Origin: Nanobdellota archaeon
GTDB taxonomy: Archaea > Nanobdellota > Nanobdellia > Parvarchaeales > Parvarchaeaceae
Assembly (NCBI GenBank): GCA_021818905.1
Contig: JAKASS010000002.1
Location: 1 to 64,000, forward strand
Length of the DNA stretch: 64,000 nucleotides
Direction: 5' to 3'
In this document: in pieces, positions 1 to 64,000 of the stretch
How positions within the stretch are numbered: position 1 is the stretch's first letter
Layout: the number at the start of each line of letters is the position of its first letter
Notes under the pieces: generated by a model
What the model was told of the DNA's origin: nothing
Databases searched by the model: none
The model's input: the letters and a program-made list of their open reading frames with translations, nothing else
Program-made: the position numbers and the translations under genes

Positions 1-1
1 A

Positions 2-106
2 ACGTTCTATGAGAAGAGGGTGACGCCTTTCGGCAACAGCGCCAAGATAGATGCCCCTAGAAGATACAGAGGAAAACGGGCTTACGTCGTGATACTAAAG
101 AAATAG
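2..106 (+). CDS. DUF2080 family protein, C-terminal fragment
   Basis: The reading frame is open from the left window edge to a TAG stop at 104-106, giving 34 C-terminal residues. They contain the phrase VTPFGNSAKIDAPRRYRGKR followed by AYVVILKK. This resembles the DUF2080 family of small archaeal proteins described as transposon-encoded, which have a GNSAKI-type strand and a basic C-terminal half reminiscent of small beta-barrel DNA-binding folds. The start lies outside the window. No transposase or inverted repeats are visible nearby, so a link to a mobile element comes only from the family name. The family assignment rests on pattern recall of a short fragment. Confidence 0.6.
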   Translation, partial: TFYEKRVTPFGNSAKIDAPRRYRGKRAYVVILKK

Positions 107-198
107 GCTAATTCTGTCCCACAGCCGCAACCGAATACTCTTATAAGAAAGACATATATCTAAGTTGCTTTCATATAAAGGTATGTGGAGGCAAGCGT

Positions 199-294
199 AT
201 GGAAAGCGGCATCATAATCGGTGCGATAGTGGCTTATTTTATAATAATGTTCGCCTTCATATTGAGAAACAATTGGTTGGCGGCAAAGAGTTAA
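199..294 (+). CDS. tiny single-pass membrane peptide (31 aa)
   Basis: An ATG at 199 follows a strong GGAGG at 187-191 with good spacing, and the frame ends at TAA 292-294. The 31-residue product begins MESGIIIGAIVAYFIIMFAF and ends with a positively charged tail after a segment of about 20 hydrophobic residues. It is therefore predicted to be a single membrane helix with a short cytoplasmic basic end. TATA-like sequences lie upstream (around 140-178). No family is recognised. The clear Shine-Dalgarno is notable because many neighbouring genes look leaderless. It could be a regulatory or structural micropeptide, or a chance ORF. Confidence 0.45.
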   Translation: MESGIIIGAIVAYFIIMFAFILRNNWLAAKS

Positions 295-362
295 AATAAG
301 CTAAAAATAAGGCTAATGGGGATTATCCGAGTATAGCCCTTCTCTGGCACTAGATTTCGCTA

Positions 363-665
363 TTACTTTACTGCTACCGAAACTTTTCCTACTATTAAAC
401 CCCTTTTTATCGGACCAAAAGCCCTACTATCTGAACTTACCGCTTTGTTGTCTCCGATTACTAAATATGAATTTTCCTTAAGCTTTCTAGATATGCGTTT
501 TACAAGAAATTTAGTTTGAGACGGGTGTTTAAACACGATTATTTCGCCTACCTTCGGTTTTTTGAAGATGTACGCAAGTCTATTTACGATTATATAGTCC
601 CCCTCTGATAATGTCGGCTCCATGCTTCTATCGGTTATTTTAAAGCGTTCTAACGGAAACCACAT
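363..665 (-). CDS. S26-family peptidase, probable Ni-SOD maturation protease
   Basis: This 100-residue protein has the signal-peptidase (S26) fold signatures. The nucleophile Ser14 lies in DRSMEPTL, the probable general-base Lys56 in LVKRIS, and the conserved box GDN...SSDSRAFGPI at 71-86. Unlike true signal peptidases it has no obvious transmembrane anchor. It is the last gene of a tight operon: its start is 2 nt from the Nudix gene and that gene is 7 nt from sodN. In bacteria a small S26 enzyme (SodX type) next to sodN removes the SOD leader so that His1 can bind nickel. The same role is inferred here from context. A LexA-like or general processing protease is the alternative. Confidence 0.8.
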   Translation of the reverse strand: MWFPLERFKITDRSMEPTLSEGDYIIVNRLAYIFKKPKVGEIIVFKHPSQTKFLVKRISRKLKENSYLVIGDNKAVSSDSRAFGPIKRGLIVGKVSVAVK

Positions 666-667
666 AT

Positions 668-1108
668 CTATCGATTTCTACTGTCTTTGTAAACGCTTAT
701 TCCGTCTTTCAGTATCTGCTCATGGTCAAAAGCTAATCGCGGCAAATCATCGATCCGCCACCATTTCACTTCTTTTGCATCGTCGCCACCTTTTGGTTCG
801 CCCATAACGTCGGACAAGGTGTACGTTACCGATACTTTGTGCCCGCGTGGGTCTCTGTCGGGGGCAGAATAGACTCCTACCAACTTTCCTACTTTGGCAG
901 ATAAGCCCGTTTCCTCAAAGAATTCGCGTAAAACTGCCGCTTCGGTAGTTTCTCCATACTCTACGTGCCCACCGGACAGCGCCCATTTACCTTCAAAGGG
1001 AGGTATCCCCCTTTTTATAAGTAAAACCTTTCCATTTTGTATCGCAACGGCATCTACACAAAGCGCGGGGTTTCTATACTTTTTATCTTCTTTTTTTTCC
1101 ATGACCAA
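668..1108 (-). CDS. Nudix hydrolase (ADP-ribose pyrophosphatase-like)
   Basis: The 146-residue protein contains a complete Nudix box at about residues 46-68 (GGHVEYGE, then REFFEETG), the Mg-binding catalytic loop that cleaves nucleoside diphosphates linked to X. Preceding residues (KVLLIKRGIPPFEGKWALSG) match archaeal ADP-ribose pyrophosphatase/MutT-like enzymes. The substrate cannot be read from the sequence. It lies between sodN (7-nt gap) and the S26 protease (2-nt gap), so it is probably co-transcribed with them and may clean oxidised or toxic nucleotides under oxidative stress. The ATG at 1108 is preferred; an ATG two codons downstream would also work. Confidence 0.88.
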   Translation of the reverse strand: MVMEKKEDKKYRNPALCVDAVAIQNGKVLLIKRGIPPFEGKWALSGGHVEYGETTEAAVLREFFEETGLSAKVGKLVGVYSAPDRDPRGHKVSVTYTLSDVMGEPKGGDDAKEVKWWRIDDLPRLAFDHEQILKDGISVYKDSRNR

Positions 1109-1115
1109 AAATCGA

Positions 1116-1634
1116 TCAAACTTTTGGTAGCACTATATCGTGCTCTGTGGAGTAGAACGCCTTTACTTTAACCGTTTCAACGCCCTTCGTTTTCCAGAAT
1201 ATTTCGGCAAATTTATTTACATTATCAAGAAGCTCTTCCGAAGCTGGCATATTTATCTCCTGTTTGACCTTAGAGCCGAGCTTCATTATCTTCCAGACTA
1301 GATCGTGGAGTTCTGGAAATTTCTGGAGGTGTTCTGGTTTAAAGTAATCCCCCCATATTATCCTGACTTCTTGCTTGCAAAGTTCTGCGTGTTTTTCCTT
1401 GGTTTCGGTGTATCTGACCAGTTTATGGTGGTAGTCGTTAAGCTCTTCTGGCTTTGCATTATCGGGAGGTACTTTTAGCTGACTTATCAGCATGTCCATT
1501 CTTATCACGGTATGGGCGGATAATTGCGCTAAGTGTGGGTCATATATGCCGCAAGGAATATCACAATGCGCGTATGCCACTTTAGAAGGTAAAATCTTAT
1601 TTGCGAGATCAAAAAACGATTTTAATACTGACAT
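1116..1634 (-). CDS. sodN: nickel superoxide dismutase precursor
   Basis: The protein has 172 residues. Its nickel hook HCDIPCGIYD starts at residue 23 and matches the Ni-SOD hook HCDxPCGxYD. His1, Cys2 and Cys6 of the mature enzyme bind nickel, and Asp3 and Tyr9 shape the active site. The rest is the expected helical bundle (TVIRMDMLISQL, RIIWGDYFKPEH). The 22-residue leader ends in AYA just before His23, and must be removed for activity. The S26 protease two genes downstream is the likely processing enzyme. The enzyme disproportionates superoxide to oxygen and peroxide in the cytoplasm. A TATA-like box lies 24 nt upstream of the start. Ni-SOD is known mainly from bacteria, so acquisition by transfer is plausible. 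Confidence 0.93.
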   Translation of the reverse strand: MSVLKSFFDLANKILPSKVAYAHCDIPCGIYDPHLAQLSAHTVIRMDMLISQLKVPPDNAKPEELNDYHHKLVRYTETKEKHAELCKQEVRIIWGDYFKPEHLQKFPELHDLVWKIMKLGSKVKQEINMPASEELLDNVNKFAEIFWKTKGVETVKVKAFYSTEHDIVLPKV

Positions 1635-1651
1635 AGTTATCGAATCACTTC

Positions 1652-1664
1652 TTTATTTATAAAC
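1652..1664 (-). promoter_or_regulatory. TATA-like box for sodN operon
   Basis: The minus strand reads GTTTATAAATAAA, centred about 24 nt before the sodN ATG at 1634. This spacing fits an archaeal TATA box with transcription starting at or just before the start codon. It would give sodN its own promoter inside the 43-nt gap after the hydrolase gene. Confidence 0.5.
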
Positions 1665-1677
1665 TTTTTCTAAAATA

Positions 1678-2262
1678 TCAGTCTTTAGCTATCCTAATAA
1701 GTTCAGATAATATTCGGTATAGCTTGACCACCCCTGCTTCTTCGTTCATGTGTCCTTTTTTGTTTTCTATTGTTATCTCGGCGCCTAAGTTATCATGAAA
1801 TATCTTTGAATCCGCTATCGGCACATATGGGTCATTATCCGAGAAAATCGCCGAGAATTTCTTTGTATGCGTAAGGATTTTCTTCCAGTCTATCGGGGTC
1901 TCTAGCCATTCCCTGGCGGTTTCTATGTCTTTTTGATCTTCATACGCCGCTAGATTCAGATGGACCCAGGGCGCGACTAGGACGGCCCCGCCCACGCTAG
2001 TGTCGTCTTTCAAGTTTTGCAGGTATCTAAGTATCGTCTGGCAACCTATACTATGCCCTACAAAAAAGGTCTTCTTATCCGGTTTACCGACCCCCACATC
2101 TAAAAGGTGGGTCCATTCCTGAATATCCGGGATATCCGGCTCTGGCATATAAGGCGCGTATACCTCAAAACCTTTTATTTCCAACTCTGCCTTTAACCAC
2201 GGAATCCAATCGGAATATGGCGAACCTGACCAGCCGTGAATTATAAAAACCCTTTTAGCCAT
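1678..2262 (-). CDS. alpha/beta serine hydrolase, RBBP9/YdeN family
   Basis: The 194-residue protein starts with a classic first strand and oxyanion loop (VFIIHGWSGSP). It has the nucleophile elbow GHSIG with Ser71, an acidic residue in SDNDPYVP (Asp143) and His170 in KKGHMNEE, so the full Ser-Asp-His triad is visible. Size and motifs match the RBBP9/YdeN group of small serine hydrolases, whose physiological substrates are mostly unknown. It starts 6 nt after dcd on the same strand, so the two are probably co-transcribed from the dcd promoter. sodN follows after 43 nt with its own promoter. Confidence 0.85.
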   Translation of the reverse strand: MAKRVFIIHGWSGSPYSDWIPWLKAELEIKGFEVYAPYMPEPDIPDIQEWTHLLDVGVGKPDKKTFFVGHSIGCQTILRYLQNLKDDTSVGGAVLVAPWVHLNLAAYEDQKDIETAREWLETPIDWKKILTHTKKFSAIFSDNDPYVPIADSKIFHDNLGAEITIENKKGHMNEEAGVVKLYRILSELIRIAKD

Positions 2263-2268
2263 AAATCC

Positions 2269-2787
2269 TCAAGGCTTGTCTTGTTTGTAAAATCGGCCTT
2301 TGTATAAGCCCTCCCCCTTTGTCTCTTCTATGACTATTTGGCATATTGTCGTGCCCGGATAAATCGCAAGGTTTATGGGCGAAAGATTGGCTATCTCCAA
2401 TACGACTTTACCGTGGGTCCCTGGCTGCATAAAGCCGCTACTTAGGTGTGTAAGGAGGCCAATCCTTGCAAACCGCGATCGCCCTTCTATTCTTGCCGAT
2501 AAGCCTTTAGTTAATGAGATATCTTCTACGGTTATGCCATGTACCAGTTCACCTGGCTCCACGATAAGGCTATCCCCTTTTTTAACTTTTACGACTTCGG
2601 TTATATCACGATAATCCGCATTGTCATCTACACGGAACATCCCATGGTATTTCTTGAACACTCTAAACGTGTCACCAAGATGCAAATCTATGGAGCCTGC
2701 GCCTACTTGAGTCCGCTTGAATGGTTTTATTATCAATTTCTTCTTATCTATCAGTTTTAAGATCTCAGATGTTGTCAACACTGCCAT
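2269..2787 (-). CDS. dcd: dCTP deaminase
   Basis: The protein (172 aa) carries the trimeric dUTPase/dCTP deaminase motifs: GAGSIDLHLGDTF at 29-41, the phosphate-binding EGRSRFARIGL at 101-111, and the active-site region HLSSGFMQPGTHGKVVLEI at 114-132. The expected catalytic Glu is in VVLEI. It deaminates dCTP to dUTP on the route to dTTP; a bifunctional form would also hydrolyse dUTP to dUMP, which the sequence does not settle. QPGT replaces the more usual DPGF. It is the first gene of its operon, with a TATA-like box (2808-2820) about 27 nt upstream. Confidence 0.92.
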   Translation of the reverse strand: MAVLTTSEILKLIDKKKLIIKPFKRTQVGAGSIDLHLGDTFRVFKKYHGMFRVDDNADYRDITEVVKVKKGDSLIVEPGELVHGITVEDISLTKGLSARIEGRSRFARIGLLTHLSSGFMQPGTHGKVVLEIANLSPINLAIYPGTTICQIVIEETKGEGLYKGRFYKQDKP

Positions 2788-2807
2788 TATAATTGTTTAT
2801 CGCCCTA

Positions 2808-2820
2808 TCTTATATAATTT
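2808..2820 (-). promoter_or_regulatory. TATA-like box for dcd
   Basis: The minus strand reads AATTATATAAGAT, centred about 27 nt before the dcd ATG at 2787. This is consistent with a leaderless transcript. Confidence 0.45.
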
Positions 2821-2883
2821 AATTATTTGACTTATCATTCTTATAAAGAGTTTTATAGCATTATGTTTTCTCACAGTAAAAGA

Positions 2884-2890
2884 TTTAAAG
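2884..2890 (+). promoter_or_regulatory. TATA-like box for xth
   Basis: TTTAAAG lies 26-27 nt before the ATG at 2913, the spacing expected if transcription starts at the initiation codon. Confidence 0.4.
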
Positions 2891-2912
2891 AAGTTGCTTA
2901 CCTATATTATTA

Positions 2913-3665
2913 ATGCTGCTGCTTTCTTGGAACGTAAACGGGATTAGAAGTGCGATAAAAAAAGACCTAAAAACTGTGATTGGCTCGAAAAAATATGACG
3001 TTATCCTTATACAAGAGTCAAAAGCCGACTATATACCGATAGAACTTTCTGATTCTGGCTATCATTCATATGTTTTCTTTGCTAGGGCAAAAAAGGGTTA
3101 TAGCGGGACGATGGCTTTCAGTAAACTTGGACCGTTGTCCGTTAAATATGGTATCGGAGAGAAAAGATTCGACGATGAAGGGCGAGTACTTACACTGGAA
3201 TTTGAAGAGTTTTATCTAGTCAATGCTTATTTCCCAAACTCCAGGAGGGACTTAAGCAGGCTCGATTTCAAGGGCGAATTTAACGGGTGCATGTTGAGTT
3301 TTCTTGAAAAACTGCGAAAGTCAAAGCCGGTCATCGTATGCGGAGATTTCAATGTGGCCCATGAAGAGATAGACATAGCGCACCCAAAAGACAACGTAAA
3401 TAACGCCGGATTTACGTCTGAAGAACGAGCCTGGTTTACCTCGCTTATTAAACACGGGTATATAGACACTTACAGGGCGTTCGTAAAAGACGGCGGGCAT
3501 TATACCTGGTGGACTTATAGGTTTGATGCAAAGGCAAGGAACATCGGTTGGCGGATAGATTATTTTGTCGCCTCCAATGAACTTAAAGATAGGTTGACCG
3601 GCGCCGGGATACTTGATAAGATCAATGGCTCTGACCACGCCCCTATTTACCTAAGACTGGATTAG
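2913..3665 (+). CDS. xth: exodeoxyribonuclease III / AP endonuclease
   Basis: The 250-residue protein has the complete exonuclease-endonuclease-phosphatase fold: LLSWNVNGIRSAIKK at the N-terminus, the metal-binding Glu in LIQESKAD, VNAYFPNS, the catalytic VCGDFNVAHEEID, and the C-terminal GSDHAPIYL with the catalytic Asp-His. It nicks DNA 5' of abasic sites and trims blocked 3' ends in base excision repair. Length matches family members (about 250-270 aa). It is transcribed divergently from dcd and probably leaderless. Its nearness to Ni-SOD and Nudix genes fits an oxidative damage neighbourhood, though they are not co-transcribed. Confidence 0.95.
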   Translation: MLLLSWNVNGIRSAIKKDLKTVIGSKKYDVILIQESKADYIPIELSDSGYHSYVFFARAKKGYSGTMAFSKLGPLSVKYGIGEKRFDDEGRVLTLEFEEFYLVNAYFPNSRRDLSRLDFKGEFNGCMLSFLEKLRKSKPVIVCGDFNVAHEEIDIAHPKDNVNNAGFTSEERAWFTSLIKHGYIDTYRAFVKDGGHYTWWTYRFDAKARNIGWRIDYFVASNELKDRLTGAGILDKINGSDHAPIYLRLD

Positions 3666-3704
3666 CAAAATTTATAATAGCCCGACTCTTTAAATAACGT
3701 AGAT

Positions 3705-4193
3705 ATGACCGAAGTTTTCCCGATAGATGCAAGGGTTAGTTACATTAGAGGGATACTCGCTATAATAAAAGGAAACGGCGGTTCGGCATCGCTTTCCCAC
3801 ATAACAAGGGAATCGCTTGAGGGCATAGACGAGATCTTCCCGGTCATAGAAGCGGCGAAGATATTGGGCTTAGTGACCGTCGAAGAGGGCGTGGTTTCCT
3901 TGACGGATTCTGCTAAAGATCTAAGCCAAAAAGAACTCAAGAAAGACCTTAGCGATCTGTTAAAAAACGTGGAGCCGTTCAAAAGCATCATAGAGTTCCT
4001 GTGGAAAGCCCATCGGGCGTCGACAGAAGAGCTTTTTGACGTCCTTTTAAAGAAGAACTTTATGACCCAGATAAACAGGACATCTGATATAGAAAAATTT
4101 AGAAAAGAGATGCTCGGTCTGCTTGTAAGGACTGAGATATGCTCTTACGACGCGCGAAAAGATTCGTGGAAACTGTACGAATCTAAGGACTGA
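3705..4193 (+). CDS. AAA-associated domain protein, partner of ABC ATPase
   Basis: The 162-residue protein resembles the AAA-associated C-terminal domain normally fused behind NitT/TauT-type ABC ATPases. It has a helical, winged-helix-like N-terminal part and a C-terminal region with FRKEMLGLLVRTEICSYDARK. Here it is a separate gene whose 3' end overlaps that of the ABC ATPase gene by 11 nt in a tail-to-tail arrangement. A regulatory role in transport or transcription is inferred from the domain's usual context. A TATA-like TTTATAAT (3671-3678) lies about 30 nt upstream of the ATG. No catalytic residues are evident. Confidence 0.7.
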   Translation: MTEVFPIDARVSYIRGILAIIKGNGGSASLSHITRESLEGIDEIFPVIEAAKILGLVTVEEGVVSLTDSAKDLSQKELKKDLSDLLKNVEPFKSIIEFLWKAHRASTEELFDVLLKKNFMTQINRTSDIEKFRKEMLGLLVRTEICSYDARKDSWKLYESKD

Positions 4194-4932
4194 GTCTTGC
4201 AAAGACTTCGTCTACCGTTTTTTGAAAATCCTTGTCGTGCCTATTTCGCGGATATGGAAGATCGATCTTTTTTATCTCCTTTACAAGGCTTGGCTTATTC
4301 GACAGTATAACGACTTTATCAGATAGCTCTACCACCTCTTCCACGTTGTGCGATACCATTATGACCGACATCAATGAAAGGCTTTTATCCTTTAGCATAT
4401 TCGATACTTCTTCCCTAAGACTTCTTGCAGTGAGCTCGTCGAGAGAACTAAATGGCTCGTCCATAAGGATCACTTTAGGGTCAGAAACGAGCGCTCTTGC
4501 CACACCGACCCTTTGCTTCATCCCGCCGCTAAGGATGTTTGGATACGCATATTCAAAACCGTTTAACTCAAATCGTTTTAATATCTCCAGGGCTTTTTTA
4601 TTTTTTACATTGTCTTTTAAGTCAGTAGACGAAAGGCCGATCTTTACGTTTTCTATGTTAGTAAGCCATGGGAGCAGGGCGGAATCCTGAAAAACGAAGG
4701 AGATGTCTTTGATGGGTTCGGTGACTGCGTTCCCATAGTATGATATCCTGCCTGACGTCGGCGCTATCAGACCCGCTATTATCCTTAAGAGGGTGCTTTT
4801 ACCGCAACCCGAAGGGCCTATTATGGAGACAAATTCATATTCCCCAGTTGAAAACGAAATATCGTCTATTATCTTAGCGCTTGCCTTGTCTTCAAATGCA
4901 AACTTTATGTTCGCTACTGAGATTACTTCCAT
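4183..4932 (-). CDS. NitT/TauT-family ABC transporter ATP-binding protein
   Basis: The protein shows all ABC ATPase motifs: Walker A GPSGCGKST, Q-loop VFQDSALLPW, signature LSGGMKQRVGVARAL, Walker B VILMDEPFSSLD and switch His in MVSHNVEE. Similarity is to nitrate/sulfonate/taurine importers (SsuB/TauB/NrtD class). The ATG at 4932, 2 nt past the permease stop, is preferred over an upstream TTG at 4938 that overlaps the stop. It energises the membrane component encoded just upstream. The substrate may be an anion but is not determined, because no substrate-binding protein is encoded nearby. Confidence 0.92.
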   Translation of the reverse strand: MEVISVANIKFAFEDKASAKIIDDISFSTGEYEFVSIIGPSGCGKSTLLRIIAGLIAPTSGRISYYGNAVTEPIKDISFVFQDSALLPWLTNIENVKIGLSSTDLKDNVKNKKALEILKRFELNGFEYAYPNILSGGMKQRVGVARALVSDPKVILMDEPFSSLDELTARSLREEVSNMLKDKSLSLMSVIMVSHNVEEVVELSDKVVILSNKPSLVKEIKKIDLPYPRNRHDKDFQKTVDEVFARLSP

Positions 4933-4934
4933 AG

Positions 4935-6485
4935 TCAAGTGTAAACTGCGGTCACTTTATCGTATAGCCTTCTCCATACGACTATATTGAATATTATTAT
5001 CATTGCGGTCATATTAATTAAAGCGATAAGCATCAGGTACAAATTGCCGGAATATAACGCCGTATCCAATAATTTCCCTATGCCCGTCCCTACAGAAGTC
5101 AGCACGGCGCCAGTGCTGTTCGAAATGAAATATTCCGCTATTATACTTGCGTTCCATTCTGCGGCTATTGCGGTCACTGCGCCGGTTATAAGCCCAGGCA
5201 GTATGGCAAGTAGATATATCTTCCTCCAGGCAATCGAACCTTTTACCCTGAATACCCGCCTTACTTCATCGATATTTAATTTTACATATTTAGTGCTCGC
5301 TATTATGCTAAAAATAACGTACCAGACGCCGCTAAGGAAATAAACCATAAACGCGACCGCTTCGCCGTTGTTTCTTAACTCAAAAACCATTATCGGCAAT
5401 AGTACCGTAGCCGGTATAGACGCTAGTATCTGGAATCCCAATAGGTATGAATTCTTACGTTTTGTCATGAAGACTACATAAACACTTATAGGGATCGCCA
5501 CTACTAGGACAAGTAAAAACGCCCCCCAGACCCTTAAAAAAGAAGCGGCTAGCGAGGTTATCGCTATCCACTCATAAGAACCGAGTTGCGATAATGCATT
5601 CGGATTCGTATTACTGTATATCAAAAATGCTACAGACGTGATGACTATGCCGGCTATAAGGTAGCCGAATCTCCTTAAAAATCTTTTATGTCTTGAGACG
5701 GAAGAACCTATGCTAGTCTTTATGCCTATATACTCTTGTTTAAGTTTATGGAGTGTTATCGAATGGTCGATCCTGTAGCCGATATTAAACCTTGATTTAT
5801 GCTTCTTGGTGTCGTAACCGACTAAGCTGTACCTATTTGCCATTTTATCAAAAGCGGAAAATAGGGTCAATCTTGTAATCACCACAAACCCGATGAATAT
5901 AGCTAAGGCTATCCCATAGTAAAGAAAATTGCCGTTTGTCCCTAATCGTGCAAGGTCTACGCCTATCCCTTGTACCGAATAATTTGCATTTCCGGTAGAA
6001 AATATCTCACTTGTTACTAAATAGAAAAGTCCTATGGCCCAGGATAAACTTAATTGTTCTGACAGCCTTGGAAGACTAGCCGGGATGTACAACTTCTTGA
6101 GCCGTTCGAACGTCCCTAATCCATAAAGCTTTGTCATCTCTACAAGCTCGACTGGCAGCGTCTTTATGGCTTCGTACACTCCGAAGATCATATTCCACAG
6201 CATGCTGGTTATTATAAGGGAGATCACGGCGGCGTTTATGCCGATTATGCCGGGCAGTATAAATACGACTACATAAATCGCAAATGGAAAGAAAGCAAGT
6301 ATCGGCAATGTCTGTAATACGTCTATTATAGGAACGACTATTTTGCCGAAAGTCTTTAGTCTGGCTGCGCCTATGCCTATAGCTAGACTTATTACTATGG
6401 ACGCAGCCAACGCCAAGAGCATCCTCACCCACGAGTAAGAAGTATCCAAAAGTAACGATAGTATCTCTGGTATCAGGGACAGCAT
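4935..6485 (-). CDS. ABC transporter permease, duplicated (fused) type
   Basis: The 516-residue integral membrane protein is two permease domains in tandem. Each ends with an EAA-like coupling loop, one around TKLYGLGTFERLKKLYIPAS and one around RRVFRVKGSIAWRKIYLL. A cytoplasmic linker of about 50 residues rich in Lys/His separates them. This is the architecture of the anion-type ABC permeases with duplicated components known in archaea (COG4986-like). About ten to twelve membrane helices are predicted. With the adjoining ATPase it forms an importer of the NitT/TauT class. The first gene of the pair, it is 56 nt from the KaiC-like gene upstream. Confidence 0.88.
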   Translation of the reverse strand: MLSLIPEILSLLLDTSYSWVRMLLALAASIVISLAIGIGAARLKTFGKIVVPIIDVLQTLPILAFFPFAIYVVVFILPGIIGINAAVISLIITSMLWNMIFGVYEAIKTLPVELVEMTKLYGLGTFERLKKLYIPASLPRLSEQLSLSWAIGLFYLVTSEIFSTGNANYSVQGIGVDLARLGTNGNFLYYGIALAIFIGFVVITRLTLFSAFDKMANRYSLVGYDTKKHKSRFNIGYRIDHSITLHKLKQEYIGIKTSIGSSVSRHKRFLRRFGYLIAGIVITSVAFLIYSNTNPNALSQLGSYEWIAITSLAASFLRVWGAFLLVLVVAIPISVYVVFMTKRKNSYLLGFQILASIPATVLLPIMVFELRNNGEAVAFMVYFLSGVWYVIFSIIASTKYVKLNIDEVRRVFRVKGSIAWRKIYLLAILPGLITGAVTAIAAEWNASIIAEYFISNSTGAVLTSVGTGIGKLLDTALYSGNLYLMLIALINMTAMIIIFNIVVWRRLYDKVTAVYT

Positions 6486-6541
6486 AAAAATACTGGTCAG
6501 ACCTAGTATTTAATAAAAACGCTTCGATTTTGGCGGTATAA

Positions 6542-7237
6542 CTAGAAAACCGGCTGGTCCTGGAATATCTGTATCCCTTTTTCGGTTATATCGAAAGGGT
6601 GCATTCCAGAGCTGTGACCAGAAAATCTCATTTTTATTATAGAAACTGCTTTTTGATAGAAATTTTGGTTGTACGCCATTGACATAAGGACTACAGAATC
6701 GGAAAGATAGAGGGGGATTGCAAGTTCCTCTGAAAGCTCTAGTCTGCTCAAATCGCCATACCTTTCTATGGTGACTATTGCTGTCCCAAATTCTCTAAGC
6801 ATGACAAAGGCATCACCCAATATGTTTCTCTGGAGCGCTGCATCCTTTATCTCCCATAAAAACGGCGTGAGGGGGTCTATTACTATCCTTGAATGCTTAC
6901 CTTTTCTTGCGGCGAGTACTCTCGGAAGTTCTACCGACAGAAAGTTCTTGAAGTCGTGACCAGTCATCCTAGCGAAGACAAAATTGCCATTGATGTTCTC
7001 TCTAAATTCGGTAAAGCCGAGGGCTTCTGCGCCCCTGAGAAAAGAGTCTAAGTCCTGCTCTAAACTTACGTAAAATACCTTTTCTCCTTCTTTCAGCCCT
7101 TCTCTTAAGAATTCCGTACAAAATATGCTTTTGCCGGCGCCGGGAGAACCGTAGACTGCCGTTATGCTATTTTTCACAAAGCCGGTATTCACGAGAGCGT
7201 CAAAACCTAATATCCCGCTTTTTATTTTATCGATCAT
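6542..7237 (-). CDS. KaiC-like RecA-superfamily ATPase
   Basis: The protein (231 aa) has a RecA/KaiC core: opening KIKSGILGFDALVNTGF, Walker A GSPGAGKS at 30-37, a Glu in FYVSLEQD, and Walker B RIVIDPLTPF with Asp120. It is a single KaiC domain, a family of archaeal signalling or membrane-associated ATPases of mostly unknown function. It lacks the N-terminal HhH region of RadA and has only one ATPase domain, so it is neither RadA nor cyanobacterial KaiC. The hydrophobic patch near 175-190 (AIPLYLSDSVVLMSM) is also typical of the family. No partner gene is obvious. Confidence 0.82.
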   Translation of the reverse strand: MIDKIKSGILGFDALVNTGFVKNSITAVYGSPGAGKSIFCTEFLREGLKEGEKVFYVSLEQDLDSFLRGAEALGFTEFRENINGNFVFARMTGHDFKNFLSVELPRVLAARKGKHSRIVIDPLTPFLWEIKDAALQRNILGDAFVMLREFGTAIVTIERYGDLSRLELSEELAIPLYLSDSVVLMSMAYNQNFYQKAVSIIKMRFSGHSSGMHPFDITEKGIQIFQDQPVF

Positions 7238-7300
7238 AGTAAGATTAAGAACCTATAGCTTTTATACATTGTGTATTCTGAATCAAACTTATAATCTTGA

Positions 7301-9004
7301 TTATCTTTTAAGTTTCAAAAACTGTCGATAGTCTAATGAGTTTATTACGTATTTTTTCTCAAGCCAGCCTCTTCTTGCTATTGCAGTCGCCATCCTTATG
7401 AACCTGAGTTGGTCCGTTCTATGTGCATCGCTAGCCAAACTGAACCTTACTCCGTAGGATTTGGCTTCTTTAACCAAGTCAAAAGGCAGATCTGAGCGTT
7501 CCGGGTACCCGTCTATCTCTAAAGAAACGTCATTTGACTTGCAAGCTTCAAATATTTTTTGGAAATCCAAATCAAAGGCTTCCCTTTCTCCTATTTTTCT
7601 GCCGGTCGGGTGAGCGACGGCGTTTATCAGACCGGATTGGATCGCTTTCAAAAGTCTGTCCGTGAGTTCCTTTCTCGGCATTTTGGTATTTTGATGTAAC
7701 GCCCCGATTGCAAAGTCCATTTCTCTCAGAACTTTCGCCGGCAGATCAAGCGAGCCGTCTTTAAGTATCTCGAGTTCAACGCCCTTTAGTACCTTTATAC
7801 CGCTAGATTCGTTGATTTTCTCTATCTTTTTATTAAAAGACGAAAAGCGTGCTTCATCGAGACCATTGGCTATCCTAAGACTTTTACTGTGGTTAGTGAC
7901 AGCTATATATTTGTGTCCCAGCCTCTGCGCTCCCGCAATCATCTCTTCCAAAGAGTTTGCTCCGTCGCTATCGAGTGTATGAGTATGCAGATCACTGATT
8001 ACTTGGTCGTAACCTATTATTACAGGTAGGGATCTTTTTTGCGCTGCCTCTATCTCGCCCGTATTTTCGCGCAATTCCGGTTCTATTAAGTCCATCCCGA
8101 GGGCATTATATACCTCTTTTTCAGTATGGCTAGCTATCGATTTATCGCCTCTAAAAAGGCCATATTCGTTAAGCTTCAGTCCTTTTCCTATCGCAATCTT
8201 GCGTAATTTTACGTTGTGATCTTTGTTCCCTGTGAAATACTGCATGGCTGCTCCAAAACACTTGCCGTCGACTATCCGTAAATCGCAATTTAAACCGATG
8301 GACAGCTTAACGGAAGTCTTTGTGTCTCCTTTTACGATTATTTCGTTAATGTCCTTAAGTTTTGTAAAAAATTCCATGCCTTCCTTCGGCCGCTTGGAAG
8401 TAGCTAATATGTCCAAATCGCCCACCGTTTCTTTCATCCGACGCGCAGATCCGGCGATTTCTACGTCTTCAAAAAGTTCACTTTTCCTCATCCTACCTAC
8501 TATGTCTTCGAAGTAGTCTATCGCATATCCAAGCATCTTTCTCTCTTCCCTTACTTTCATGAACGATTCTAAATTATGTTTTAGCTGTTCTTCACTTTTT
8601 TCTCCAAAACCTTCGAGACCCCTTATCTTATTTTTCTCTAATGCTGCTTTTAGGTCGTCTACGTTTCTTATTTTAAGCTCCTTATAAAGTGCATAGGCTC
8701 GTTTTGGACCCAGGCCTTGGATTTTCCTAAATCCCGTAAAATCTATAGGGTATTCTTTCTTTAGCTTCTCGTACTTGGACATTTTGCCGGTTTTTATATA
8801 TTCTTCTATGGATTTTGAGATAGACGGCCCTACACCTTCAAGTTCCATTAATTTACCTTGCCTATAGATGTCGCTTATGTCTACGGCCAATGTCGATATT
8901 GTAAGCGCAGCTTTCCTATATGCTCGCGGCTCCCATTGCACTCCCTTTATTTCGAGAATGTCCGCGATATCTAAGAACATTTGAGCTAGGTCCTGGTTGC
9001 TCAT
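7301..9004 (-). CDS. polX: DNA polymerase X with PHP domain (PolX)
   Basis: The 567-residue protein has an N-terminal helix-hairpin-helix and polymerase-beta core (LEGVGPSISKSI near 55-66; QGLGPKRAYALY near 96-107). The nucleotidyltransferase triad is in GSARRMKETVGDLDIL (Asp196, Asp198) and DLRIV (Asp241). A C-terminal PHP phosphoesterase domain begins DLHTHTLDSDG near residue 339. This is the bacterial/archaeal PolX architecture, combining gap-filling synthesis with 3'-5' exonuclease and AP-endonuclease activity in base excision repair. Length is normal. The neighbouring phosphoglycerate mutase gene ends 53 nt upstream. Confidence 0.94.
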   Translation of the reverse strand: MSNQDLAQMFLDIADILEIKGVQWEPRAYRKAALTISTLAVDISDIYRQGKLMELEGVGPSISKSIEEYIKTGKMSKYEKLKKEYPIDFTGFRKIQGLGPKRAYALYKELKIRNVDDLKAALEKNKIRGLEGFGEKSEEQLKHNLESFMKVREERKMLGYAIDYFEDIVGRMRKSELFEDVEIAGSARRMKETVGDLDILATSKRPKEGMEFFTKLKDINEIIVKGDTKTSVKLSIGLNCDLRIVDGKCFGAAMQYFTGNKDHNVKLRKIAIGKGLKLNEYGLFRGDKSIASHTEKEVYNALGMDLIEPELRENTGEIEAAQKRSLPVIIGYDQVISDLHTHTLDSDGANSLEEMIAGAQRLGHKYIAVTNHSKSLRIANGLDEARFSSFNKKIEKINESSGIKVLKGVELEILKDGSLDLPAKVLREMDFAIGALHQNTKMPRKELTDRLLKAIQSGLINAVAHPTGRKIGEREAFDLDFQKIFEACKSNDVSLEIDGYPERSDLPFDLVKEAKSYGVRFSLASDAHRTDQLRFIRMATAIARRGWLEKKYVINSLDYRQFLKLKR

Positions 9005-9056
9005 GTATAATATCAGCTATCTATTTTTAAATAGTGCACTGTAAGAATCTAAACGC

Positions 9057-10313
9057 TCATTTAAGTGCTACAACGAATGGCAGGATATCGGTAGCCCTTC
9101 TTATTGCAGAAATGTGCTTTTTTCTGCAGTTTGCTTCGCCGAAATCCTTATTTTGTCCAAATTTTCGGTTAACTATTAAAACTGGAATATTCGAATTTAT
9201 ATGCCTCTTTAATTCGCATGACGTGGCGTGATCACATGTCATTACTAGCGTATCGCCCCCCCGAATATTTAATTCTCTGAGAAGCCGCCCTATTATTATA
9301 CGATCGATTGCTTCGATTATTGCGTATTTGTCTGCGTATTTACCGAGGTGAGAAACTGCGTCAGTTTGTTTTATGTGCAAATAAACACAGTCAAAAGACC
9401 GCATGGTCGATGCTACGCTTTCTGCTTTCTCGCTAAAGTCTTTGTTTATGTCCTGAGACTCTTCAACCTCTACTAGTTTTATCCCTGCCGCGGAGGCTAT
9501 TCCTTTCTCTAAAGGCATCCCGGTAATCGCTGCCCATCGTCTTTTAAACTTTTCGTTTATAGCTGGCAGATGTGGATCTCTAACTGCGGCGTCTCGCAAA
9601 AATAAATAATTTGGTAATGGTTTATTATCTTTAGCTCTTGAGATGAAAACTTCTGAATTTTTAATTACTTTTATCACGTTTTTTATGAATAGATTGAGGA
9701 GTTCTGCGGTATATTTTGCTTCGCGTCTAAGCGGTTTTATATCATGTATCTTTAGGTCTTTTATCGGCGTAGCAAAACTCAGTTTTTTCCCATTCTTGTA
9801 AAACTTTGGGGTGTATCCTGGTTCATTATTAGAAACGTATCCAGAAAATTGATGTTTATTAGGTGTGAAAACGACCCCTGCACGATAACCCTCTCCTATT
9901 TTGAACCTAAAATCTACAGGCAATTTTACTTTATCATTAATTTCGGTTTCAAGGAGTCTAAGTTCTTCTTTAGAAAGATATGTTCTTACAGAAGAAAGTT
10001 TTTTATCTTTAACCTCTCCAAAATTTACTCTTACACTAAGTTCTCCATCTTTAGGATCCATGCCTAGTCCCAAACACTCAAACCATCCACGTCCTGTTGA
10101 GTATTTTGTAGGCTCATAACCCAGATCCGCCATAACTCCTGCATCACTTTGTGGCGCTAATTTTCCTAAAACTGAAGGGAAACCATAAGCTGCATGTTTA
10201 AGGAAAAATGAGATATTTGGTTTATACGCATACTCTAATGGGGTTTTATTGTTAAGCAGTTTTATCGGCAGGTCAGCCATTCCGTCAACGATTATGTATA
10301 CTAACTTACCCAT
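9057..10313 (-). CDS. apgM: 2,3-bisphosphoglycerate-independent phosphoglycerate mutase, archaeal type
   Basis: This 418-residue protein is a member of the alkaline phosphatase superfamily. The N-terminal metal site is in YIIVDGMADLP. GVMADLGYEP carries the region around the phospho-Ser/metal ligands, and the C-terminal metal sites are in KQTDAVSHLGKYADKY and VMTCDHATSCE. It interconverts 3- and 2-phosphoglycerate in glycolysis/gluconeogenesis. Length matches archaeal ApgM (about 400-420 aa). Its start overlaps the end of the upstream coiled-coil gene by 8 nt, so the two are translated from one transcript. Confidence 0.93.
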   Translation of the reverse strand: MGKLVYIIVDGMADLPIKLLNNKTPLEYAYKPNISFFLKHAAYGFPSVLGKLAPQSDAGVMADLGYEPTKYSTGRGWFECLGLGMDPKDGELSVRVNFGEVKDKKLSSVRTYLSKEELRLLETEINDKVKLPVDFRFKIGEGYRAGVVFTPNKHQFSGYVSNNEPGYTPKFYKNGKKLSFATPIKDLKIHDIKPLRREAKYTAELLNLFIKNVIKVIKNSEVFISRAKDNKPLPNYLFLRDAAVRDPHLPAINEKFKRRWAAITGMPLEKGIASAAGIKLVEVEESQDINKDFSEKAESVASTMRSFDCVYLHIKQTDAVSHLGKYADKYAIIEAIDRIIIGRLLRELNIRGGDTLVMTCDHATSCELKRHINSNIPVLIVNRKFGQNKDFGEANCRKKHISAIRRATDILPFVVALK

Positions 10314-11118
10314 TAAGGCCTGCCGAAGCCAATTTCCTAACTAAATCTGATATTCTACTAGCGGTGTTCGTATTTTTATTTTCATTTATCATTTCTCTTA
10401 ATTCTTCTGATATCGATTCGTTTGCTTTTACTAATTCGTTTAGTTTTTGCACCATCGTTGCCAGTGCAGGCAAATCAGCTGCAGAATATTGCATGACTTG
10501 CCGCGGTGTGGAAGCTTGTTTTACTTTTTGTGGTTGCTGGCTTTCTTCTAGGCTTTGTCGCGGAGCTTCCTGCACAAGCTGCGTGGTAACTTTCGGTTGT
10601 TGAAGCATGTCAGTTCTAAGTCTTGAAACTAGCGAACTTATTTGTGCTATTTGCTCCGATTTTTGTTTTAATTCTAAGGTTCTGCTTTGAAGGTCTTTTG
10701 ATAATGTATCTACATTTTCTGTGGGTTTCTGTTCCGTTGATTTTGTTTCTTGCACTGAATTGTTTTTTAACGTGACATTTTCTATTTTCTTCGCTTCAAC
10801 CATAGCTTTTGGCATTTGCGCAGTTAGTTCTGGCATCATTTCTGTTAGTTCTGAACTGGCCCCCAATTGTTTGTTTATTTCCTTAAGCTGATTTTGTTCT
10901 GGTGTTTCGCTTTTTACTAAACTTTCTATTACGGAAAGTTGTTTTTCTGATTCCTTCATCCTATCTAAAACCCTATAATCGCTCTCTGGCCAATTTGCCT
11001 TTAAATCTTCATTACTTATACCAAGTTCCTCCTCAAAGTTCTTTATTTGACTTTTTAGTGTTTCTATCTTTTCTAGGAGGTCCTTTTTTTCTGCTTCTAA
11101 TCTGTTATCATCGTCCAT
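10306..11118 (-). CDS. coiled-coil protein of unknown function
   Basis: The protein (270 aa) is not recognised. Residues 1-100 are strongly charged heptad-like sequence (EAEKKDLLEKIETLKSQIKN), predicted coiled coil. Residues 105-215 are rich in Gln, Ser, Thr and Pro and probably disordered, with a second helical stretch at 143-172. The C-terminal 60 residues (LPALATMVQKLNELVKANES) form another amphipathic helix pair. No signal peptide or membrane segment is seen. It overlaps apgM by 8 nt on the same strand and starts about 70 nt from the fibrillarin gene end. A scaffold or cell-architecture role is possible but is only a guess from composition. Confidence 0.7.
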   Translation of the reverse strand: MDDDNRLEAEKKDLLEKIETLKSQIKNFEEELGISNEDLKANWPESDYRVLDRMKESEKQLSVIESLVKSETPEQNQLKEINKQLGASSELTEMMPELTAQMPKAMVEAKKIENVTLKNNSVQETKSTEQKPTENVDTLSKDLQSRTLELKQKSEQIAQISSLVSRLRTDMLQQPKVTTQLVQEAPRQSLEESQQPQKVKQASTPRQVMQYSAADLPALATMVQKLNELVKANESISEELREMINENKNTNTASRISDLVRKLASAGLNG

Positions 11119-11189
11119 AAATCCCCTGCTTACAATAGATAAAGTATTTTTGTTGTATTTATTACTTATCTTAATCGCTTATTTCAGCA

Positions 11190-11861
11190 TTATTTTTTAC
11201 GAACAATTATGAGCGCATGGTCCCTTTGATAGGGGTATAAATCAATTGAGCCGATAATTGTAAAATGTTTTCTTAATACAGCTAAAGTTTGTTCTACTAC
11301 AACTCTATTTGGTTTAGATACATCTATGCTCTTGGTCTTTATGGCTATCCCGCCATGACCTCCATTTTTAAGAAACTGATTAGAATTGCGGATAAATATC
11401 TCTACTTGGTCTCTTTGCGCCACATCTTGATAAATAAAATCGCACTTTGGTACAAATTTTGAATAGGATTCTATTTTCCTAGCATCGGCTATTAAAGGAA
11501 AGATATTTTTTCTTTTTTCGGCTAATAAAATTAGATTAGCGCCCATCTCTTCAGATATTTCTATGGCGTATATCTCCCCCTTATTCATCACTATATCTGA
11601 AACGTGCGAAACCGTTGTGCCAGAAGATGCCCCAAGATATAGAACCTTACTCCCTTCTTTTAGGTCTATCGTCCTTAAACCTTTATAAAAAGCTGCAGAA
11701 AGTTTGCTTCTCGTAGGCATCCATTCTCTGTATTCTTGGCCGCCAAGCTTAAGAAGTCGTTCTCCATAAACTGATTCTCCAACGACAAGGTTTTTCGTTA
11801 CTAACAGTCTATTCTTGTCCTCTGCCCAAAATACATTATCTATTATTTTTTTTAGTTCCAT
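11190..11861 (-). CDS. flpA: fibrillarin-like rRNA/tRNA 2'-O-methyltransferase
   Basis: The 223-residue protein matches archaeal fibrillarin. The N-terminal beta-rich domain has FWAEDKNRLLVTKNLVVGE. The SAM-binding motif I is VLYLGASSGTTVSHVSD, followed by YAIEISEEMG. The catalytic region is CDFIYQDVAQRDQ, and GGHGGIAIKTKSID completes the K-D-K-type active site. It is the methyltransferase of box C/D small ribonucleoproteins, guided by sRNAs to rRNA and tRNA. Its start lies inside the nop5 gene (26-nt overlap), the conserved archaeal nop5-flpA pairing, so the two products are likely made in coupled amounts. Confidence 0.95.
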   Translation of the reverse strand: MELKKIIDNVFWAEDKNRLLVTKNLVVGESVYGERLLKLGGQEYREWMPTRSKLSAAFYKGLRTIDLKEGSKVLYLGASSGTTVSHVSDIVMNKGEIYAIEISEEMGANLILLAEKRKNIFPLIADARKIESYSKFVPKCDFIYQDVAQRDQVEIFIRNSNQFLKNGGHGGIAIKTKSIDVSKPNRVVVEQTLAVLRKHFTIIGSIDLYPYQRDHALIIVRKK

Positions 11862-12597
11862 TCTCAGTTATCCTGCTTATTTCTTTTTCTAATTTTTCTC
11901 TAAGGTTTACACTATCATCCCTCTTTGAGAAAAAATCTAATTTTGCTGCCATTGATATTTGAGATGCCAATGCTCTTGCAATTTTGCCCCTTTTTTCTTG
12001 TGGTGCACTTTCTATCGCGGGGTTTTTGAATATTACCCCGTATTTTGGTGAAGATTTGCCTTTTTTAAAGTGAGAGAAGAGTGCCTTTTCTGAACCAAGT
12101 ATCTGTATTTTTGAACTTGGCATAAAAGCAAGCTGCCTTATGCCGCCACTTAACATTATAAGCCGCGCCGCAATCATATAACTTGCGATTTCGTAAAGAT
12201 TTCGATAGTTATCATGTATTAATTTATCAAGGTATGTTTTTGTGAAATTTCGCATATCAGATAAATTTTTAATTTCGTTTACGTGTAAATTAAGTAAGGA
12301 TCTGTCATCAGCAGAAAGCTCGTAGCCCATACTATCTGTCGATATTTTTAAGGCGTTTCCAACATCTATTCTCTCTACTCCGCCAGAAACTATTTCAATA
12401 AATTTGTCTCTTTCCCTGAGTAAAACAGCCGCCTCTGGATAATACATAAAATATAGGTCATAAATTGCTTCAAAAAGAGTATTCTCCGCTTGTTCGGTTT
12501 CATCTATAAGGTTTACCAGTTTTGTTATTAGGTCTCCTAAAGAAAGCCCCCCCTTTAAAGTTTTCCTAGCTCTGCGTATATATTCTAGATTGTCCAT
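11836..12597 (-). CDS. nop5: Nop5/Nop56-58 family C/D RNP protein, N-terminally short
   Basis: The 253-residue protein contains the coiled-coil and Nop domains: the helical dimerisation region at about 30-130, then the RNA/L7Ae-binding Nop core with LGSEKALFSHFKKGKSSPKYG and VIFKNPAI near 165-195. It bridges fibrillarin, guide sRNA and L7Ae in the C/D RNP. Typical archaeal Nop5 has roughly 370-420 residues with an N-terminal fibrillarin-contact domain. Here that domain is missing: the ORF begins near the coiled coil, and the upstream intergenic region to the divergent epimerase gene is only 77 nt. It overlaps flpA by 26 nt. Confidence 0.88.
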   Translation of the reverse strand: MDNLEYIRRARKTLKGGLSLGDLITKLVNLIDETEQAENTLFEAIYDLYFMYYPEAAVLLRERDKFIEIVSGGVERIDVGNALKISTDSMGYELSADDRSLLNLHVNEIKNLSDMRNFTKTYLDKLIHDNYRNLYEIASYMIAARLIMLSGGIRQLAFMPSSKIQILGSEKALFSHFKKGKSSPKYGVIFKNPAIESAPQEKRGKIARALASQISMAAKLDFFSKRDDSVNLREKLEKEISRITENGTKKNNR

Positions 12598-12674
12598 ATT
12601 CTTATCTCTAATTTACAAGTTATATATTTAATAAAAAGCGATATATCCAATAAAAAGCAGTCAATATTGTTTAT

Positions 12675-13625
12675 ATGCTGAAAGACCAAAATATTCTAAT
12701 AACTGGTGGGGCAGGATTTATAGGCTCCAATACGGTCGAAAAACTTGTAGACGATAATAAAATAACTGTCATAGATAACCTGTCCAATGTTCCGGATGAT
12801 AGATACATAAGAGACTTCAAAAAGAAGAAGAATTTTAGATTCCTACAGAGAGACCTAACCGATAAACAAACATTTGGAGACCTTATGAACTTTGACCTTG
12901 TTATACATCTGGCGGGACATTCGGACGTCCGTGGGGGTTTCGAACATCCCGAAGTAGATTTTAAGCATAACATTGAAGCTACAAGAAATCTACTTGACTT
13001 TATAAGACAAAACAAAATAAAAGAGTTAATTTTTTCTTCTAGTTGCGCTATATACGGGGAAGCAACTGTGATCCCCACGCCAGAAAGTTACGGGCCATGC
13101 AAACCTATTTCATCTTATGGCGCAACAAAGCTTGCTGGGGAAGCCCTGATATCTGCCTATTCAAATTATTATAATTTTAAAGCGTCTATATTCAGATTTG
13201 CAAACGTCGTTGGAAAGAACGGTACGCATGGAGTTATAGTTGACTTTCTCAAAAATTTGAGAAAAAACCCTAAAAAAGTTGACATATTGGGTGATGGAAC
13301 ACAAGAAAAATCTTATATACATATAAGCGATTGCGTAGAGGCGATGCTTCTACTTAATTCTAAATCTAATATCACTGATGTTTTTAATTTGGGAAATGTC
13401 GGTAGGACTTCAGTTAAAAAAATCGCCGAAATGATTATAAAAAACCTAAAACTAAAGAACGTAAAAATTAACTTTACTGGGGGATACAAAGGCCGCGGTT
13501 GGCAAGGAGACGTAAAAAGGGTTGAATTATCGACTGAAAAGGCTTCAAAACTTGGCTGGAAGAATAAATATAGTAGCGATGAGGCCGTAGAAAAGGCTAT
13601 CCAAGAAGTGGAAAAAATTATTTGA
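12675..13625 (+). CDS. NAD-dependent sugar epimerase/dehydratase (UDP-glucose 4-epimerase-like)
   Basis: The 316-residue extended SDR protein starts with the NAD-binding motif TGGAGFIGSNTVEKL. It carries the catalytic Ser in FSSSCAIYG and the YxxxK pair in SYGATKLAGEAL, and ends in typical substrate-domain sequence (GDGTQEKSYIHISDCVEAM). This points to a nucleotide-sugar 4-epimerase or related dehydratase supplying precursors for surface glycans. The exact substrate cannot be told. It heads a run of three plus-strand sugar genes with two glycosyltransferases. It is divergent from nop5, with an A/T-rich 77-nt promoter gap. Confidence 0.9.
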   Translation: MLKDQNILITGGAGFIGSNTVEKLVDDNKITVIDNLSNVPDDRYIRDFKKKKNFRFLQRDLTDKQTFGDLMNFDLVIHLAGHSDVRGGFEHPEVDFKHNIEATRNLLDFIRQNKIKELIFSSSCAIYGEATVIPTPESYGPCKPISSYGATKLAGEALISAYSNYYNFKASIFRFANVVGKNGTHGVIVDFLKNLRKNPKKVDILGDGTQEKSYIHISDCVEAMLLLNSKSNITDVFNLGNVGRTSVKKIAEMIIKNLKLKNVKINFTGGYKGRGWQGDVKRVELSTEKASKLGWKNKYSSDEAVEKAIQEVEKII

Positions 13626-13656
13626 GTCTATTATTTTAATCGGCTTTTTATTTAAG

Positions 13657-13666
13657 TTTTAAATAG
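13657..13666 (+). promoter_or_regulatory. TATA-like box for GT2 gene
   Basis: TTTTAAATAG is centred about 26 nt before the ATG at 13687, suggesting a leaderless transcript separate from the epimerase gene. Confidence 0.4.
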
Positions 13667-13686
13667 CTTTTGATTAATATAGTTAG

Positions 13687-14688
13687 ATGAAGAATCAAAA
13701 AACTTTTATAACCGTTATAATAGACGCGTATGGAAGAAAACAGTTTCTTGAAGGTGCTATAGCATCTGTGCTCACTCAGAGTTTACCAAAGTCTAAATAT
13801 GAGATAGTTGTAGTAAAAAACTTTAAAGATAGAAGATTAGATTCTCTCATAAAGAAAAATCATATTAAAAGCGTCTTCTCCAAAAAAACGGGGGTCGGGG
13901 CTTTCATAATCGATGCATTAAAAATTAGTAGAGGTAACATTATAAGCTTCCTAGATGACGACGATCGATTCGCTAAAGATAAGTTAATGCATCTATACAA
14001 CGAATTTGAAAATGACCCAGAACTTGTATTTTATCATAATAATTACATAGTAATAAACGAAAGCGAAAAAACGGTAGAAGCTTTAAGCGATAAAAATCGC
14101 TATAAAAAAATAAGTAAAAAATTATTAATCCAGAAACTAGGCTTTAATAATAGCTCAATATCTATAAGACGTAATTTGCTTACGGATAATTTAGATGCGT
14201 GGGGTATGCTCAACTTGTCTATAGATACGCTTTCATTAGTTCTAGCAATTAAACAAAAAGGAAAAATAAGAGCTGACAACGCTGAATTAACTCTCTATCG
14301 TATACATGCCAATAATTCAAATATAAACCTTTTAGGTAAAACTGCGATGTTTACGGAATTTATAGAAAAAAAGATATTACTTTACAAGAGATATCAAGAA
14401 GACTCAGAATTATTTTATCGATTGTCGAAAGGAACCGAATTCGAACAACAGTTCAAAAGATTTTTTATCAAATCAAAATTTAAATATAATATATATAGTT
14501 CAATCAAAAATAAGAAGATAAAATCTACATTAAAATTAAGCGACTATAAATTTATTCTAAGTCGTCCAGATAAGCAAGACATTATTTTGGTTATCTTATC
14601 TTTGTCTCCAAGGTATATAAAAAAGAAACTAGTGAATCGCTTAATGGAGTCTCGCCGCGTACTAGTTTCTAGCATACAGAAAGTCTAG
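13687..14688 (+). CDS. family 2 glycosyltransferase
   Basis: The protein (333 aa) has a GT-A fold N-terminal domain. FITVIIDAYGRKQFLEGAIA and VLTQSLPKSKYEIVVV match the nucleotide-binding start of GT2 enzymes, and the metal-binding acidic cluster is in IISFLDDDDRF near residue 96. The C-terminal half is Lys/Ile-rich and variable, probably acceptor-binding. It transfers a sugar from a nucleotide donor to an unknown acceptor, likely a surface glycan or lipid-linked oligosaccharide. No transmembrane segment is obvious. It is followed by a GT4-type gene after 42 nt. Base composition is more A-rich than the flanking genes, as is common for glycan loci. Confidence 0.88.
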   Translation: MKNQKTFITVIIDAYGRKQFLEGAIASVLTQSLPKSKYEIVVVKNFKDRRLDSLIKKNHIKSVFSKKTGVGAFIIDALKISRGNIISFLDDDDRFAKDKLMHLYNEFENDPELVFYHNNYIVINESEKTVEALSDKNRYKKISKKLLIQKLGFNNSSISIRRNLLTDNLDAWGMLNLSIDTLSLVLAIKQKGKIRADNAELTLYRIHANNSNINLLGKTAMFTEFIEKKILLYKRYQEDSELFYRLSKGTEFEQQFKRFFIKSKFKYNIYSSIKNKKIKSTLKLSDYKFILSRPDKQDIILVILSLSPRYIKKKLVNRLMESRRVLVSSIQKV

Positions 14689-14697
14689 TTTTTCTGC

Positions 14698-14707
14698 TAA
14701 TTTATAT
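14698..14707 (+). promoter_or_regulatory. TATA-like box for GT4-type gene
   Basis: TAATTTATAT is centred about 27 nt before the ATG at 14731, the same spacing seen at other starts in the window. Confidence 0.4.
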
Positions 14708-14730
14708 GAAAAGGGAGTCAAATATCTTAT

Positions 14731-15840
14731 ATGAAAGTATTCATCCCTATTGGGCCGCATCCACAATATAAAGAGATAGTAGATTACCCACCACCCGGAA
14801 TAGAATACGAGGTATCTGGCAGAAGCGACGCTAAAACATATTATTCGCATCGGAATCTAAACAAGAGAAAGTTGGCTCGCTTTGTAACCAAGGCATTTGG
14901 CCTCCCTAGAATGTTTTATTATAGAACGGATGCTGACCTAATATTTACTACGCGGGGCATAATACCTCTTAACAATAAGCCATGGGTTACCGAATTCGAG
15001 CACCCTTACGCTTTCGTAGGGATGGATTATCATAATTGGGGGAGTAGACAGAGGGCATTGGTTAAACTTCTTCTAAGCAGGAATAAGTGCAAGAAACTAA
15101 TGCCTAACTCAAAAGCTGCGTACCTGGCCTTAAAAAATAGCTTTAACATAACTAGGATAAGAGACAAATTAGATGTTATAAAGCTCGCAATACATTATAA
15201 AAAAATAAAGAAAATAAAGCATGACAAGTTAACTCTACTTTCTATAGGAAATGATGACGTTTACGGCCGAGGTTTTAATATAATTAGAGACGCTTTTCCA
15301 AGGCTTAAAAAGAAATATGATATCGATTGGATCATAAAAACAAATCAAAATTTTTATCCAGAAGATATGGATTTTATAAAAAAATATAACGTGAATGTCA
15401 TTAGGGGCATTTTATCGAATATCGAAATGGACAAGCTTTTTGGAAGAAGCGACATTTATGTTCTGCAATCTCTTGGAGAAACAAATTCTATAGCGATGTA
15501 TGAAGCTATGCGAGCCGGTTTACCGATAGTTTCTACTGATGCGTTTGCGTTTCCTGAAAAAATTATACCATATTATAACGGTTTGATGGTCCATGCCCCA
15601 AATGTATTTTGGAACAAGGAGTTTCTAAGGACAAAACAAAACGATATAGATCTTTCTATGTACCATAATAGCAAAATGTCAGAAGAATTACGTAAAAATT
15701 TAGAATATTTAATAAAAAATGGCGGGGAGAGATTAAAAATGGGGCGAAATGCCGAAAATACAATAAAAGATGGATTTTTGTCTGTAAAAGAAAGGAATAA
15801 AAAATTAAAGAGGATATTCGAAGAAGCCGTAAAAAGATAA
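14731..15840 (+). CDS. GT-B glycosyltransferase (family 4-like)
   Basis: The 369-residue protein has a C-terminal GT-B nucleotide-binding domain: LTLLSIGNDDVYGRGFNIIR starts the Rossmann half, and LGETNSIAMYEAMRAGLPIV is the donor-binding region with the two conserved acidic residues of the GT4 E-x7-E motif. The N-terminal half (MKVFIPIGPHPQYKEIVDYP) is unusual and weakly conserved. It probably acts after the GT2 enzyme in the same surface-glycan pathway. No membrane segments are evident. It ends 9 nt from the convergent hisS stop. Confidence 0.85.
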   Translation: MKVFIPIGPHPQYKEIVDYPPPGIEYEVSGRSDAKTYYSHRNLNKRKLARFVTKAFGLPRMFYYRTDADLIFTTRGIIPLNNKPWVTEFEHPYAFVGMDYHNWGSRQRALVKLLLSRNKCKKLMPNSKAAYLALKNSFNITRIRDKLDVIKLAIHYKKIKKIKHDKLTLLSIGNDDVYGRGFNIIRDAFPRLKKKYDIDWIIKTNQNFYPEDMDFIKKYNVNVIRGILSNIEMDKLFGRSDIYVLQSLGETNSIAMYEAMRAGLPIVSTDAFAFPEKIIPYYNGLMVHAPNVFWNKEFLRTKQNDIDLSMYHNSKMSEELRKNLEYLIKNGGERLKMGRNAENTIKDGFLSVKERNKKLKRIFEEAVKR

Positions 15841-15848
15841 TAATTATT

Positions 15849-17054
15849 TTATATTTCAGATTCTTTTATTTTGTTGTCCTTTTTCTCTCTTAGATCTCTT
15901 ATTGTTATTTCACCTTTCTCTAAATCCTTTTTGCCGACTATAACCGCGTATCTTATTTTCTTTGCGTTACAATATTCCAAGCCTTTTGACAAGGATACTT
16001 TATCTAATAAGATATCTGTCGCTAAACCCTTTTGTCTAAGCTTACCCACGATCTCTATCGCTTTATCTATCGAGTCTATATTCAATACACAATAACTTTC
16101 AGAGAAATCTTCTGTTGTGCTTGCCGTAACCATCTCCATAACGACATCAAAACCTATAGAACCACCAACTATTGGAAGGTCTGAATCGAATTTCTTGCTT
16201 AACTTATCGTATCTGCCGCCAGCTGCGAAAACTACCTTAGAATATTGCCCTTCGTTATATTCGAATTCAAATATTGTTCCGTCATAATAATCCTGTCCTC
16301 TTACTAACGAACGATCAAATGATACATTTTTTATTCCATACTCTTTTAGATAGCTAGTTACCTTTTCTATTTCTGCTACGCCGTCGCCCTTTGGCTCAGA
16401 TTTACCTTCTAAGTATAATTTTATCTTTTCCGCTTTATCAGAACCTATTAGCTCCGCTACTTTTTTAAACACGCCATCAATACCGACTTTGTCTTTCTTG
16501 TCTATCTCTCTTAATACTTGTATGCTGTCAATAGGCGCTACATTTAGCTCTTCTAAAATTGACTGGAGGACTTTTCTATTGCTTAAGCGTATGGTATAGC
16601 TCAAAAGTCCAAGTTTCTTAATTGCAAAGTCTATGCATGCTATTACTTCCGCGTCATATCTTAAATCAGAAGAACCGAATACGTCTATGTCGGCTTGTAT
16701 AAACTCCCGCCAACGTGCCTTTCTCGGATCCTCGTATCGCCAAACGTTTCCAATACTGTAAGCCTTTATTGGTTTCACAAGGGATTTATTCCCAGACACG
16801 ACTCTCAATTTAGAAATTGTGTGTTCTGGTCTAAGAGCTAACTTCTCTCCCTTCTTATCAGAAAAAGAATAAAGTTGTTCTTCGATACCTGGGCCGGACT
16901 TATTTGTAAAAAGTGAAAGATATTCGAATGAAGGCGTCTCTATTGGTTCAAATCCGAAGCATTTATAAGCTTCTCTTATTCTCTGCAATACGTCTTGCCG
17001 TAGAACGGCTTCTTTTTCAGTAAAGTCTCTAACTCCCTTTACACGTTCTGCCAT
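15849..17054 (-). CDS. hisS: histidyl-tRNA synthetase
   Basis: The protein (401 aa) is a class II synthetase. GVRDFTEKEAVLRQDVLQRI and IETPSFEYLSLF open motif 1. Motif 2 includes GNVWRYEDPRKARWREFIQ. The histidine-specific loop is LVRGQDYYDGTIFEFEY, and AAGGRYDKLSKKF leads to motif 3 (GGSIGFDVVMEM). A C-terminal anticodon-binding domain follows from about residue 315. It charges tRNA-His. The length is slightly short of typical HisRS (about 420 aa). The regulator gene upstream (17072-17449) is on the same strand with a 17-nt gap, so they may share a transcript. Confidence 0.95.
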   Translation of the reverse strand: MAERVKGVRDFTEKEAVLRQDVLQRIREAYKCFGFEPIETPSFEYLSLFTNKSGPGIEEQLYSFSDKKGEKLALRPEHTISKLRVVSGNKSLVKPIKAYSIGNVWRYEDPRKARWREFIQADIDVFGSSDLRYDAEVIACIDFAIKKLGLLSYTIRLSNRKVLQSILEELNVAPIDSIQVLREIDKKDKVGIDGVFKKVAELIGSDKAEKIKLYLEGKSEPKGDGVAEIEKVTSYLKEYGIKNVSFDRSLVRGQDYYDGTIFEFEYNEGQYSKVVFAAGGRYDKLSKKFDSDLPIVGGSIGFDVVMEMVTASTTEDFSESYCVLNIDSIDKAIEIVGKLRQKGLATDILLDKVSLSKGLEYCNAKKIRYAVIVGKKDLEKGEITIRDLREKKDNKIKESEI

Positions 17055-17071
17055 AAGTTTTTAATCCTCCT

Positions 17072-17449
17072 TTACAATTTATACTTCTCCAGTGTGGATT
17101 TATCATCCCTAAACCCATCTGCAACCACTTTTCCAAAACTGCTTAATTTAATCTTACGCCCACGGCCCTTCAATTGGCTCGTATCCAAAAGACTCATTCT
17201 CTTTAGAGAGTTAAAACACTGCCAGACGGCAGATTTAGAGCTACCAAACTTTTCAGAAAAAGCATATACAAATCTAGTAGAATTAAGTGCCGCTTTAATG
17301 CACCGAATTTCGGAAAGCATTAATCTCTGAGATTTGGAAAGGCGTTCTTTTGATATTTTTATTATTCCGTCTATAAGTTCACTTTTCTTTATGCCGTAAA
17401 AGCTGCGTTGAGCGCGAATTTTGGGATTCGCAGATGTCGACGGTAGCAA
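17072..17449 (-). CDS. small winged-helix-like putative regulator
   Basis: The protein (125 aa) is rich in basic residues and helices. Residues about 60-115 read as a winged helix: FVYAFSEKFGSSKSAVWQCF resembles a recognition helix, followed by LKRMSLLDTSQLKGRGRKIK as a wing. No enzyme motif or ligand-binding domain is seen, so DNA binding is inferred from pattern only. The only good start in frame is a TTG at 17449; upstream a stop is met at 17462-17464 and the next ATG is at residue 44. An inverted repeat (17451-17471) sits immediately before the start and could be its own operator. It precedes hisS. Confidence 0.6.
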   Translation of the reverse strand: MLPSTSANPKIRAQRSFYGIKKSELIDGIIKISKERLSKSQRLMLSEIRCIKAALNSTRFVYAFSEKFGSSKSAVWQCFNSLKRMSLLDTSQLKGRGRKIKLSSFGKVVADGFRDDKSTLEKYKL

Positions 17450-17450
17450 A

Positions 17451-17471
17451 GCTAAGTGCAGCTAACTTAGC
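17451..17471 (-). promoter_or_regulatory. 7-bp inverted repeat before the regulator gene
   Basis: GCTAAGT (17451-17457) and ACTTAGC (17465-17471) are perfect inverted repeats separated by 7 nt. They lie directly upstream of the TTG start of the winged-helix gene, close to the expected transcription start. This could be an operator for autoregulation or an mRNA hairpin that masks initiation. Confidence 0.45.
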
Positions 17472-17627
17472 GCCCTTACTATTTATTTTACCTAGTTCGA
17501 TATAATTTTTCGAAACCATAAGCTATTAATGACCCAGGCCAGTATATAAGTCTTTTGTACAAAAAAATCCGGACTAGTAACTAATTATACGATTTTCTCA
17601 AAATAAGGCAAATTTAAAACTAGATAA

Positions 17628-19184
17628 CTATCTAGAGCCGTCTGGATCAAGATACTCTATCTCTCTTCCATCACTTAACAGTAAAAGACCTTGTCCATCT
17701 TCGTTTATTGTTTCTAGATAAACCGGTCTCTTTACAAGTTTAGCTATCCTATGCATTGCCCTGTAAGTATTATCATTATTTAAGGTAACAAATGGAGCAA
17801 ACCTCTCTTTTACTTCCTCTAATTCCTCTTCCTTTTTCTCTTCATCGCTTGATTTTACATACCTATTTAGTAGGCTGAGGTCTTCTTTTAAAAGCACCCC
17901 CCTCATTCTTCCATATTTCGGAAGATAATTAAATCCTCCCGCCGGTACATAAATAGAAGGCAGGTAACTCTCACTTCTATGCAAAAGCTCAAATCTTAAT
18001 TCGTCTGGGTCATGAGATTCTGCAAACATTTGCAATATGTTAGGTAGCATATCCTCACGTTCCTCTTTGTCCATTTGCGTAGAGTAAATATTTTCAAGTG
18101 TATCTAAAGTTTCTTGAAGGTATTTTTCGAGAAAATCTTTTTTGGCGTAAGAAAATAGAAAGTTCCAATCGTCATCCATCTCAACGACCTGTAAAACTTT
18201 ATCTATGCCTTTACCTTCATCTTTTTTATAAGCTAGTTTTTCCTCTCTGGATAACATCTCGTATTCAAGTCCGTGTTTACCTTCGTTCCAGCGAGATTCT
18301 ACGTCCTTCAAAGCTCTCCAGCCCAAGGCGTAAGGCAATTGTGCCTCATTCAATGGGTCCGCAACGGATCTTAAGTGATCTATAAGTGTTAGGCCCAATT
18401 TAGGATCTTCCCTTCCGAGTTCTAACGCACATTTTTCTTCAACGAACGTGGCGAAACCTTCATGTATTATTTTTATTCTCGCCGTTTTCATTAATGAATA
18501 TATATCCCTTACAATGCCGAAGACTTCTCTTTGCCAGTCCGGCATATTTGCTTGTTCCATCATAAAGTCAAAGACGTTGTAGGTATTCTTCATCGGAACC
18601 GCCGTAGACTTTTCATAATAGGTCTCTTTCTCATCTGGTCTGAAATCTGGATAAAGGTCTATAAGTGAAGACAAAGTCTGAGCAGTATCGTAAACGTCGG
18701 CTACTTCTTTTGAACCAACTATTTCTTCTAGAGCTCTATACCTGCGCCTATAATAATTGTGTTTTGACAAATTTTGTGTTGACCCCTTTGCGACGAAATT
18801 GTTCTTTTGTACATGCAGGTGTCCATATACGTGTGATATTACACTAAGTATCTCGGCCTCTGTATCGCTTTTATTAAGATATACTATAGTCCTAGTTTTT
18901 TCAGTAATTTGGTCTGTCTGGGTATGCCCGACCATCTCATAAAGACTAGCATGGAGCCCAAGTAGTTCTCTTCTAGCACGTATGTACTCTTGTCCTGTGT
19001 ACCATGTAGGCAAAGGATCCTCATATAATGCTATCTCTTCAGCTAACGTATCGTTATCTACAAGTCTAAACTCTACGTCGTCGAAAGACAGTTTTAATTT
19101 TCCGGTGACAAAATCAGCCAGTTCTCTAGCTTTTTTCGTGTAGTGTTCATTCTCGAATGCACCATCTTTTACAACTATTTCCAT
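17628..19184 (-). CDS. SpoVR/YcgB family protein
   Basis: The protein (about 518 aa) matches the SpoVR family in length and in scattered motifs: YTGQEYIRARRELLGLHASL, SHVYGHLHVQKNNF, KIIHEGFATFVEE with the paired His/Glu suggestive of a metal site, NEAQLPYALGWRALKDVE, and the C-terminal LLLSDGREIEYLDPDG. The biochemical role is unknown; in Bacillus it affects spore cortex, and in enterobacteria the homologue YcgB goes with the YeaG/YeaH stress genes. Here it follows the YeaH-like gene. The ATG at 19184 is preferred, 2 nt past the YeaH stop; a TTG at 19190 overlaps that stop. It is the last gene of the PrkA module. Confidence 0.9.
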   Translation of the reverse strand: MEIVVKDGAFENEHYTKKARELADFVTGKLKLSFDDVEFRLVDNDTLAEEIALYEDPLPTWYTGQEYIRARRELLGLHASLYEMVGHTQTDQITEKTRTIVYLNKSDTEAEILSVISHVYGHLHVQKNNFVAKGSTQNLSKHNYYRRRYRALEEIVGSKEVADVYDTAQTLSSLIDLYPDFRPDEKETYYEKSTAVPMKNTYNVFDFMMEQANMPDWQREVFGIVRDIYSLMKTARIKIIHEGFATFVEEKCALELGREDPKLGLTLIDHLRSVADPLNEAQLPYALGWRALKDVESRWNEGKHGLEYEMLSREEKLAYKKDEGKGIDKVLQVVEMDDDWNFLFSYAKKDFLEKYLQETLDTLENIYSTQMDKEEREDMLPNILQMFAESHDPDELRFELLHRSESYLPSIYVPAGGFNYLPKYGRMRGVLLKEDLSLLNRYVKSSDEEKKEEELEEVKERFAPFVTLNNDNTYRAMHRIAKLVKRPVYLETINEDGQGLLLLSDGREIEYLDPDGSR

Positions 19185-19186
19185 TT

Positions 19187-20239
19187 TCAATCACCAAATA
19201 AAGCTTTAACAGCTTTTTTCACATTGTTCTCCGACATTTCATTTTCTACGTGTACTATTTTAACTTTTTTATTTTGCAAATCCTCTAACGCTCTCTTATA
19301 TGTTTCATCGTGTCCACCGACCTGCAAAAGCATTACTTTAGTTACTTTAGGCAGAAGACTTTCTAATTCTGATATGACTTCCGGTATATCTGTGCCTGGA
19401 GAGTTACTCTCTGCGTCGGTTATATGCAGAAAGTATACATCTTCAGATGAGTGGTCTATTTTTCTTGGGTAAAGTAATCTAGTATCATAAGGTGTTCCAT
19501 CTAACATCGCTGATACCATCTTATAGGACGAAGCGAACATAGTGCCATTTCCATTGCTGTCTTCCTTGAAAAAGTCTTCCTGCGATACTTCCTGTGCGTC
19601 TACTCCATGTAAACCATAGACCATAGTTACCTTTTCTTGATACATTTCTTGCAGACCTATCGCTATATACAATGAAACTTGATATGCAAGCTCTACACTA
19701 TCCATCATAGATGGACTTATGTCCCTTATTATGATAAAATGCGCACTCTGGTCTGGTATATACTTCTCTTCTACATTGTCGTATCGTAAATCCTCTTCTT
19801 TAACGTCGACCTTAAATCCGTGTTTCTTAAAATCTCCATTTAATATCTGTCTTTGCAACATTGCTTCGAGCGTTTCTTCCTGGTTTTCCTGATAGCCCCT
19901 TTCAGCTACCATGAAATCAAGCTTTACTCTATCTTTTTTACCTGGTTTAGTAAAATTAATTCCCCAATTTTTCTCTATTTTTATTACGTCTCCTCTTTTT
20001 ACACCGATATCTATCCCTGGATCTCCTACGCCACCCGGTTGATTTCCTGGTTGGCCGCTTCCTTCGCCGCCTTCATCATATCCATATGTTATTTGAGGAT
20101 TATATTTTATTGGCATTCTCTTTATTACCGGTTTTCCATTTACTATGTCGATAAGGTTTTCATAAGTTAGACCTAGGTCGTCCTCTTCCGTTACTTTATC
20201 TCGATATTTATCTCCTGCGTCACCAATTTCAGTTGTCAT
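19187..20239 (-). CDS. YeaH/YhbH family (DUF444) protein with von Willebrand-like domain
   Basis: The product (about 350 aa) matches the DUF444 family. It has an N-terminal Gly-rich linker (GYDEGGEGSGQPGNQPGG), then a VWA-like domain with the metal-ion site in IIRDISPSMMDSV, conserved TMFASSYKMVSAML, and HITDAESNSPGTDI. The start is set at the ATG at 20239, giving an 11-nt overlap with the kinase gene; the longer frame to 20305 would overlap it by 77 nt. YeaH acts with the kinase YeaG/PrkA in starvation and stress in bacteria, by an unknown mechanism. It sits between kinase 2 and SpoVR, the order seen in haloarchaea. Confidence 0.9.
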   Translation of the reverse strand: MTTEIGDAGDKYRDKVTEEDDLGLTYENLIDIVNGKPVIKRMPIKYNPQITYGYDEGGEGSGQPGNQPGGVGDPGIDIGVKRGDVIKIEKNWGINFTKPGKKDRVKLDFMVAERGYQENQEETLEAMLQRQILNGDFKKHGFKVDVKEEDLRYDNVEEKYIPDQSAHFIIIRDISPSMMDSVELAYQVSLYIAIGLQEMYQEKVTMVYGLHGVDAQEVSQEDFFKEDSNGNGTMFASSYKMVSAMLDGTPYDTRLLYPRKIDHSSEDVYFLHITDAESNSPGTDIPEVISELESLLPKVTKVMLLQVGGHDETYKRALEDLQNKKVKIVHVENEMSENNVKKAVKALFGD

Positions 20240-22142
20240 AAGTTGATATATTCCTGTGCTTGTATATTGAAAGGGCTTCCTTGAAGCAGCCGTCCCAATA
20301 ACCAAATTGTTTCTCCATTAACCCCTGTACAAATTTGTAAGTATCCGATTTCTTATCATAAAGCTCCTTATCTACTTTATCTTCTCTCGATATAAGAGAT
20401 TGCGAATTGTCGTGCCTATATACGAATTCTAAAAGTTGCATGATGTCTGTTCTAAAACCAGCTTCTATAGGTGCATACCTTTCTTTGTATTTCTTGTAGT
20501 TTTTCTTGAGCGCCTCGACATTTATGTACGTTGATATTGTAGGTATTATCATCTCTGGGTCTTCAAAAGTTTTCTTTTCTGTCTTATTTAGCTCTTCCCT
20601 ATCGAGAAAGTCTAAATAGTCTTCGAGAAGACTCAATGACTTTGCCAATTTTTCTGGATCATTACTATAAGATTTAAATTGATAAGACAGAATTGCATAA
20701 TCTATCTTTGTCATCACGTCGGCAGTAAGTACTCTAGACAGATAACTTTGCTTCTGGGTACTAATGCCGTTATGTGAATTTTCAGATACATAATGATTGA
20801 AATCAGAAAAGTTAAAAACATTTGGGTTCCTCGTGCCTAGCTGATTAGTAACTATCCTAGATGAGACTCCAGTCTGCCAGCCGCTTTTATATTCGCCATT
20901 TTGGAGGATGCTGTTTCTTATATTCTCATATGGATCTCCCTCTTCAAGAACTTTCAAAAGCGAATAAGTCATCTTATTATTTGTAAGTGCGCCAGTTTCG
21001 TACATATCTAAAAGTGAAACAATTGCATCGACTCTATCGACTGTATCTTCCCCCTCAGAATCATTCTGCGGTCCTACCCACCCTCCAAAAGCGGCTCTAT
21101 TTCTCCTGTCTGGTTCAGGCTTAGATTTAGATAACTTAAATGAGTCTATGTCTATCCTAGAAAGTACGTTTGCTAAAGCTAAGTATTTAAGTGCCTGAGG
21201 AAACATCTGTTTAATTGGAAAACTGAGGCTCTTGTATATGCTTTCTTCTTCAGAGTAAGACAGATTCCTCCTTACTTTTACAACAAGAAGCCTCTCTTTT
21301 AGTGGTCTTGAACCTTCTTCTTCCTTTGATTTTTCTTCAAAGAACTCTTCATTAGAATTCAATATGACCATCATATCAAGTGGAACTCTATTTCCATGCA
21401 TATCGGAAAGAGTATTATCATACAAGTTGACAAGGAACTGATAGGTCCTGGCGGAAACGCTAGCAAGGGTGCTTTTATCGGCACTCACGAGGAGAAACCC
21501 TCTGTTCGCGTTCTTTACGACAGTGTAAAATTTATCTGGCATGTACTCGTCATTTAACTGCATTGTTGCAGTCTGTGGAAATGTCCTTGTAAATTTAACC
21601 GAATCTACTGGGAATCCTTCTGAGCCTCTTTCCTTTGCTAGCAACTTTTCAAGATTCGTTGAACAAGTAGCACATATTTCTGGCCCCCTTCTGAAAGACC
21701 AAAGATGGGCATTTTTTGTTTCGAATGGCAGTGACGAACGCATTAAATTATAGCCGTTCTCTTTGTATGGACATTCTTTGCCGTCTATCTCTAATGTATA
21801 CAGCTTTTGCTGTGTACGTATCCTTTCATAATAAAGTCTTCGCATGCCTTCCACTATAGCGGTCTTTCCACTTCCACTCGGCCCTATCAAAAGAATCATC
21901 GGTACGTAACCCTGTTTAGATAAGAACGCTGCTTTAGCTACGGAGTCGACTATGTTCTGTTTTACTTCTCTCAGGCCTCTTATACCGTGGCTTAAATTGC
22001 TTATGCTAACGGTATCATACATTATTTCGCTGGCCGTTTTTTCTCTATTTAAGAACTCTAGTTGCTCACTGCTCTGTTGAGCAGATTGCTCATCAGTCTG
22101 AGCACCGGAAGCCAAGAATACCTCCAAGTCAGATTTATCCAT
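20229..22142 (-). CDS. PrkA-type AAA serine protein kinase, paralogue 2
   Basis: The 637-residue protein has an AAA ATPase core of PrkA/YeaG type. GLREVKQNIVDSVAKAA is followed by Walker A LLIGPSGSGKTAIVEGM near 84-100. The characteristic CPYKENGYNLM segment follows, then a CATC pair near 158 in GPEICATCSTNLEKLLA that could bind metal. DMMVILNSNEEFFEEK is the sensor-1 region. PrkA proteins carry an AAA domain and a C-terminal kinase-like domain; the phosphorylation targets are unknown. It overlaps the next gene (YeaH) by 11 nt and lies 37 nt from the larger paralogue upstream, so all four genes likely form one operon. Confidence 0.88.
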   Translation of the reverse strand: MDKSDLEVFLASGAQTDEQSAQQSSEQLEFLNREKTASEIMYDTVSISNLSHGIRGLREVKQNIVDSVAKAAFLSKQGYVPMILLIGPSGSGKTAIVEGMRRLYYERIRTQQKLYTLEIDGKECPYKENGYNLMRSSLPFETKNAHLWSFRRGPEICATCSTNLEKLLAKERGSEGFPVDSVKFTRTFPQTATMQLNDEYMPDKFYTVVKNANRGFLLVSADKSTLASVSARTYQFLVNLYDNTLSDMHGNRVPLDMMVILNSNEEFFEEKSKEEEGSRPLKERLLVVKVRRNLSYSEEESIYKSLSFPIKQMFPQALKYLALANVLSRIDIDSFKLSKSKPEPDRRNRAAFGGWVGPQNDSEGEDTVDRVDAIVSLLDMYETGALTNNKMTYSLLKVLEEGDPYENIRNSILQNGEYKSGWQTGVSSRIVTNQLGTRNPNVFNFSDFNHYVSENSHNGISTQKQSYLSRVLTADVMTKIDYAILSYQFKSYSNDPEKLAKSLSLLEDYLDFLDREELNKTEKKTFEDPEMIIPTISTYINVEALKKNYKKYKERYAPIEAGFRTDIMQLLEFVYRHDNSQSLISREDKVDKELYDKKSDTYKFVQGLMEKQFGYWDGCFKEALSIYKHRNISTYDN

Positions 22143-22179
22143 AGCGCGTACTATACCTCTCCATAGTAGATGACCTTAT

Positions 22180-24333
22180 CTAAGCCATTGCCCCAGCTTC
22201 TACCTGATAACCTTCGTAGATGTTAAGTGCTATCCTTGAGCAAACGTCGCAGTACCCCTTTTTCTTAAGGTCTTCTATTACACGGCTTTTTTCGTTGCTT
22301 ACCATGAAACCATCAGTTCCCTTTAGGATTTCAACTGCCGCAGCTGACATAGACGGATATTCGTCATTTAAATAATCCACTACGTAGCTTATCAGTTTCT
22401 GGTCTAGCGAAGTTTCCTTATAATCGGTTCTAAGGCGATCGTCCACGATAGATCTTATCGCGCCGCGCACGGCGTCCGCCTTTACGCCCGCTTTCTTTTC
22501 TAGCTCAAACACGGCTTCTTTATTAACCGAACGATATCTTCCGTCATCATCTTTGTATTTATCGGAGCCTTTGGTTAGGTAGTAGACCTGTCTCACATAG
22601 CTTGCGAGTTTTTCATCTACTGCTGCACTGCCCATGTATGCTGCCGTAACATCCCGAGAAACTTTCTTTCTGTATTCGTTCCACACGTCCTGAACTATAA
22701 GGTTACCGCCCTCGCCGTCTGTTGGAGTTATCTTGGTTCTAAGGCGCCCTCTCGTTTCCTCTGTAACATCACTCATCGTGTTAAGGAAATCCTCTAACGC
22801 GTGCGGTGTACTGTCATTGAATATGGCATCAAGGCATAATTGATGTTTTTCTCCATCCTTTAGCTTATCAGTTGCAGATTTTGCAAGTACAGTAAATTCC
22901 TTTGGTGAGCTGCTTATATGCCTGTAAGGCACGCCTAAAGTCATGCCTTCTTTTCTTTCGGTTATCGGTTTAGAGTTAGCTGCTCTAAGTATCTCTTCCA
23001 ACGTTATCTTCATCTGCAAATCTGGATGCGGAGCACCGTCGTGCATTTCAGCATTTACCTTAAGAGGAAGGTTAGTGTAGTTCTCTATCGAGGCTTCAAC
23101 GAAAAGAAGACTTAACATGTCCGTAAATCTTGGAGATAGGTGTATTTCAAGTTCTTTTTTGGCTCCAGTATATATTTCTTCAAGAGCCTTTTTCATATCG
23201 CTTCTTTTAGTCATATATGGAAATGGCACAACTTCAAGCCTACTCATAAGGTAAGATTTAATTTTAGCCTTAAGATTCGGCAATTCATCGAGGTTACCCG
23301 ATCCCATTGCTACGACGTCAAAAGATTCTTTATACGCCGGAGTAAATGTTACCCTGCGATCTTGTATAAAGTCAAGCGAAGTGTTTATGAATGACTCATC
23401 GGCCTTTAACATCTCACTCAAAACAAGCAAGCCCCCACTTGGAGATGGCATATTCTGCCCGCCCGCTATTCCATAAAGTAATGTTAATGGACTTGTATTA
23501 CTTGCCCCTAGTTTTGATAGGATGGCGTAATCTGTCTTTCCTCCAAATATTCCTTTAAAGTCCAGATCTTTGTTACTTTGAGAAACTGGCGGTTGTGATG
23601 CCACTATCATATCTTGTGGCGTACTTTTTTCTATAACGACCGTCTTTTCGAGGGCCTCGTATAACCTAGAAGGATCTTTCATGTGCTTTTCAAGAGCTTC
23701 CATCAAAACGCCCTTTACATGCTCGATTGTTGAGCTAGCCGCATCTTTATCCAAAGTTATGCGTCTCCAGTATTCAGTAGTTTTTTCGTTCACTTTACCA
23801 ACAAGTTCTTCAACTTTTGTAGCTCCTGGAACGCCATCTTCTCTCTTTAAGAAGAGATACAGAGAACTCTGCATGTTGTTGCCCAGCGACAGAAGTACCT
23901 TGTTGAGATCTCCAAATTGGTTCTTAACATCATTAGCAAATTTCTTTTGATCATCGTCGCTGTCGAAGAATTCTCTTAATTTCGGACTTACGAGCGTATC
24001 CATATATAATTTTGCTTTATAAATGGTTCCTTCTTCGGTAGCAGAATATCTGCGTAGTCCCTCCTCTACGTTCTTTACATATTCATTTTTACCGGAACCC
24101 GCAGGCCCTACCGCTATCCATATTTTTGCTCTTTCTGCCTTATTTTGCGAAGCGCCTTTTAGAAACAATCTAAATCTTTGTTCTTGTTCATCTAAGCCAT
24201 ATAGTTTCTTACCAGCGTCGCTGAATCGCAACCTTGATTCAAGAGTTCTCTGTGCTGAATTGAACAAAACTGAATTATGTTCTTCGGCATACCTCATGAA
24301 TTCATCTAAAGACATCCTTGTTTTCAAACTCAT
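22180..24333 (-). CDS. PrkA-type AAA serine protein kinase, paralogue 1
   Basis: The protein (717 aa) is the larger of two adjacent PrkA-like proteins. Walker A is IAVGPAGSGKNEYVKNVEEG near residues 71-90. GGLLVLSEMLKADESFINTS is the Walker B/sensor region, VVAMGSGNLDELPNLKAKI follows, and LMSRLEVVPFPYMTKRSDMK carries the arginine-finger region. The C-terminal 250 residues are helical and correspond to the PrkA kinase-like end, including a short CDVC motif near residue 702. A TATA-like box lies about 65 nt upstream. This is the first gene of the kinase-kinase-YeaH-SpoVR operon. A bona fide kinase activity has not been shown from sequence. Confidence 0.87.
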   Translation of the reverse strand: MSLKTRMSLDEFMRYAEEHNSVLFNSAQRTLESRLRFSDAGKKLYGLDEQEQRFRLFLKGASQNKAERAKIWIAVGPAGSGKNEYVKNVEEGLRRYSATEEGTIYKAKLYMDTLVSPKLREFFDSDDDQKKFANDVKNQFGDLNKVLLSLGNNMQSSLYLFLKREDGVPGATKVEELVGKVNEKTTEYWRRITLDKDAASSTIEHVKGVLMEALEKHMKDPSRLYEALEKTVVIEKSTPQDMIVASQPPVSQSNKDLDFKGIFGGKTDYAILSKLGASNTSPLTLLYGIAGGQNMPSPSGGLLVLSEMLKADESFINTSLDFIQDRRVTFTPAYKESFDVVAMGSGNLDELPNLKAKIKSYLMSRLEVVPFPYMTKRSDMKKALEEIYTGAKKELEIHLSPRFTDMLSLLFVEASIENYTNLPLKVNAEMHDGAPHPDLQMKITLEEILRAANSKPITERKEGMTLGVPYRHISSSPKEFTVLAKSATDKLKDGEKHQLCLDAIFNDSTPHALEDFLNTMSDVTEETRGRLRTKITPTDGEGGNLIVQDVWNEYRKKVSRDVTAAYMGSAAVDEKLASYVRQVYYLTKGSDKYKDDDGRYRSVNKEAVFELEKKAGVKADAVRGAIRSIVDDRLRTDYKETSLDQKLISYVVDYLNDEYPSMSAAAVEILKGTDGFMVSNEKSRVIEDLKKKGYCDVCSRIALNIYEGYQVEAGAMA

Positions 24334-24397
24334 ACCTTTACAACCTCCACACTTTTACTATCCACCCAATTTTACTAATATTTCTAATCTCTATCCA

Positions 24398-24405
24398 TTT
24401 AAATA
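24398..24405 (-). promoter_or_regulatory. TATA-like box for the PrkA operon
   Basis: The minus strand reads TATTTAAA, about 65-70 nt before the first kinase ATG. A transcript starting about 25 nt downstream would have a leader of roughly 40 nt, unlike the mostly leaderless genes nearby. Confidence 0.4.
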
Positions 24406-24508
24406 TGTTTCTTTATAAAAATTTCTAAAATTATAGTAAGAAAATTGCAATTTTTACAACTTAATCTGCATTTAAACTTTTATTTAAGTAGAAAGTAGCA
24501 AAAATTAT

Positions 24509-24952
24509 TTATAAATCTAACCGCATTTCTACTTCTCCAGTTTTAACGAAATCGCATTTTTCATAGAACGGAATATTATCTTGAGAACAATTTAATATTA
24601 TCTTATAACACTTGATTTTCTTTGCTTCTGACACTAAATAATTTACAAGGTCTTTTCCTACCCCTATTCCACGGTGATTGCTATCAGTCACAACATTTTC
24701 TATATGTGCGTAAGGTCTACCGCCATGAGAAAGATTAAGCTGGATAAGCAATGTTGCGCTACCTACTATCTTACCTGCATATTCGTAAACGGCTACGCGA
24801 TAGTCTTTATTCTTTAGCATCACTTTTAGAGTGTCTTTCAACGCTGACTTCGGCACTTTTTCGTCTTCTTCTTTCTTAGGGCTAAGCTGATATATTACAG
24901 ATAACAGCTCTTCAATATCAGAGAGTTCTGCTAGTCTAACGTTTCGTTGCAT
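24509..24952 (-). CDS. GNAT family N-acetyltransferase
   Basis: The protein (147 aa) is a typical GCN5-related acetyltransferase. RNVRLAELSDIEELLSVIYQ opens the fold, VGSATLLIQLNLSHGGRPYA forms the central strands, and the acetyl-CoA P-loop is in HRGIGVGKDLVNYLVSEAKK. The C-terminal strand/helix is IILNCSQDNIPFYEKCDFV. It moves an acetyl group from acetyl-CoA to an unknown amine acceptor. It lies 23 nt after the nucleotidyltransferase gene and could act in the same sugar pathway (for example acetylating an amino sugar), but glucosamine-phosphate acetyltransferase activity cannot be claimed from sequence. Confidence 0.88.
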   Translation of the reverse strand: MQRNVRLAELSDIEELLSVIYQLSPKKEEDEKVPKSALKDTLKVMLKNKDYRVAVYEYAGKIVGSATLLIQLNLSHGGRPYAHIENVVTDSNHRGIGVGKDLVNYLVSEAKKIKCYKIILNCSQDNIPFYEKCDFVKTGEVEMRLDL

Positions 24953-24975
24953 AAATTTATTAGTGACGGAATATC

Positions 24976-25689
24976 TTATTTAAGTCTTTTTATCTTAACG
25001 ATTAGTGTTTCTGCTTCTCTCAATTGCTCTGGCGTGTTTATTCCGAACCAAAAAGAAAGTTTTCTTTCGATGAATCGAAAGCCTCTCTCACCTAGCACTT
25101 TTACTGCGTGTGTAAGGAACTTTTCGCCGCTATTTTTATCAACTGGTATGTCTTTATATATGTCGAAAAATGCCTTTGGCATTATGTAACTACCTGTATT
25201 TGCTACGCCAACGCCACTTCTTTGTTTTTCTAATATTTCGTTTACGTAACCATATTTATCCGTTATAAGGACACCATAGTTACTTACATCGGTGACCTCA
25301 AAGCCAAAAACCGTTGGCGTATTATCATCTTTTAGTCCATCCCAATCCATGTCGTACAAATCATCTCCCATTAGTACTAGAAAAAAATCATCAGTTATGT
25401 AATCCCTAGCTGCGAACAGGGCCGCAGCTGTTCCTTTATCATCGCCTTGTGTGCAGTATACTATATTATATTTGCTAAGTTTTTCCAAAAATTTTCCTTT
25501 ATCTTTATTGTTTACAACTATTATTATCTTAAAATCAGATTTGATTAGTTTCTCTATCTTACGCTCTATTATTGATTTTCCATTTAGTTCGAGAAGCGGC
25601 TTGGGGGTTGTTAAAAGCACGTGGTCTGAAGTGTTTCTTCTCATGCGTTTTCCTTCGCCTGCCGCTAGTATAACGACTTCTCTAACCAT
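24976..25689 (-). CDS. sugar-1-phosphate nucleotidyltransferase
   Basis: The protein (237 aa) has the nucleotidyltransferase signature VVILAAGEGKRMRRNTSDH at the N-terminus, with the Lys of KPLLELNGKSIIERKIEKLI. The metal-binding Asp is in FLVLMGDDLYDMDWDG. It lacks the left-handed beta-helix acyltransferase domain of full GlmU, so it is a pyrophosphorylase-only form activating a hexose-1-phosphate or glucosamine-1-phosphate with UTP, dTTP or another NTP. It overlaps the phosphohexomutase by 8 nt, implying that the mutase supplies its substrate. Confidence 0.9.
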   Translation of the reverse strand: MVREVVILAAGEGKRMRRNTSDHVLLTTPKPLLELNGKSIIERKIEKLIKSDFKIIIVVNNKDKGKFLEKLSKYNIVYCTQGDDKGTAAALFAARDYITDDFFLVLMGDDLYDMDWDGLKDDNTPTVFGFEVTDVSNYGVLITDKYGYVNEILEKQRSGVGVANTGSYIMPKAFFDIYKDIPVDKNSGEKFLTHAVKVLGERGFRFIERKLSFWFGINTPEQLREAETLIVKIKRLK

Positions 25690-27082
25690 TCTCTATTTCC
25701 CCCATGACAAATTTTTGTCCAATCGCAAGGAAAGAATCGCAAGCTTCCTTTGTCTTGCCTTCTGAATTTATTTTTATTACCGGGGCCGTATTCGACGCCC
25801 TTATCAGCACTCTACCCGTTTCGTTGTAAAGCAGTATTCCGTCCATATATATGCTTTTATAAGAAGTTAATCTCGACTTTTTCTTTATCTTTTCTATTAT
25901 TTTGAACTTTATAGAATCATCACATTTTATTTCTACTACGCCACTTGTGAAGTATGATGGGGTCATATCCACAAGCTCGGATAATTTTTTGCCTGACCAT
26001 GACAATGCTTCGAGTATCTTAAGGCTGCCGAATATGGCGTCATCCGCACAATTGACTTCTGGAAAGGCCGTATGACCCGAATACTGCCCACCAAACAACG
26101 CGCCTTGTCTTAGAACTTCATAAGCGCAATAACTGTGACCTACTCGCACTATAACTGGTTCTCCACCTATCTTTTTTATATAGTCTCCCACCGCAGAAGA
26201 GCAGGTTATATCGTATACTATTTTCTTACCGGGGTTCTGAGACAGCATATAAGCTGCTAGAAGAGGAATAGTTATGTTCCCAGAGGCGAATATACGCCCA
26301 GTTTCGTCTACGAATGCTACTCTGTCCCCGTCACAATCATACCCTATGCCGATGTCTGCTTTTTCTTCAAGTACTTTTTTCTTTAGACCCTGCAACGATT
26401 CTTCGGAGGGTTCTGAAGCTCGGTTCGGAAAGGTTCCATCTAGCTCTTTATTTATGAACTTAGCGTCCTGTTTTAGCTTGACTGAAACCTTCGGGACTAC
26501 GATAGAAGTAACACTATTTCCAAAATCAAAAACTACCCTGAACTTTGATCTAAGCGTTATCTTAGAAGAAACAAACTCTACATAGTCTTTTACTATGTCG
26601 TCTTCTGATATGCTGCCCTTATGGGCAGGGGCGTTAAAGTTTCCGCTAAAGAAAATCTTTTTTACATTTTCCAAACCAGTTCCATCAGACAATGTTATTC
26701 CTGTCTTGTCTGCAAGTTTAAAACCATTCCATTCCGGGGGCAAGTGTGATGCAGTAATCATTATCCCCCCCGCAAGCCCTCTAAACCATGTACCAAAGTA
26801 AAGTAACGGTGTCGGCACCAGGCCGAAATCTATAACATTGCAACCGGACGCAATCAGTCCCTTCAGAAGAGCTTTGTGAAGCGACGGGCTACTAAGTCTT
26901 ACGTCTCTTCCTACTCCAACTTTATTTCCTGCGCCTAGAAAAGTACCAAAAGCAAGACCTACCCTCTCCGCGATATCCTCATTCAAATCTTTACCGTAAA
27001 TCCCGCGTACGTCATAAGCCCGGAATGTGTTTATAACTTCAGTAGAATTTATATCCAGTTTCGACTTATTATGTGCCGGCAT
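25682..27082 (-). CDS. phosphohexomutase (phosphomannomutase/phosphoglucomutase family) with variant motifs
   Basis: The 466-residue protein has the four-domain alpha-D-phosphohexomutase layout: FRAYDVRGIYGKDLNEDIAE at the start, the phosphoserine loop MITASHLPPEWNGFKL near 108-123, the metal loop IGYDCDGDRVAFVDE, the sugar-binding loop FGGQYSGH, and a C-terminal phosphate-binding RASNTAP. Two loops differ from consensus: TASHLP instead of TASHNP, and GGQYSGH instead of GGExSGH, where the Glu normally contacts sugar hydroxyls. The catalytic Ser and three metal Asp are intact. It interconverts hexose 6- and 1-phosphates for the adjacent nucleotidyltransferase. Substrate preference may be altered. 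Confidence 0.9.
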   Translation of the reverse strand: MPAHNKSKLDINSTEVINTFRAYDVRGIYGKDLNEDIAERVGLAFGTFLGAGNKVGVGRDVRLSSPSLHKALLKGLIASGCNVIDFGLVPTPLLYFGTWFRGLAGGIMITASHLPPEWNGFKLADKTGITLSDGTGLENVKKIFFSGNFNAPAHKGSISEDDIVKDYVEFVSSKITLRSKFRVVFDFGNSVTSIVVPKVSVKLKQDAKFINKELDGTFPNRASEPSEESLQGLKKKVLEEKADIGIGYDCDGDRVAFVDETGRIFASGNITIPLLAAYMLSQNPGKKIVYDITCSSAVGDYIKKIGGEPVIVRVGHSYCAYEVLRQGALFGGQYSGHTAFPEVNCADDAIFGSLKILEALSWSGKKLSELVDMTPSYFTSGVVEIKCDDSIKFKIIEKIKKKSRLTSYKSIYMDGILLYNETGRVLIRASNTAPVIKINSEGKTKEACDSFLAIGQKFVMGEIENG

Positions 27083-27115
27083 AGTTTATACCAAGATAAT
27101 TAATCTATTAAAACC

Positions 27116-27607
27116 TTAGTTCTTAACAGAAATTACTTTTAATCGGAAACCTTCTGCATAATCCTCTGGCGGGAGGGTGTTAACAAAGACATTTTGACCT
27201 AGCTCTACTCCTGCTAAGTTTAATATCCTGGGATAAATTTCTAGATGCATATGTAATTTTGGTGAATATTTTGTATCATGAAAAGAAAAGTTGTAGGCTA
27301 TATCACCGAACATCTCTTTATTTGTCTTAAGAACCAACTTTAGTATATCTGCTAGGTCCCCCCTCTCTTTTTTGTTTGTATCCCCAAGATAAGTTATGTG
27401 CCTTTTTGGCAAAACCATGGATTCGCCGGCAAACCTAGATGCGAATGGTGCTATTGCTACGAAGCTGTCGTTTTCTGTTAGAACTCTACCTCTCTCTATT
27501 TCGGTTTTTAGAGCATCTTCATAAATACACGAGCCATGTTTCTTTGTATATCTGCTCGCTGCTCGTGCTTCTTTCTCTATCGTCCCTGTAAACACCGGCC
27601 AAGCCAT
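27116..27607 (-). CDS. galT: galactose-1-phosphate uridylyltransferase, C-terminal part (frameshifted gene)
   Basis: This 163-residue ORF is the C-terminal part of GalT. It begins in the phrase QIMAWP that follows the active-site His triad and continues with the HIT-like second half (IAPFASRFAGESMVLPKRHI, then HMHLEIYPR). Its ATG is an internal Met, not a true start. The active-site stretch GGASLEHAHTQIMAWP is encoded just upstream in this same frame, between 27600 and 27690, and joins to the preceding ORF if one base is added to an A-run (T-run at 27684-27688 on the plus strand). See the N-terminal part. The enzyme exchanges UMP between UDP-glucose and galactose-1-phosphate in the Leloir pathway. 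Confidence 0.85.
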   Translation of the reverse strand: MAWPVFTGTIEKEARAASRYTKKHGSCIYEDALKTEIERGRVLTENDSFVAIAPFASRFAGESMVLPKRHITYLGDTNKKERGDLADILKLVLKTNKEMFGDIAYNFSFHDTKYSPKLHMHLEIYPRILNLAGVELGQNVFVNTLPPEDYAEGFRLKVISVKN

Positions 27608-27627
27608 TATCTGTGTATGCGCATGTT

Positions 27628-28191
27628 CTAAGCTCGCACCTCCTCTACTACCGTAATTTCTGTATATCTGTACATATTTGATATTTTTCTGCTGTAAAGC
27701 TCATTTCCACGTGATATCAGAACATCGAGCCACATAGTTAGTCGATTTAAATTTAAATCTTCCAAAACATCTGTGTGGCACGGGCTATCTACCACAATCT
27801 CATTATAACCGTATCCCCCTATCGATGCAAACAATCCATTTTGTCCGACATTATGTAGAATATTTGAATTCTTTGTAAGAGATGGGAATTTGTTCTCTAT
27901 AACTCTTATTTCCCAAGGTTCTCTAGCTCTAAACACTTCAACGTTTAAATCCTCTTTTCCGGGCTCAAAAACGCACTTTGCGATCCTAGACTCTAACTCT
28001 GAACTTCTGTCAAACGCATCTGATTTATTTTTGTATTCTTCTGTCGTTATAGAAGCTAGATATTGCTTTCCTCTAAGTCGAGATATTATAGTCTTATAGC
28101 CGTTTCTGTAATCTGTTCTTATTTCGCTAGGGTTGTCATTTGCTGAGTTATTAGATAAAACTAACTCCAGCATATTTGGTTTTTTAGGCAT
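27628..28191 (-). CDS. galT: galactose-1-phosphate uridylyltransferase, N-terminal part (frameshifted gene)
   Basis: This 187-residue ORF is the N-terminal half of GalT. It begins with a normal ATG and contains the conserved substrate-binding phrase GGYGYNEIVVDSPCHTDVLE near 123-142 and a following helix. After SRK the frame leaves the family sequence and runs through about 15 unrelated residues to a stop. Re-reading with one additional base in the A-run gives KYVQIYRNYGSRGGASLEHA, the family's standard continuation, in the frame of the next ORF. It is therefore one gene of about 358 residues broken by a -1 frameshift. It is the first gene after tRNA-Asp and precedes the hexomutase operon. 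Confidence 0.85.
   Translation of the reverse strand: MPKKPNMLELVLSNNSANDNPSEIRTDYRNGYKTIISRLRGKQYLASITTEEYKNKSDAFDRSSELESRIAKCVFEPGKEDLNVEVFRAREPWEIRVIENKFPSLTKNSNILHNVGQNGLFASIGGYGYNEIVVDSPCHTDVLEDLNLNRLTMWLDVLISRGNELYSRKISNMYRYTEITVVEEVRA
27684..27688 (-). other. galT: frameshift site in galT (A5 homopolymer)
   Basis: On the minus strand AGCAGAAAAATATC reads out of frame. A sixth A in the run restores AGC AGA AAA AAT ATC AAA TAT GTA and hence the GalT active site. This may be an assembly error in a homopolymer, a real inactivating deletion, or slippage-corrected expression. The sequence alone cannot choose. Confidence 0.8.
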
Positions 28192-28281
28192 GTTTAGGCC
28201 AAGAATGGTCCCTGTATAAATACCTTAAAAACTCACAAGATACCTAAATAACTATAACGATTAATCCTGACAGGAATAAAA

Positions 28282-28354
28282 CGCCCCAAGCGAGATTCGG
28301 ACTCGCGTCAATGCCGTGACAGGGCACTATCCTAGACCGCTAGACTATTGGGGC
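28282..28354 (-). tRNA. tRNA-Asp (GTC)
   Basis: A 73-nt cloverleaf folds on the minus strand: acceptor GCCCCAA/TTGGGGC with discriminator G73, D-arm GTCTAGCGGTCTAGGAT, anticodon stem GTGCC/GGCAT around the loop CTGTCAC (anticodon GTC), and T-arm CGAGT/ATCTCG region with loop TCCGAAT. G73 is the Asp identity base. No intron is present, and CCA is not encoded. Confidence 0.93.
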
Positions 28355-28420
28355 TTAATTTTTATATGAAGCCATTTATTTTAATAGCTTTTCTCTTCCT
28401 ACGAACCTAGTTTTTCAAAA

Positions 28421-29788
28421 TCATTTTATATTCAGTATAAGAGAATTTGATTTCTTTTTGTAAGATTTACCTTCCGCCGAATTAAACGAGCAGCTTGCCG
28501 AGCGTAGACCTATGCTTCCAACTATTCCTAACTTACTCTTTATTTCGTACATAAGTAAAATTTCGTCGTTTGGCTGCAGCTCTACCTCTCTCCAAGTTAT
28601 ACTCAAGCCATTATCTGACCTCCCTATCTTTCCTTCTTTTGGCCCTATAGATGAAACTTTTAATGCGTGGGCGGGAACATAGTCTACGATAACTAAGTCT
28701 TTAAGTACTTTCTTCGAAACATTTCTTATTTTTAATGCGATTTTCACATCGACAAAGCCGCCTACCACTTTATGCTCTACTACTTCTTTAGAGATTACAA
28801 GTTTACGATTAAGATAAAAGAATGTAAATATAGCTATTATGATTATTGCAACTATAAGATAAATTGGCAGATAAGAAACGGTATAAGAAATCGTAACTGA
28901 CTGGCCGGGGGCAAGGGAAGCAACCGTCGCTGTTTTAGATATTATGAATGCCGAGTTAAACTGGCTTACCGAAAGAGAAAAATTACCAGCTGAAAGATTC
29001 TCGTTGCCTGTATTTACTACAGTTACAGAATAAGTGCCGCCAAATAAATTAATATTATTAGAAGAAACTTTTGAAAGCGAAACATACGGCAAAATTTCGA
29101 TGACGGTATAATTTACCGCTTTTTCTTCCGTTCCATAGTTTGTTGAAATAGACAGATTGTAAGTTCCTGGGGCGAGATTCCTGTTTAATGGCAAAGAAAA
29201 GGAAAATTGATCTAACCCGAGCGTAGACAAAGTTACTTGGCTTGAAGAGGCGACAACTTTCTGATTATTAGAATTATTAAGTTCATAAGATAATGTAACA
29301 TTTGCACCCTGCCCTAAAATATTTTGTAGACTTACATTGAAATTTAATGGTTCCACAGGTTTCATTGATGCTGGCGCAGAAATCTTATAGATAAGATCGT
29401 ATACCGGAACAATGGGCGCAAAGAAATTAAAGTAACTTGATACATTGTTTTCAGTGTAATATACATTAATTGTAACTGGATAAGAGGATATATCGCCATT
29501 TGGCACAAATGAAAACAGAACATTCTCCGATTCTCCCGAAGCTAGGACAAAAGATAGTGGTTTTATACCGATGCTTAAAAAATAGCCTTCATTTTCTATT
29601 TTCGTAAGCCCAACATCGAATGAAATGTTTTCAGAATAAGTTTGATTATTATAAAAACCTATATTAAAAAATGAGTTTGAGTTACTCGGGATGGTAATCG
29701 GTTGACCTGACACAGGCTGTAATGCACTTACTGTACCTACCGAGAGTAATAACAATGAAAGGAATATCGCAATTCCAATTTTTCTCAT
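28421..29788 (-). CDS. membrane-anchored surface protein with Ig-like repeats
   Basis: The 455-residue protein begins with a signal peptide (RKIGIAIFLSLLLLSVGTVS). A long Asn/Ser/Thr-rich extracellular stretch of beta-sandwich type follows (NVSLQNILGQGANVTLSYEL, LSLSISTNYG-like strands, and a NEW3-like LSAGNFSLSVSQFN), with many NxS/T sequons. A transmembrane helix follows near 306-326 (LPIYLIVAIIIIAIFTFFYL), then about 130 cytoplasmic residues that again look beta-rich (RNVSKKVLKDLVIVDYVPA). No enzyme motif is seen. It may be a cell-envelope or adhesion component and a target of AglB glycosylation. Function is unknown. Confidence 0.78.
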   Translation of the reverse strand: MRKIGIAIFLSLLLLSVGTVSALQPVSGQPITIPSNSNSFFNIGFYNNQTYSENISFDVGLTKIENEGYFLSIGIKPLSFVLASGESENVLFSFVPNGDISSYPVTINVYYTENNVSSYFNFFAPIVPVYDLIYKISAPASMKPVEPLNFNVSLQNILGQGANVTLSYELNNSNNQKVVASSSQVTLSTLGLDQFSFSLPLNRNLAPGTYNLSISTNYGTEEKAVNYTVIEILPYVSLSKVSSNNINLFGGTYSVTVVNTGNENLSAGNFSLSVSQFNSAFIISKTATVASLAPGQSVTISYTVSYLPIYLIVAIIIIAIFTFFYLNRKLVISKEVVEHKVVGGFVDVKIALKIRNVSKKVLKDLVIVDYVPAHALKVSSIGPKEGKIGRSDNGLSITWREVELQPNDEILLMYEIKSKLGIVGSIGLRSASCSFNSAEGKSYKKKSNSLILNIK

Positions 29789-29858
29789 AAATTACTAATA
29801 AAATTGAGATATTTAAGCATTAGCAGACATAAAGCCAGCTAACGATGAGAATGCATTT

Positions 29859-31010
29859 CTAAGCTTTTAGAAGACTATAATAAAGATGCAAAATCTTGTC
29901 TACAGAGGTTTTTACAGAAAACATTTCAGCTACCTTATAAGTTGAATATCTCCTACAGTTTTCAAATATCTTAATCGCCTTTTTTACCATGTCTTTTTTG
30001 CTTCGTCTATCAAAGACCTCTCCACATCTCCCATGTAAAAGAAACTCTGCTTGTGCCGAATGATCCGGTACCAGTATAGGTAATCCTCTAGCCATAGCTT
30101 CTATATCTACCAAACTTAATGTTTCAAAAAGCGACGGGTTACAAAAAACATCCGCGGCGCCATAATAATATTTAATAAGGTCCTCTGGGATAAAACCGGG
30201 AAAACTTACATTTTTTAAATTCAATTTAGTGGCCATCGCAACACATTTTTCTAAGTACGGCCCACCGCCGGCTATTATTATTCTAAAATCCTTCTTTTCA
30301 AATAATTTAGCAGCTTTTATAAGAAATTTTAAATTCTTTTCCGGGCTGACTCTACCAAAATATAACAAGATTTTTTCATAATTTTTAATCCCCAGCTTTT
30401 TCCTAGCTTCGAATCTAGAAACCTTCTTTATTTTATTTAGGCATATCCCAGACGGTATAACTTCTATAAAATTTTTAAGATGCAATTTTTCTTTTATTAA
30501 TCTTTTTACATATTGTGACGGCGCAATTATAGCGTCGCTTTTTCTATAAATCCAACGAAGATACCTCATCAAAAGCAACCTCTCAAAAATTCGAAGGAAT
30601 TTATTCTTTGGGAGGTAGCTAGAAAGCACTTCTTCTGAAAATACTAAGGTGTGGAGTGTGCTTACTAATTTTGCATCTGTAAATTTTTGATGCCTCTGCG
30701 CTAAAAACCCCATACTAAATGGTGTGTGGAAGTGTAGTATATCTGGTCTTAACTTTTGTATATTTATCTGGAATTCAGGTCTCATTGCTATTGTATATTG
30801 AGGATAACTCCTAAAGTGCACCCCCCCCATAACCACAAGGTGCTTATCTTTTTTCTGAAGCATTTTAGTCTCTTTAGTTCCGGCGGTGAATACATAAACT
30901 TCGTGCCCCCGCCTCTCTAACTCTTTTCTCGTGTTTAAAATAGAAGTTACTACACCATCAACTGAAGGAAGATAAGAATCCGTATAAAATACTATCCTTA
31001 GTTTTTTCAT
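29859..31010 (-). CDS. GT4 glycosyltransferase, paralogue A
   Basis: The protein (383 aa) has the GT-B fold: N-terminal acceptor domain beginning LRIVFYTDSYLPSVDGV, ILHFHTPFSMGFLAQR, and C-terminal donor domain with ILLYFGRVSPEKNLKFLIKA, IIAGGGPYLEK, and the E-x7-E motif in FETLSLVDIEAMARGLPIL. This layout matches diglucosyl-diacylglycerol/mannosyltransferase-type GT4 enzymes. It starts 22 nt from the DnaJ gene end on the same strand. A close paralogue is encoded at 44572-45753. Candidate roles are glycolipid or N-glycan assembly; the donor cannot be told. Confidence 0.9.
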   Translation of the reverse strand: MKKLRIVFYTDSYLPSVDGVVTSILNTRKELERRGHEVYVFTAGTKETKMLQKKDKHLVVMGGVHFRSYPQYTIAMRPEFQINIQKLRPDILHFHTPFSMGFLAQRHQKFTDAKLVSTLHTLVFSEEVLSSYLPKNKFLRIFERLLLMRYLRWIYRKSDAIIAPSQYVKRLIKEKLHLKNFIEVIPSGICLNKIKKVSRFEARKKLGIKNYEKILLYFGRVSPEKNLKFLIKAAKLFEKKDFRIIIAGGGPYLEKCVAMATKLNLKNVSFPGFIPEDLIKYYYGAADVFCNPSLFETLSLVDIEAMARGLPILVPDHSAQAEFLLHGRCGEVFDRRSKKDMVKKAIKIFENCRRYSTYKVAEMFSVKTSVDKILHLYYSLLKA

Positions 31011-31032
31011 ATTTGTATTTTAAAGACTTGTA

Positions 31033-32040
31033 CTATTTAATTGCGGATACGAATGGCTCTTTACGCTTTCCTAATATACGATCAATCTCTTTAAGTTCTT
31101 CTTCATTTATATCTGTAGGTATCTCTGGCACTACATTTAGTATAATATCTCCTCTTCGCCCTTGCTTATCAAATATACCTCTTCCCTTTACTACGACTCT
31201 ATTCTCTCCTTTTTTTAATAATATTTTTTCTTTACCTTCCGGGGTATCTAAGTCAAAAGCCTTTCCGTTTATTATATCTCTCACATCTACATGCAATCTA
31301 GATATTAAGTTTAAACCATCTATGTCAAACTTATCGTCTCCTTCTAAATGGAAAACGACGTATAAATCTCCGTTACTGCCACGGGCACCGCTTTCACCTT
31401 TGCCGCGGATAATCATATAAGTTCCTTCTGATATGGTCTTTCTTATAGGAATGCGGATAGTTTCTTTCCTGTATATGTATCCATATCCCTTACAAACCTC
31501 GCATTTTTTGTCGATTATAAATCCTAAACCTCCGCAGCTATTACAATCCGACATCATTATAAATGTCGACCCGAAATCTCTGGATGTTTGTCTTATTTTC
31601 CCGCTGCCTTTACATCTCTGACAAGCGCGTTTCTCTTTAGCCCCACTTCCTTTGCAGGCATCGCATTTTGATTTATTCTTTACTTCTATCTCTTTAAAGT
31701 CCTTATTAAAAAGGTCATAAACGCTTAAATTTAAATCGACTCTTAAATCTTCACCTTTAGAATGAAAAAATAAATCATTGAATATGTTAGTAAATCCTCT
31801 AAAACCGAATATGTCTTCATTTTCGAACTCTTCGAATTGTGTTTTCTCGTTCCCTGCGCGTCCCTTATTGGTTAAAGTCCTGTATGCCTCATTTATTTCT
31901 TTGAATTTTTCCTCTGCAGCTTTGTTACCTGGATTTAAATCAGGGTGGTATTTCTTCGCAAGCGCCTTAAAAGCCTTTTTTATGTCTTCGTCAGCAGCAT
32001 CCCTAGCCAAGCCCAATACTTCATAAGGGTCTCTGCTCAT
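31033..32040 (-). CDS. dnaJ: chaperone protein DnaJ
   Basis: The protein (335 aa) has an N-terminal J domain (residues 1-70: [20 protein letters not shown]) with the HPD triad in [10 protein letters not shown]. The central zinc-finger domain has four CxxCxGxG repeats ([32 protein letters not shown]) at about 125-190, and a C-terminal client-binding domain ([17 protein letters not shown]) follows. The Gly/Phe linker is short. It delivers clients to DnaK and stimulates its ATPase. It is the third gene of grpE-dnaK-dnaJ, 38 nt after dnaK. It is shorter than bacterial DnaJ (about 370 aa). Confidence 0.95.
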
Positions 32041-32078
32041 ATTTTTAGATTATTTTCGGCTTAGTTTATATACTAAGA

Positions 32079-33881
32079 TTATTCTCGTTTCCCGGAATCG
32101 GGATCTTGTTCCCCTGATTTATCTTGCTTCGTAGATTTGTAGAGCTCAGTTCCTATTTTATTCATTAATTGAGTAAGTTTCTCTTTATCTTCAGTTATTA
32201 AATTTAAATCGTCTTTATTTATATCCTCTTTGGCCCTCGCTATAGTTTCCTCTGCCTCTTTTCTGTCATTTTCACTTATCTTGTCTTTAAGCTCATTTAT
32301 CGTCTTTTCTAGCGAATATGCTAAAGAGGAAACTTCATTCTTTTGTTCTATGCTCTCCCTTCTTTTTTTATCTTCTTCCTCATTTTCTTTTGCATCTTTC
32401 ATCATTTTATTTATCTGGTCTTTCGAAAGCTTATTGGGGGCGGTTATAGTTATTTTTTGTACTTTGCCTGTAGCTAAATCCTTGGCTGAAACGTTTAAAA
32501 TCCCATTTGCATCTATATCAAAAGTAACTTCTATTTGAGGTATACCTCTCGGGGCAGGCGGTATCCCTTCTAGATTAAAAGTACCTAAACTTATATTATC
32601 CTTAGCCATCGGTCTCTCACCTTGTAAAACGTTTATGGTTACTGTTGTTTGATAATCATCTGCTGTTGAAAACGTCTTACTAGTTTTTATTGGGATTGTA
32701 GTATTTCTTTCGATAACGGGAGTTGCAATGCCACCCATCGTTTCTATACTAAGGGTAAGTGGGGTTACGTCGAGTAAAACTATATCTTTTATATCTCCAG
32801 AAAGAACTGCGCCTTGTATGGCTGCACCAAGAGCCACAGCTTCCATCGGGTCTACACTGTGCTCTAGCTTGTCACCAAATATGTTTGATAAGAATTTTTG
32901 TACTATTGGCATCCTTGTTGGACCCCCAACTAGTATGATTTTTGATATACTTTCTTTTGGAATTCCCGCATCTTTAAACACATTTTCTATCGGCTGTCTT
33001 GATCTTTCTATTATCGGCTCTATCAGGTTTTCAAACGTCGCTCTAGATATCTCCATCTCAAGGTTTCTCGGGCCTTCATTTGTTACAGTTATGTATGGCA
33101 AATTTATATCGGTCTGTATAACGGTAGAAAGTTCTATCTTTGCTTTTTCTGCAGCGTCCTTTATTCTCTGGTACGCTACTTTATCCTTCTTTAAATCCAA
33201 GTTCTCCTTCGATTTAAAATCATTTATTATATAATCAATCAATGCATTATCCATATCAACGCCGCCTAATTGGACGTCCCCCGACGTTGCAAGGACTTCA
33301 AATGTCCCGTTACTTATTTCCATTAAGGTAACGTCCAAAGTTCCGCCACCGAGGTCGTAAACAAGTATCTTTAAGTCTTTTGATTTATCGAGCCCATACG
33401 CCATTGCAGCTGCGGTAGGTTCGTTTATTATCCTAACTACTTCTAAGCCAGCTATCGCCCCCGCATCCTTAGTTGCTTGTCGTTGATTATCATTAAAATA
33501 TGCTGGAACCGTTATAACGACTTTATTTACTTTTGCCCCTAGAAATCCTTCTGCATCTCGTTTTATTTTCTGTAATATAAAGGCTGATATTTGTTGAGGT
33601 GTGTATTTTTTACCATTTAAAGTATAAACAAAATCTGTACCCATCTTTCTCTTCGCAGCAAAGACGGTGTTTTCCGGGTTAGATACTGCCTGTCTTCTTG
33701 CTGGCTCGCCGACTAGTAGTTCATCGTTCTTTGTAAATGCGACAACTGAAGGAAACATTTTCCCTGCAACAGTTGCTCCTTCTGCGCTTGGTATTATTGT
33801 AGGTTTCCCCGCGATAACTACCGCCGCTTGTGAGTTTGATGTTCCTAAATCGACGCCTATTATTTTTTCTTTTTCTGTCAT
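32079..33881 (-). CDS. dnaK: chaperone protein DnaK (Hsp70)
   Basis: The 600-residue Hsp70 starts with the phosphate-1 motif [16 protein letters not shown], followed by [13 protein letters not shown], the phosphate-2 motif [14 protein letters not shown] and the adenosine-binding [13 protein letters not shown]. The substrate-binding domain has [20 protein letters not shown] and [20 protein letters not shown]. The C-terminal tail is charged. The protein refolds clients in an ATP cycle with DnaJ and GrpE. It overlaps grpE by 4 nt. Archaeal Hsp70 systems are thought to come from bacteria by transfer, and the operon order here fits that. Confidence 0.97.
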
Positions 33882-34309
33882 ATAGATATCTTAACCTTTG
33901 GATATCTTATTATTTTCCCATTTAAGATATATCCAGCTTGTAATTCTTCGACTATTTTTCCACTTTTATCATCAACCTTCTCAGTCAGTATGGCTTCTGC
34001 TAGCTGTGGAGAGTATTCTTTGCCTATCACCTCCATTTTTTCTAGGCCATACAAGCTCAAAACCAATTTCAAAGACTTAGAAAGAGTTAATACCTTTTCG
34101 TCGTTGTCATTTTTTAATACGCTTTCGAAATCGTCCAGCACTTTGAGCATATCAACTATTAATCTTTCATTTGCATTTTTGTATTGCTCTGCTAGTTCCC
34201 TCTCCTGGGTTTTTCTGTAGTTCTCTACTTCTGCAAGTAAGTATAAATACTTAGACTTGTAATCTTCTTCAGGCCGTTCTTCTCCCTTAGCGTCATTTTC
34301 TTTTACCAT
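33878..34309 (-). CDS. grpE: nucleotide exchange factor GrpE
   Basis: The protein (143 aa) shows the GrpE layout: a charged N-terminal coiled coil (YLYLLAEVENYRKTQERELA), central helices (LIVDMLKVLDDFESVLKND), and the C-terminal beta-wing with YSPQLAEAILTEKVDDKSGK, VEELQAGYILNGKIIRYPKV. It releases ADP from DnaK. It is the first gene of the chaperone operon, overlapping dnaK by 4 nt. It is at the short end for the family, which runs up to about 200 aa. Confidence 0.93.
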   Translation of the reverse strand: MVKENDAKGEERPEEDYKSKYLYLLAEVENYRKTQERELAEQYKNANERLIVDMLKVLDDFESVLKNDNDEKVLTLSKSLKLVLSLYGLEKMEVIGKEYSPQLAEAILTEKVDDKSGKIVEELQAGYILNGKIIRYPKVKISI

Positions 34310-34373
34310 AAAGGCTATGTTAAGATATTATTCTCAGATTATAAACATTTATAAGCATTTTTATGGCTGGTAG

Positions 34374-34811
34374 CTATTTCTTTTTCTTTTCGTGCTTTGG
34401 TTCTTCCTGTGCATTGGAAGGAGAAACTTTTGGTAGTGGGATTACAGATGGTAACTGTAGCATTTTTGATAAGGATATTGCTTCTAATGTACTAATGTTT
34501 AAGCCTGCCTGGAGAACCTCTATATTTACGGATTCATCGCGCTTCTTAGGGTCTTGCCAATTTTCATATATCTCTTCAAGATTTTCTCCAGTGTAAACTA
34601 CAAAGCCTTGTATCAATATCCTACCAAGTTCGTCCGAGCCATTTCCATTAAACACAGCATCAAATTTGAAGTCAAATTTTAATAACTTTGCATTTTCAAC
34701 TTTTTCCACATTTTCTATACTTATTTTGGTCGATATACTCATCTGGGTTTCTGGAGAAATCATTTTTTCGCGCTTTGCATTAACACTTGTTATAAGATAG
34801 TTTATAATCAT
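34374..34811 (-). CDS. conserved-looking archaeal protein of unknown function
   Basis: This 145-residue protein is not firmly recognised. A beta-rich core (ISIENVEKVENAKLLKFDFK, then LGRILIQGFVVYTGENLEEI) is followed by a helix and the phrase LQLPSVIPLPKV and a Lys-rich tail. Strand order loosely recalls SecB-like proteins, a speculative link. No signal peptide is present. The start could be 34811 or the ATG at residue 17 (34763); a TATA-like ATTTAAATA region about 25 nt before 34811 favours the longer form. It lies 65 nt upstream of grpE on the same strand, which hints at a protein-quality role. Confidence 0.6.
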   Translation of the reverse strand: MIINYLITSVNAKREKMISPETQMSISTKISIENVEKVENAKLLKFDFKFDAVFNGNGSDELGRILIQGFVVYTGENLEEIYENWQDPKKRDESVNIEVLQAGLNISTLEAISLSKMLQLPSVIPLPKVSPSNAQEEPKHEKKKK

Positions 34812-34936
34812 TCAACTTTAATAAAATCTGTCTATTTAAATGTTTCTATAACTAAGACTAAAGATGGCCCTTTTATTGGTTTAACGGTATTTCAATAAAA
34901 CTCATAAAAGTCCATATTAACTAATAATTATAAGGT

Positions 34937-36826
34937 ATGGATAACAAATTACACGTTCTTTCAAAAAACGGGGCATTTTTATTTAGATTCAATGATGGTG
35001 AATTTGGATCAAAATGGTGCGGTTTATGGAAGAAGTCTACAAAATATTTTGATTATTTTGCGTTTAAAATAAATGGAGAATATTTAAATCCTGGAAACTT
35101 AAAATCTTTTGATTTTTATAATTCGCAATTAGCCAGGCATACTTTTTCATGTAAAAATCTAACCATAACCGAGGATGTTGTTTGTTTGGATGATGCTATA
35201 ATAATAACTATAAAATCTGATTTGAATTTTAGACTAGACGTGGAGGTGGGCGTTAATATAAGAGATAGATCAGAAAATTATACAAAAGGCAAAAGGTATG
35301 CTTTAAGCCAAGAAAATAAAAAATTAAGTGTCTCTTATGGTGCAAAAACTGCTTATATTATATTCGATACTGGCAGCTTTACAAAAAACGAATATTATGG
35401 CATACATTCACCAGGACAGTATTCTATAGAAAAGGGCTTTAGTAAATATCTTGACGACGGTTCTATAGAGAATAAATATGTACCGGGAACGATAGTCGCC
35501 GATATTCCCAAAAATGGCGAATTTAATCTAATCCTATCAATAAGAGATCTAGACAATGAAAGCATTCATAAGATTATAAAAAATAGCGTCTTTTCTGTTA
35601 AGCAATATGAAGAAATAATCAATAGCGTATGCAATTATTACGGCGATATAAATTTAATAAACAAAAATTTTTTAAAGGATATCTTAGATGCTACATATTC
35701 ATATGCTAACCTGATAGAAAAGGAGATTTATGCCGGGTTTCCTTACTTCAATGAATTTTGGACTAGAGATGCTCTTCTTGTTCTCCCGTCTTTCTTATCC
35801 TTGAATAACCCGATATTTGTAAAAGATATTCTCAAAAAGATCGCTTACAATAGTGGCAACATAGGAATTCCAAATGTTTTTGAAAGCAATCTCAAACCGC
35901 TTGATGCACCTGCTCTTTTCTTGATAACTTTGCATGAATATTTTATGTGGACAAACGATAAAGCGATTTTGCTAGAATTGGCTGATTTTATAAGAGGTCT
36001 AATAAAAAATGGACTTTCTTACCTAGAAAATGGACTAATACACGATAACGGAAGGGCATCTTGGATGGATTCTATAGACAGAGAATACTCTATAGAGGTA
36101 CAGGCTCTTTGGGAAAAGGCATTAAAAGATGGCGTAGATATCTTAAATTTTTTAGAAGATGACACAAGTGACCTGATAGCAATTGCAAGAAATTTACACA
36201 TTAGATTCTCTGCTTATAAGAGAGGCAGTTATTTCTCTGATCAGCTTGGCAAAGATATAAATTCCGGAAATCAAATAATCCCTGCATTTTTAAAAATAAT
36301 CGAAAACGATGACGCGAAAATAATATTAAAGAATGCTGAAGAAAAGCTTCTTTCGGAATTCGGGGTCTTAAGCGTTGCAAAAGATGACCCAACATATAAT
36401 TTTAATGGCTATCAAAATGGCGCGATTTGGCCATTGCTCACCGCTATGCTTGCTGGTGCAGCCTATTGGTATGGAAACGAAAACCTAGGCAAAAAGTGTC
36501 TTAGCATCCTAAGAGAGAAAAATCTTTCTGCTCAATGTTCTTCTAGAATAAATGAGATATTCCAACCGGATGGGATACCAAAGGGCTGTCCTTCCCAGGC
36601 GTGGTCAATAGGACTTATTCCTCAAATCTTAGACAAGCATGTCTTGGGAATAGGCATGGACGCCCCGCATAGGATGATAAAAATAAGGGCCCCAATAAAA
36701 GGAATTAAAGTCGAACGAATACTATTCGTAGAAAACCAAGAGATTAAATTGAGCTTTCTAGACGGGGCGGTTTTCTCAAATAAAGCTATTACTGAATCTG
36801 AGGACGGTTTTATTATAAGTTTTTAA
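34937..36826 (+). CDS. glycogen debranching enzyme-like amylo-alpha-1,6-glucosidase
   Basis: The protein (629 aa) has an N-terminal beta-rich domain (to about 240) and a C-terminal (alpha/alpha)6-barrel glucosidase domain. Recognisable phrases include AGFPYFNEFWTRDALLVLPS near 262-281, NGRASWMDSIDREYSIEVQA with catalytic-type acidic residues, FNGYQNGAIWPLLTAMLAGA, and PKGCPSQAWSIGLIPQIL. This matches archaeal glycogen debranching enzymes that hydrolyse alpha-1,6 branches after phosphorylase trimming. It is transcribed divergently from the 34374 gene. A second, shorter barrel protein is encoded at 45757. Confidence 0.85.
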   Translation: MDNKLHVLSKNGAFLFRFNDGEFGSKWCGLWKKSTKYFDYFAFKINGEYLNPGNLKSFDFYNSQLARHTFSCKNLTITEDVVCLDDAIIITIKSDLNFRLDVEVGVNIRDRSENYTKGKRYALSQENKKLSVSYGAKTAYIIFDTGSFTKNEYYGIHSPGQYSIEKGFSKYLDDGSIENKYVPGTIVADIPKNGEFNLILSIRDLDNESIHKIIKNSVFSVKQYEEIINSVCNYYGDINLINKNFLKDILDATYSYANLIEKEIYAGFPYFNEFWTRDALLVLPSFLSLNNPIFVKDILKKIAYNSGNIGIPNVFESNLKPLDAPALFLITLHEYFMWTNDKAILLELADFIRGLIKNGLSYLENGLIHDNGRASWMDSIDREYSIEVQALWEKALKDGVDILNFLEDDTSDLIAIARNLHIRFSAYKRGSYFSDQLGKDINSGNQIIPAFLKIIENDDAKIILKNAEEKLLSEFGVLSVAKDDPTYNFNGYQNGAIWPLLTAMLAGAAYWYGNENLGKKCLSILREKNLSAQCSSRINEIFQPDGIPKGCPSQAWSIGLIPQILDKHVLGIGMDAPHRMIKIRAPIKGIKVERILFVENQEIKLSFLDGAVFSNKAITESEDGFIISF

Positions 36827-37375
36827 TTACTGCTTTACTTTATTTAAAATACTTTTCAATTGTTTTGACAATTCATCGATGTCTAAATTGTTTAAAATAT
36901 AATAATCGGAGGTTGCTATAACATCTGCTATACCGTATTTAAGCTCCTGCGCTTCACGCCACTCAAATTCGCTGAATTCAGTAACATCACTAGAATTATG
37001 GCGCTTCTTTATCCTTTCAAATCTTATCCGTTTGTCTGTCATTATAGCGATAGAAACTGGGTGGTAGCCGTCTTTCTTTAGTCTCTCTATCTCTCCAATG
37101 TTTCTCACGCCATCTAATACGACCAAGTCACTAGTCTTGAATGCATTATCAATTTCTTTCTTTACAAGATTTAATACGTAGTATCTCGATATTTCTCTTA
37201 TCTTCAGAACATATTTTCTAAGGGAAACGTTATTTATCTCTAGACCTTTTTCGGTCATCTCTTTTCTAACTGCGTCTCCCATCCGTATGGATCTTAAACC
37301 TTCAGATTTAAGTAAATCTACGGCAGTAGATTTTCCGCTGCCTGGCATACCGGTTATTGCAATTACCAATTTCAT
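36827..37375 (-). CDS. P-loop nucleotide kinase, UPF0200-like
   Basis: The protein (182 aa) begins with Walker A ITGMPGSGKSTAVDLL at about 6-21. It has a kinase-like lid region around RIRFERIKKRHNSSDV and a Walker-B-type VVLDGVRNIGEIERLK. It resembles the UPF0200 family of archaeal AAA/nucleoside-kinase-like ATPases, whose substrate is not established; a role in nucleotide or coenzyme A metabolism has been considered for relatives. It overlaps the signal peptidase gene start/stop by 4 nt and is followed, tail to tail, by the debranching enzyme gene with no gap. Confidence 0.82.
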   Translation of the reverse strand: MKLVIAITGMPGSGKSTAVDLLKSEGLRSIRMGDAVRKEMTEKGLEINNVSLRKYVLKIREISRYYVLNLVKKEIDNAFKTSDLVVLDGVRNIGEIERLKKDGYHPVSIAIMTDKRIRFERIKKRHNSSDVTEFSEFEWREAQELKYGIADVIATSDYYILNNLDIDELSKQLKSILNKVKQ

Positions 37376-37950
37376 ATCAGACTACCTATGGAGTATAATA
37401 TATATTTAGGATATCCTAAGTAAGGCATCACAGTTTCAACTTCGCCAATTACTGCACTATATGGTATATCAATTTCAAATGGTAATGAAGCTGGATTTGC
37501 ATCGCCTTTGGTAGTATAATAATATGTATCGTTTACTATCGTTTCGTTTATTACTCTATGTATAATCTGTTCCGTAATGCCTTCGTAAGTGGCGGTGTAG
37601 ATTATAATGTCGCCTACTTTTATCTGATTAGCGGGCACCTTATATGCTATCACCAGTGATCCTATATTTATGCCATTTTGGAAAGGCCATGCACTTGTTA
37701 CTGAAGAATTAAAACCATTCTGAGTGAGCCATTCATAGTAGGTTAACTGTATAGTCGGCCCATTATGTTCCATGCTACCAGAAACGACCGCGCTTATATA
37801 AGAAACTGGCGTAAAGGCATAAACTGACGGCAAGGCTACGTAAACGAACAGCAAGTATATTATTACTATATATAAAATTATAGAATAATATTTTTCGCCG
37901 GAAAAAAGATCCTTTAGTAAAGCTTTTATTTTACTTCTCTTTTTTTTCAT
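37372..37950 (-). CDS. signal peptidase I, archaeal/ER type
   Basis: The protein (192 aa) has an N-terminal transmembrane helix (residues 21-45), the nucleophile Ser59 in AVVSGSMEHNG, and His131 in EQIIHRVINET, replacing the bacterial Lys as in Sec11-type peptidases. The acidic residue is in TTKGDANPA (Asp150). A C-terminal hydrophobic segment (YLGYPKYILYSIGSLI) may be a second anchor. It cleaves Sec signal peptides outside the membrane. Adjacent genes are rpoL and the UPF0200 kinase. It differs from the small S26 protease near sodN, which has a Lys dyad and no anchor. Confidence 0.9.
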   Translation of the reverse strand: MKKKRSKIKALLKDLFSGEKYYSIILYIVIIYLLFVYVALPSVYAFTPVSYISAVVSGSMEHNGPTIQLTYYEWLTQNGFNSSVTSAWPFQNGINIGSLVIAYKVPANQIKVGDIIIYTATYEGITEQIIHRVINETIVNDTYYYTTKGDANPASLPFEIDIPYSAVIGEVETVMPYLGYPKYILYSIGSLI

Positions 37951-37971
37951 ACCTTCTTATTGAATTTGGGA

Positions 37972-38244
37972 TTAGAATAATCCAAGTAACTGCTTCTTTG
38001 CAGTTTTAAGGTCTTCTTCTGTTTTTTCTAATACTTTCTTAAAAACTTTCTCGACGTCTTTTTCGTCTGTTTTTATCACGAATACTGAAGACTTGTCTAG
38101 CGGATGTTCTATAACAAACCCCGCAAAGCTTACTCCGGATACAGAATCTGCCTCTTCCTTGAGTAGATTTAAAACTGATTGCGAACCGCCTTTAACTCGG
38201 AACTTTATTGAAGAATCTGTCTTTTCCAAAACCTTAATTTCCAT
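37972..38244 (-). CDS. rpoL: RNA polymerase subunit L (Rpb11)
   Basis: The 90-residue protein matches archaeal RpoL: MEIKVLEKTDSSIKFRVKGG, SVLNLLKEEADSVSGVSF and FVIEHPLDKSSVFVIKT. The family pairs with RpoD (Rpb3) to nucleate polymerase assembly, using the alpha-like dimerisation fold. The usual HTLxN motif is replaced by SQSVLNLL, a divergence but with the fold pattern kept. A C-terminal helix rich in Lys/Glu closes it. It precedes the signal peptidase gene by 21 nt. Confidence 0.87.
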   Translation of the reverse strand: MEIKVLEKTDSSIKFRVKGGSQSVLNLLKEEADSVSGVSFAGFVIEHPLDKSSVFVIKTDEKDVEKVFKKVLEKTEEDLKTAKKQLLGLF

Positions 38245-38310
38245 CTATTTTATATGTCTTTATCCCTTTTTAATAGTTTCTCTATGATATTGATTTGTTT
38301 GCTTGAATTT

Positions 38311-40575
38311 TTATTCGCACTTAGTGTAACCACAATTTTTGCATATGTAACATCCATTTTCGAATATTAGCGTATGCTGTTGGCAAGATGGACATGTATT
38401 CGATTTTATGCTCGCATCTCCATCTATTGCACTATGCAGCGTTGCATTTGGCGAATTAACGTCTCTCTTCTTCATCACAAGTTCTATACTCTTGGCTATT
38501 GCATCTGGGACAGATAAAAGCTGTATTCCATTGAACCAGGTTGAATTACCGCCTTTTATCCCCCTAAGAGTCCTAACTATCCTAGCGGCATTTCCGCCGG
38601 ATTGTAAGTATACGCTTATTAAGCGACCTATCGCCTCGGTATAGCTCTTTTCAGTTTCTCCTGAGCGACCCATGCTTATGAAAACCTCTTTTATTTCGTC
38701 TTTTTCGTTTTTATTTATCGTTACATAAAGGTTGCCCTGTGGGGTTGGAAGTTTTATTGTCGTTCCAGTCATCATATATGGTCTTTCTTCTTCGACGGTT
38801 ATTTTTTCTTTGTCCTTTTCGATCTCATCTGTGGCCTTAAGAATATCCCGCTTAGAGCCCCCTCTGTACACCGTTATAGATTTGCAGCCCAGCTTCCAAG
38901 CATATAAGTATATCTTGTTAACGGTCTCTCTGTCTGCTGAACTCTCTAGATTTACAGTAGAAGATATGGAAGAGTCTATATGTTTTTGGATAGTTGCTTG
39001 CATCTTTACTCTGAAGAACGGGTCTATTTTGTGAGACACAATGAACTGGGGCGGCAGCGATTTCGTATCTTTTACCGCAAGAGTCTCCATATATGTTTTG
39101 ACAAACGGATCTGAAACTTCAAAATTCTCGGCAGAAAGCGATTCAGATCTTCTGATATAACTCAAAGCGTATATTGGTTCCACGCCGCCACTTACACCGG
39201 CCATCGTAGAAATGGAACCAGTTGGCGCTATTGTTAGAATACAACAGTTCCTCAAACCTACACTTGATATCTTCTTCTTCAAAGTTTCTGGAAGCCGTTT
39301 TACAAAATCTCTTTCTAAGTGTTTAGTTTTATTAAACCCCTTAAATGAACCTTTTATAGCTGCTATGTTAGAACTTTCATCATAAGCTATTTCTTTTATC
39401 CTCTTAAATAAATCGTCTGCAAATGCTATCGCTTCTTCTGAGTCGTATTTTATATTCATGTCTATGAACATGTTTGCTAGCCCCATAACGCCCAATCCTA
39501 TCCTCCTAGCGTACATCGTTTCCTCGGATTGGGACTTCAAAGCATGTCTTGAATAGCTATAATCTAGAACATTGTCCAAAAACCTTACTGCATATCGTAT
39601 CGCTTTTTCTAGATTTTCCCAATCAACCTTTGGATTTTTAGTAAATGACTGTAGAACAAATTTATTAAGGTTTATAGCACCTAAATCGCAGGCCCCATAA
39701 TTTTCTAAAGGCTGTTCTGCGCACGGGTTCGTAGAACGTACTACCATCTTTTCATCGTACTCTGTAGGCGATTCTCTTTTAATCCTGTCCCAGAACATTA
39801 TCCCTGGATCTCCAGTATTTAGTGCAGTATCTATAATTTTATTCCAAAGTTCTCTGGCATGTATCGTTTTTCTTTTTTCTACCTTATCATTCTTAAAATG
39901 AAGTTCGTAGTCATCGCCTCTTTCTACGGCCTGCATAAAATCATCATAAACCTTTACACTTATGTTTGCAAACCGTACACTTACTTTATCACTTTTTACT
40001 GTAACAAATTCCTCTATGTCTGGGTGATGGACGTCCATTGTTATCATTAAAGCCCCTCTTCTCCCAATTTGCCCTATTATTCCAGTGGTAACCGAATAAA
40101 GTTCCATGAACGAAACCGCGCCGGTTGTAAACCTTGCTGCATTATTTACGGGCGTGCCTTTTGGCCTAAGGACAGATATGTCGATTCCAACTCCGCCCCC
40201 GTAAGAATAAGTTTTTGCCATCTCCTTAGCACATTCATATATGCCTTCTATCGAATCTTCCTTTAGTGGCAGATAATAGCAATTTAAAAGAGAAACGTTT
40301 CTATTAGAACCTGCACCGAATAGGATTCTGCCGCCCGGCACAAATTTAAAATCCTCTAGCAACCAAGAAAATTTCTTTTCAAATTCTTTTTTCTTATCAT
40401 CTGAGTCTTCTACGCTTGCAATTGCTTTAGCGACACGTTTCCACATTTGGGCAGGTGTCTTTTCTAATGCTTTGCTGTCTAATGTTCCCAAAGCGTATTT
40501 CTCATAGAAGATTCTTGCTTGTAATTCATCATTTTTAAAAAAACCTAAAGTTTCTTTAGGCAACTCAATTGGCAT
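38311..40575 (-). CDS. nrdJ: adenosylcobalamin-dependent ribonucleotide reductase (class II)
   Basis: The 754-residue protein carries class II signatures: MWKRVAKAIASVEDSD near the start, GGRILFGAGSNRNVSLLNCY with the active-site Cys, YGGGVGIDISVLRPKGTPV, TNPCAEQPLENYGACDLGAI with the radical Cys, and IAPTGSISTMAGVSGGVEPI. The C-terminal zinc ribbon (CPSCQQHTLI, then CYICKNCGYTKCE) supplies the redox-active cysteines that re-reduce the enzyme. It makes dNTP precursors from ribonucleotides, needs coenzyme B12, and works with or without oxygen. No B12 synthesis genes are seen in the window. It is followed by the decayed gene and the 16S rRNA upstream on the same strand. Confidence 0.95.
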   Translation of the reverse strand: MPIELPKETLGFFKNDELQARIFYEKYALGTLDSKALEKTPAQMWKRVAKAIASVEDSDDKKKEFEKKFSWLLEDFKFVPGGRILFGAGSNRNVSLLNCYYLPLKEDSIEGIYECAKEMAKTYSYGGGVGIDISVLRPKGTPVNNAARFTTGAVSFMELYSVTTGIIGQIGRRGALMITMDVHHPDIEEFVTVKSDKVSVRFANISVKVYDDFMQAVERGDDYELHFKNDKVEKRKTIHARELWNKIIDTALNTGDPGIMFWDRIKRESPTEYDEKMVVRSTNPCAEQPLENYGACDLGAINLNKFVLQSFTKNPKVDWENLEKAIRYAVRFLDNVLDYSYSRHALKSQSEETMYARRIGLGVMGLANMFIDMNIKYDSEEAIAFADDLFKRIKEIAYDESSNIAAIKGSFKGFNKTKHLERDFVKRLPETLKKKISSVGLRNCCILTIAPTGSISTMAGVSGGVEPIYALSYIRRSESLSAENFEVSDPFVKTYMETLAVKDTKSLPPQFIVSHKIDPFFRVKMQATIQKHIDSSISSTVNLESSADRETVNKIYLYAWKLGCKSITVYRGGSKRDILKATDEIEKDKEKITVEEERPYMMTGTTIKLPTPQGNLYVTINKNEKDEIKEVFISMGRSGETEKSYTEAIGRLISVYLQSGGNAARIVRTLRGIKGGNSTWFNGIQLLSVPDAIAKSIELVMKKRDVNSPNATLHSAIDGDASIKSNTCPSCQQHTLIFENGCYICKNCGYTKCE

Positions 40576-40644
40576 TCATCCTCCTTATTATTTACAGTAA
40601 GTTGTTGGCTGTTTTTAAACCTAACTGAACAAAAATACAATAAT

Positions 40645-41156
40645 TTATTCTGTAATGTCTTCTAGCGATATAACTCTAATGCAGGTCGGTTTCACGGGGT
40701 CACGTGTTCTATAGCAACGAATCCTTTTATTCCATAGTTCATCTGAAATTTTCAGTCTGCAGAAGCTTATTATATTCTCTTCTGTTGGTTCTAAAGCAAA
40801 ATTGAGTTCAAAAAGTTCCTTAAAATATTCCTTATAAAATTTTGCTTTATCTTGATTTTTGGAATTCCGCGCGGCGAGTAGCGCTTGGTCAAAATCCTTT
40901 CTATTTGAGTGGCATCATCCAATTTTGCTTCTAAAAGCACAGTCTGATTGGTCCAGAATTCCTCCGAATAAATGCCATTGTTAATCAGTTTCTTAACGAG
41001 ACGTATTCCTTCGAGCGAGTTTAGACATACAAAATTTGGATTGCCTTTTATTCCGTAATATATATTTTACATATCTGTATAGACGGGCGGTTTTAAACCC
41101 TCACTTAAAATCGAGGAAAGGCATTGCCTTTTTGTTGCATGGTAATATGTTCCCAT
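40645..41156 (-). pseudogene. decayed gene of unknown family beside 16S rRNA
   Basis: Reading the minus strand in three frames recovers one plausible protein of about 170 residues. It begins MGTYYHATKKAMPF at 41156, then SILSEGLKPPVYTDM, NIYYGIKGNPNFVCLNSLEG, and further on SDELWNKRIRCYRTRDPVK with a TAA at 40645. A shift is needed near 41115, an in-frame TAA occurs at 41067-41069, and another shift lies near 40900. YHAT...ILSEGLKP recalls ADP-ribosyltransferase-like or toxin-like small proteins, but this is tentative. Three separate lesions make a true pseudogene likelier than sequencing error. It is transcribed in the same direction as the 16S gene. Confidence 0.65.
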
Positions 41157-41195
41157 ATTTTATTTACAGATAATTCTGATATAAAAAAGAACATG

Positions 41196-41213
41196 ATGAT
41201 GATACCGACGCAC
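41196..41213 (-). other. downstream arm of pre-16S processing stem
   Basis: In RNA sense this arm reads GUGCGUCGGUAUCAUCAU. It pairs over 18 positions (one G-U wobble) with the upstream arm at 42744-42761, about 30 nt beyond the mature 3' end, as in archaeal rRNA processing helices. Confidence 0.7.
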
Positions 41214-41242
41214 TTGAATATGACCTCACTGATTTTTAAAAA

Positions 41243-42742
41243 TAGGAGGTGATCCAGCCGCACGTTCCCGTACGGCTACCTTGTGGCGACTTAACCCTAC
41301 TCACTGAGTCTAGATTCGGTTATCATTAATACGACAGTCTCATCTAGATCCAACTTGTCTGGTTTGACGGGCAGTGTGTGCAAGGAGCAGGAAAGTATTC
41401 ACCGCGCTTTGTTGAAACGCGGTTACTACGGATTCCGCCTTCACGAGGCCGAGTTACAGACCTCGATTCGAACTAGGATAAAGATTGTAGGATTGGCTTC
41501 TCCTTTCGGAGTTGCTTCCCATTGCCTTTACCATTGCAATTCGCGTGTAGCCCAGAAGATTAGGGTCATACTGACCTACCGTCGCCCTCACCTTCCTCTT
41601 TCTTTCGAAAGCAGTCTCCATATTTTGCTCGTTCATAACGGATTACACGTTAGCAAATATGGAAGAGGGTCTTGTTAGTTACCCGACTTAACGGGACGTC
41701 TCAAGATACTAACTGATGATGGCCATGCAACACCTTTCAGCGTATTAGGCAAGTTCTTCAGACTGGCCTTCATCTTGCTGTCGCTTCTGGTAAGATTCCC
41801 GGAGTTGAATCCAATTGAACCGCAAATTTCACCCGTTTTTGTGCTCCCCCGCCAATTCCTTTAAGTTTCGACCTTGCGATTATACTCCCCAAGTGGCTTA
41901 CTTAACGCCTTCGCTGTCACACTGCATTTCCTCAAGGAAATGCAACGTATAGTAAGCAGCGTTTACTGCTAGGGCTACCCGGGTATCTAATCCGGTTCGT
42001 TCTCCTAGCCTTCGTCCCTCACCGTCAGGTCCGTTCTGGGAATGCGCCTTCGCCACTGGTGGTCTTTTCCAGATTAAAGGATTTTACTCCTACCTAGAAA
42101 GTTCCCATTCCCCCTCCCGGCCTCTAGTCTGAAAGTATTCATACCATATTGTCCAGTTAAACTGAACGATTTAAGCACGAACTATTCAAACCAGCTACGA
42201 ACGCTTTAGACTCAATAATAATGGTCACCACTCGAGCGACGGGTATTACCGCGGCTGCTGGCACCCGTTTGCCCCGCTCTTATTCGCCATGCCATTTAAA
42301 AACATGGCAAAAGTTCCTTCTTAAAAAGAAGAAACACTTGGGATCCCCCTATCACACTTTCGTGCATTGTAGAGTTTTCGGGACTGCTGCACACCGTAGC
42401 GCTAGGGTCCTTGTCTCAGTACCCTTCTTGGGGAAACCACTTCCATGGCCCCTACTGATTTTAGATTTGGTGAGCCGTTACCTCACCAACAGTCTAATCA
42501 GGCATAGACCGATCGTAATGCGATTTATAACGGTAATAGTCATAAACCTTTCACAATAAAATCGTTTCAGAAACTATTGCTATGGAGTATTAACCTCAGT
42601 TTCCCGAAGATATTCTCCTCATTACGGTACGTTATCTATGTGTTGCCTAAGCCGTACGCTATCAACCCTTACCGGGCAGATAAAACTTGCATGTCTCATT
42701 CGAATCCCAATAGCAGTGACCTCCAGCAGGATCAACTGGAAT
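41243..42742 (-). rRNA. 16S ribosomal RNA
   Basis: The minus strand is a full-length small-subunit rRNA of about 1500 nt without introns. The 5' end reads ATTCCAGTTGATCCTGC and the 3' end GGCTGGATCACCTCCT with the anti-Shine-Dalgarno. Conserved stretches include GTGCCAGCAGCCGCGGTAA (530 loop) and ATTAGATACCCGGGTAG (790 region). An archaeal 915-type stretch is also present. Near the 3' end CACACTGCCCGTC and AAGTCGCCACAAGG depart from the almost universal CACACCGCCCGTC and AAGTCGTAACAAGG. Exact ends are approximate. No tRNA-Ala, 23S or 5S follows within the window; nrdJ is 667 nt downstream. Confidence 0.98.
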
Positions 42743-42743
42743 T

Positions 42744-42761
42744 GTGCGTCGATATCATCAT
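42744..42761 (-). other. upstream arm of pre-16S processing stem
   Basis: In RNA sense the arm reads AUGAUGAUAUCGACGCAC, immediately before the 16S 5' end, and pairs fully with the arm at 41196-41213. It would hold the precursor ends together for endonuclease cleavage. Confidence 0.7.
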
Positions 42762-42923
42762 ACATGAATATGAATTCTTGCACTCATTTCTCTCATCTGC
42801 TTATTTCTAAGCATCGAACTTATTTGTAGTCTACTATATGAAAATCGCGTCTTCACAGCACCTTTTTAGGCACTCTGGCGCATCCGGGATATTGTAGACG
42901 ATTACTTATTGAGAACGAACAGC

Positions 42924-42931
42924 TTTAAATA
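42924..42931 (-). promoter_or_regulatory. TATA box of the 16S rRNA promoter
   Basis: The minus strand reads AAAAAAGTATTTAAAGC, a good purine-rich BRE plus TATA element. It implies a start near 42900 and a leader of about 155 nt before the mature 16S, within the 276-nt gene-free stretch 42743-43018. Nothing else is recognised in that stretch. Confidence 0.6.
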
Positions 42932-43018
42932 CTTTTTTGGGCAGTAAAATTTATTTTTGTTATAATATTATATGTTATACTCTAAGTTATCGCAGAAATA
43001 TTTTGTTATAAATGGGTC

Positions 43019-43354
43019 TCATTGCTCTTTAGATTCTGAGTTTGTATCTGTTGATTTATCCAAATCGTCACCTTCAATAACTTCTACATTTATTCTAAAT
43101 GGCTTTGAGCCAAAAGTTCCAAGTTCTGCTGAAGCATATGGCAAGGTGTAAGCGCCTGCCGCTTGTACCATATCTAAGTCGTAAGGCAATATTTTTGAAT
43201 AGCTTATTTTTTGTGAATACCCCTCTTGTATTCCACTCATAAGCGCATGCGATTTTTCAGTTTCTAAAATAGAGAAGCCAATTACAACTCTAGAAATGGT
43301 TTTTCCCAATTTACCTTCTAGCTTGTCTTTTCCCATATCGTACTTTATAGACAT
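43019..43354 (-). CDS. small protein of unknown function (111 aa)
   Basis: The 111-residue ORF is not recognised. It has a hydrophobic, mixed alpha/beta middle (LEGKLGKTISRVVIGFSILE; LPYDLDMVQAAGAYTLPYAS) and an acidic, Ser/Thr-rich tail that looks disordered (residues 98-111). No signal peptide, membrane helix or cofactor motif is visible. It is the first gene upstream of the 16S promoter on the same strand, with trmY divergent 100 nt away. The ATG at 43354 is the only reasonable start. A coding call is supported by its length and context rather than by homology. Confidence 0.55.
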   Translation of the reverse strand: MSIKYDMGKDKLEGKLGKTISRVVIGFSILETEKSHALMSGIQEGYSQKISYSKILPYDLDMVQAAGAYTLPYASAELGTFGSKPFRINVEVIEGDDLDKSTDTNSESKEQ

Positions 43355-43427
43355 TCATTGTTTATAAGTGTTTATTTTACAGTAGTTAATACAAAAATTA
43401 TGCTAATCTTTCATTTTTGGATAGTAT

Positions 43428-43435
43428 TTTATAAT
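43428..43435 (+). promoter_or_regulatory. TATA-like box for trmY
   Basis: TTTATAAT is centred about 24 nt before the ATG at 43455, consistent with a leaderless mRNA. Confidence 0.45.
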
Positions 43436-43454
43436 ACATTAACCGTAAATTTTA

Positions 43455-44006
43455 ATGCGACGCTTTATTCTGTATTCAAGGATAGGGTATACGGGGCCAT
43501 TCAGAGGCTCATTGTTAGATGCCGGTAGACTTGACACGGTTTATCAATGTATTTTGACTTCTCTTTTCGTATCACACGGAATAAGGCGCGACGTAGAATT
43601 TCACGTATTCCTATACGGAAAACCAAATCCGCCACTTCACTTAACTGTAGACGGAAGGGCCTTACATGATGTAAGAATCGATGAGAACACCTGGAAAGAC
43701 ATATTGAATAAAGTACTGAGCGGGGGTGCTCACCCGGGTATCAGCATTTCTAAGGAAGGGATAGAAACTTATACCAAACTGCTTAAAGAGAAATATATAT
43801 TGAGTGAAAAAGGCGAGGACATAGCTACAGTCACTTTTGGAGACCCTACTTTTTTTGTCGGAGACCATGTCGGATTGCCCAAAAAATTTGAGGACTCGTT
43901 ATCAAAAAACGGCGCTAAAAAAATATCAATCGGCCATGAAAGATATCTTGCGGCTTCTGCGCTAGACATAACGAATTATGTACTTGACGAAAAAGGGGTA
44001 ATATAA
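43455..44006 (+). CDS. trmY: tRNA (pseudouridine54-N1)-methyltransferase
   Basis: The protein (183 aa) matches archaeal TrmY (SPOUT, formerly DUF358). It opens MRRFILYSRIGYTGPFRG, then SLLDAGRLDTVYQCILTSLF, SHGIRRDVEFHVFLYG and the SAM-knot region near ATVTFGDPTFFVGDHVGLPK. It methylates N1 of pseudouridine 54 in the T-loop of archaeal tRNAs, forming m1-psi in place of bacterial ribothymidine. SPOUT enzymes act as dimers. It stands alone and is convergent with the HIT-protein gene. Confidence 0.93.
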   Translation: MRRFILYSRIGYTGPFRGSLLDAGRLDTVYQCILTSLFVSHGIRRDVEFHVFLYGKPNPPLHLTVDGRALHDVRIDENTWKDILNKVLSGGAHPGISISKEGIETYTKLLKEKYILSEKGEDIATVTFGDPTFFVGDHVGLPKKFEDSLSKNGAKKISIGHERYLAASALDITNYVLDEKGVI

Positions 44007-44023
44007 GTTCTGACGTGCGTAGA

Positions 44024-44452
44024 CTAACGAATAAGGCCTTCTACTTCCTTTTTTATATTTAGCCGTATGTATTCGGCCTGCTTATCACTTTCGTAAAGAT
44101 GCCTTGGCCACATAAAACCTTTTAGCCCATCCCCTTTGTTTCTCGGTATTATATGTATATGCAGATGGGGCACGCTTTGACTGATCGTATTATTTATTAT
44201 GATCAGAATGCCTTCCGAAGACATTGATTTCTTTACTGCTTCTGATAGAATTTTAGTATTTTTGAACAATTTTGATACCAGTTCATCCGGAACGTCCATT
44301 ATCGTTTCAAAATGTTCCTTTGGTATGACCAAACAATGGCCATAGAAGACTGGTTTATAATCCAGAAATGCAAACGTTGTCTCGTCCTCAAAAACGACAT
44401 TCACGCTTTCCTCCCTCTTTACAAATGCGCAAAATTTACAATCATATTCCAT
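44024..44452 (-). CDS. HIT family nucleotide hydrolase/transferase
   Basis: The 142-residue protein begins with a Cys pair (YDCKFCAFVKREESVNVVFE) typical of zinc-containing HIT proteins, then AFLDYKPVFYGHCLVIPKEH. It carries the catalytic histidine triad HLHIHIIPR near residue 109. HIT proteins hydrolyse AMP-linked nucleotides or similar phosphoramidates. The exact substrate (for example diadenosine polyphosphate) is not determined. It converges with trmY (17-nt gap) and diverges from the GT4 operon. Confidence 0.92.
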   Translation of the reverse strand: MEYDCKFCAFVKREESVNVVFEDETTFAFLDYKPVFYGHCLVIPKEHFETIMDVPDELVSKLFKNTKILSEAVKKSMSSEGILIIINNTISQSVPHLHIHIIPRNKGDGLKGFMWPRHLYESDKQAEYIRLNIKKEVEGLIR

Positions 44453-44571
44453 ATAGTTATTTGGCGCTGATTATTAATTAAGTTCTCCGCATCAAAAAGC
44501 TTGTATTATGTAAATTTACTACTAAACATTCGTATCAACAAGTATTAAAATAGGGTACTTCTTATAATTAC

Positions 44572-45753
44572 GTGGAAAAGCTGAAGATAGCGTTCTACAC
44601 TGACAGCTATCTCCCCATAAAAGACGGTGTTACAAGGTATATTGTAACAATGCGTAAAGAACTAGAGAGGCGGGGACATGAAGTCTTTGTAATAACAGCT
44701 GGAGACCAAAAGACCCAGGAATTAGCCGAAAATGATCCGCATCTTATAGTGCTTAGGGGGATAAAATTTATAGACAACAAATCGATTTTGGCTCTTGACC
44801 CGACTGTGCTTTTGCAGGCGATAAATGGCAGAAATTTTGATATAATACATGCACAGAGCCCATTTTCTGTTGGTTTATCCGCTGCGTTTATATCTAAAAT
44901 CACAAAAGCTAGGCTAGTTACTACTTTTCACACGCACTTTTTCCACAGGCTAGCACTTTCTAAGTACATATCCTATGTCTCGGGTTTTCTTTCTTCTAAT
45001 CGGTTTTTGATTAAAATATCTAAATTCTTTATGGTGGGGTATCTAAAACTATATTACTTTGGTTGTGATAAAGTGATTTCTCCATCGAAATTTGCTAAGA
45101 GACTCCTTCGAAGAAATGGTATAAAAAATGTAGAAGTTATCGAGAACGGCGTTGAGATAACAGATACGCTTAAAATAAGTAAAAACGAAGCCAGACAATT
45201 AATTGGGTTTTCAAAAAGGGATAGAATAATACTATACCTAGGAAGGGTAGATAAGGAGAAAAACTTAGAATTTCTCTTAAAGGCGGCTAGACCTCTTGCT
45301 AAAAAGGGCTTTAAGATAATAATTGCCGGGCGTGGGCCACACCTTGACGAATACAGAAACAAGAGTATGATCATGGGGCTCGAAAATGTGTATTTCCCGG
45401 GTTTTATAAAAGAAGAAGAAAAAAGATATTATTACCGAGCAGCAGATATCTTCTGTAATCCTTCTACATTTGATACGGCATGTTTAGCTGATATAGAGGC
45501 AATGAACTTCAACCTACCGATACTTGTGCCGAAAATAGGCGCTCAGGCAGAGTTCCTTAAAAAAGGGAACGGCGGGGAAACATTTAGTACGAACAACATT
45601 TCTGAATTTGTTGTGAAGGCGATGAAAATAATTAAAAGTAAAAGACGTTATATCCCAAGATTTGTCGCCAGAAAATTCAACATAAAAGTTTCGGCTGATA
45701 AACTTATCGCACTTTACAAAAGAGTATTATCAAATAAGCACACTATTTTTTAA
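44572..45753 (+). CDS. GT4 glycosyltransferase, paralogue B
   Basis: The 393-residue protein starts with GTG (44572); LKIAFYTDSYLPIKDGVTRY mirrors the start of paralogue A. The donor domain has RIILYLGRVDKEKNLEFLLK, IIAGRGPHLDEYR and a GT4 E-x7-E variant in FDTACLADIEAMNFNLPILV, where FD replaces FE. Close likeness to the gene at 29859-31010 shows a duplication within the genome. It is followed after 3 nt by a glycosidase-like gene and then a kinase-like gene, suggesting a small glycan locus. A TATA-like TATTAAAATA lies 27 nt upstream. Confidence 0.88.
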   Translation: MEKLKIAFYTDSYLPIKDGVTRYIVTMRKELERRGHEVFVITAGDQKTQELAENDPHLIVLRGIKFIDNKSILALDPTVLLQAINGRNFDIIHAQSPFSVGLSAAFISKITKARLVTTFHTHFFHRLALSKYISYVSGFLSSNRFLIKISKFFMVGYLKLYYFGCDKVISPSKFAKRLLRRNGIKNVEVIENGVEITDTLKISKNEARQLIGFSKRDRIILYLGRVDKEKNLEFLLKAARPLAKKGFKIIIAGRGPHLDEYRNKSMIMGLENVYFPGFIKEEEKRYYYRAADIFCNPSTFDTACLADIEAMNFNLPILVPKIGAQAEFLKKGNGGETFSTNNISEFVVKAMKIIKSKRRYIPRFVARKFNIKVSADKLIALYKRVLSNKHTIF

Positions 45754-45756
45754 TAC

Positions 45757-46836
45757 ATGCAAAAAAAATTAAAAAATGCTATTTCTGTTATAACGAGATG
45801 CAGGGGGGACAAAGGATTCTACGCCAGTTCAGAAAGATACAAATATGAATATTGGACGCGAGACCTGTGTTACTGTGTTAATTCGCTTATTTCCTTAGGC
45901 TTTGCAAAAGATGTTAAAAACCAACTTCTTACAATATGGAAAAAGCAGGCTATGAACGGAGAAGTGCCACGTTACATGATAGATAAACGTTTTAAATGGT
46001 TACCTGGAAAGTTATTTACGAAAATACGGAATGGGAAGATTCTAAGCACTATAAAATCGTTGGATACCATGGAAACGCGATTCAATAAATGGACGATTGA
46101 CTCAACGCCATTAACGGTTATAGCTACCTACAAATATGCAGCGGCTTCTGGCGATTCACACATAATAGAAGCGCTAAAGCCACAAATAGAAAAGGCACTT
46201 CGGTATACAAAACTGCATGTGAGAGATTTTCTTATACGGGGCGGTGACTGGAGAGATTCTATGCCGTGGCTTAGAAACAAATTTCTTCTTTCCAATAACG
46301 TAATGCTTTACGAACTCTATAAAATACTTGGAGAAGGTGGAAAGGCAACCATAATAAAAGATAGAATAAACTCCGAATTTTGGAATGGCGAGTACTATAC
46401 AGATTTTATCGGTAGTGTAAACTTTGATTGCTTTGGCGCATCATCAGCCGTTCTTTCTGGTATAGTGCCAAGAGGTCATTTTAAAAAACTCTCAGAGAAG
46501 ATTTTATCTGCATCTTCAAAATATGGCATAAAGAATATGGTGGAAGTTAAACCTGTGAACCGCGAAGAAAATGGTGCAAATGAAAGCTGTAATCAGAGAT
46601 ATGCTATTTGGCCGCTAGTAAATACGTATGCAATAATGGCTATTAGAAAAATGGGAGCAAATGCCGCTGCTGAAAAAGAACTTAAAAAGATGGAAAATTT
46701 ATTAGGCTTTCGCGAATGGTACAATCCTGATACTGGCGATGGCCACGGTAGCAGGGAGCAATTGTGGAGCGCCGTAGCTTATTACGAGTTGATAAAGGTG
46801 CTTAGATACTCAAATTTATTGTACACTTATAGGTAG
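45757..46836 (+). CDS. (alpha/alpha)6-barrel glycosidase-like protein
   Basis: The protein (359 aa) has a debranching-enzyme-like barrel: SERYKYEYWTRDLCYCVNSL near 26-45, GGDWRDSMPWLRNKFLL with Asp/Trp residues typical of GH15/GH133-type active sites, NGANESCNQRYAIWPLVNTY, and NPDTGDGHGSREQLWSAVAY. It lacks the N-terminal domain of the full enzyme at 34937. It may be a glucosidase acting on short oligosaccharides or a glycan-editing enzyme. It follows the GT4 gene by 3 nt, so they are co-transcribed, and may act on that enzyme's product. Confidence 0.8.
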   Translation: MQKKLKNAISVITRCRGDKGFYASSERYKYEYWTRDLCYCVNSLISLGFAKDVKNQLLTIWKKQAMNGEVPRYMIDKRFKWLPGKLFTKIRNGKILSTIKSLDTMETRFNKWTIDSTPLTVIATYKYAAASGDSHIIEALKPQIEKALRYTKLHVRDFLIRGGDWRDSMPWLRNKFLLSNNVMLYELYKILGEGGKATIIKDRINSEFWNGEYYTDFIGSVNFDCFGASSAVLSGIVPRGHFKKLSEKILSASSKYGIKNMVEVKPVNREENGANESCNQRYAIWPLVNTYAIMAIRKMGANAAAEKELKKMENLLGFREWYNPDTGDGHGSREQLWSAVAYYELIKVLRYSNLLYTYR

Positions 46837-46842
46837 TAAAAG

Positions 46843-46850
46843 TATTTATA
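46843..46850 (+). promoter_or_regulatory. TATA-like box for kinase-like gene
   Basis: TATTTATA is centred 27 nt before the ATG at 46874. Confidence 0.4.
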
Positions 46851-46873
46851 TTGGTGCTTTTCTTTAAAATGCT

Positions 46874-47530
46874 ATGGAAAGTAGTCTCGAACGTATAATA
46901 GAACTAGCAAAGACGATGAGAAAAACTGGTAGAGTAGCCGATACTCCTTACTTCTTTAAATCAAAACATGGTCTATTTGGATCAAGATATGGAAAAAGAA
47001 CTAAAAAATATGGCATAGAAATATCTATAGAAGACGAGTACAATACGCTTACTAAAATGCATGAAGTGATACCTGAAAATTCCCCTAAACCGATTACACT
47101 TATAAGAGATGATAAAGGGTCTACAAATGGCTATCTTATGACTATTGTACCTGGAAAGAAATTAGAACGGTATTTCTCTGTCCCAGACAAAGCTAGAAAA
47201 AGCCTTGCTAGCGCATTAACAAAACTGCGTGAAAGTAATGTAGTACATGGGGATTTAAGAACTAAAAATATACTTGTAACGGGGGATAATATAAGTATAA
47301 TAGACCCTTTTGGTACAAATTGCTACGCTGATTACAGAAAAAAAGACGCCGAACAAGATGCGGTTTTTGAAAACTCTATCATGAAAGCATTCCCACCGCA
47401 CACGCAAACTTCTGGAAATCCATATGGTGTCCTATTAGCCCTTGTGGACCGATTTAAATACGGGTTTAATGCCAGGGTAGCTTACCATATCGGAAATAGG
47501 GGTTCAACAAATATTCCATACTTGCGATAA
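46874..47530 (+). CDS. small protein kinase-like protein (RIO/Bud32-like)
   Basis: The 218-residue protein has a minimal kinase C-lobe: the catalytic loop VVHGDLRTKNILV near 123-135 (HGDLxxxN as in Bud32/RIO kinases) and a metal-site strand SIIDPFGTNCYADY, where DPFG replaces DFG. The N-lobe is short, with an alpha-C-like EDEYNTLTKMHEVIP. Canonical Gly-loop and clear VAIK Lys are not evident, so activity is uncertain. It is too divergent to call Bud32 of the KEOPS complex. It has its own TATA-like box and lies beside a glycan gene pair. Confidence 0.75.
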   Translation: MESSLERIIELAKTMRKTGRVADTPYFFKSKHGLFGSRYGKRTKKYGIEISIEDEYNTLTKMHEVIPENSPKPITLIRDDKGSTNGYLMTIVPGKKLERYFSVPDKARKSLASALTKLRESNVVHGDLRTKNILVTGDNISIIDPFGTNCYADYRKKDAEQDAVFENSIMKAFPPHTQTSGNPYGVLLALVDRFKYGFNARVAYHIGNRGSTNIPYLR

Positions 47531-47553
47531 GTTAATAAAGCGTAACTAAGACT

Positions 47554-47666
47554 TGGGGTCAGCCGGATTTGAACCGACATCAAACGCTTTCTTCTAATCA
47601 TCCTTTAAAAGTCATTTTTCCAGACGAGCTGGAGGCGTTTGTTCTACCTGGTTAAACTATGACCCC
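47554..47666 (-). tRNA. tRNA-Trp (CCA) with a 40-nt intron
   Basis: Exons 47629-47666 and 47554-47588 give a 73-nt mature tRNA: acceptor GGGGTCA/TGACCCC, discriminator A73, D-stem GTTT/GAAC, anticodon stem AACGC/GCGTT, loop CTCCAGA with anticodon CCA, and T-arm GTCGG/CCGGC around TTCAAAT. A 40-nt intron interrupts the loop after G37, the canonical archaeal position, spliced by the tRNA endonuclease through a bulge-helix-bulge. The intron (47589-47628) begins CTCGTCTGG and its start pairs with CCAG of the anticodon loop. The tRNA 5' end directly abuts the DUF655 stop codon. Confidence 0.9.
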
Positions 47667-48197
47667 TTAGGTAAAGATTTTATACTTATCCTTATTCTCC
47701 ATCTCTTCCAGTATCCTTCCTTCTATGCTCCTCATGATATTGGAAGAAAGTTGTAGTCTCTCGTCTATTTCTACATAAGACTCAAAAGGCTTTTTCTTTC
47801 GTTCTTCTAATAGTTTTTGTGTAAGCTTTTTACCCATCCCTGGAATTAGCTCTAAAGCATGTAGTCTTACGTTTATGGAGCCAAGCGTGTTTATTGTTCC
47901 TACATATTTCTTTTCGTTTTCTTGTACAATCTTGTGAACGAACTCTTTTAGGCTGTCAAGACCGGTTTCTGTCAATTTACTTGGCGTTATTCTACCGATT
48001 ATATGGTGTATCTCGTCTCTCTTATTTTCGCCTATGTAAACTCTTTTTCCAGCCTCTACAGTTACGTTCTTTTTCAAAGCGGCGATTAACAATGAAAGAG
48101 AATCGGTCAATATGACTGCGGATGAGTGCCTATCTTTAGAATCTACGATGCCATAGGGTAGGTATTCTAAAACATATGCGTATTCGTCCTTTCCCAT
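47667..48197 (-). CDS. DUF655 family RNA-binding-type protein
   Basis: The 176-residue protein matches the archaeal DUF655 family: YAYVLEYLPYGIVDSK at the N-terminus (OB-like beta strands) and a C-terminal helix-hairpin-helix-type domain HALELIPGMGKKLTQKLLEE. It is likely a nucleic-acid-binding protein with a role near translation or transcription, as usually encoded with RpoF and L21e. It is the third gene of rpl21e-rpoF-DUF655, 22 nt after rpoF. The stop codon is directly followed by tRNA-Trp with no spacer. Confidence 0.9.
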   Translation of the reverse strand: MGKDEYAYVLEYLPYGIVDSKDRHSSAVILTDSLSLLIAALKKNVTVEAGKRVYIGENKRDEIHHIIGRITPSKLTETGLDSLKEFVHKIVQENEKKYVGTINTLGSINVRLHALELIPGMGKKLTQKLLEERKKKPFESYVEIDERLQLSSNIMRSIEGRILEEMENKDKYKIFT

Positions 48198-48219
48198 ATT
48201 ATATTGTTAGCTGTGCCGA

Positions 48220-48549
48220 TTATAAATGCTTCTTTATAACGGCGAGAATTTTCTTTATATCGTCTTCTTTTATCGTAGATTTAAGAGGGGCTAGTATTGC
48301 TCTAACTTGATCGACTGACGCGGGCGCTGCGTCTATAAGTATTCTTACATAGTCATCCCGAATATCTAGGTTCAGACCGATTATCTCATTGAAAGCTTCA
48401 TCAAAGTTGTTTACTTTAACATTTTTCTTTATGTGTTCAATAAGCCTTTTTCCTGATTCGTGGGCCGTATCGATATAATCCATATACTTTTCTTTGAGTT
48501 CTGTCTCGCTCAGTAGCTTTTCATCTATTATTTCGTATTCCATATTCAA
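48220..48549 (-). CDS. rpoF: RNA polymerase subunit F (Rpb4)
   Basis: The protein (109 aa) matches the archaeal RpoF/Rpb4 HRDC-like helical fold: EYEIIDEKLLSETELKEKYM and VDQVRAILAPLKSTIKEDDI. It pairs with RpoE to form the stalk of RNA polymerase. Its start overlaps the end of rpl21e by 4 nt (ATGA-like), and DUF655 follows. This L21e-RpoF-DUF655 arrangement is common in archaea and supports the assignment despite low sequence conservation. Confidence 0.88.
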   Translation of the reverse strand: MNMEYEIIDEKLLSETELKEKYMDYIDTAHESGKRLIEHIKKNVKVNNFDEAFNEIIGLNLDIRDDYVRILIDAAPASVDQVRAILAPLKSTIKEDDIKKILAVIKKHL

Positions 48550-48836
48550 AGTTTCTTAAGATGAACTGGCAGCAAATCAACGGTTTTAGCCATTGTTCCT
48601 TGCATTACCTGTACCGTGTAGGCACGTCCTTTTTTCTTCAATACGATGCCATTTATCCCAAAGAAACGCCGGTGTGGTATGTTTCTCTGAACTGATGCGC
48701 TTGGATCTATTAAAACGCGCTCACCTTCATTAAAAGATTGCAATGCCTTTTTTAAATCTATCTTGCCTCTGTCTTTTTTTCTTAATGCCAATCGTCTTCT
48801 TGAACGGTGGTGGGCGCCTTTTCCGGTTATTGACAT
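48546..48836 (-). CDS. rpl21e: 50S ribosomal protein L21e
   Basis: The 96-residue protein matches L21e: GAHHRSRRRLALRKKDRGK at the start, SFNEGERVLIDPSASVQRN, and IPHRRFFGINGIVLKKKGRA. It is highly basic with an SH3-like barrel that binds 23S rRNA. A TATA-like box lies about 29 nt upstream of the ATG. It begins the operon with rpoF, DUF655 and probably tRNA-Trp. Confidence 0.95.
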   Translation of the reverse strand: MSITGKGAHHRSRRRLALRKKDRGKIDLKKALQSFNEGERVLIDPSASVQRNIPHRRFFGINGIVLKKKGRAYTVQVMQGTMAKTVDLLPVHLKKL

Positions 48837-48860
48837 ATCTATATCTTAGCCAATTTAGAG

Positions 48861-48869
48861 TATTTATAT
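48861..48869 (-). promoter_or_regulatory. TATA-like box for rpl21e operon
   Basis: The minus strand reads ATATAAATA, about 29 nt before the L21e ATG at 48836. Confidence 0.4.
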
Positions 48870-48891
48870 CTACCTAAACTGAGCAAATAAA

Positions 48892-48974
48892 TGCAGAGGG
48901 TGGGATTTGAACCCACGAAGGCCTGAGCCATAAGGTCCTTAGCCTTACACGTTTGACCGCTTCGCTACCTCTGC
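48892..48974 (-). tRNA. tRNA-Leu with anticodon AAG
   Basis: A class II cloverleaf of 83 nt folds on the minus strand: acceptor GCAGAGG/CCTCTGC with discriminator A73, D-arm GCGAAGCGGTCAAACGT, anticodon stem TAAGG/CCTTA around the loop CTAAGGA (anticodon AAG, Leu codon CUU), a long variable arm TGGCTCAGGCCTTC with a GGC/GCC stem, and T-arm GTGGG/CCCAC around TTCAAAT. A73 plus the long arm marks Leu rather than Ser. A34 is normally avoided in archaea, which use G34 for this box. No intron is present. Confidence 0.88.
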
Positions 48975-49068
48975 TTTGATAAACTTAATTTGATTGTTTA
49001 TTGATTATAAATATTGCACGATTTCTAAACTATTTTCTATAATTACTTTCCATAAATTTATTATTTCG

Positions 49069-50148
49069 TTAATTATTCCCTGTTATCAAACAGAATACTG
49101 ATTTACCTTTAAATAGGGCCGGGTGCGTTTTATTTATTTTCAAAGTTCCGGCAAACGAAGCTGCGCCGCCTAGTTCTGAATATATCCTTGATTCATGTAA
49201 TTTTCTGCGCGCAAATTCTAACTCTGCGTCACTCACGCTTAAAGCTAAACCATTTGTTTCTTTTAGCGCTTCAACGCCTTCAAAACCAAATGTTGGGTAT
49301 CCAACCGCGATGGCATCCGCTTTTGTGTTTGAATGCATATAAGTTAATCGTTTATGCTGGTTATACGCCCTCACTAACGGGTCACATCCTCTAGCTTGCA
49401 CCGCTATGAGCCTAGGCAATTTATTTATCATCTTGATTTTTCTTAATTCCTTAATTCCTTTGTATAATGCGGCTAATAGAGTGGCGTTTCCAACCGGCAA
49501 AATGATAAAATCAGGTAATTTTCCTAATTGGTCAAAAATCTCAAAAACTATACTTTTTTGCCCTTCTTTTCGATAATGATAATCGCCACATAGAAATATG
49601 TTGTTTACTTTTGAAAATAATTCTGCTGTCCCTAAGGCCGTATTAAAATCCCCTTTAATCTCGACTATCTCAGCACCGGCCTTCTTAATTTTGGCTATCT
49701 TTTCAATTTTAGCATCTTTACTGATGAATATCGTGCACTTTTTTCCAAATCTTTGGGCGTAAGTTGCGATAGAAAATCCCATGTTGCCAGTTGATGCGCA
49801 ACAGACTTCTTTAAATCCTAATTCGATCGCCTTTGTTATTTCTACAGATGAACCGCGGTCTTTGAATGAATTAGTTGGGTTATGTGTTTCAAGCTTTAAC
49901 ATCAAGTTGACGTTACCTATCTTATAATTAACAATGGGAGTTCCCCCCTCACCCAAGCTTAAGAGTTTTCCTGATGTCGGAAAAAATTGTTTGTATTTAG
50001 AATGTTTTATTTTCCCGCTGCCTAAATCAATTTTGTCAGGATATTTGTAATCGACTTCGAGTATAGAATTGCATTTATTGCACCTATACATCTGGCTCTT
50101 GGGGCCATAAATTGACGTGCACGATGTGCATTTTAAACTATATTTCAT
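49069..50148 (-). CDS. thrC: threonine synthase
   Basis: The protein (359 aa) has an N-terminal zinc-ribbon-like segment (KCTSCTSIYGPKSQMYRCNK). The PLP-binding Lys is in NPTNSFKDRGSSVEITKAIE, followed by VCCASTGNMGFSIATYAQRF and PVGNATLLAALYKGI, the phosphate-binding pattern of type II fold PLP enzymes. It converts O-phosphohomoserine to threonine. SFKDRG points to threonine synthase over threonine dehydratase or tryptophan synthase beta. It stands between tRNA-Leu and tRNA-Pro, all on the minus strand. Confidence 0.92.
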   Translation of the reverse strand: MKYSLKCTSCTSIYGPKSQMYRCNKCNSILEVDYKYPDKIDLGSGKIKHSKYKQFFPTSGKLLSLGEGGTPIVNYKIGNVNLMLKLETHNPTNSFKDRGSSVEITKAIELGFKEVCCASTGNMGFSIATYAQRFGKKCTIFISKDAKIEKIAKIKKAGAEIVEIKGDFNTALGTAELFSKVNNIFLCGDYHYRKEGQKSIVFEIFDQLGKLPDFIILPVGNATLLAALYKGIKELRKIKMINKLPRLIAVQARGCDPLVRAYNQHKRLTYMHSNTKADAIAVGYPTFGFEGVEALKETNGLALSVSDAELEFARRKLHESRIYSELGGAASFAGTLKINKTHPALFKGKSVFCLITGNN

Positions 50149-50196
50149 AATGTACTTGACACAGACTATATCAGGTTATAATATTTAAAATCTAAT

Positions 50197-50270
50197 TGGG
50201 GTAGCTGGGATTTGAACCCAGAACAACGGACCCCCGAAGCCCGCATCATACCAAGTTAGATCACCACCCC
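50197..50270 (-). tRNA. tRNA-Pro (CGG)
   Basis: A 74-nt cloverleaf on the minus strand: acceptor GGGGTGG/CTACCCC with one G-T pair, discriminator A73, D-stem ATC/GAT, anticodon stem CGGGC/GTCCG around TTCGGGG (anticodon CGG), variable loop TTGTT and T-arm CTGGG/CCCAG around TTCAAAT. It reads CCG. No intron is visible. Confidence 0.9.
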
Positions 50271-50295
50271 GATTTTAAGTGATTGAATATAATGC

Positions 50296-51297
50296 TTATA
50301 ACTCTTTTCTTGTATACTTAGGATAAGTCCCGGGTTTCATTACAACGCTATCTGTTTTTATTGCGATACCCTTCTTGCCTTCGATTATGTCTTGCGACGA
50401 TAAAACTGAGTTCCCAAGCCCGATTAATTCGCCTTTAAGAGTCGAAAGGAACACCGTATTTCCAGAATCAAATTTATTCATTTTTACCAGGCCTGGAACA
50501 GCAAGAGGAGAACCATGACAAATGGTATCAACCGCGCTGTCAGAAATATAAACTTTTGGTAAAAAATCTATGGCAGACTCTATGTTCTGCATACAATACG
50601 ATAAGAACCTGTCATCGTTTTCTTTTTCTTTATAGTACATCGCGTCATCAAGGTCCTGTAGGGTAACTAGGTTGTCTTTCTCTGTTAAATTAGATACTTT
50701 TGTCCTTCGCAACTCTGACATGTGCGCGCCTACGCCTAATTTTTCCCCCATATCGTGTATAAGTTTTCTTATGTAAGTCCCAGACTCTACGCCGGTCCTA
50801 AATAGCACGTCGTTCCCTTCCACTTCCAGTATGTCTAGATAATAAATCTCACGTTCTCTGTACTGTCTTTTGACACTTGACCTAACCGGCGGCAGTTGCA
50901 TTATCTTACCTGTAAACTCTTCGAATGTTTTTGATATCTTATTTATTTTAACTTCGCTATGTAGGTGCATTAACGCTACATATTCCTTTCCGCCAAAGAG
51001 AAGAACTGATATAGCTTTGTTTGCAGAGTTTATCGCTAAAGGTAATAGCCCTGTCACGTTGGGATCCAGAGTACCGGAATAGCCTATTTTTGAAACGCCG
51101 ATAGGAGAAAGTATATTTTTAGCTATAACCGCGGCGGTTTTAGACCTAGTTCTTGGTGGTTTATCTAAAAGTATCATGCCAAAATCTAATTTTTGAGAAA
51201 GGTTGCGCTTTTCTGGATAGCAACCATGAGAATCATCGGTACTTTCATCTGAAAAAACAATGATTTCTTTTTTAATATCTTCTAATGGCAGTTTCAT
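50296..51297 (-). CDS. cbf5: tRNA/rRNA pseudouridine synthase, TruB/Cbf5 family
   Basis: The 333-residue protein has the TruB fold with catalytic Asp78 in GYSGTLDPNVTGLLPLAI. It has the motif GMILLDKPPRTRSKTAAVIA, the KEYVALMHLH and TGKIMQLPPVRSSVKR segments, the GTYIRKLIHDMGEKLG motif, and a C-terminal PUA domain (VYISDSAVDTICHGSPLAVP). Size and the PUA domain match the archaeal Cbf5 subunit of H/ACA RNPs, which also makes pseudouridine 55 in tRNA. It is paired with cmk upstream on the same strand, as in other archaea. Confidence 0.94.
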   Translation of the reverse strand: MKLPLEDIKKEIIVFSDESTDDSHGCYPEKRNLSQKLDFGMILLDKPPRTRSKTAAVIAKNILSPIGVSKIGYSGTLDPNVTGLLPLAINSANKAISVLLFGGKEYVALMHLHSEVKINKISKTFEEFTGKIMQLPPVRSSVKRQYREREIYYLDILEVEGNDVLFRTGVESGTYIRKLIHDMGEKLGVGAHMSELRRTKVSNLTEKDNLVTLQDLDDAMYYKEKENDDRFLSYCMQNIESAIDFLPKVYISDSAVDTICHGSPLAVPGLVKMNKFDSGNTVFLSTLKGELIGLGNSVLSSQDIIEGKKGIAIKTDSVVMKPGTYPKYTRKEL

Positions 51298-51337
51298 CGT
51301 AATAGTAGTATGCTGGTATTAAAGTGCTTTAATAAGA

Positions 51338-51898
51338 TTATCTCCACTTTTTCATTCGTTTGGTTATATATTCTAGGCATACTTTTCTAAGACTGTCAGC
51401 AGACAACGCAGAAGAGTTCACTACTAAATCAAAAGGCGCCATGTCATCTGCTATTTTTATTTTATATAAAGTATAATATATTTTAGATGATAGCCTGTCT
51501 TTTTCCTTCATAAACTTAAGGGCCTCGCCGTAACCCACGTTATCGCGCTGTGAAACCCGCCAAGCTCTTGTCTCTAGATCGACTTTAAGGTATATCTTTA
51601 TAGTTCTTTCATCGTTTATCTTCCAAGAAGCGACCCAGCTATCTAAAACTAAATTGTCATGCTCTTTAACGTATTTTAATATATAGTCATCGAGTAGCTT
51701 GTCGTATTTTAAATGCTTAAGTCTAAACTTGACCACATCTAGCCCCTTTTGCGATTCCCAAAATTCAAAATCTCTTGGCGGCATTATCTCACGTAATTTT
51801 GAACTCGCCGAAAAATATTTAAGATTGAGCTCCTCACTAATCCCTTTTGCTAAAGTCGATTTACCGGATGCCGTTAACCCAGATATTATAATTTTCAT
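51338..51898 (-). CDS. cmk: cytidylate kinase (archaeal type)
   Basis: The protein (186 aa) starts with Walker A IIISGLTASGKSTLAKGI. It continues with SASSKLREIMPPRDFEFWES, the CMP-binding-like DSWVASWKI region, and an Arg-rich segment LETRAWRVSQRDNVGYGEAL typical of short archaeal/bacterial CMP kinases, ending with YKIKIADDMAPFDLVVNSSA. It phosphorylates CMP and dCMP. The family assignment is firm at the superfamily level; the Walker A is TASGKS rather than the usual PPGSGKT. The Cbf5 neighbour supports it. It starts immediately after aglB (1-nt gap). Confidence 0.82.
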   Translation of the reverse strand: MKIIISGLTASGKSTLAKGISEELNLKYFSASSKLREIMPPRDFEFWESQKGLDVVKFRLKHLKYDKLLDDYILKYVKEHDNLVLDSWVASWKINDERTIKIYLKVDLETRAWRVSQRDNVGYGEALKFMKEKDRLSSKIYYTLYKIKIADDMAPFDLVVNSSALSADSLRKVCLEYITKRMKKWR

Positions 51899-51899
51899 A

Positions 51900-54800
51900 T
51901 TAAGATGTTGGGCTTGCGTTTATTGGTGTACTAGCGAGTAATTCACTGTTGTTGCTGAATACTTCAGGCAGGTAGCTGAGATTGGCACAATAATCAACTG
52001 CAGAAGGTGACACTGAACAGAAGTCGCTTTGATTTAGTAAATTGTACTGACTTAATGCCGTATAATTTATTGCGTATACGTTTATGTTAGTCAAGACTTG
52101 ATTCCCTATGCTTAACAAGCTATCCTGCGGTAGACCATCAGTAAATATCTCCGTAAAACCAGGTACTGTCTCATTCAAAAGATAAAGTTTTACAAAGAGT
52201 GTATCCAATGACTTTTCTGGTAAATAAAGTACCCCTGGCCCATTTCCATAAATCTGCGTATTTATCGGAGCGACTTCATATCCTCCCGTAGCAGCATAGC
52301 CCCCCATATTAAGATTTACGGTATTTGTGTCGTTAAGTATCATAATTCCCCCCGGTATAGCGCTCGAATTAGTTGTAACCCGATCGCATCCGACACCGAA
52401 GACGCAGAAGTTTTCTATAGGTAATGGATTTGAAACTTGTTTGGTCAGCGCATTATAAACTATACCATACACTACCTGACTCTGCACGAAAGACGAATTT
52501 GTATAATTATAAGGTATTAAAACTTCTACTAAAATAGTAACTGAAGAATTCCACGGCACTCCGTCTATAACCATATTTGATTCTATCGGACCTAAACCGG
52601 CACTGCTGCTACCCCCAAAAATTGCAAGATTCTGGTAGTCTTTATTACCTATGTTATTAGAATTTGCTGACGGCCGATCTTCCGCCATCGGAGTAAATTC
52701 GGTTAGATTCAAGGCTATAGTAGATATCGCCGAAAATTTCTCGACTTCGCTACCGCTTATAACTGCGTACGTAGGATTATGTATAAAGTTAAGGTATGTA
52801 GAATACTGGTAGGGCGACGTAGCTTCAAAGAAATAATCTGCTATCATAGATTGGTAGCCATATGCATTACTTCCGTCAGCCACAGCCGTTCTATTCGCAA
52901 TAGCTTCTTCCCAATAACCGTAATCCCACCAAGATATTATGGAGGTATTAACTGGCGTATTGTAGTTTATCCAGAGCATTGTTGGCCCCCACAAAGCTAA
53001 TCCGCTTCCACTTCCTTGTGATGTTAGATAAGAGGCTTGTAGGCTATTATTAAGGTCGACTACAAGAAATATTATGGCAACCAATATAATTATTGCGCTT
53101 ACCGCAAACGCGGTTTTCTTAGAAGATTTTAAGATGTTGTTAACATATTTTACGACAAAAGTAACTATAAAAACCGCAGCGAACGGCAGAACTATAATGC
53201 CTATAAAGCCAACCGATTCAAGAAGCTGGTTCTGCAAATTTGCAAAAAGCATGGCAAGAATATAAAATATAAAGGCTACCATGTACACGGATTTGTGCGA
53301 TGTTTTCTCATCTAATTTATCAAAAAAGAACGCTAAAAGCAGTATGATGATTATGCCAAAAATTCCATATTCATAGTAAGTGGTAGTTTGTTCTGCTAAG
53401 AAAAGAGAAACTAACAAAATAAGAGAAACTAACGTCATAAAGACAATTGAAGTTAATGAACGTTTAACATTGGCCCCTTTTCTATTCAGACCAAACCAAA
53501 CTAAAGGGATAAATGCGGCAAAAACGAAAACTAAAAGCACGGACGTCGGGCCTGAGCCTTGAGTTGTGTAATTGCCTCCGAAAATAAGCAACAAAAATGG
53601 TAAAATTGCTAAGAAAGGCAGATACCAATGTTTGAAGCCCTTAAGAAAGTAATAAAGAAGAAAGATTCCTCCCAACAAAAGAAGTAGAAAGTTTATGCTT
53701 ATAGCATTTGCGCCTGTACCAATCAGACCTCCTGCATCGACCATTCTATCTAAGAGTGTAGTCTGGCCATATTCTGCAATGGTCTGCGTTACTGGATTTG
53801 CTGCGCTTATACCTAACGGTGACTGAATTTCAGATAGAAGATGTGAGAAAATACTGGAAAGTTTGCCAGCTAGAGCCAAAAGGGCAACAAGTATTATTGT
53901 GCTATAGATAGCAATTGATGCGCCTATATTAACAAAAGGAATTTTTAATTTGTTTCCATATCTATCATAAATAAGTAGTTTAAACAGAACCATCGCATAG
54001 CAGAGATAAATCGCGTAATATTGGGCACCTGTAACCAATGAGTCCGGGGTCAATGTAACGAAACTTGCTAATATCGGGATAAAAAGTGCAAAGGGCAAGA
54101 AAGCATAAAGGTCTCCTTTTTTGACATAATTAAATAATATCATTATTATGTATACCAAAGGTACCAAAAAGAAAAGAAATTTAGAAAACCCACTAGAATC
54201 TGCTGTTAAAGCAGTTGCAAAAGCAACCATAAATCCGTAGAGTATTTTTGATCTTGTTTCTTTTGATTTAAGCGCTTTTACCAAAAAGTAGACTGCAAGT
54301 AATATCATCAAGAAACCCATTGCATCTTTGGTGGAGAAGCCTGCAGTTGTTCTATTTAACAAGGTCTGAAATACGGGCATCATAAAGCCGCTTAACGCTG
54401 CTATCCAATAATCACCGAATAATTCTAAACATATAAAAAATAATATGACTGTAGCCAAAGCTGCGACTATTACCGGGTATATCATAAACCACGTCATAGA
54501 AGTCGCCGCGGGGAATATTGGCGTTAAAATACGAAACAAAAAGGCGCCAAAGAAAGAGATTAATAGTGGATCGCCTCTAGTAACCGCACCTATAGGTAAG
54601 TATTGTATGTGGTTTATTATCGGGACGGTACCGGTATGTATTATCGTGTTCATTTGGATATAAAACGTATATGGGTCTAAACCGGTTAATGAACCCCCCA
54701 TATTTAGATAGCCATTGCCTATTAATGGTGATGCGCCAAGGGCAGGTAGACTTGCAGAACGTATAACAACTCCTATCACTATTGCGATTACAAGCAGGAT

Positions 54801-55094
54801 ATAAAACAGAACTCTCTTTTGTATGAATACATTATACAGCGTTCTAAAAACTTTTTTGGCAGAATCAAAGTTTACTTGTATCTCAACTTCTGTTATTTTT
54901 TCCTTTTTAGCTGGCTTAAGCTGTTCTAATCCAGAACTCTCAGTCTTTAATTTATCCAATCGCGCCTGCCGTTTTTTTAGTTCTTCAAGCTCTTTCCTCA
55001 GTCTGATGTTTTCAGTTTCAATTTCTTTATCTACTCTTTTTTCAGCACGCTCTGTCTCAGATTCTATCTTTTTTAGCTCATCGTCTTCAGTCAT
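51900..55094 (-). CDS. aglB: oligosaccharyltransferase AglB (STT3)
   Basis: The 1064-residue protein has an unusual N-terminal cytoplasmic coiled coil (residues 5-45, NIRLRKELEELKKRQARLDK), then about 13 transmembrane helices. The first external loop carries the GLDPYTFY acidic metal motif. The C-terminal luminal domain has the WWDYGYW signature near residue 722, and the DGSNAYG substrate region follows. It transfers a lipid-linked glycan to Asn in N-X-S/T sequons on the cell surface. Many sequon-rich surface proteins are encoded in the window. It is upstream of cmk and separated from the glucose isomerase gene by 59 nt. Confidence 0.93.
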   Translation of the reverse strand: MTEDDELKKIESETERAEKRVDKEIETENIRLRKELEELKKRQARLDKLKTESSGLEQLKPAKKEKITEVEIQVNFDSAKKVFRTLYNVFIQKRVLFYILLVIAIVIGVVIRSASLPALGASPLIGNGYLNMGGSLTGLDPYTFYIQMNTIIHTGTVPIINHIQYLPIGAVTRGDPLLISFFGAFLFRILTPIFPAATSMTWFMIYPVIVAALATVILFFICLELFGDYWIAALSGFMMPVFQTLLNRTTAGFSTKDAMGFLMILLAVYFLVKALKSKETRSKILYGFMVAFATALTADSSGFSKFLFFLVPLVYIIMILFNYVKKGDLYAFLPFALFIPILASFVTLTPDSLVTGAQYYAIYLCYAMVLFKLLIYDRYGNKLKIPFVNIGASIAIYSTIILVALLALAGKLSSIFSHLLSEIQSPLGISAANPVTQTIAEYGQTTLLDRMVDAGGLIGTGANAISINFLLLLLGGIFLLYYFLKGFKHWYLPFLAILPFLLLIFGGNYTTQGSGPTSVLLVFVFAAFIPLVWFGLNRKGANVKRSLTSIVFMTLVSLILLVSLFLAEQTTTYYEYGIFGIIIILLLAFFFDKLDEKTSHKSVYMVAFIFYILAMLFANLQNQLLESVGFIGIIVLPFAAVFIVTFVVKYVNNILKSSKKTAFAVSAIIILVAIIFLVVDLNNSLQASYLTSQGSGSGLALWGPTMLWINYNTPVNTSIISWWDYGYWEEAIANRTAVADGSNAYGYQSMIADYFFEATSPYQYSTYLNFIHNPTYAVISGSEVEKFSAISTIALNLTEFTPMAEDRPSANSNNIGNKDYQNLAIFGGSSSAGLGPIESNMVIDGVPWNSSVTILVEVLIPYNYTNSSFVQSQVVYGIVYNALTKQVSNPLPIENFCVFGVGCDRVTTNSSAIPGGIMILNDTNTVNLNMGGYAATGGYEVAPINTQIYGNGPGVLYLPEKSLDTLFVKLYLLNETVPGFTEIFTDGLPQDSLLSIGNQVLTNINVYAINYTALSQYNLLNQSDFCSVSPSAVDYCANLSYLPEVFSNNSELLASTPINASPTS

Positions 55095-55153
55095 AAGTGA
55101 TTTAATAGTATAAAGAAAACGCTGGTGCTTTTAAATCTTTCTTGTGACTACAT

Positions 55154-55951
55154 TCAAAAGTGCTGGCTAGACAAATCCCATTCGTCGTGCTTCCATAAAA
55201 GAAAGTCTGGATTATTCAGAAATTTAAAATGTTCTGGATGTGAAATATATTCATCATAAATACTTTTGTTTGAATCTAAAAACTCTATCTTTGGCGCGTC
55301 CATATGAGTTATCGATACATTTTTGTAATTCTGGTTTAAAACTATGGTCTTTTTATCTGTTAAATAGACTGCCCCACCATGCATCTCCATAATCGGTTTA
55401 TAGTTTGATTCAAATTTAGAATTTACCAAGTTTGCTTCAATCAATAGCTCTTTACCAATATTTACGGAGATATGACCGTAATTTGGTTCCATTATGACTT
55501 TATCACCCGCTTTTGCGTGTATTAGTTTTATATCATAACTGCCGTCTTCGCATCTTTTCTGCAATATATAAATAACTTCACCAGAGACTACCTCATAAAG
55601 TTCAGGGTACATCAGATCGTCTTTGCAGATTGGATGATAATGCCCAAAAGTCTTATTAAATTCTCCACCCAGGTTATAGTTCATGATAACCGTAACGTCG
55701 TATCTCATGTCGTGCGCTTCGAATATAGTATTATTCTTACGTTGACCCGCGGCCCTAAACATATAGTATAAGCCATCATCTTTATTTTTGTTATTTATAA
55801 AATTCTGGTTAAAAAGTACGTTTTTCATATCAGAAAGTTTCCTCACGGAAAAAGGAACTTCTTCCCTATCTGCGTATAGCTTCCTTATTTTTTCATCATA
55901 GTCTAGCTCTACTGCATTTACATTTAGACGCATATTAGTCCTTATATCCAA
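55154..55951 (-). CDS. pgiA: glucose-6-phosphate isomerase, cupin type
   Basis: The 265-residue protein is a cupin isomerase. Metal-binding His104 and His106 lie in KTFGHYHPICKDDLMYPE, with Glu117 in YPELYEV and the third His160 in EPNYGHISVNIG. Archaeal GPIs of this type (PF06560) are normally near 190 residues; the extra N-terminal 60-70 residues and an extended C-terminus lengthen this one. It interconverts glucose- and fructose-6-phosphate. It is on the same strand as aglB and the flippase, between them. Confidence 0.87.
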   Translation of the reverse strand: MDIRTNMRLNVNAVELDYDEKIRKLYADREEVPFSVRKLSDMKNVLFNQNFINNKNKDDGLYYMFRAAGQRKNNTIFEAHDMRYDVTVIMNYNLGGEFNKTFGHYHPICKDDLMYPELYEVVSGEVIYILQKRCEDGSYDIKLIHAKAGDKVIMEPNYGHISVNIGKELLIEANLVNSKFESNYKPIMEMHGGAVYLTDKKTIVLNQNYKNVSITHMDAPKIEFLDSNKSIYDEYISHPEHFKFLNNPDFLLWKHDEWDLSSQHF

Positions 55952-55972
55952 TAATATTAAAGTGTTTTTAAA

Positions 55973-57508
55973 TTATATCTTAAAATGCAAAAACTTGTCT
56001 AATCTACTTAATTTTAAGAAAAAGTTTATGTCCTTCCTGGTCAATACGCCCATCACATATATAATAAAAAGATAAAGAACAAAGCTTCCGATAAGAATAA
56101 CCGGAAGCAGCGCCAAAGAAACCGTTTTGTCTAAAATGTATATAATCCCGCCCATGAGTAGCGATGCTATTGTAATTTTCAGCATGACAAAATAAGGCAA
56201 AGTTATTTTTATATATTTTGAAGTAAAATAAAGGTTTACCGTCAGTATGGCCGTGCTCGAAAGTAATATTACAAATGCTGCGCCGGTGGCAAAAAATATA
56301 GGAACTAAAATCAGTGTGCTAATAAGACCAACAACTGCACCGGCTACGCTAGAATACAAAACATATTTTTGCTTGCCTATAGCACTTACAATATTCGTTA
56401 AAGGACCAAACAAGGCCATTAAAAACGTGGCGACCATGACGATTATGAATGGGGTTTCGGCCCCTAAAAATGAAGAACGGTAAAAGTAAGAGATTAAAGG
56501 CCCTGCAGCAATTATTCCCCCTATTAATAATGGTATGGTAAACATAGATACGTACCTCAATATTAAATTCATAAACCCGTAAAATTTATCAAGCTGTTTT
56601 GTCTCAAAATATTTTGTATTTGTAGAGAAAAATGCTGAGCTAAGAGCACTTGCTGGCATTGCTATAAGAGCTGCAAGATTCCATCCAACGGCAAAAAATG
56701 AAACTGACGATAAATTTGGTGCAAAGACTCCGAGGATAAGTACTATCGCTGAGCCGTAAAAATAAGATATCAGATTATGCCCGTATGAGAACCAGTTATA
56801 CCTGTGAAACTCACTTAATTCTTTCTTAGGCACGGGTCTCTCTTTTTGAATCTTATTTTTGCGTAATAATTTATAAACAAAATATAGGGCGACGGCCGCT
56901 ACAATTATATAAATAACATCATAAAACGCTATAACACCTAGAAGACCTAAACCAAAAAATACTATGGCAACTTGCACAAGTCTTAAAGCGTCAAAGGTTA
57001 TACCGGAAAAAAAAGTGTATTTAATTTTCTGGTAACCTACGTATACATTGGTAGCAAAGCCTTCGGTTATTCCATAGAAAACTATACCCAACGCCAAAAT
57101 CTCTATAAGACTTTGCATTTGCGGTACCCTATACGCTGCTGCAATTGGCCCGGCTAAAACGAACATTACAATTGAACCTAATATGGAGCTTATTATAAGT
57201 ATCATAAGATAGTGCTTCACCAACCAATTTAGCTTTCCAAATTCGTTATGCACTCTATATTTTGCTATTCCATATTGCACAGCGTTTCCTAACCCAAGTA
57301 ATGCGATCGTTGTGAACATTGCCCAATAAATCGTGGCTATCGTGTATATACCATAATCTATAGAGCCTAAGAATCTTACAAGAAATATGCTAACAATAAA
57401 AGCTATGAACGACTTTGACAAAAATCTAAAAAAGTAGTAGAGGCTATTTGATGCAACTAAAGATTGCTCTGTTTCGATTTCGGAAGCCCTTTCGTCAGTT
57501 TCATCCAT
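55973..57508 (-). CDS. polysaccharide/oligosaccharide flippase (MATE/Wzx-like)
   Basis: The 511-residue membrane protein has about 14 predicted transmembrane helices and the opening YYFFRFLSKSFIAFIVSIFL of the polysaccharide-biosynthesis transporter family. A helix pair with charged ends (VRLFVYKLLRKNKIQKERPV-like segment, about residue 215-225) divides the two halves. It probably flips a lipid-linked oligosaccharide to the outer face for AglB or surface polymer assembly. It starts 21 nt before the isomerase gene on the minus strand. Fit to flippase over MATE drug exporters is based on gene context. Confidence 0.85.
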   Translation of the reverse strand: MDETDERASEIETEQSLVASNSLYYFFRFLSKSFIAFIVSIFLVRFLGSIDYGIYTIATIYWAMFTTIALLGLGNAVQYGIAKYRVHNEFGKLNWLVKHYLMILIISSILGSIVMFVLAGPIAAAYRVPQMQSLIEILALGIVFYGITEGFATNVYVGYQKIKYTFFSGITFDALRLVQVAIVFFGLGLLGVIAFYDVIYIIVAAVALYFVYKLLRKNKIQKERPVPKKELSEFHRYNWFSYGHNLISYFYGSAIVLILGVFAPNLSSVSFFAVGWNLAALIAMPASALSSAFFSTNTKYFETKQLDKFYGFMNLILRYVSMFTIPLLIGGIIAAGPLISYFYRSSFLGAETPFIIVMVATFLMALFGPLTNIVSAIGKQKYVLYSSVAGAVVGLISTLILVPIFFATGAAFVILLSSTAILTVNLYFTSKYIKITLPYFVMLKITIASLLMGGIIYILDKTVSLALLPVILIGSFVLYLFIIYVMGVLTRKDINFFLKLSRLDKFLHFKI

Positions 57509-57563
57509 ACAGGATTATCTTCTTAGTTCTTAGGTATTTATTAATGTGTTTTCATTAAATTTA

Positions 57564-57914
57564 ATGCTGAGTATAATGTATAATATTCTTTTGTTACTGT
57601 TAGTTTCTGCTTCGTTTCCTGTAGGGTATATAATCGGGACGTATACCGAATCCGAGATAGAAGCTTTTTCTGAAAAGATAAAAGTAGACCGTTTTCTAAA
57701 TGTTTACTTCGTACTATTGGAAGTACTTGTAATGATATTACTAGTATATTTTGATAGCCAATTCTATATAATTGTTGCCGCCGCCCTAGTGATAATAAAT
57801 CTGGCTCTATCTGCGTTTTATACCTCCATAAAAGCCGACCTTGTTAAGATAGTGGGCTATGAAGTGGCGTTTCTTGTCCTAACGCTTGTGATTTCTTCGA
57901 TTATTCTATTATGA
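57564..57914 (+). CDS. small four-helix membrane protein
   Basis: The 116-residue ORF has four hydrophobic helices (NILLLLLVSASFPVGYIIG; NVYFVLLEVLVMILLVYF; and two more). Between helices 1 and 2 lies the short acidic linker EIEAFSEKIKVDR. A GTG at 57546 would add 6 residues, but a TATA-like box at 57534-57542 sits 27 nt before this ATG, favouring a leaderless start at 57564. It overlaps the GTPase gene by 4 nt, so it is translationally coupled. The family is not recognised. Confidence 0.6.
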   Translation: MLSIMYNILLLLLVSASFPVGYIIGTYTESEIEAFSEKIKVDRFLNVYFVLLEVLVMILLVYFDSQFYIIVAAALVIINLALSAFYTSIKADLVKIVGYEVAFLVLTLVISSIILL

Positions 57915-59050
57915 AAGTTGGAATAATAGGCAGAACCAATGTAGGGAAAAGCACTTTTTTCAAAGCATTAACCTTGGAAGACGTGCAGATAGAAGACAGA
58001 CCATTTACAACTATCGAACCAAATCGGGGCATTGCATATGTTACAGTAAAGTGCCCCGAAAAAGAATTCGATACTAAATGTGTGCCACATAACTCTCCTT
58101 GCGTAAGTGGCGTGCGATTCGTGCCGCTTGAGATAATAGATGTAGCTGGTTTGATAGAGGGCGCAAATGAAGGAAAGGGCTTGGGGAATAAATTCCTAAG
58201 TGATGCAATGGAAGTAGATGGTTTGATCCAAGTAATAGACATATCTGGTAAAACTGACGGCACGGGAAACCAGACAATAAATTATGATTCAAAAAGGGAC
58301 GTTGAGATGGTGAGAAAAGAATTGAAATTATGGGTAAAATCAATAATATTAAGAGTAAAGTTGCACGGAACGGAAGATTTATCCGAGGCTGTATACAAGG
58401 CATTGTCTGGTATAAAGTTTAGCTTTAACACCGTAAAAGAGGCAATAAAAAATTTAAACATAAAAACGCTAGATGAGAGTTCCGCAGAACTAATAAGCGA
58501 CTATGTTTTAAGCCGAGACAAGCCAATGATTATCGCGGCAAATAAAATGGATGCGACTGAAAATTTAAAGGAACGCCTAGAAGATTTAAAATCTAACTTT
58601 GAATATCCGATTATTTCATGCTCCGCCGCTGCGGAACTCACGCTTAAGGAAGCTAGCAAACACGGTTTTATAGATTATTATGATGATTCGATAAAGATAA
58701 AAAGGGACCTAAACAGAGAACAAATCAAAGCGATTGATATAATAAGCAAAATAATAAAGAAACATGGTAATACTGGCGTCCAGCAGGCGCTAAATGAATT
58801 GGTATTTGGACTTATGAAAAATAAGGTTGTATTTACCGTAGAAGATGAGAAGAAATTGTCGGACGGCAGGGGTAGAATCTTACCGGATGCTTATATAGTT
58901 AATCAAAATGCTACCCCGCGTGATGTCGCTGAGCTTGTACATTCTGAAATTGCAAAAAACTATAGAGGCGCGATAGACTGTAGGAATGGCCTAAAAGTAA
59001 AAAATGACGAACCTATAAAAAATTGTCAGGTATTAAAGATAATAGTATGA
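57911..59050 (+). CDS. YchF/Obg-like GTP-binding protein
   Basis: The protein (379 aa) has G1 GIIGRTNVGKSTFFKAL, G3 IIDVAGLIEGANEGKGLGNK and G4 AANKMDATENL. Its Obg-like TGS C-terminus holds AYIVNQNATPRDVAELVHSE. It belongs to the archaeal YchF-related Obg branch (SGVRFVPLEIIDVAGL). The G4 NKMD motif favours GTP over ATP. Its role is probably ribosome-associated. The 4-nt overlap with the membrane gene and a 4-nt overlap with rsmA at the other end make a tightly coupled operon. Confidence 0.92.
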   Translation: MKVGIIGRTNVGKSTFFKALTLEDVQIEDRPFTTIEPNRGIAYVTVKCPEKEFDTKCVPHNSPCVSGVRFVPLEIIDVAGLIEGANEGKGLGNKFLSDAMEVDGLIQVIDISGKTDGTGNQTINYDSKRDVEMVRKELKLWVKSIILRVKLHGTEDLSEAVYKALSGIKFSFNTVKEAIKNLNIKTLDESSAELISDYVLSRDKPMIIAANKMDATENLKERLEDLKSNFEYPIISCSAAAELTLKEASKHGFIDYYDDSIKIKRDLNREQIKAIDIISKIIKKHGNTGVQQALNELVFGLMKNKVVFTVEDEKKLSDGRGRILPDAYIVNQNATPRDVAELVHSEIAKNYRGAIDCRNGLKVKNDEPIKNCQVLKIIV

Positions 59051-59835
59051 GGAACACACAGATTTTTCTTAAAGACCGAAATATAATGAGTAAAATAGTA
59101 GCCTCTGCGGAATTAAACAAAGATGATATAGTACTAGAAATAGGGAGCGGGGATGGCAGGCTTACAAGAGAGCTTGCTGAAAAGGCCGCAAGGGTTTACG
59201 CTGTAGAGAGAGATCTTAATCTACTTGATTCATCAAAGATCGCGCTAAAAGAATTAAAAAATGTTGAATTGATAAATGCAGATGCACTGGAAATCGACTT
59301 TCCTGAGGATGTAACCAAGATAGTATCTAACCTACCTTACGCTATTTCTTCTCCAGTAACCACAAAAATCGTATACTTTCTTAATAAGCGGCCGAACTCG
59401 TTTGCTATTTTAATGTATCAAAAAGAATTTGGAGAAAGAATGCTCTCTATACCCGGTATAAGAGATTATTCCATGCTTTCAGTATTCTGTCAATACACTT
59501 GCGATATAGAGAGAATAATAAACGTGAACAAAGCTTGTTTTAGACCGATGCCTTCAGTCGATTCGATAGTGATAAAACTTTCGCCTAAACGTATAACAAT
59601 AGACGAAGGGTTTCTAGCGTTTTGCAGAGCGATATTCCAGCACAAAAAGAAGAACCTTTATTCTGCGATACTTGATAGCCGAGAGAAAATGGCATTGCAT
59701 ACAAAACCTGAATTAAAAGCGCGCCTTGAAAAACTAGATGAATCTTTTATGAGGAGGAAGGTTTTTTTATTTGAGGTAGATGAGTTACTTAATATATACA
59801 AAGAGATGGTTAAATTAGGTATATGCCAAAAGTAA
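59047..59835 (+). CDS. rsmA: 16S rRNA dimethyladenosine methyltransferase
   Basis: The 262-residue protein matches KsgA/Dim1: QIFLKDRNIMSKIVASAELN, SAM-binding LEIGSGDGRLTRELAEKAAR, then the catalytic loop VSNLPYAISSPVTTKIVYFL (NLPY motif) and a C-terminal helical domain. It dimethylates two adjacent adenines in the 3' loop of 16S (GGAA tetraloop, present here). The start at 59047 overlaps the previous stop as ATGA. A longer frame to 59023 is out of keeping with coupled translation. Its substrate helix 45 is shifted by compensatory changes in the 16S gene of this window. Confidence 0.95.
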   Translation: MRNTQIFLKDRNIMSKIVASAELNKDDIVLEIGSGDGRLTRELAEKAARVYAVERDLNLLDSSKIALKELKNVELINADALEIDFPEDVTKIVSNLPYAISSPVTTKIVYFLNKRPNSFAILMYQKEFGERMLSIPGIRDYSMLSVFCQYTCDIERIINVNKACFRPMPSVDSIVIKLSPKRITIDEGFLAFCRAIFQHKKKNLYSAILDSREKMALHTKPELKARLEKLDESFMRRKVFLFEVDELLNIYKEMVKLGICQK

Positions 59836-60545
59836 AGATAGTTAAGAAAGAGAGAGTTGGCTTTTATGCCGCTCTCAAAGCCTTCTCACAGAGATTCACA
59901 ATCGTAGAAATAGAAAATATACTTATAGCATGGATAGTACTTTCTCTTGCTTTTGCCTACGTCTTAGACGGCGGTGCTATTGCCACGGGCGGATTTATAC
60001 TCGTTTTTGTAGCGTCTGCCATAGTTCTTGGCTGTGGATTCATAATGCACGAGCTAATGCACAAGTTTACTGCACAAAAATATAGGTACCGCGCAGAGTT
60101 TAGGATATGGGTCTGGGGGATATTTCTTGCTATCATAACCGCATTATTTGGTTTTATCTTCGCTGCACCCGGAGCAACGTATTTTGAACCGGATCCAAGA
60201 GAACAATTTCTAGACCCAAAGGGGTTTAGAGAACGCTATGGAATGATTTCTTTTGCCGGACCGAGAATAAATATTATATTCGGTTTCATATTCTTGGGTT
60301 TCTTTTTACTACTTACGCTAGTTGCTGGTAAAGTTAGCTCATCTTGGGTGGCGTTCGGGATCTTGGTAACCGCTTTAGGTTCGTACATAAACTTCTACCT
60401 GGCCGCGTTTAACTTAATCCCGATAAATCCTCTGGATGGTTACAAAGTAATAAATTGGAACAAAAAAATATGGATAACTTTCTTTGTTATAGCTATCGCG
60501 ATGACGATAATTAATTTCATCTACGTCGTACCGGCTATTTTCTGA
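59823..60545 (+). CDS. M50-family membrane metalloprotease (site-2 protease-like)
   Basis: The 240-residue protein is a six-helix membrane peptidase with the zinc site IMHELMHKFTAQKYRYR (HExxH) near residue 77 and the second metal site in NLIPINPLDGYKVI near residue 199. It is the short, PDZ-less form. It is probably an intramembrane regulated protease cutting membrane segments. The start overlaps rsmA by 13 nt. A Pro/Asp-rich loop (PDPREQFLDPKGFRERYG) lies between helices. Substrate is unknown. Confidence 0.88.
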   Translation: MPKVKIVKKERVGFYAALKAFSQRFTIVEIENILIAWIVLSLAFAYVLDGGAIATGGFILVFVASAIVLGCGFIMHELMHKFTAQKYRYRAEFRIWVWGIFLAIITALFGFIFAAPGATYFEPDPREQFLDPKGFRERYGMISFAGPRINIIFGFIFLGFFLLLTLVAGKVSSSWVAFGILVTALGSYINFYLAAFNLIPINPLDGYKVINWNKKIWITFFVIAIAMTIINFIYVVPAIF

Positions 60546-60571
60546 TAATCGATCCCAAAAAGCATAAAGCA

Positions 60572-60579
60572 TTTATAAT
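60572..60579 (+). promoter_or_regulatory. TATA-like box for PAC2-family gene
   Basis: TTTATAAT is centred about 24 nt before the ATG at 60599. Confidence 0.45.
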
Positions 60580-60598
60580 AAGTAGAACAAATCTCCTT

Positions 60599-61291
60599 AT
60601 GGCTAAGTTCTATTTCAAAAAGGCCCTGAAATCTGGAGGTTATATAATTACAGCTTTTCAAACGGTCGGCTATATATCTATATTAGCCAGCAGATATCTC
60701 GAAGAGAAGGGTGCGATAAAAGATATAGGTTTCATAGACTTAGACATCGAAATGCCTGTGGCTGTAATTGATCGTGGCGAAATAAATTTTCCAGTAAGGA
60801 TACTACAAGCAGAAAATTCAATTTTCATAAATTCTCAGTTTCCGTTGGATCCAGATGCTATAAAGGAGCTGATATCACAGATATTTGAGATATACAAGAA
60901 ATATAAATTCGAGGGCATAATCTGCCTAGACGGCCTTGCGATAGATAAAGGAAAGGAAGTCAGTGAACTCTATTATGCATCTAGCAGAAATGGCTTTCAG
61001 CCTGCAAATGCGAGAAAGCTAGAGGATGGCGCAATAATAGGTCTAAATGCTGAGTTGACTTTAAGGGCTAAAATGGAGGACGTTCCAGTAACGCTTTTGA
61101 TGGCAGAGACTCACTCCGAAATACCAGACGGCTTAGCGGCGGCTACATTGATTAATGCGCTTGCACCTCTTGGCATACACGTTGACACAAGAGAACTCGT
61201 ATCAGAATATAGGCAAACGCTTGCAAAGATAGACGAGATGCTGAAGAAAATAAACAAGAAGGAAGAACCTAAAACCGACTTATATGGCTAA
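60599..61291 (+). CDS. proteasome assembly chaperone 2-like (PAC2) family protein
   Basis: The 230-residue protein matches archaeal PAC2-fold proteins. The N-terminal IITAFQTVGYISILASRYLE sits beside FIDLDIEMPVAVIDRGEINF. The core has ETHSEIPDGLAAATLINALA and LGIHVDTRELVSEYRQTL, and a basic C-terminal helix ends KKINKKEEPKTDLYG. Homologues in archaea are predicted assembly factors for the proteasome or related ring complexes; function is not verified. It has its own promoter and faces the Nudix-like gene. Confidence 0.9.
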   Translation: MAKFYFKKALKSGGYIITAFQTVGYISILASRYLEEKGAIKDIGFIDLDIEMPVAVIDRGEINFPVRILQAENSIFINSQFPLDPDAIKELISQIFEIYKKYKFEGIICLDGLAIDKGKEVSELYYASSRNGFQPANARKLEDGAIIGLNAELTLRAKMEDVPVTLLMAETHSEIPDGLAAATLINALAPLGIHVDTRELVSEYRQTLAKIDEMLKKINKKEEPKTDLYG

Positions 61292-61299
61292 ATTTTGGC

Positions 61300-61713
61300 C
61301 TATAGATTTTTAAACTTTTCTCTTTTTTCTGCGACTTCGTTAAGATATTTTGATACATGGTCATCCATAAATGAAGTGGAATAAGCAACTATGTCTTTTA
61401 TAGGAACCCATTTATAGGATTGGAAAAAGTGGGATACTTCTGGTCCTCCCTTTATATAATCAGCCACGTATACAAAATAAGTAAGTTTCGGATTTTCGCT
61501 CGGTACATATTTAAAAACCCTATCGGTTAGCTTATAGCTTACCATCATACCGCCCAAAAAATCATTTATTTCCTTTCTTGGACTGCTCTCCTCTGTCAAA
61601 TTTATGAAAGGAAAAACCCATGTAGCTCTAGGGAGAAGTTTGTCTTGGTCCTTTAATTTAACTAGCAAAACCAAGTTATCTTTTAAAACTATTATGGAAG
61701 CTCTACGCTGCAT
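61300..61713 (-). CDS. degenerate Nudix-like protein
   Basis: The 137-residue protein fits a Nudix fold: RRASIIVLKDNLVLLVKLK opens the first strands, then LTEESSPRKEINDFLGGMMV lies where the Nudix helix should be, but the REx2EExG catalytic signature is missing. YKWVPIKDIVAYSTSFMDDH closes the fold. Loss of the acidic metal ligands predicts a binding or regulatory rather than hydrolytic role. It converges with the PAC2 gene (8-nt gap) and is divergent from the cysteine-rich gene. Confidence 0.65.
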   Translation of the reverse strand: MQRRASIIVLKDNLVLLVKLKDQDKLLPRATWVFPFINLTEESSPRKEINDFLGGMMVSYKLTDRVFKYVPSENPKLTYFVYVADYIKGGPEVSHFFQSYKWVPIKDIVAYSTSFMDDHVSKYLNEVAEKREKFKNL

Positions 61714-61768
61714 ATCTTTTTAATAAATCCACTCGTATAAATGCATTAAAACAGATAAAATTACGATA

Positions 61769-61777
61769 ATATTTATA
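61769..61777 (+). promoter_or_regulatory. TATA-like box for the cysteine-rich gene
   Basis: ATATTTATA is centred about 26 nt before the ATG at 61799. Confidence 0.45.
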
Positions 61778-61798
61778 GCGTAGACAGCTAAGATACTT

Positions 61799-62089
61799 AT
61801 GTACAAAGCAAATGCTATAGTATTGATAGTACTTGTTGTGCTTGTGGTTGCTGCAGCACTATTTTATACAAACACCGGAGAGAACCATCGTACCGTTTCC
61901 GTAGGCCTGTGTGAGCTAGAATGTCAGAACATTACAGCACATGGTGCTACGTACACAAATTACTGCGCTGCAAAGAACATAAGTTATGGTTATTCTTGTG
62001 CGATATCACAGACTGCTAACTCATCGATATGCGGGAATCCTACAACAGTTTACGTAACAGACAGTTGTCAACTTGTAGACGTCGGCTAG
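61799..62089 (+). CDS. cysteine-rich exported protein
   Basis: The 96-residue protein has an N-terminal hydrophobic segment (KANAIVLIVLVVLVVAAALF) acting as signal anchor. The outside part of about 70 residues has six cysteines (LCELECQ, NYCAAK, YSCAI, SICGN and SCQ), all even in number and likely disulfide-linked, and two NxS/T sequons. No family is recognised. It could be a surface or secreted peptide. Its stop codon TAG sits at the edge of the 14-bp direct repeat of the adjacent miniature element, so that the gene end is intact. TATA-like box 26 nt upstream. Confidence 0.65.
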   Translation: MYKANAIVLIVLVVLVVAAALFYTNTGENHRTVSVGLCELECQNITAHGATYTNYCAAKNISYGYSCAISQTANSSICGNPTTVYVTDSCQLVDVG

Positions 62090-62197
62090 GCGTGTGCATA
62101 ACTGTCTTGTAGCGTGACTAGATACTCATCAAAATTACCCCGTTCCTGCACACAAAGTAGAAAATGAGGAGTTATGCACAGGCGTAGACGTCGGCTA
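62075..62197. repeat. 95-bp inverted-repeat element flanked by 14-bp direct repeats (MITE-like)
   Basis: GTAGACGTCGGCTA occurs at 62075-62088 and again at 62184-62197. Between them TGTGCATAACT (62093-62103) and AGTTATGCACA (62170-62180) are perfect 11-bp inverted repeats. The 95-bp centre has no ORF. This pattern resembles a miniature inverted-repeat transposable element with a target duplication. The left copy encodes the last codons and stop of the cysteine-rich gene, and the right copy would restore an equivalent end (GGC TAA) if the element were absent. No related transposase was seen in the window. Confidence 0.65.
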
Positions 62198-62202
62198 AAT
62201 GC

Positions 62203-62904
62203 TTATCGTCGTTTTCGCTTTGAAGATTTATTTTGACGTGATTTCTTCGATTTTTTTCCCCCTGTGACTGCCGGGAGACTGTTGTCTATTTCGCCAAGTT
62301 TTCTTATCTTTTCGTTCAAGAAAGAGATTCTATTCTCTTTTTCGCCGACTACTTGTGATGTTTCCATATGCACCAAGGTGCCATTGCAGTTTGCACAACG
62401 AAAGTCATTCTCGAGGGCTTGCTTTAATTCATATTGCCTGTTGCATGTTTCGCAGATATAAAAGTCATTGGCCTTGTTAAGGTCTATGGATTTCTTCGCT
62501 TGTTGTATTTCATCCTCATATTCCTTCTTTATAAGGAAAATCAACCTTTCCGGGTTTGCTTTCCAATAGTAAGTATACCACGCCTTTGCGCCCTTCTTTT
62601 TCTTCGTATACGAAACCAAATTTTTGTTATATAGTTTATACAAGAACTTTCTTATTGCGTTCGCCTTTTCGAATTTCAACTTCTTTGCTAAGGTATTCTC
62701 CTCCATTGGACCTTTTGCGATTAAGTACTTGAACACTTCCAAGCCTTTTTCGCCGCTGAGATCGACAACGTATTTAACCGCTTCTTCTAGCGAAAGAAGC
62801 TTGTTTATGTTTATTACCACTTTCTGAGGCTTTTGTTGCTTAACCGCAGGTTCCCTTTTTCTGCTTTTAGAAACTTTCTTTCCTCGTTTTATTTTCTTAG
62901 CCAT
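62203..62904 (-). CDS. tfe: transcription factor E alpha subunit
   Basis: The protein (233 aa) has a basic tail, then the N-terminal extended winged helix (LLSLEEAVKYVVDLSGEKGL; KKLKFEKANAIRKFLYKLYN). The C-terminal zinc ribbon has CETCNRQYEL and CANCNGTL near residues 151 and 173. TFE helps open promoters for archaeal RNA polymerase. N- and C-terminal Lys/Arg-rich extensions (KKIKRGKKVSKSRKREP and KKSKKSRQNKSSKRKRR) are longer than usual and may bind nucleic acid. A TATA-like box lies 27 nt upstream. The stop is 6 nt from the direct repeat. Confidence 0.92.
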   Translation of the reverse strand: MAKKIKRGKKVSKSRKREPAVKQQKPQKVVININKLLSLEEAVKYVVDLSGEKGLEVFKYLIAKGPMEENTLAKKLKFEKANAIRKFLYKLYNKNLVSYTKKKKGAKAWYTYYWKANPERLIFLIKKEYEDEIQQAKKSIDLNKANDFYICETCNRQYELKQALENDFRCANCNGTLVHMETSQVVGEKENRISFLNEKIRKLGEIDNSLPAVTGGKKSKKSRQNKSSKRKRR

Positions 62905-62927
62905 ATCAGTATAATGTGCTGCTTATC

Positions 62928-62935
62928 ATATAAAT
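62928..62935 (-). promoter_or_regulatory. TATA-like box for tfe
   Basis: The minus strand reads ATTTATAT, centred 27 nt before the TFE ATG at 62904. Confidence 0.45.
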
Positions 62936-62939
62936 TTGA

Positions 62940-64000
62940 TTATAAGTGTGAGAAAAGTAACGTTCCTAGCGGCGTTAAGAATAGGAAAAAAACAGAGAAG
63001 AATATTATAACTCCGTTTGTAGCGTTCCAAAGTAATTTTTTGTCCTTTATTGTGTATCCCAATAGCTCATTAACTATCTTACACCCGTCTGTGATATAAA
63101 ATATCGGCAAGAAATTTGCCAATCCTAAGCCTAGTGATATGATGGCAATCCATAAGAATAAGCCATCAAACCAGTATAAGGTTTGTGATGTCGCATTATT
63201 ATTCGGATAGGCATTTTGAGAAATCGGCGATATGAGGAACTGAGCTGGTTCTGTTGCTATGAATCCCGCATATATTCCTATATAGCTATGATTTGTCGTA
63301 TTTATCGACGCGTTGTATGTCGTCTTTATGTCGTAAACCACTCCAGAAGACGTGGTTAAATTAATGTACCGCCCGGGGATTACGCTTAATTTTGATTCTG
63401 CCTGCAGTACCGTCGAGAATTGCTGTCCGTTTATTTGTGTTATTGTGGCATTTACCGGAAGACTTGCATTTGCTGCTGGGCTATTCGGAACCACGCTTAT
63501 TACTTGCAATGCCAATGGCGCAAACGATACAGCGTGTATGGCTACTATATAATTTGAAAGCAAAAGGTAAATTACGAGAAATAAAATACCTAGTATGATG
63601 TTTGTAAAAGACCCAGCTGAAAGGACTTTAAGCCTGTCAAATCTACTTGCTTTTTCAAATTGCTTCTCATTTGGCTCTACAAAAGCCAGGGGGAGGAAAG
63701 CGAGGAAAAAGCCGAAACCTGACGCCTTTAGTTTTATTTTCTTTGAAAGCGCGACTATTCCGTGTGATCCCTCATGAAGAGCGACCACTACTATCAATGC
63801 GATAAGCCAATAAAATATCGGTACCCCCACTATACCTGGAACTCCGGACACGGGCAAAACGAGATCTAATGCGGCCGGCGTCGAACTTGGGTGGGACATC
63901 ATCAAATTTAAGTATGGGATAAGGAGATAGAGCATGAATCCTATCGATGCGACGGCGGCTATTACCCCAATAATTGCGTAAACGTTTATAATTCGTTTAT
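62940..64000 (-). CDS. M50-family site-2 protease with PDZ domain (5' end outside window)
   Basis: The frame is open to the right window edge. An internal ATG at 63935 would cut into a membrane helix that continues upstream (NVYAIIGVIAAVASIGFMLY), so the true start lies beyond 64000. The protein has the zinc site VALHEGSHGIVALS, a second metal-site region in GLANFLPIFYITDGCKIVNE, and a PDZ-like insert (VISVVPNSPAANASLPVNAT, then TITQINGQQFSTVLQ). It is a multi-helix intramembrane metalloprotease, distinct from the short M50 protein at 59823. It ends 36 nt from the tfe start on the same strand. Confidence 0.85.
   Translation of the reverse strand, partial: KRIINVYAIIGVIAAVASIGFMLYLLIPYLNLMMSHPSSTPAALDLVLPVSGVPGIVGVPIFYWLIALIVVVALHEGSHGIVALSKKIKLKASGFGFFLAFLPLAFVEPNEKQFEKASRFDRLKVLSAGSFTNIILGILFLVIYLLLSNYIVAIHAVSFAPLALQVISVVPNSPAANASLPVNATITQINGQQFSTVLQAESKLSVIPGRYINLTTSSGVVYDIKTTYNASINTTNHSYIGIYAGFIATEPAQFLISPISQNAYPNNNATSQTLYWFDGLFLWIAIISLGLGLANFLPIFYITDGCKIVNELLGYTIKDKKLLWNATNGVIIFFSVFFLFLTPLGTLLFSHL

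Follow-up and report, generated by a model that had tools for sequence, protein, structure and literature searches.

A sodN-sodX nickel superoxide dismutase module of known bacterial type in a Parvarchaeota-like DPANN archaeon

The 64,000-nucleotide stretch of DNA analysed here (the window) very probably carries a sodN-sodX module of the type known from bacteria, in which the protease SodX trims the leader of the nickel superoxide dismutase (Ni-SOD) precursor SodN and thereby exposes His1 for nickel. By profile comparison the family match of the locus is far beyond chance, and the locus belongs to a type already covered by curated models; these models, the linkage of the two genes and the universal Ala at the end of the leader together identify a member of the sodN-sodX family, not an isolated transfer. 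The host genome (0.94 Mb, listed as 100% complete) is, to judge from its sequence, that of a Parvarchaeota-like DPANN archaeon; the closest named relative is a Candidatus Parvarchaeota metagenome-assembled genome (MAG; locus L034) with a SodN 94% identical to that of the window. The locus comprises the following features:

1656..1663, minus strand: archaeal TATA box, TTTATAAA, 22-29 nt upstream of the sodN ATG
1116..1634, minus strand: sodN, predicted Ni superoxide dismutase precursor of 172 aa (Sod_Ni, TIGR02753)
1569..1634, minus strand: SodN leader of 22 residues, MSVLKSFFDLANKILPSKVAYA, ending in AYA before HCDIPC, as read from the sequence
1119..1184, minus strand: SodN C-terminal tail (last 22 residues), predicted beta-hairpin with strands at residues 154-158 and 166-170 in the model
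668..1108, minus strand: Nudix hydrolase gene (PF00293, 88.5 bits; Nudix box intact)
363..665, minus strand: sodX, putative soluble S26-family Ni-SOD maturation protease of 100 aa (TIGR02754; Ser14/Lys56 dyad)

The three genes follow one another on the minus strand in the order sodN, Nudix gene, S26 protease gene, with a single TATA box ahead of them and intergenic gaps of 7 nt (sodN to Nudix gene, presuming a TTG start of the latter; its first ATG, at 1102, gives 13 nt) and 2 nt (Nudix gene to sodX). Every feature that the first-pass annotation had read from the sequence (the nickel hook, the 22-residue leader, the Ser/Lys dyad and the lack of an anchor) is present, and its spacings of 7 and 2 nt stand, given the TTG start; its boundary at 1664 takes in the promoter because the TATA box lies at 1656-1663. 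As expected of an archaeal promoter, the position of the box would fit a leaderless or near-leaderless mRNA. A box of the TTTATAAA/TTTATAAAC type is found at the same distance before sodN in four relatives (L034, L017, L015 and L004).

SodN scores 151 bits against Pfam Sod_Ni (PF09055; cut-off 25) and 169 bits against the TIGR02753 sodN model (cut-off 90). Its hook HCDIPCGIYD follows the Ni-hook pattern H-C-x-x-P-C-G-x-Y (His1, Cys2, Cys6, Tyr9), of which H1, C2, P5, C6, G7 and Y9 are invariant in 94 SodN sequences. The AlphaFold2 model (pLDDT 93.9) is a four-helix bundle that superposes on the Streptomyces coelicolor NiSOD (4ncq) with Z 17.1 and rmsd 1.1 over 109 residues, the nearest unrelated fold reaching Z 10.3. 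The mature protein is predicted to start at His23, directly after the leader. Position -1, immediately before His1, is Ala in all 172 leaders compared, and 165 of the 172 have Ala (109) or Val (56) at position -3; these statistics are biased for the 80 loci that were retrieved by similarity to the window SodN, because one query peptide (YAHCDIPC) spans the cleavage site, and the evidence free of this bias is that of the loci retrieved with the Pfam model. Residues 2-14 of the leader form a short helix in the SodN model. Its maximum 8-residue hydropathy is 1.25, compared with 2.25-3.0 for three Sec signals of Escherichia coli, and a Sec-type export signal is ruled out by the missing hydrophobic core and by the S26 protein's lack of an anchor.

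Linkage of the two genes extends far beyond the window. Among 94 loci from DPANN archaea, Thermoplasmata, CPR bacteria and Chloroflexota, a SodX homolog is encoded near sodN in 91; of the other three, L016 lies at a contig end, and L061 and L077 have none within about 4 kb. The locus sequence examined around sodN likewise contains no SodX in L148, L149 and L190. Within the phylum of the window, sodN occurs in 14 of 279 genomes, all of which have SodX: 11 of the 14, and none of the 265 others, match TIGR02754 at E<=1e-8 (Fisher p ~2e-17), and in the remaining three (G003, G037 and G063) a SodX gene adjoins sodN. Thus, the likeness to bacterial sodN-sodX that the first-pass annotation had proposed is confirmed by TIGR02753 and TIGR02754, by linkage and by co-occurrence. 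A complete maturation pair occurs across many DPANN archaea and in some CPR bacteria. Ni-SOD is commonly regarded as bacterial, with few archaeal exceptions. The initial description of the enzyme as mainly bacterial is partly outdated, Ni-SOD being present in 87 of 340 Thermoplasmatota genomes and in many other DPANN archaea besides the 14 genomes of this phylum. Archaeal Ni-SOD has already been published (PMC10783094).

The same set of loci bears on the Nudix gene, which the first-pass annotation had assigned to the same response. An intact Nudix box and the tight spacing between sodN and sodX would suit a Nudix enzyme that works with SodN and SodX as a third component, perhaps by clearing oxidised nucleotides, and the gene still adjoins sodX in L017 as well as in L015, which keeps the nudix-sodX pair although the pair is inverted relative to sodN. 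However, a Nudix gene adjoins sodX in only four of the 94 loci (that of the window, L001, with L034, L015 and L017, all Parvarchaeota-like), and L004 and L010, of the same genus, have sodN-sodX with no Nudix gene there. In the closest relative (L034:4520-4900) the Nudix frame is broken at least twice, once inside the Nudix box, next to intact sodN and sodX; this may reflect a pseudogene or an assembly error. Membership of the Nudix hydrolase in the module is accordingly unlikely, and its assignment to the same response did not hold up; the gene lies in the transcription unit but is probably outside the core module. Other genes recur more often as neighbours, namely a small Rieske-type ferredoxin gene beside sodN-sodX (L034, L017, L015, L004, L036 and L038) or a Bcp-type peroxiredoxin gene upstream of sodN (L003, L029 and L039).

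The S26 protein scores 80.1 bits (cut-off 63.25) against TIGR02754, the NCBIfam equivalog model for the Ni-type SOD maturation protease. Its dyad residues are Ser14 (in RSMEP) and Lys56 (in VKR), which, like Pro17, do not vary among 54 aligned sequences. A Kyte-Doolittle mean that peaks at 0.85 over 19 residues indicates the lack of a membrane anchor, and the closest structural match to the AlphaFold2 model (pLDDT 95.3) is E. coli LepB (Z 14.5, rmsd 1.3, 94 residues). The protein thus resembles type I signal peptidases (LepB, SPase I) in fold, in its Ser/Lys dyad and in the AXA specificity suggested by the sequence of the putative SodX site, but it has neither their membrane anchor nor their second domain, and its gene is linked to that of a single substrate. 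A general minimal signal peptidase, with SodN exported and acting outside the cell, would account for the shared fold, for the agreement of an AXA site with the signal peptidase rule and for a whole-protein score against TIGR02227 (bacterial signal peptidase I) of 88 bits, slightly above the 80 bits of TIGR02754, so that model scores alone do not part SodX from signal peptidase. That reading is nevertheless very improbable: the S26 protein has no anchor and the leader no hydrophobic core; an archaeal signal peptidase that does have an N-terminal membrane segment is encoded elsewhere in the genome (37372-37950); and the S26 gene tracks sodN across genomes. True signal peptidases also branch apart: in a tree of SodX and signal peptidases (122 columns, most forks weak, some of the SodX genomes also supplying the signal peptidases), a single branch (SH-aLRT 95) unites 13 signal peptidases and leaves out the window protein, a fourteenth row labelled SPase being the SodX of genome G842 itself, found twice. 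A LexA/UmuD-like self-cleaving regulator beside sodN, to which a weak Peptidase_S24 match (35 bits) and the related folds of LexA and lambda repressor (Z 11.8 or lower) might point, has a probability close to nil and is ruled out by fold, architecture and model scores, since the protein starts at the catalytic domain with neither a DNA-binding domain nor a self-cleavage linker, the S26 models score far higher and LepB is the best structural match. The TIGR02754 match, the neighbourhood, the co-occurrence, the LepB-like fold and the tree instead support a SodX-type Ni-SOD maturation protease, in agreement with the original reading of the protein as SodX-type and not LexA-like. With 100 residues and probable solubility, this SodX would be a handy protein for a protease assay.

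From these features we infer that SodX cleaves the leader, that the proteins reside in the cytoplasm, and that SodN is loaded with nickel and active as a superoxide dismutase. The SodN precursor would be synthesized in the cytoplasm with its N-terminus blocked by the 22-residue leader; SodX, a soluble Ser/Lys protease with no more of the signal peptidase fold than its catalytic core, would cut after AYA, exposing His1; His1, Cys2 and Cys6 would then bind nickel; and the nickel-loaded SodN would dismute superoxide. Cyanobacterial SodX has been described as cleaving the preprotein (PMC8346466). The module shares with the sodN-sodX of Streptomyces and marine cyanobacteria the Ni hook, a leader that ends in Ala (and would be removed here), the four-helix bundle and an adjacent small, anchorless Ser/Lys protease. 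It differs from them in its archaeal host, in a leader of about 20-22 residues, in having Ala/Ser17 and His47 in place of Glu and Arg, in a conserved C-terminal hairpin, in the Nudix gene inserted in some members of the genus, and in the absence of Fe/Mn-SOD. The Ni-SOD of marine group II (PMC10783094) is likewise archaeal and mostly exclusive with Fe/Mn-SOD, and SodX also lies beside sodN in 30 MGII-like Thermoplasmatota loci, labelled so by their HCDGPC hook; these enzymes differ in their HCDGPCGVYDPA hook of cyanobacterial kind, their Ala17/Glu47 pair and short C-terminus, and their position on another branch of the SodN tree. Apart from the MGII-like set, most Thermoplasmata loci carry sodX and sodN on opposite strands, as do several Chloroflexota loci (L140-L147 and L183-L186), from which the archaeal operon order differs.

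Ni-SOD and Fe/Mn-SOD are mutually exclusive in the phylum of the window: an Fe/Mn-SOD match is found in none of the 14 Ni-SOD genomes, compared with 148 of the 265 others (p 1.7e-5, uncorrected for relatedness). Within the genus, three genomes have only Ni-SOD (G000, G054 and G195), seven have only Fe/Mn-SOD (G087, G120, G151, G171, G196, G250 and G257) and none has both (p 0.008, likewise uncorrected). A genome-wide search of the window genome gave no match to Fe/Mn-SOD or to superoxide reductase. The module sits in a conserved gene order, xth-dcd-hydrolase-sodN-(nudix)-sodX-Rieske-nth, that recurs in two other Parvarchaeota MAGs; because the window contig begins left of sodX, the Rieske and nth genes are visible only in relatives. 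G054 and L015 retain sodN-sodX-Rieske-nth, with sodX inverted in L015. Contamination is unlikely, given this recurrence of the syntenic block, in part also in G054 and L015. At the syntenic site of G151 the module is absent, the dcd-nth gap measuring 265 bp with no gene of at least 60 aa within it, and the Fe/Mn-SOD gene of G151 lies about 4 kb from that site. In this lineage the module appears to do the job that Fe/Mn-SOD does in sister species. A published survey reports Mn-SOD for Parvarchaeota (PMC5864196), so the Ni-SOD described here adds to that picture.

The His1-Glu17-Arg47 hydrogen-bond network of Streptomyces NiSOD has been discussed in the literature, its role being posed as a question (PMC5722923). 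In Streptomyces numbering, the SodN of the window has Ser17 and His47, the latter being His82 of the precursor, in place of this Glu17 and Arg47, and most of its relatives pair Ala or Ser17 with His47. Residues 17 and 47 co-vary across 173 sequences, Glu with Arg or Gln and Ala with His or Glu: all eight sequences with Glu17 have Arg or Gln47, and the remainder are mainly Ala17 with His47 (104) or Glu47 (31). The C-terminal tail, with a YPTER..VYPK pattern, is conserved in the clade of the window and absent from Streptomyces NiSOD, a Woesearchaeota-like subset and many Chloroflexota. We found no description of this variant (17/47 and tail) in the open literature, to which the search was confined, and priority for describing it is uncertain. 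We tentatively propose, as a possibility that we consider somewhat doubtful, that most archaeal and CPR Ni-SODs constitute an unrecognised subtype, with an Ala/Ser17 and His47 second sphere holding His1 and a C-terminal beta-hairpin added on to an otherwise all-helical enzyme, and that in Parvarchaeota the module took the place of Fe/Mn-SOD through insertion at a single chromosomal position. If there is such a subtype, its catalysis or metal loading would differ from that of the sole structurally known form; the natural Ala/Ser17-His47 variants make the role of the His1-Glu17-Arg47 network testable by comparison.

In the SodN tree, which is unrooted, moderately supported and sampled in favour of relatives of the window, the window protein falls within a clade of 47 sequences, mostly from DPANN archaea, with CPR sequences beside it, and this clade is part of a larger Chloroflexota-rich set. 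Unrooted and without cyanobacteria, most actinobacteria and proteobacteria, the tree gives no direction of transfer. Its topology would fit an ancient bacterial-archaeal transfer with later spread and loss, and the position of the window sodN inside a broad archaeal clade indicates that any transfer was old and shared. The suggestion that the gene may have been transferred is therefore compatible with the data in this older form, but an isolated recent transfer from bacteria is unsupported, given the archaeal clade and the archaeal promoter. The relationships of the two proteins are not fully concordant (identities to the window of 69% for SodX and 63% for SodN in L017, and of 49% and 79%, respectively, in L015), which implies that the two genes may not always travel together. 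The module gave no match among phage records, and the only matches among plasmid records were in Nonomuraea and Novosphingobium. Elsewhere in the window, at 4183-6485, the open reading frames look like an ABC transporter of the nitrate/sulfonate type, with a permease of 516 residues that resembles two fused permease domains.
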